In this document: in pieces, positions 1-64,000 of the stretch | Layout of the letters: each line of letters begins with the position of its first letter | Numbering within the stretch: the first letter of the stretch is position 1 | Origin: Amphibalanus amphitrite | Lineage: Eukaryota; Arthropoda; Thecostraca; Balanomorpha; Balanidae | Length of the DNA stretch: 64,000 bases | Direction: 5' to 3' | Assembly: GCF_019059575.1 (NCBI RefSeq) | Contig: NW_024881589.1 | Span: forward strand, 1 to 64,000 | The notes under the pieces: generated by a model | Databases searched by the model: none | Seen by the model: only the letters and a program-made list of their open reading frames with translations | Told to the model about the DNA's origin: nothing | Position numbers and translations under genes: made by a program

Positions 1-197
1 GGAGACAGAGAGACAGAGACGAGAGACAGGAAGACAGAGAGGAGACAGAGAGACAGAGAGACAGAGAGACAGAGAGACAGAGAGACAGAGCCAGAGACAG
101 AGACAGGACAGAGGACAGAGACAGAGGACAGAGACAGAGACAGAGACAGAGACAGAGACAGAGACAGAAGAGAGAGAGGGAGAGAGAGAGAGAGGAG

Positions 198-256
<59 letters not shown>

Positions 257-300
257 GGAGAGAGAGAGAGACAGAGAGAGAGGAGCGAGGAGCCGAAGAG
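1..300. repeat. GA-rich simple repeat (GAGACA/GA)n
   Basis: Almost pure purine track of GAGACA, GACAGA and GA units with occasional breaks. It is open to the left. It is low-complexity microsatellite DNA without coding meaning. Confidence 0.95.
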
Positions 301-1828
301 ATCGAAAGTGGAGAGAGGAAAAGAGGTGAGGCGTGAGATGCAGGAGTGGGAAGACGGGGCAGGGTTAATGGTGATGAGAGAATGCGGGATAAGTGCCATG
401 GCACCGATCGGTAATTAGTCCGAGATGAGCGTAGCGCTTGTAGTTATTGGTGCTTCACCACCATATAAACGATGCATTAGACACTAATTTGCCGGTAAGG
501 TTTGACAACTGGATAATAACTATCAGCGGGGTCTTTTTCACTGGGTAATTTATCTCACTGTGCATTTAGCAACAGCAGTTGTGTTGATGTGGCATATGTG
601 GATTTACACCTTTTGCAATGAAATAATGCACCATATATGCACCACATGCATCACCGCAGCGTTTGGTCTATGCCACAGATCAGGGTCCTGGCATTCTAAA
701 TTGACGTGAATTCAAGACAACCTAATTTGTAGGACGTTTTATTCAATTACTCACGGGCCCTTACACCTCTCTGAACGTGGCTGTCTCGCAACAGCGGTAG
801 ATGCCTTGAAATATTGATCATTGCTCGTGGCAGTTGGCTTTAACGTTTTTTAAACGGTAAATACTTCAGCTCAGTATTGGATAGATAAACATTATAAAAT
901 TTGGTCATTGGTCAACATAAAGTACCTTTGCATAGCACATACACCTATCCATGCATCTGGGGTATGTGAGACAAGTCAAGTGGCCACATGGACGGTAGAC
1001 CGATATGTTAGCCTACTGCACTGCCCTCTCGGTAAATCGAATTAGCGCACGTGGCGCCCGTCCTCGATCGAGCTTTGTTCTTTTTCTCCGCCGTTCATAC
1101 ACATCTTCCACCGTCATCATCACATCACCGTCAAAACCCGTAACCACAGCTGTCTATCAGTGCAGTGCAGCAACGTGCCTTCAAATCAACCCCCCCCCCC
1201 CCGCCCCCGCCGCGCTGTCGTCGCCGCGGCCATGTCCGCTCGCTGCATTTGACCGGGCGACGTCCCTGGTCGCTGCCCGGCGGCTCCCAGCTGCATCGGC
1301 TGCCGGTCCATCCATCTCCCAGCCGCGGCGACCGGGTGGCTAATCTGCGGCATCTTCCAGCTAACCGGCCGTATCCATTTCGGCGACAGCCGGGCGCTCA
1401 GCCGGGGATCGGCGGTCCGCTGGGCGTTACTCATACCGTGCGTGGGAGAGGGGGATCAATCGACATGACGGGTTAGGGGTGTGATGAATGCTGCAGGGAA
1501 ATGAAGATTAAGTGTGCTGCATAACTGGTGAGGAGAAAACGGAATAAAGGCTAGAAAGTGATACAGCAAAGGAAGAACGGTGCAACAACTCTATCCGCTT
1601 ACATGATTACTATGGATATGAACGTTGGAATTCACTACCTTGCTGTGAATTCCAACGTTCTTTCTTCTTCAACCCAAGCATTTTACTTCAGTCACATATG
1701 GTACGCTGTGACCAGGATATATTGCGCTGTGACCAGGATATATTGAGAGGCACTGTGCCAGCCATTCCAAACTACCCAACCACCATGACCTGCACTGACG
1801 TGCGTGCCCATCACTCATTGTTTCACAG
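301..1828. other. unassigned stretch before the first recognised exon
   Basis: I see no convincing exon here. The short open frames around 1005-1476 lie in C- and GC-rich sequence with no domain. A perfect hairpin lies at 1621-1659, and the unit GCTGTGACCAGGATATATTG is directly repeated at about 1705-1745. It is probably intron of the large gene, since the exon at 1829 starts in mid-codon. Confidence 0.5.
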
Positions 1829-43448
<41,620 letters not shown>

Positions 43449-44137
43449 TCGCGCTACCCGAGCGCACCACTATACCCATGCCTCGCCCTACCCCGGGCGC
43501 TCTCAGCCAGCGAGAATGACCGCATCGACAGACGAGCTAGCAGAGGACCGTCAGAGCTTGTCGCAGAGGACATGGTTCTCCCTTACCCCATTGGATGTCG
43601 CCCCGTGTGCAATATGATCATTGTTCCTCGACAACGCGTACCTGTTACGTCAAATGCTTCGAAGATTTAGTTGCTTAGCATCAATGTTTTCAGCTACCGA
43701 TAAGTGTTTTATTGCCTATACAAGAGCTTTAAATGGAAATCCCACCCGAGCTAGCCTGCCCTTCGTAAAGTATGGACGGACCCGCTGAAAAACTGCGGAC
43801 TTGTTGGCATTATCCGGCCGGTACAATTGCTGTTAAGAACATTTAATAATTATATTTGCTCTAATAGCTACACTACCCCGAAAATAGCTTTTCTACCAAG
43901 TGAGAGCAGCAGCCACAAATGTTAGACTAGATATGGAGTTACAAATCTAGTAGATATGTGCAGAATAGTATATTGATACCACCGATGTGGGTGTATGCGC
44001 AGGATTCAGGCTAATATCAGAGACTCAGACGTTGGGCTGTCATCAGATACTAAAATGGAGAGCAGCTCACACGGTGGTGAAACAGTGCCTTATTCAGATT
44101 TAGTGATCTCATTTGTATCTAAAGTGGTTCTAATAAA
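43449..44137 (+). other. 3' untranslated region with poly(A) signal
   Basis: AT-rich, non-coding. AATAAA at 44132-44137 (tctaataaatg) with T-rich sequence from 44278 is the best cleavage signal. No other feature is seen. Confidence 0.6.
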
Positions 44138-44752
44138 TGTTATTTCACGTCTGATGCGTGTCTCTGTCGAGTTCAGCGCGACAGCCTGGTGAGATGAAAG
44201 ATTAAGTAGTTAAACACAAAAAGCTTATGTCAAATGCAAATTATGCTGTAAATGCACCCTTCATTAGAAGTCACCACATTCATTTTTGTTCGTTTTCATT
44301 GCTATTTTCAAACTTTGACAAAATTTGTAAGCGATGAGCTACAAGCCGGTTTAAAATGGATAAATATCGCAGAACTAACTGAAGAGCAGTAACTGTCATC
44401 ACTCTCTGTGCGCGACAGTCGGCGACTGGGGGCGACAGTCGCTGCCGCCACGCAGTCTGCTACTGCCGGGGAGCCACCATTCGCCGCCGGCTCGACTCTG
44501 AGCACGGCACCGCGCGGTCAATGCCAGAGCCGGCCGGCGGGTGCGTCGGCGCGGCGTCCCGACTGTATAGCGAGCACCTGAGCGCGCTGCTCAGACGCTC
44601 CTCGTCGCTGGCAGACGATGAGCGCCCGGCCCGGCGGCTCCGAGCAGCAGTGAACCCGCCGGCCCCCGCTGACTGACCGTCCAGTGCTGGTCACTGCGAC
44701 TGTCCCCGACCCGACCTGACCCGACCTGACCTGACCTGAGCCGGCCGTCGCC
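44138..44752 (+). promoter_or_regulatory. intergenic region and 5' leader of the spondin-domain gene
   Basis: About 600 bp, rising in GC towards the ATG. Directly before the start lies a short tandem CCGACCTGACC/TGACCTGACC array (44705-44740). No TATA box is recognised. The exact transcription start cannot be placed. Confidence 0.4.
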
Positions 44753-44951
44753 ATGACCGTCGGTCATCTGCCCCTCGCCACTCTGGCGCTGCTCTGCGCT
44801 CTCGTTTCGGCCAGTCCGCACTCGCGCGACGCCTGTGCTCCCGGTAAATTGGTCGTATACAAGGCAGTCATCAAGACGTTCTGGTCCAAGGAGAGGTTCC
44901 CGAAGCAGTACCCGCTCTGGCGACCTCCAGCTCAGTTCTCCAAGTTCTTAG
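44753..44951 (+). CDS. spondin-domain secreted protein, first coding exon
   Basis: ATG in a good context (gtcgccATGa). Residues 1-20 form a signal peptide (HLPLATLALLCALVSAS). From about residue 27 comes CAPGKLVVYKAVIKTFW, and then FPKQYPLWRPPAQFSKFL, the diagnostic start of the Spondin_N domain (Y-x-V-x-x-x-x-x-W-S-x-x-x-F-P-K-x-Y-P ... R-P-P-A-Q-F-S). Splice donor G|GTAAGTG at 44952. In F-spondin family members this domain mediates extracellular matrix interactions. No later exon is seen in the window, so the next one lies beyond a first intron of at least 13 kb, possibly right of the LINE. It is transcribed in the same direction as the large gene. Confidence 0.85.
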
Positions 44952-47900
44952 GTAAGTGCGCACCCGTGTGCTTCTCTGACTGTGTAGTGTGTATGGGATG
45001 TGTAAACTGTAAGGCGTATTAATTACTTTCTGGTGTAATATTTGTTTGCCTCATATATTTGGGCAAAAGAAAAGATGGCAGTGTCAAGCTCCAAAACACA
45101 ACCATGCAAGAGAACAGAATCTCGACGGCTGGAGACTGAATCCTTGTAAGTTTGCTTCGTAAATAATATATAAAAAGAGTAATGTTATCAATTTCTACCG
45201 TCAGGAATACCTAGAAATAAAAATAGCACAATGCGCACAACTAGGTGAAATAAATACCTAACACGCAAATGTACCCAGGCTTCAAGGAAAATTATTATCA
45301 AAAGTATGAAAAAGTATCAAAACTTTATCAAAAAAGTATCAGAGTAAATAAAACTCTGATATTGCATTTGTTTCATTCAGTCATCAAACCAGCAGGCAAC
45401 ATACTACGACACTTGATCTCTCCTTTTACACTAAACTAGCCTTGGATCTATAGTTAAGTCTCTCTGTGAGACGTGCTCGGTAGTCGGCTTTAGTAGCCCG
45501 TCATCTATCAGCCATCAATTAACTGTTAATTACAGGCCCCTCCTGTCGATAACAAATGCGATATGGCCTCGCTCGGGCAGTGATTCGAACTATGCAAATC
45601 ACTGCATGAATGTAATTTGACTTTGCCATTTGTCACGTTGCTAGTGCCATGCTTAATGGGCTTTTAGTTGAATATTCAGTGGTAATAAGTGATTAACACT
45701 CCCCAGCCACGGCGGGTGGTGTTATCCCTCAAACGTTGTTCACAATGCATTAATGTGGACGAAATTGAGAAAATATTATTATATCATTTTTATGCAAGCC
45801 AAGCAAGAACAAGTTAATTTCGGAAAAATGAGAATCCAACAGTAAGACCATCTAGCATGTATCCAGCCTGAAAGGTTTAATTACACTTAACATAATTTAA
45901 TTTTGATCTGTCTCGTTCCTAGCATTCACATTTTCGTCACCTTCATTGCCTATTATCCGTTTCAAACTTCAATATTTGAGGCAGTCAGATATTTGCGTAA
46001 CAAAGCGTCTTTACAGTTCGTTTCCCTTTCCCTTTGACGTTAGAAATGAGTTAGGATACTAAGAAGATAAGTTGTGGTACGTATATCTACTCATGAAGAA
46101 TTCGCATCCCCCCTCACAAAAACATCAAATTGCGTTAGTTAAAACTAAACTGATGCACTTCCCCGAGCGTGGGTAAATTTGCCTGACTTACCCTACCCCT
46201 TTGACCTTTGCCTTGCTATTTTAGCTCTATCATTTTTATTTTGGGAACAAAAGGCAAAAGCAGCTACCTACTTCTTGTTTTCAGACACTTTTCAGGCTTA
46301 AATTTGTTTCAGATCACACAAGAAATATTGGTAAACAAAACAAGTAAACTAAGAAAAAAATACTTTGGCATTACTTCTTTTAAATATTTAATATTCAAAA
46401 AGCTAGGTACGTATAATTGAGCGTCAATAACACTGTCGGTTTTCATGCTGTTTCAAACAGAAAACTCAATCGAATACAACTCGACGTCACTTTTACGGCC
46501 TTGTATCCTGAATCTACATCAATAAAGTAAAAACAAAAATCCATTGTAACCGATATCAAGGGACCGGTCAATATCATTTTCAATGTGGTCGGTCACCATT
46601 CCTCACTTTCATTGAAACCTGGCGTGTCAGGAAGTGCCGTTCTGCAGAGTCGGCTTCAACAGACGAGAAATATTGGCCAGGAAGGCCCGGCACCCGATCA
46701 ATTTGTTCTCGGGTCACGACGCGACTTTGGATAGCCGCCGAGACGCTGTCATGGGTGGAGATCCCCGACTAACCCACATAAGCACTAACTTATCGAATTC
46801 ATGAATCGAGGGTTCAGTCTCTTGGACTGAGTCACCAGGCCCAATTTACCGATAAGAGACAGAAAGATCACCTACATGTCCGAGATTCCAATAATTTCCA
46901 TGTTTATGGTTTGCAAAGCGAATCAGACAACGGTATGCAGCTGAACTGAAGTCGAAGTTTTCCAGGGCGAACTGTCATTACAGACTTCACGTGTTTCACA
47001 ACACTGGAAACGCCTGTATCCAAACTGGCGTCTGGCTATGTGGATGAATTCCTCTGGTTTGTTGCTACAGGGTGCAGACCGGGCCAATGCCCGGGGTAGT
47101 CACGGCAGCCGGCCCCGGGCCAACTTTCAACAGCCCGAGCTGCGCGCTCCTCGCGTTCTGCGAATTGCCGGCGCGAGTGCTCTCAATGCGAACACCCCAC
47201 GGGGCTGGGCTATCAGCCAGGCGGGCCGGGATCGGTCTGGGTCGGGCCTGAGTCAATCGACGCCCGTTGCTACCGGCCAGATCCGCAGTCGGAATGAAAA
47301 CTAATGTCGGAGCAGTCGTGCAGCGGTCTCCGGTTCCTCACTACCACATGGCAATGATTACGGGTTCCCTAAGTAACGGTCAGATGTAGATATAGTTGCA
47401 CTGCACATTGCAACTACAAACAGACCACGATTGGTGCTCCTCGGGCTCCTGGCCGTCTCGATTTATCTGGCTGCCCAAGTTCGGAGCTAACCGTGCAATC
47501 CTTTTAGACTGCCGCCGCGATTGCATTTTCCACTCCTAGTTGGGGATGAATACTGCAGGATTATGAAATATTCGTAAACAAAACTAGTGACGTAAAAACG
47601 TATTCCATCTCGTGGCGCTGCTTATGCACTAATAAAACATTAAACAAATCATCTATGAATGCATCGTGAGATGTTTCTCTTATGATTGTAGGCTTGCTTC
47701 GGTTTCGACCTGCAATGCATGAAAACATTTCGCTACCTCCTTGCATTTTACCCTTGTATTGCTTGCTAAAAACGTTTACATAAGATGACATCCTGATGTT
47801 AGTGATAAGATGACATACATTGCCAATGTACCGATAGATATGTATTTATGCACATTGAGACGTCATTTACCAATAATAAGAAGCATTAGATGCTAGGCAA

Positions 47901-50900
47901 GCCATTTATCATTCTGCCATACCTATCTGACAATGATTCAAAACTGTTCGCAAATAAATCCATCCACCTTCCTAAAATGGCTGCAAATATTTGTATGTGA
48001 GACGTTAGGGCGGTTTATTATAGCTTATATAAGAGACAAGATGCATGCTTTAGGAAGGCTTGACTTAATACATGTCTAAGTAGTTCGAGTTGCTTCGACA
48101 ATCTTGCTCGAAGCTTAAACCGAATTGATGCATGCAATATTTAATGCTGACCTTGGCGGTAAGTAACTTTTGTATTTATCCTATGTATAATGCTTATGTA
48201 ATTTGTACCCAATTTCGGCGTCTATTCATCATAGCTGTAGAGATTATGTTTTATAATACATAATTGATGACTAATATAGCCGTCGCCCATGACAACAAAG
48301 CAAAAAACTTCATATATTTCATGGCTAAAATGTAGCACAACGCCTTTACCAGCGCGGCAGTCTCGGTCCCTTTGCGCCACACCTTGCCGCTGACCTCTGC
48401 CTCTCTGTGGCGTCAGACCGTCTGCAGATGCCGCCCCACTCCCCGGGTCAGGGGAGGAGGGGGGAGGTGCAGCAGCACCCCACACGGCCAGGCAGCGGCG
48501 AGGGCAGTCGGCTGCCGCCGGCGCCCACCGCCCACCCCGTCGTCTATATTTATTATCCGTCTGCAATCGTGCATCGGTTGCCGACTGAGCACGGTTCCGT
48601 TATGTCCCCCCGCCGCCCCCAGGGCCGTCTGCGGGGGTCGGGGGTCGGCAGAGACACACGGCTCCTGTCTGGGTCGCGGGGTCGCCCGGGGACGTCCATT
48701 GACATTCAGCCGGCACCTCGTCTGACAATGAGACACAGTGCCGAATCACGGCCGGTCACAGAGTCCCTGAGGCGATAGTGTTGTTCATGATGTGCATTAT
48801 CGTCATCAACAGCATGCAAGCACCACTGCCTAAGACAAGCAGTGTGTTAAGTAATGTTTCTTTTTACAGCATTTTCCTAAGGTTCTCTCGGAAGCATTAT
48901 GCCAGATAGGGCAGCAAAAACTATGTATTTCATACGTTTAAAGTACTATATACTGATGCTGCAAAACGGGCGGTACAGGGACTGGAGCCGCGACTCGCAG
49001 TCAGCAACAGCTCAGACCATCTAGCTATAGTGACTGCAGATTACAGATTAACGTGCCAAATGATTTGCGACGTATCCAGTCTCTCCGGTCGATGGAGCGT
49101 CTGATTGTTCACTGAACCTTAATTAGCGGCCCGTGTATAGCGTCATTCATAGACTAATTAATGGCGCTATGCCTGTACAAGATCTTGTCTCGACAAGGTC
49201 GCAGCGTCTATTCAAATAATCACCGGCGTCTCGTTCATGTACGACATGAATTACGAGTCATTGGGAGGTCCAGACTGGTAACTTGGTAGCCAAATAAACT
49301 ACACACCGTAACCTGTGATCAGAACAACACGGTGGCGAACAAGGGTTACTATCGGCCACTACAGGGCAGACCATCAAACTGGTGCATTTGCTTGCTCAAT
49401 CACTCGAAGGCACGGACTTCTGCACACCTTTCTTTCAGACCCCAGCCGGCACTCACACAGATACGGTCGACCCCAGCTATCCATGTCGGTGGTGACTCAG
49501 GAGCCACCCCTGTCCCTGACCGGAGCCCGCGGTCACCCAGGGTCTCCAGGGGCCGCCGGGCCGCGCATGGGGCGCTCCGCGTGGGTGTCGGTGTCGAACA
49601 CTGGCGACATGACGCAACCCTGAAGTACACCGCACGGTACCGCGTCCGGCCGGCCGGGCGGTGCCACAAACGGGCACCCGACACATGATTTATGGTCTGA
49701 TTGGCCATCTGAACGGCCGCCGGCCCCGAGACATCGGTCCTGGACGCGGTCATGCTAACCTCCCTCCGAGGACACCGTGCCTAATGTCTACATCCTGATC
49801 TGGCATTGGCCGCTCGTCGTATTTCACCGGCCGACTCGGCGAGCACGGTCCAGCATGTGTTTGTACTTAAGTCGTGGCCATATACAGTCTCCGCTCCTTT
49901 GCGCTGCCGCCGCCGCCGCCGCGTATTCGTGATGACCGTCGTCGCTCCGGTTGGCTGGGACTTGGCCGGCTCCGCTTCCTCGGGGGCGGGCCGCGTCACG
50001 CCCACACCCGAGCCGGTCCCGCCCGTGACCCTGGTCCGGTGCGGCTCGTCTCCTGGCACGCGCACGGCACATCCCACGCCGCGGCGGCCGTCAGCACGTC
50101 CCAGCGCCTGGCGGGATCTCACACCGGCTCCGTCGGCACACGTCAGCCCGCATTCCAGCGTCTTCTGACAACAAAACTGTCCGTGCGCCGGCTCCTCCGA
50201 CCTCGCGCGGCCTTCCCCGAGTAGCGGCACGTGCGCAACCACCGCGCCGGTTACGTCTCGATACACGGCGGCGGCGAGTATTTTTACCGCATCTCCCCAG
50301 GGGTGGGCCGCTTCTGACGGTGATTCAGAGTCGATACGCGGCGCTGATCGACGGAGACAAAGTGCTGCTCGGATTAGTGGGATGATTCAACCTCACAACC
50401 ATGGTGAGACGGACCAGCTCGGCGAGCGTTCAGACCTGTCAGAAGCTCGATGCAGACTGGACCACCTGTCCAGCCTGAGCAGCTGAGTGGACTCACGGAG
50501 GCGCTTTGTTTGCAGCGCATCAATTAACCTGGTATGCGAAAGGGGTTTGTTTTCTTGACGTGCACTGCTGCGGTGTGGCACTGGTGTTTGGTGGTTGGTG
50601 GGTGATCAGGAGTCATGACATCAATTTACCGGCTATAGTCTATGAATGGCATGCACCCAAGGATGTTGCAAACGAATTAGTGGAAACTCTGGCAGGAAGA
50701 AGCTTTGGAAAATTCAAACCCACTCAATCAGACAAGTTTTTGCCCACCTATCCGTTAGCATTTTGCGTCAATATACATATTTTGTTATCATTCCGAGTGT
50801 TTATTGGTCAAACCTTGCCAATAATGAGTAATTTGTCAGAACAGATGAGACCAACGACGGGTGCCAGGCAAACAAGCAGACAAGATGCATGAAAAGAAGC

Positions 50901-53799
50901 GGAAAAATAAGTGCCCAGGCCAGCTCATTCATTAGCGCTGTCGCTTCCAACGTCAGGTCGTTAGGCAATAGACCGACAGGCGTATAGCAATGTGGTCGTA
51001 AGCCTTTAGACAAAATTGACGTGCACTTTTGTCTTTATGAAGAGAAAATGTTCAAAATATTTATTGAGACCAGGTTCTGTGTTGATTATAGGACCCAGGA
51101 GAACGGGATTTGGAGGACAAACGACGTGACCTACGGAGGCAGAGGTCACAGACTGCTTATGTTCGGATGGTTTACCGAACAGCTACGTCGCATCGACACT
51201 GTTGTCGTGAGACGGCGGCATTTCGGGCACAACTATCATTTTGTTTAGTCTCAGGAACTCACTGGACTGTAAATGTTGAGCTTCTGGCTTCTGCAACCTT
51301 GGGAGGACTGTTTGACATATCACGGTCCCAAAGCGGACAAAATCCAAACGCGACTGATTTTCAAACGCCCTTCCCAAGGTCCGCAAACAAACATAACACG
51401 TTTAGGCTGGTCTTAGACCGATGACAACGTGATGGAATTAAACGAAGAATAAAGGTCCAGGTGCAGTTGGCTTACTGCCGAAGTCTTCCTTTTTGAAGCT
51501 TCATGCATCCAAAATTGGCAAAACCCTGATAAAAGTTGCAGCACCAACTCTTCCGTATCTTTTCATTGAAGCCGAGCGCCCATGACGCGGCCATTCCACC
51601 CGTCGGCCCGATGACCTGACCCTCCCCTGCCGGCCGATGTGGCCCAGTTGGCCGTATCCCAGGGCAGGGGCAGGGGCGCAGGGCCACGAAATGGGCCGTC
51701 GCGCCCCCAGACGCTGAGTCAGTTAGGGGCGGCAGTCCAGTCCGGTCCCGTCCAGCCCTGCAGAGCCGCGCTGCTGGCCGCTCTCTGTTGCCACGGAGGG
51801 TTGCCGACAGACCACCCAGAGGAGCCCCCAATGACAGACGGGCCGCGGACCCGCCCCCAGACAGGGCAAGGCGCTGGACCGTGGCGGCGAATAGCTCCGA
51901 GCGGGCCACACCGGCCGTGCCCCGCCTTTAGTAACTCTGCGGTCCTCCCGGGCGGTCACTCCTGCGGTCCTAGTGTGTCACTCCATGCGTGGATTATGTC
52001 GCATCTCCGTCCAGCCGTGAGCTAGTGGTTTCCGCCCCCCTGCCTTCAACTGACGCACGGCGGAAGGATGCTCGCACGGGTGACCCTGGACTCCGGCCGG
52101 TGGAAGGTTGGCACCGCTCGGCGACAGTAGACACGGCTGACGCAAACCGGACTAATTGAAAATTCGCCGGCCCAGGGGAGAGTCCATGAATATCCGAGCT
52201 GGATCTGCCGCCGCGGAAGTTGCGCCCATTGTTGTTTTCTGCCGAGCTGTCAGATGGGTATCGGTAATCGCTGGTCAGCACTGTCGTCACCACCCGCGTC
52301 CCGCCGGTCACCAGTCGAGCCGATATGAGAATCCAGCCCCATGTGAATTCAACAGCCGCATCCCGCCCACTCATTTCATTCCAAACCATCCCACAGCATA
52401 GATTAGCATTACCTGACCCGGCTATACCCGGCTAGACCCGGTATATATCCTAAACATCTGTGTGTGATGATATACGGAGATCACCTTGGTCTTTCTTGCG
52501 CTAATCGCAACAGGCACGGCATTGTCTGCCAAAGCGGCAGCCTATTGGTCAGATACAGCTGCCTCCGTGTCACCGTCTGTGTCACCGCCGCAATCCGCAC
52601 CTAACCCCGTGTCAACGGTCCTATCTGACACCTTGACACCGGCGCCATTGCACCGGGCGACCTGTCGACATGCCGGCTCCCCATGCCACGGGGCGGCCAT
52701 CGTCCCGGGCGGTATGTCGACATGTCGGCTCTCTGTGTCACGACGGTGGGGACAGATTGTTTAGGCGGGGGTGACAGCGATCCCCCGATAAGTCGTCACG
52801 TGCCGTGCCGTGACCCGCCGAGTGCAGGGCCAGGAGTGCCGGCCGACGACACGAGTACCGACAACGGCTTAGCCCGGTCCGCTGCTGTAATGGGCAGATA
52901 CCGGTCAAGTTCGGAGGACCACCATGGCGGCTCAGTATGCAGCGTTGACTGCTAGTGGATGCTTGAACGCAAGCAGTGGATGGTGAACGGCTGAATGGCG
53001 ATGCAGATGTTGAAGGAAGACTGTCTGCTCTGCAGCTCTGGTGACGGTGACGCCGCAATGGTTTTATCCTCCATTAAAATGATCGTGTGCCCAGGTGAAA
53101 CGGAATTCAAACATTTACCATGCATAACCATAATGTTAATTATTTGTTTTAAACATGTTTACGATAAAATTGACTCTCACTAATACAAGTATTATTAGTT
53201 GAGCGTGATGTGTGTAATTAAGTTTGTAATTAAGTGTTTTGTATCATTTCACAAAATAAACAAAACCCAACACCTAACTGATTCCATTCGAATTTTTTAG
53301 TAAGAACCTTACGAGTACACACGCTTGAAGATCGTTTAGAAACAAATGTAAACATCAGCGAACTCCACAAGAAGAACGGCCAAACCAGACACAAACAGCT
53401 TTAACTCCTTATACACTATGTTTGGACTTTGGACTTCCTTACATGTCAGCGTTTAACGTTGAGGAAAAAACAGCCGCACCCACGCGCCCCGTACCCGAAC
53501 TTGCCCTTGACATCGTCACCGAATCCTGGCCGCTGTCTTCGCTACCACTTCCTCTCCACACACACTCCACACAAAATATTTTCACCGCCGTGACCGTCCA
53601 TTCGATTCGGTTAGTTTCTGTTTGTCAATCAGCGACCGTGACCAGTGTCCGTGCTCCGCGGTCCTCCCCTCCCCCTCAGCCCGTGTCGAGTTACGACACA
53701 GGCACTCTGAACCAGACAGAGGGGCGGACCCGTCATCACAGCGACCGCGGCAGTGCAGACTGCGCGGCGTCGCGCGCGACGGTCGTGACCTGTCTGCGG

Positions 53800-53960
53800 C
53801 GCTGGCGGCCGCGGCAGGTCACGGTCGTGGTCCGAGGTCAGGTCACGTTGCCATGGGAGCCGCGGCAGGTCACAGCCGTGACCCGAGGTCTGATCTTGCA
53901 GCCATAGGGGTCGCGACAGGTCACAGCCGTGACCCGAGGTCAGGTCTGCGCTGGGTTCCT
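53800..53960 (+). repeat. 51-bp tandem repeat, three copies, rich in AGGTCA
   Basis: Unit GCCGCGGCAGGTCACRGYCG followed by TGxxCCGAGGTC, at about 53807, 53859 and 53907. Each copy contains two GGTCA half-sites or near-matches and CGTGACC. Confidence 0.8.
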
Positions 53961-56108
53961 GAGGGGGTCGAGCGGTCAGCTCGGCTCGTGACCGTTGGCG
54001 AGCCGTCTGATGCGGCCAGCCTCCAGACGCTCACGCCCGGGCCATTGAGAGGCAGTGGCGACCCGAGCGGTCCATGTCCAGCCAAAGGGACCTTGGCGGC
54101 GGCCGTCTGCGCCGCCCCCGCCCCCGCCCCCGACACCAGCTTCACTGCCGGCTCGGCCGAGACCCTGAGCTGCTTCCAGCCGCAGTTCCAAACCATCAGG
54201 AGCTTCTTCGCTCGGCATGCGGTCACACCGAGGTGTTTTTGAACACCCAATTCAAATGTCCTCTGAGTAGGTCTTCCTTGCACTTGTGCTGCCCGGCAGT
54301 GACACAGGTGACGCCAGCCGACAGCCGGGTCTCCTCTGCCCCCCCCCCCCTCGGGGCTCCTGTTTGGGGGTGACCTTCAGTGACCTTACCGAACGCACCG
54401 GGACTCCATTTAGAGGTGAGCTGCCTGTGTGGCTTCCCGTCCCTCCGGCTTCTCGCCAGAAATGGTGCGAGTCATGAATGTATGATTGAAACGAATGAAT
54501 GGCTTTCGGTAGGTTATTTAGGTAGTTATGTGAGAAAGGAGGCAGGTGTTTAACATTCGCTGTTTGTTGTGTACTGTGTGTGCTGTGTTGTCTCATTGCT
54601 TCAAGTCAGCATTGAATTATTCAAATGAACTCAATCGAATTCAGCCAATCACGTCCTTCCGTCCAGCTACCTTGCCCTCCTTGGCTCATGCATTCAAAGA
54701 AATCACTCATTGTGGGCTGTATAAGGTAAGCGGCCTGATTGCCTGACTCGACGCTCTCACTGCCGGGACCCATTCGTTCATATGCTATATTTACCGGCGG
54801 TGACTTGCACCGACGGCTGGCATTGTGCAGCGCCTGGGCACCTGGCTGGTCAGTGGTCACCGGTGCCACCCATTGGGGTCAGCCCAAACCGCCCTCCCCC
54901 ACCTGGTCCATATGCGTCTCCGGCCGCCACTCCAATTCGGCACGCGTCCATTTCGGACGGTGAGCCGTGGCTACCCGGCAGTTGGCACTGACATTGATCT
55001 GTTCCGGTCAGCGACAGTAGGTGGGTGGCTCCAGGGGCACCTATAGCACTCCCCTGATGCACCCATAGACCGGCCCTAGACCTGGTCCACCTTCTATTCC
55101 GGAGGTCGGTCGGGACTGCGGACCAGTACCACGCGAAACGTGAGCCATCCGTTATTCCGATACATTTTCTCGTCTTGATGGCTGCATTTTTTTGGTCTTC
55201 ACCACGACAGTAACAGCCCTTTCGTGTCACCCTGCCCGGTCGCCACGGCCATACCTCCCCTGTATTTCCTCCCCCGTCGGATCACGGTAGCTGGTCGCAA
55301 CGTCAGCAAACGGGTGTCAGCAACCCGACCTCCTCCGAACAGCAAACATCGCCGGGTTCAATGGCTGGGAAATTCGAGAGCACGACACGAACTGTATAGT
55401 GCACGCCGGGTGCACTAACACTGATTGTGAAAGGTGAGAACACATCACCGACGGAACAGTGTACACTCTGTGCACGTGAACTGAGATGAACATTGCACAA
55501 TGCACAAGTGCATTGCAAAGCATTAACCATTCAGACGTGCTGAGCAGGCACCCTGCAGTCCACAGCTGCTTGCGTTGCTGCTGTGCTTAGTAAGTTCGAT
55601 TTGTTGGTAGCTTGTGTCATACCTATAAAGAGCGATCATTCAACTATGAGACCTGTGTATAAACTGGGGGCATTGATCGTGCCAATCATGGTCAGTTTCT
55701 CTACATCTGGTTTGAAGATTTGACTTCGCTTCGCGCCAGCCTAACACAGTAACACATGAAGAAGCGATGACGGATTTCCGACACCCACCGTCGTTTATAC
55801 CAAGGCCGCCCGTACTTCCGGTGACAAGGACACATGGACCCCTCCGTGCCCGCGACCTCTGGGTCGCTGTCGTGTGTTTGGGCTTCCTCCGGGACGGGCT
55901 GTTTACTGAGCGTGCCTCAGAATGGGGTAGACAAGGACTGACAGTGACATCCAGACTCTCGGTGTCTCGCTGTCTGGATGGCCGACGGTCAGTGCCTGAC
56001 TGTGACGGTCACCAGGTCACGGTTACTGGGCCACTGTCAGTAGGTCAAGGTCACCAGTTCACGGTTATTGGGTCAGTGTCAATAGTTAGGTCACAGTCAG
56101 CGGAGTTA

Positions 56109-56579
56109 TTAAAGGGAATAGTTCACTTCACTTTCCTCAAATTAGTTTTTTTTTGCAATGGATTTATGACTTTTGTGTTTATAATGATAAGAAAATAAAA
56201 TAAAACCTTTTCATAAAAAGGATTGTTTTCTATATTTCAATGTAGGAAGAACCATATACTATATACCTAAAATAACGTTTGACGCGGAGCCTTATTATGC
56301 GTTGACCAATCACATTGCGTAGTTCCTGTTCAAACCTACCTACGCATGCTGCATTTGCTGCAAGCAATAAGCTGATCGGCTGACGATGACGTGGCTGCAT
56401 TCCTCAGCAAGGCACGCATTTCTCTGCAAGGCACTCTTTTCGGAACGAAAAATGGAATATCTTCATCTAGGGTGATCGTTGGGCCATAGAATCTTCTGAT
56501 TTGTGCCAGTCTCAGCTCAAGCTACAAAACTGCTATTCCAGCTCAAAACCCCACGTTAAAAGTGAACTATTTCCTTTAA
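56109..56579. mobile_element. TTAA-type MITE
   Basis: Inverted ends AGGGAATAGTTCACTT (56113) and the complement of AGGAAATAGTTCACTT (ending 56575), flanked by TTAA at 56109-56112 and 56576-56579. No ORF. TTAA duplications point to the piggyBac or Kolobok superfamilies. Confidence 0.85.
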
Positions 56580-58812
56580 GAGGGTAAAATATGCGGCAAG
56601 TTTGGAAGACAAAGTACACAGGGGCGAACCTGAATAAAACAAATACAAAATTGGCAGTTTAAAACCCAGTTTAAAGCGTAGAGCAAGTTATCTTTGATGC
56701 CTGAAAGCAGAATAACAGCCGTGAGAATCTTAGTATAGGAGTCTCATATCTGTACGAGTAGGCATAACGGTTCTTTCGAAACTGGCAGTTGTGACGCTTC
56801 TTGCACGCGAACGGCGCACCAAGTCTTTTGATTGACAAGCGGTCTTTACTGAAAGGTAACCCCATCTGATCAACGTTGCAAAACATTTCAAAAATGGGAC
56901 TGCTTCATTCAAAGTTCGCGTGTGAATCTTTACGGCAATGCCCTTTATTGGTGACCAGAGCGCAAGGCGTAAATCCGTTATGAGGGGTTTATGTGGAAAT
57001 CTGTGCATCGAACACAGAACGCTGTTGGCTGATATGAGGGTATATCCTTGGGTTTAATTTGAGCTCTATTTATGATATGTCTCATGTCAAAACAGAAGCA
57101 TTCTCCCACCTTTTGCCGCTATAAAGGTGCGTTACTTTCGTCCTCGTTTTTGTTTACAGACATGCAAGAACAGTGAAGTGATAAAAGATACAAATGAGTT
57201 CAATGCAATAACAGCCACATGTGCCAATAAATCAAGGAAATAAATATGAATATTGATAGCAGCCATAGTCTAGTTAGATTTCACTTCCAGTCGCTGGCAT
57301 CCTCCACCGTATCCAGCCAAGATGTATTTCTCCCACAACACAGTAAATATCATCGCGGGAGGCATACATTAGAGCCGTCAGGAGTTCGTGCCTCAAACGG
57401 CACAACATGCGCCGTTACCGCCGCATGCGCCACCCACGCCTCGGTGAGTGATAGCCGCCGCCACCAGTGGGAATCCTCGCCGCATTAACTGCGGTAATGG
57501 ACATGCTGTAGTTAGCATACTATCTACATGTTATGCAGAGGTACTGAAAAGAGCACACGTATACTGTAAATGACACAGAGGGCAGCTCATCCAGCATCTT
57601 ATATCCGCTGTTTGGCGGCGGGGCTGGGTGCTGTCCTGGCCGTGGCATCGTCGCGCCCTGGCCGGGCGCAGCTCTGCACGTAAGGAGGTCGAGTTCAGGC
57701 TTAGTTTGGGCGGTCAGCAAGATCGTCATCAGTCGCTGAGATAAATATGCCACGGGTCCTGATGGTGGATTGGTCCTTTTGTCTCCGTCGAGAGCCTCCG
57801 GTACTCAACTGCACCCATCCCCGTTCCCGGGGCACTCCGGCACTCCCTCGGCACTCCTGGGGGCTTCCGAAACTCTCCCCGGCCTGGGCAAGTCTGACCA
57901 GCATTCCGCTTCTGCCAGCGACATGAGGATACTGTTTGTTTACGAATTCAACCCGTCTGTAGGGCTACCATCAAAACCCGTATAGCAGCAACGATAAATG
58001 GCAGGTTACCATATAACTTGGCCCGCCGGTACCCAAAAATTATAGGATAATTGAAAAACGCGCGTCCCACTTGTTTGGTTTTGGGTAATACCACGGATTT
58101 CTCCGCATTTGTCTTCGACGCCAATTCAATGAGTCACGTCCCCAGTCCCAGTGCTGTCTGGAGCACTATGATGCCTTTATCGGTCGTCTCTCATTTCAGC
58201 CGTTTACGTTTCAATGGTAATGTTAACGCCAATTCATAACTGTAGGTGTAATACCTATTCTTCAATTGATATGATGATTTCACCACCACAATCACCCATT
58301 TCAATTTATGCAATTGCAATATCTACGCTCTTTACGAACATCAGTTCACATTTAGCTATAGTGTTACGGCTCTTCCATTTATAAGGGCTACATTAAATCA
58401 GGCATATATGACCAATTTCATGCAACCAAATGAGCAGCCATGGCCCATGCACTGCAAAGAAACAGGTAAGCGGTTCCGCGTCAGTCAACTGGAACGATGC
58501 TGCTATATTCTGTCTTATCACCTCGTAATAATAAACAAAACAAGATGGGCGATAGAGCAGTTGCTATAAATTTATGGCGGCCAGTTTGGGTAGCCAGTAG
58601 CAGCATATGGTCGTTCGCTGAACGGACCCCTATTAACGCTACCGTGTCTAACTAACAGTACAATCTTCCGTGTGATTTAGTACCGTGATCGGATCGCTGA
58701 GCTGCTCCCGTCGACCGTGGCGGGACCACCACCGGAGTCTCCGAGCCCCGGGGTGGGTAAGGCGAGACGACTCCGGCCCTTCTTCTTCTTCTGCGCGGTC
58801 GCGGACCGCGCC

Positions 58813-61800
58813 TTAAGGCGCGGCCGGCGGGGGCGGGTCGGTGGCGACCTGCACCCGCCCCACTCTCTTCAGATAACTGATGATGTGTTGGGCCGGCCCC
58901 GAGAGCACTTCCGCCAGGGTCGGACAGTGCCCCCAGAAGCCGGCCCTCGCCGCCACGTGTGCAGGGCACCCGGCCAGGAGGTGCTCCACGTCCTCCTCCT
59001 CCTCGCCGCAGGCTCGGCAGGTCGGGTCTTCGACCAGGCCGAGGCGATGAGCTGTGGCTCGCACCAGTGGGCAGTAGCCGGTGCGAAGCTGGGACAGGGT
59101 GGCCTGGCCCCACCTGTCCAGCTCATCGTGGCTCGGAGTAGGTTCTCGATGTGGGTGCCGCTGCGCCCTTGCGGAGGCCAGCTCCGATGTCCAGCGACGG
59201 ATGGCTGTCCGCGCGCTGGAGAGGTCGATCGGGGCCTCCTCTTGAGCGCAGTCGGCGGCGGCTTGATTGGCGAGGCGGTCGGCTGCCTCGTTGCCGGCGA
59301 GGTCGGCGTGGCCCGGGACCCAGTGCAGGGTGATATCCTTCCCTGCGGCTGTCAGCGCGTCTATTAGGCCCCAGACGCGCTGACCGATGGCCGACTGTTG
59401 GTCGTCCGGGCCGCGGCTAAGTAGCTGGAGCCCCGACCGGGAGTCTGTGCAGAGCAGCACTCTCTTGATGAGTGCTTTAGAGGGGGCCGGTAGCTCATGG
59501 AGACACGTCAGGGCCTCCGTCATTGCCACCAGCTCCGCCCTCATACTGCTGCACACTCGACCGGCCGGTGCCACGCACTCTATTGTGCGTCCCTCGCGGT
59601 GAAGCTCCAGGATCGCTCCACCGCCGCCTTGGATGGTGCCTTCCTTGGCGGATCCGTCCGACCAGATGGTACAGTCTGGATCGGGGACGAGGGCCAGCGC
59701 CGCTAACGCCGCCTCCTTTCTCTTTTCCGGCAGGTCTGTCCTCCTTGTGGGCTGCGGCAGGTCCAGCACGAAACGGACGGCGTCTCCACAGTGGTGCCAG
59801 GGTGGTGCGCCCTGGTAAAGTGCCAGGGGCTCCACTGGGAGGTCGCTCAAGCCCGCCCTGTCGCAGACCCACCTACCGACCCGACGGAAGCATGGCTTGA
59901 ATGAGAGGGTCGCGTCTTCGTCTGCCGGTGGCGGCGGTGGCAGACCCGCCTCTTCGGCAGACGTCACCGCGCGCCTCCATGCCTCGTGGGCCCGGTAGCG
60001 GAGTCTCGGTGGTGGTGTCTTGTCCAGTAGGTTGCGAGCGGGGTCTCCCGGAGGTAGACGGACTATGCGCGCGTACTCGCCGGCTGCTAGCTCCTTGGCA
60101 CGGAGTGATAGCGGAGGGAGGCCTGCCTCCGCCACCAGGGTCTCCTTATCCGTGAGCTTGATGCAGCCGGTAATCAGGCGCGCACATTTCCGCTGCTCTA
60201 CCTCCAGGCGCTCGCGGACAGCCGGTGCCGCATGGGTGAAGTAGATGGCCGCCCCGTAGTCGAAGAGGGAGCGCACGTAGCTCTTGTAGGCGATGCGGAG
60301 TGTGCTACGGTGGCTTCCGTAGCTCCTTCCGGCAATCGCTGACAGGCAAGCACGGCGCTTTGCCATCTTCTCTCTGAGGGCGGCGATGTGGGCGGCGAAG
60401 GTCAGCTGGCAGTCCAACTTCAGGCCGAGGAAGGTGGGCGTCTCCTCGTAGCCTAGCGGATGGTCGCAGAAGCTGAGCTGGGGCTTGACCTTGCCGCCGC
60501 ACTCCTTGGGGTCCAGCGTGAAGGTGGTCATCACGCACTTGGATGGACTAGGTTGGACCTTCCAAGTCTTCACCCAGCGGCTGACCTCGTCCAGGGCCGG
60601 TTGGAGCCTGTCCGCACACTCCTGCAGAGAGCGGCCCGTCGCGAGAAGGGCCACATCATCCGCGAAGAGGGAGACCGTTGGGCTCGAGTCTCCGGCCCGG
60701 AGTTGGTCGTCGATGTCGTTGCAGTAGATGAGCCAGAGGAGAGGGGCGAGCACGCTGCCCTGCGGCAGGCCCTCCTGGAAGACCCGCCACCGGGAGGCTG
60801 ACGTGCCCCATCTCACTCTAGCGCGCCGGTCGCTGAGTAGGGCCCTGATCCAGCGTGTGGCGCAACCCGGCACACCCAGTCGCCGCATCTTAGCGTACAG
60901 CGCATCCCGCCACACCCGGTCGTACGCTCGCGCGTAGTCCAGGAGGACGAGGATGGCTCGCTGCGGTTTCTTGGACTCGAAACCGTCAAAGATGGTCTGG
61001 GTGACTCGGGCTAGCTGGTCCAGTGTAGAGTGGCCCCTCCGAAAACCGGCCTGGTTTCGGTTCAGCTTTCCGGCGCGCTCGAGCCAGTGTTGGAGGCGAT
61101 GCTGCACGAGTCGTTCAGCGAGCTTTCCGATACAGCTTAGCAAGCTGATCGGTCTGTAGCTGCCGGTCTCGTTGGGCGGTTTCCCTTTCTTGGGAATAGC
61201 GACTATTTCCGCCGCCCTCCATGACGCGGGAACCTCCCCGGTGCGCCAGCTCCAGTTCAGCACCTCCAGCAGATGGCGTTCCGCTGAAGGGCTGAGTTGG
61301 TGGAGCATGTCGTTGGTCACTTGATCGACCCCGGGGCTGCGTCCCTTCCGCAGTTTCCTGATGCCGAGCAGGAGCTCTCTGCGGGAGAAGGGCGAGCAGA
61401 AGGCGTCACGACCGCCGTTGCAGCACGTCTGGCTCGTGGCTCGTCTAGCCTCGATCTTGATGGAATGATCTGAGGTCTTGTCCTTGGGCAGGCGGGACAC
61501 CTGCGCGTAGGCCTGGCAAAAGAGATCTGCCTTCTCTTTGTCAGTGACGGCTGGTCTCGTCGGTTGCGCAGGTTGTCCCTCCGTGCCCGGTCTTGAGATG
61601 GCTACGGCCGGCTTAGCTGGAGGACGCCGGCCGTCCATGGTGCGGATCAGGTGCCACATGTCTCCGTCCGGCTTGAGGTCTGCCGCCTTTTGACGGAAGA
61701 AGGCGGTCTTCTCGTTGTCCACGACTTTGTCGGCCGCTGCCCGCTCCTCCTGGTAGCGCAGGACGTCCGCGCGAGAGCGGCTACGGGATGCAGCTACCCG

Positions 61801-63480
61801 TGCCTCTTCCCGTCGATCGGTTGCGTCCTGGCAGGCTTGGTTCCAGAAGGGCGGGCGTCGCCCTCGGCCGCTTCCGAAGGGGATGCTGGCCCTGGCCGCC
61901 CGCAGGATAGTGGCTGCTAGCCTGCTGGCGGCCTCGTTCAGGGAGGTTGGCTGGGCCGACCAGGCGTTGATCAGCTGATCCAGCTCCTCCCGAAACTTGG
62001 GCCAGTCCGCACTCCGGTGGGAGAACCGGCCTCGGCCTTCCCGTCGTGGACGTTGCACAGACGAAGACAGTGTGACGAGGATCGGCAGATGGTCAGAGCC
62101 GATTCCTCGCTGCGTCACCCAGGTGACGTCTCTTGATCGCAGGAGGTCCCTGGAGGCCAGTGAGACGTCTGGTGCAGAGACTCCGCCGGTGCTGGGATTT
62201 TGCCTGGTACACCCGCCGTCATTGAGGATGGTCATGCCGTTGTCGACGGCCCAGTCCTCAATGGCCTCTCCGAGTGCTGTCTCGGGCTGGTAGGTGTCCC
62301 AGCTGAGGCTGTGTGCGTTGAAGTCACCGCACACCACGGCGGGGTGCTCCAGTCTGATCCCGTCCGGCTGGAATCCCTGCTCCTGGGTGCCCTGGCCTGT
62401 TGTCCAACGCGCTGGAGGTGCGTAGATGTTGTAGACCGACAGGCCAAGGGTCTTTGACGCATGCACCGTCACCGAGACACAGTAGGTGTTGGGGTCTGGT
62501 CGGGTGGGGCGGTACGGAGAGGGGTTGACACTGTACGGGATATCGTCCCTCACCAGTGTCAGAACACCCCCTTGACCCTTGGGGGCGGGTGGCGGTCCGG
62601 CTACAGGACGTTGCCGCGTCGCTGCGCCTGTTGGTGCCGACCCCGACCCCCCTCCGGGTCCCGCCTCCGTTTCGCCGTCTCGCACCCCGGCGTCTCTTCT
62701 CTCCGGGCTTGCTGTGCCAGCGGAGGACGCCACTTGCTCAGGGTGGGCAGCGACTGGAGGGGGTTTCGCACCGGCCCTCACCTCGCACCGCCTCTTGCTG
62801 CGACAGCCGCGGCACCAGTTCTCGCGGTCGTTCTTAAAGCGAGTCCGACACGCGGCTAGTGCGGCGGCGGCAGGCTGTGCGGCGGGCGAAGCGCCGTCGG
62901 GTCGCTCCGGCCTGCTGCTGGCAGGTCTCGGTGCCGGGGGCCCTGGTCGCCCCGGCTCCGGTGCGTCCCGTTGGCGCACAACCAGACCGAAGATGCCGGT
63001 TGGGGCTCCAAGGGTGGCATTCGTTGGGGCGGCTGTCTGTGATCCTCGTGGAGGTGGTGGTCCTCGTGGAGGCGGTGATCCTCGTGGAGGCGGTGGTCCC
63101 CTTGGACCCGTGGTAGTAGTGGCCAGGGAAGCGGGGGGCACTCTCGCCCCGCACCGCTTTTTCTGTAGGCATCCCCGGCACCACAGGTCCTTTTGCTGGG
63201 GACCAAGACGCGCCCGGCAGGTCTCGCCTCTTGGTGTGCCGCCCTCATCGTTGCCTCCCATGGAGCCCGTGTCTTCCTGCCGCCGCCGCCCTCCGATGAC
63301 CGGGCTGGAGGTCGGGGCCCCTGGCGCCCCTCCCGCCGCCGCAGTCACATCGGGGGCGGCGACAGCTGTCGCCGATGGTCCGGTGGTCCATGTCCGGCGA
63401 AGGTCGCACCCCCTGTGGCTCCTGCACCCCCGGCACCACTGCGTGCGGTCCAGCAGTGATGTCCGGCATGCTCGGGGGAG
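58813..63480 (-). CDS. LINE C main ORF: C-clamp-like motifs, endonuclease, reverse transcriptase, RNase H
   Basis: The frame is open upstream of the GTG at 63348 and includes the first Cys motif at 63468-63406. Numbered from 63348 (1,511 residues): Cys motifs at 44-66 and 167-188; PPPPRG repeats around 82-101; endonuclease resumes GQGGVLTLVRDDIPYSV (about 265), VVCGDFNAHSLSWD (about 340), GIGSDHLPILV (about 420); reverse transcriptase RKGRSPGVDQVTNDML, SYRPISLLSCIGKLAERL, LVLLDYARAYDRVW, GLPQGSVLAPLLW, LFADDVALLAT (about 890); RNase H IWSDGSAKEGT (about 1228), SSMRAELVAMTEAL, LLCTDSRSG, HWVPGHADLAGNEAADRL; zinc knuckle CRACGEEEEDVEHLLAGC (about 1445). The long uninterrupted frame argues for a recently active element. 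Clade: I/Jockey-group LINE, not more precise. Confidence 0.88.
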   Translation of the reverse strand, partial: LPRACRTSLLDRTQWCRGCRSHRGCDLRRTWTTGPSATAVAAPDVTAAAGGAPGAPTSSPVIGGRRRQEDTGSMGGNDEGGTPRGETCRARLGPQQKDLWCRGCLQKKRCGARVPPASLATTTTGPRGPPPPRGSPPPRGPPPPRGSQTAAPTNATLGAPTGIFGLVVRQRDAPEPGRPGPPAPRPASSRPERPDGASPAAQPAAAALAACRTRFKNDRENWCRGCRSKRRCEVRAGAKPPPVAAHPEQVASSAGTASPERRDAGVRDGETEAGPGGGSGSAPTGAATRQRPVAGPPPAPKGQGGVLTLVRDDIPYSVNPSPYRPTRPDPNTYCVSVTVHASKTLGLSVYNIYAPPARWTTGQGTQEQGFQPDGIRLEHPAVVCGDFNAHSLSWDTYQPETALGEAIEDWAVDNGMTILNDGGCTRQNPSTGGVSAPDVSLASRDLLRSRDVTWVTQRGIGSDHLPILVTLSSSVQRPRREGRGRFSHRSADWPKFREELDQLINAWSAQPTSLNEAASRLAATILRAARASIPFGSGRGRRPPFWNQACQDATDRREEARVAASRSRSRADVLRYQEERAAADKVVDNEKTAFFRQKAADLKPDGDMWHLIRTMDGRRPPAKPAVAISRPGTEGQPAQPTRPAVTDKEKADLFCQAYAQVSRLPKDKTSDHSIKIEARRATSQTCCNGGRDAFCSPFSRRELLLGIRKLRKGRSPGVDQVTNDMLHQLSPSAERHLLEVLNWSWRTGEVPASWRAAEIVAIPKKGKPPNETGSYRPISLLSCIGKLAERLVQHRLQHWLERAGKLNRNQAGFRRGHSTLDQLARVTQTIFDGFESKKPQRAILVLLDYARAYDRVWRDALYAKMRRLGVPGCATRWIRALLSDRRARVRWGTSASRWRVFQEGLPQGSVLAPLLWLIYCNDIDDQLRAGDSSPTVSLFADDVALLATGRSLQECADRLQPALDEVSRWVKTWKVQPSPSKCVMTTFTLDPKECGGKVKPQLSFCDHPLGYEETPTFLGLKLDCQLTFAAHIAALREKMAKRRACLSAIAGRSYGSHRSTLRIAYKSYVRSLFDYGAAIYFTHAAPAVRERLEVEQRKCARLITGCIKLTDKETLVAEAGLPPLSLRAKELAAGEYARIVRLPPGDPARNLLDKTPPPRLRYRAHEAWRRAVTSAEEAGLPPPPPADEDATLSFKPCFRRVGRWVCDRAGLSDLPVEPLALYQGAPPWHHCGDAVRFVLDLPQPTRRTDLPEKRKEAALAALALVPDPDCTIWSDGSAKEGTIQGGGGAILELHREGRTIECVAPAGRVCSSMRAELVAMTEALTCLHELPAPSKALIKRVLLCTDSRSGLQLLSRGPDDQQSAIGQRVWGLIDALTAAGKDITLHWVPGHADLAGNEAADRLANQAAADCAQEEAPIDLSSARTAIRRWTSELASARAQRHPHREPTPSHDELDRWGQATLSQLRTGYCPLVRATAHRLGLVEDPTCRACGEEEEDVEHLLAGCPAHVAARAGFWGHCPTLAEVLSGPAQHIISYLKRVGRVQVATDPPPPAAP
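62785..62850 (-). other. C-clamp-like motif 3 in LINE C
   Basis: CRTRFKNDRENWCRGCRSKR then RC: C-x11-C-x2-C-x5-C, with a basic run between the last two cysteines. Confidence 0.75.
63151..63219 (-). other. C-clamp-like motif 2 in LINE C
   Basis: CRARLGPQQKDLWCRGCLQK then KRC: C-x12-C-x2-C-x5-C, the same spacing as the TCF/LEF C-clamp, which starts CRARFG and has a WC-x-x-C core followed by basic residues (family knowledge). The best match of the three. Confidence 0.8.
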
Positions 63481-63868
63481 CGCAGCTCTGGGGGGCAGGC
63501 TCGTCTTCTCCTGGGTTTCCCCCGTCTCGCAGGGCCTCTCGGGTCGGCCCGTGTGGACGGGGGGGGCCCGCCCCCAGGCCAGCAGTTCTGGTGCTGGCCT
63601 CTGCTCCCTCGAGCGTCTCCGCCGGTGCCTGTGGTGGTGGTGGGCACGGCGATAATACCGGCGTCGGGGGTGCTTCCGCCTCAGGGGGAGGGTCCTGAGC
63701 CGGCGTCCAGTCTTCGCGCGCGGCGATGTTGTAGCCGGGGAAGGCCGGCGTCTCTTGGCTCGCGCTGAGCTTGGTTTCCTGCAGGAGGACCAGGTGCGGG
63801 CGCTCTGAGGCTAGCCTTGCTCTGAGCTCGGTGAGCCGGGGGTAGATTCCGTTGCAGTTCAACTGCAT
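63245..63868 (-). CDS. LINE C endonuclease N-terminus (other frame)
   Basis: Starts MQLNCNGIYPRLTELRARLA, then HLVLLQETKLSASQ and FPGYNIAAREDWTPAQ, the first third of the AP-endonuclease-like domain, with Asn and the QET glutamate in place. The frame is also open upstream of the Met. It then becomes Pro-rich and out of frame with the main ORF. A shift is needed somewhere between about 63690 and 63480; the G8 run at 63559-63566 is the likeliest slip point. Confidence 0.75.
   Translation of the reverse strand: MQLNCNGIYPRLTELRARLASERPHLVLLQETKLSASQETPAFPGYNIAAREDWTPAQDPPPEAEAPPTPVLSPCPPPPQAPAETLEGAEASTRTAGLGAGPPRPHGPTREALRDGGNPGEDEPAPQSCAPPSMPDITAGPHAVVPGVQEPQGVRPSPDMDHRTIGDSCRRPRCDCGGGRGARGPDLQPGHRRAAAAGRHGLHGRQR
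63406..63468 (-). other. C-clamp-like motif 1 in LINE C
   Basis: CRTSLLDRTQWCRGCRSHRG then C: spacing C-x10-C-x2-C-x5-C with the W-C-x-x-C core. Confidence 0.7.
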
Positions 63869-64000
63869 GATCCTGAGTTCCCCCGGCCCACCTTCCCGCC
63901 CGGTCTCCGGCAGGTCGCGCTGAGCTGTCTGTCGGCGCCGGCTCCCCCGGCGTGCCGCGCGCGCTGAGGCATCGGCTTCCCCCCGGCCAGTGGGGCCAGG

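Follow-up and report, generated by a model that had tools for sequence, protein, structure and literature searches.

Three C-clamp motifs inside the endonuclease domain of a barnacle LINE and their probable bearing on target choice

The DNA analysed here (the window) comprises bases 1 to 64,000 of contig C92 in the Amphibalanus amphitrite genome (807.6 Mb in 2,644 contigs). A sequence-only reading of it pointed out three motifs resembling the C-clamp of TCF transcription factors within a non-LTR retrotransposon, and suggested a possible role in target choice. Such a locus raises the question of whether these motifs are C-clamps at all, where in the protein they stand, and what a retrotransposon might use them for.

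The element and the position of the motif array

The element is an APE-type LINE on the minus strand, extending from approximately 58780 to 64211 of contig C92, with its 5′ end about 211 bases beyond the window end. In order, it encodes a short leader, a 2A-like peptide, an endonuclease, a reverse transcriptase and an RNase H. An APE-type endonuclease and a reverse transcriptase occur in one protein, which is encoded by one open frame in intact copies, and the element carries a 3′ simple-repeat tail and target-site duplications. Its nearest named protein matches are from A. amphitrite itself, at no more than 97% identity over part of the query; some NCBI names of homologous proteins say jockey or BS. 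The main ORF (63810-58813, minus strand, 1,665 codons) covers the second half of the endonuclease, the reverse transcriptase and the RNase H. The N terminus of the protein lies upstream of the start of this ORF, and there the N-terminal half of the endonuclease is encoded in another frame in the window copy. The features, all on the minus strand, are as follows.

63992..64000, minus strand: last three codons (PGP) of the 2A-like motif AGDIESNPGP, the remainder lying just beyond the window end
63710..63877, minus strand: N-terminal half of the APE-type endonuclease (LRIMQLNCNG ... QETK ... GYNIAARED), PF03372 positions 1-55, E 1.1e-4, in a frame differing from that of the main ORF
62572..63709, minus strand: insert of ~379 residues between two endonuclease strands, made up of the three C-clamp motifs and linkers
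63406..63468, minus strand: C-clamp motif 1, C-x10-C-x2-C-x5-C, from the six-frame motif scan
63151..63219, minus strand: C-clamp motif 2, C-x12-C-x2-C-x5-C, the TCF-like one, from the motif scan and the PDB and genome searches
62785..62850, minus strand: C-clamp motif 3, C-x11-C-x2-C-x5-C, from the six-frame motif scan
62080..62571, minus strand: C-terminal half of the endonuclease (GGVLTLVRDD ... CGDFNAH ... SDHLPI), in the main frame, PF03372 positions 60-225, E 4.2e-10, and PF14529, E 1.3e-12
60418..61197, minus strand: reverse transcriptase domain, PF00078, E 2.1e-36, main ORF residues 872-1131
59257..59676, minus strand: RNase H domain, PF00075, E 1.3e-13, main ORF residues 1379-1518
58966..59019, minus strand: C-terminal Cys-rich motif CRACGEEEEDVEHLLAGC, a weak zf-RVT match (PF13966, E 0.0071) below the Pfam cut-off
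58780..58850, minus strand: 3′ end of the element, a G+C-rich hairpin followed by GCAGA and an AAG-repeat tail, RNA fold z -2.97
58767..58779, minus strand: 3′ copy of the target-site duplication GGGCCGGAGTCGT, hand-read, the 5′ copy lying beyond the window

The putative 2A-like peptide was assigned by motif match. The available part of PMC4981915 defines such peptides by D(V/I)ExNPGP near the N terminus, and AGDIESNPGP, AGDIEQNPGP and others are found in the element's copies and families. The whole motif is present in locus L009 (C92:63300-70000).

The array of motifs interrupts the endonuclease domain: PF03372 positions 1-55 precede it and positions 60-225 follow it, beginning 379 codons after the end of the first half. 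The linkers are rich in Pro, Ala, Gly and Thr. In the related protein P0005, the endonuclease spans a clamp within one ORF. This interruption had been missed by the earlier reading. A profile built from the endonucleases of six clampless relatives aligned with human L1, the LTX and LR1 loop variants, and TRAS1 (2v0s, E 1.2e-12; 1vyb, E 3.7e-12; 1wdu, E 7.3e-11). By hand count from this alignment, the array stands in place of the L1 turn QANGKQKKAG, residues 64-73, which includes Lys70. The primer side of the cut comprises the DNA upstream of it, which becomes the 3′ flank of the inserted element. In L1, according to the part of PMC8565326 available, Lys23, His45 and Lys70 form a surface in contact with positions -4 and -5 of the uncut strand, which lie upstream of the scissile bond.

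Identity of the motifs, other copies and selection

When all six frames of the 64-kb window were scanned for C-x(8-15)-W-C-x2-C-x(3-7)-C, exactly three matches emerged, all in one minus-strand frame, bearing out the three in-frame motifs first reported. The W-containing motif never arose in 20,000 shuffles of the 300-residue stretch, and without the W requirement it arose a mean of 0.00125 times per shuffle. The excerpted text of PMC3896468 describes C-clamps from TCFs and from the SLC2A4RG/ZNF395/ZNF704 group, with a first spacing of x12, and holds that zinc, all four cysteines and the basic stretch are needed, the basic residues between the third and fourth cysteines being required for Helper-site binding. 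Copy 2 has this spacing exactly, C-x12-C-x2-C-x5-C, as had been claimed for it, and copies 1 and 3 have x10 and x11, respectively. Basic residues are present between the third and fourth cysteines of all three (RSHRG, LQKKR and RSKRR).

Profile searches, proposed at the outset as a check, also led to C-clamps. In the PDB, searched at E up to 10 with the window stretch, a profile of seven element clamps, and the single clamps of P0064 and P0005, the C-clamp of SLC2A4RG (7dta) was the single match for each of the four queries, at individually weak E-values of 0.1, 1.3, 0.037 and 0.44. A protein search with the clamp stretch alone gave no match at E up to 0.01. Searching the 807.6-Mb genome with the 26-residue human SLC2A4RG C-clamp, again at E up to 10, gave 13 matches: one GLUT4EF-like exon, one TCF-like exon and 11 copies of clamp 2. 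With the barnacle TCF-like exon as query, the 11 matches were the exon itself and 10 copies of clamp 2. The two host exons are presumed to be GLUT4EF-like and TCF-like, being named from their motif rather than from a whole-gene search. In both genome searches, scoring was confined to the top candidates from an initial pass and may have missed weaker matches; clamps 1 and 3 were absent among the matches scored in this way. From the first to the third cysteine, clamp 2 is 59% identical to the barnacle TCF-like exon, compared with 47% to the human SLC2A4RG fragment; the corresponding identities to the TCF-like exon are 41% for clamp 1 and 35% for clamp 3. The description of the motifs as TCF-like thus stands for copy 2 and was overstated for copies 1 and 3. 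By the same comparison, an origin from the host TCF gene is favoured, though not settled, for copy 2 only.

The 684-base clamp stretch matched 12 places on 11 contigs. One open frame runs from the 2A-like motif through the N-terminal half of the endonuclease and all three clamps in four of 11 loci (C34, C1990, C142 and C54), and the open frame around intact copies is 1,808-1,962 codons long. In C49, clamp 3 is in another frame, and in C92, C187 and C295 the N-terminal half of the endonuclease and the clamps lie in differing frames. C1458 has three clamps in one frame, and the N-terminal half of the endonuclease was looked for there and not found; C221 and C1180 are remnants only. The window copy is broken between the N-terminal half of the endonuclease and clamp 1. 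Because four of the 11 copies are open through the same stretch, this frame break is a property of the window copy. A programmed frameshift at the break was considered and rejected, since these four copies and the related proteins P0005, P0007, P0009, P0123 and P0125 are open there.

Selection was estimated from C34 and C142, which represent two subfamilies. On this one pair, with its small numbers, dN/dS was 0.17 for the clamps (10.5 synonymous and 7.5 non-synonymous differences), against 0.63 for the linkers and 0.45 for the N-terminal half of the endonuclease. The linkers contained 21 gap codons and the clamps none, and the cysteines and tryptophans of the clamps were identical between the two copies. 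The expectation that other copies would keep the motifs in frame and under selection has therefore held, and the sequences support purifying selection on the clamps.

These results bear on whether the motifs might instead be Cys-rich zinc knuckles that arose by chance or by convergence. The modest identity of copies 1 and 3 to the barnacle TCF-like clamp and the weak PDB E-values would fit that explanation. It is nonetheless very improbable, because real C-clamps retrieve only the element and host C-clamp exons from the whole genome, the shuffles lack the motif, and the clamps appear to be under purifying selection. We conclude from these comparisons that the motifs are genuine C-clamps and are selected. 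Binding of one zinc ion, the C-clamp fold and binding of GC-rich Helper DNA would be expected of them from the known domain.

Clamps among related elements

Homologous proteins were collected from two protein searches, giving 145 sequences (120 of the 196 listed in one set, plus 25). The clamp profile matched 12 of these 145 at a whole-sequence E < 0.001, five of the 12 being in the training set of the profile alongside the window clamps. Both halves of the endonuclease were recognised in 40 proteins. At the hairpin, seven of them have an insert longer than 100 residues, and all seven carry at least one clamp. In another 29 the QE and GG motifs are separated by a loop of 22-41 residues, and none of these loops contains a clamp; the remaining four were assigned to neither class. 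P0125 has a single ORF with three clamp positions, of which the first lacks the fourth cysteine; P0123 has two clamps with longer last spacings, and P0009 has two. P0005, P0007, P0122, P0128 and P0132 have one clamp each.

In a reverse-transcriptase tree, the seven rows with a clamp in the endonuclease fall within one 16-row clade (support 100/99), of which the other nine rows begin after the hairpin or too late to tell. Outside the clade, the nearest rows (P0025-P0029) are clampless at this point, with a short basic loop. P0064, on a long branch outside the clade, has one clamp N-terminal to the endonuclease, which looks like a separate gain.

Further families were found in the genome itself. 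A second family has ten near-full-length loci and a third has three, with one clamp in each locus, and a fourth (C809, C2384) likewise has one clamp. In the fifth family (C1725, L095) the same hairpin carries a Cys-free insert of about 250 residues, the clamps having been lost or never acquired; in C75 only the part after the hairpin is visible. Clamps can therefore be absent and are not indispensable in the clade: they are dispensable in the fifth family because C1725 keeps a Cys-free insert at the same hairpin.

Insertion sites, target choice and comparison with known systems

Target-site duplications were read by hand at all eight copies with both ends, and in seven of these GA is the base pair before the duplication. 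For the three-clamp family, 36 of the 40 listed 3′ ends were taken, four partial ends being left out, and removal of four with shared flanks left 32 sites; clamp status was read in 11 copies among those behind these ends. Thirteen single-clamp sites remained after two duplicate loci were dropped. For the clampless family, 27 of the 40 listed ends were taken and two duplicates dropped, leaving 25 sites, with the insert read whole in one copy (C1725). An unrelated clampless LINE (window 25701-29446), considered as a control, was followed for 600 nt in 20 copies and the window copy, and its 3′ end did not appear within that distance. Local composition was taken at positions 2-21 after the purine run and background at 60-240 nt.

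At three-clamp sites (n=32), local G+C was 0.683 against a background of 0.583 (p 0.002), CpG per 20 nt was 2.75 against 1.65 (p 0.0005), and GCCG/CGGC, a motif picked after the first sites had been inspected, was 0.94 against 0.38 (p 0.007). These sites also exceeded 167 other purine-run ends in the same flanks in G+C (p 4e-5), CpG (p 1e-6) and GCCG/CGGC (p 6e-5). Single-clamp sites (n=13) had raised G+C (p 0.017), with no significant enrichment of CpG (p 0.12) or GCCG (p 0.26). Clampless sites (n=25) had raised G+C as well (p 0.004), with CpG (p 0.15) and GCCG (p 0.82) not raised. GCCG/CGGC occurred within 25 nt 3′ of the site in 18/32 three-clamp, 6/13 single-clamp and 4/25 clampless sites (three clamps versus none, Fisher p 0.002), a comparison of three family groups with few independent points. 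In excess over local background, the three-clamp family differed from the clampless one in CpG (p 0.006), marginally in GCCG (p 0.06), and not in G+C (p 0.23). An unbiased 3-mer test placed CCG/CGG at the top (28/32 versus 136/222, p 0.002), at a level where no k-mer of length 3-5 passes Bonferroni correction. The shift in target composition is thus greatest in the family with the most clamps. This evidence is correlative, post hoc and drawn from few families, and within those limits it supports the suggestion that the clamps act in target choice.

Taken together, these findings suggest that a surface hairpin of the endonuclease acquired a C-clamp, which in the window lineage multiplied to three. 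The hairpin would be the counterpart of the L1 Lys70 loop, touching the target 4-5 bp upstream of the nick on the primer side. There the clamps would hold double-stranded DNA rich in C+G and CpG, so that the endonuclease would tend to nick at purine runs (about RGA^G) that lead into CCG-rich DNA, the bias growing stronger with additional clamps. The array most likely steers or holds the endonuclease at such sites because the module would lie on the primer side, the composition is shifted on that side, and the TCF C-clamp binds the GC-rich Helper motif RCCGCC (in the part of PMC4267635 available). The clamps thus probably bias target choice and would be the cause of the target shift; we put the probability of this reading, from hairpin insertion to biased nicking, at roughly 0.55. 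Evidence to the contrary comes from the Cys-free insert of the fifth family, the single-clamp sites with no significant CpG or GCCG enrichment, the k-mer test after correction, and the G+C excess at three-clamp sites, which does not differ from that at clampless ones.

The clamps might serve instead to tether the element to C+G-rich open chromatin, or to lend it a general affinity for DNA, with more insertion in CpG-rich neighbourhoods and no choice of nick. The flanks of the three-clamp family are indeed G+C-rich on either side over more than 100 nt, wider flanks having a G+C of 0.58 compared with 0.51 in the clampless family, and a G+C excess at the site itself no larger than in the clampless family is as tethering would predict. 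Against this, CpG and CCG peak within 20 nt 3′ of the site, above the purine-run controls from the same flanks, and we regard tethering as unlikely.

The G+C-rich partner might instead be the 3′ end of the element's own RNA or cDNA rather than the target, with a part in choosing templates or assembling particles. Sequences of the CCGCC and GCCGGC type occur at the 3′ end of the window family, which is more stably folded than its shuffles (the z of -2.97 given above), and the single-clamp family likewise has GCCGCC and GGCGGCGGG at its 3′ end. The single-clamp 3′ end, however, folds no better than shuffles (z -0.60), the clampless family likewise has a G+C-rich stretch at its 3′ end (GCGCCTGCGGGCGCG), and the known C-clamps described in the portion of PMC3896468 at hand bind double-stranded DNA, all of which leave this explanation with a small share of the probability. 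Biased nicking by a clamp-bearing endonuclease is therefore preferred. A broader form of it, in which a transcription-factor C-clamp was taken into the hairpin and multiplied, clamp number tunes the targets, and insertion preference evolves by adding or dropping modules inside the nicking domain, is offered more tentatively, with the odds somewhat against it.

LINE families as closely related as these, bearing three, one or no clamps in one and the same hairpin, would provide a natural series for following a change in target preference, and the hairpin might be a site at which the endonuclease tolerates added DNA-binding modules. The sequence-only reading knew of no LINE with repeated C-clamps, and a search of open-access full text, outside which most subscription journals lie, likewise found no paper linking C-clamps with retrotransposons or other transposable elements. 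Both C-clamps and LINEs that have gained additional DNA-binding parts are known separately; their combination, repeated and within an endonuclease domain, did not turn up in that literature.

The element clamps share with the C-clamps of TCF/Pangolin, a transcription factor of the Wnt pathway, and SLC2A4RG (GLUT4EF/HDBP1) the W-C-x-x-C core, four cysteines and basic residues before the last cysteine, and differ from them in the shorter first loops of copies 1 and 3. The TCF C-clamp lies beside an HMG box, whereas the element clamps lie inside a retrotransposon endonuclease, with up to three per protein; no intron interrupts their coding sequence, whereas the TCF-like exon of the barnacle stops immediately beyond the third cysteine. 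The endonucleases of human LINE-1 and TRAS1 belong to the same APE-type fold family by profile, but where L1 has a strand-to-strand loop of about 10 residues, the barnacle element has an insert of about 380 that carries three clamps; unlike these two, the barnacle element also has an RNase H and an ORF led by a 2A-like peptide. R2 is a target-specific LINE with zinc-finger and Myb DNA-binding parts. Together with the engineered fusions of the TRAS1 endonuclease to TRF1 (described in the available part of PMC2868851), it likewise joins a DNA-binding module to a nicking enzyme to direct cutting. In the barnacle element, by contrast, the C-clamp array stands within the endonuclease rather than at an end, and the target is biased rather than fixed.

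Clamps and adjoining modules in related LINEs

Among the relatives, a clade member from a clampless family (L095, G000:C1725:46200-49300) carries a long Pro-rich insert in the endonuclease hairpin with zero cysteines; the clamps may have been lost or may never have been gained. P0064, a distant LINE protein of 2423 aa, has one C-clamp, placed N-terminal to the endonuclease, and this clamp looks like an independent gain. PHD-like Cys clusters, a likely 2A-like motif and a long C-terminal extension, presumably peptidase-like, are also present in P0064. In the single-clamp families (L021, L032, L093, P0005 and P0122) a 2A-like motif is followed immediately by a PHD-like Cys/His stretch, which in P0005 matched Pfam PHD below the cut-off (E 0.0075). 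The three-clamp family is without the stretch that follows the 2A-like motif in these single-clamp families.

Other repeats in the window

Another LINE, which is clampless, and a separate ORF were found together with DNA transposon remnants and simple repeats. The 3′ part of this clampless LINE has at least 40 matching places at ≥98%.

25701-29446, plus strand: clampless LINE with endonuclease, reverse transcriptase and RNase H in two frames
22588-25335, plus strand: 916-codon ORF coding for endonuclease and reverse transcriptase (PF00078, E 1.9e-27)
20277-22298 and 30087-30671, minus strand: BED zinc finger and remnants of hAT-type transposase (Dimer_Tnp_hAT, DUF659 below cut-off)
31921-32329: minisatellite, 21-base unit, about 20 copies
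1-282, 18721-18839, 34011-34128 and 41547-41650: long GA/CT dinucleotide runs

3′ end and insertion target

The 3′ end of the main element contains a structure that could possibly be recognized for reverse transcription.

58780-58850, minus strand: strong G+C-rich hairpin upstream of the AAG tail (z -2.97)

A 34-base target sequence (TCAGTGGTGTACTGG...) is common to the ends of a single-clamp copy (L023, 3′ flank) and a clampless-family copy (L121, G000:C332:54676-54976). Since both copies end at this identical sequence, the two families used the same target, which is probably a repeated sequence.
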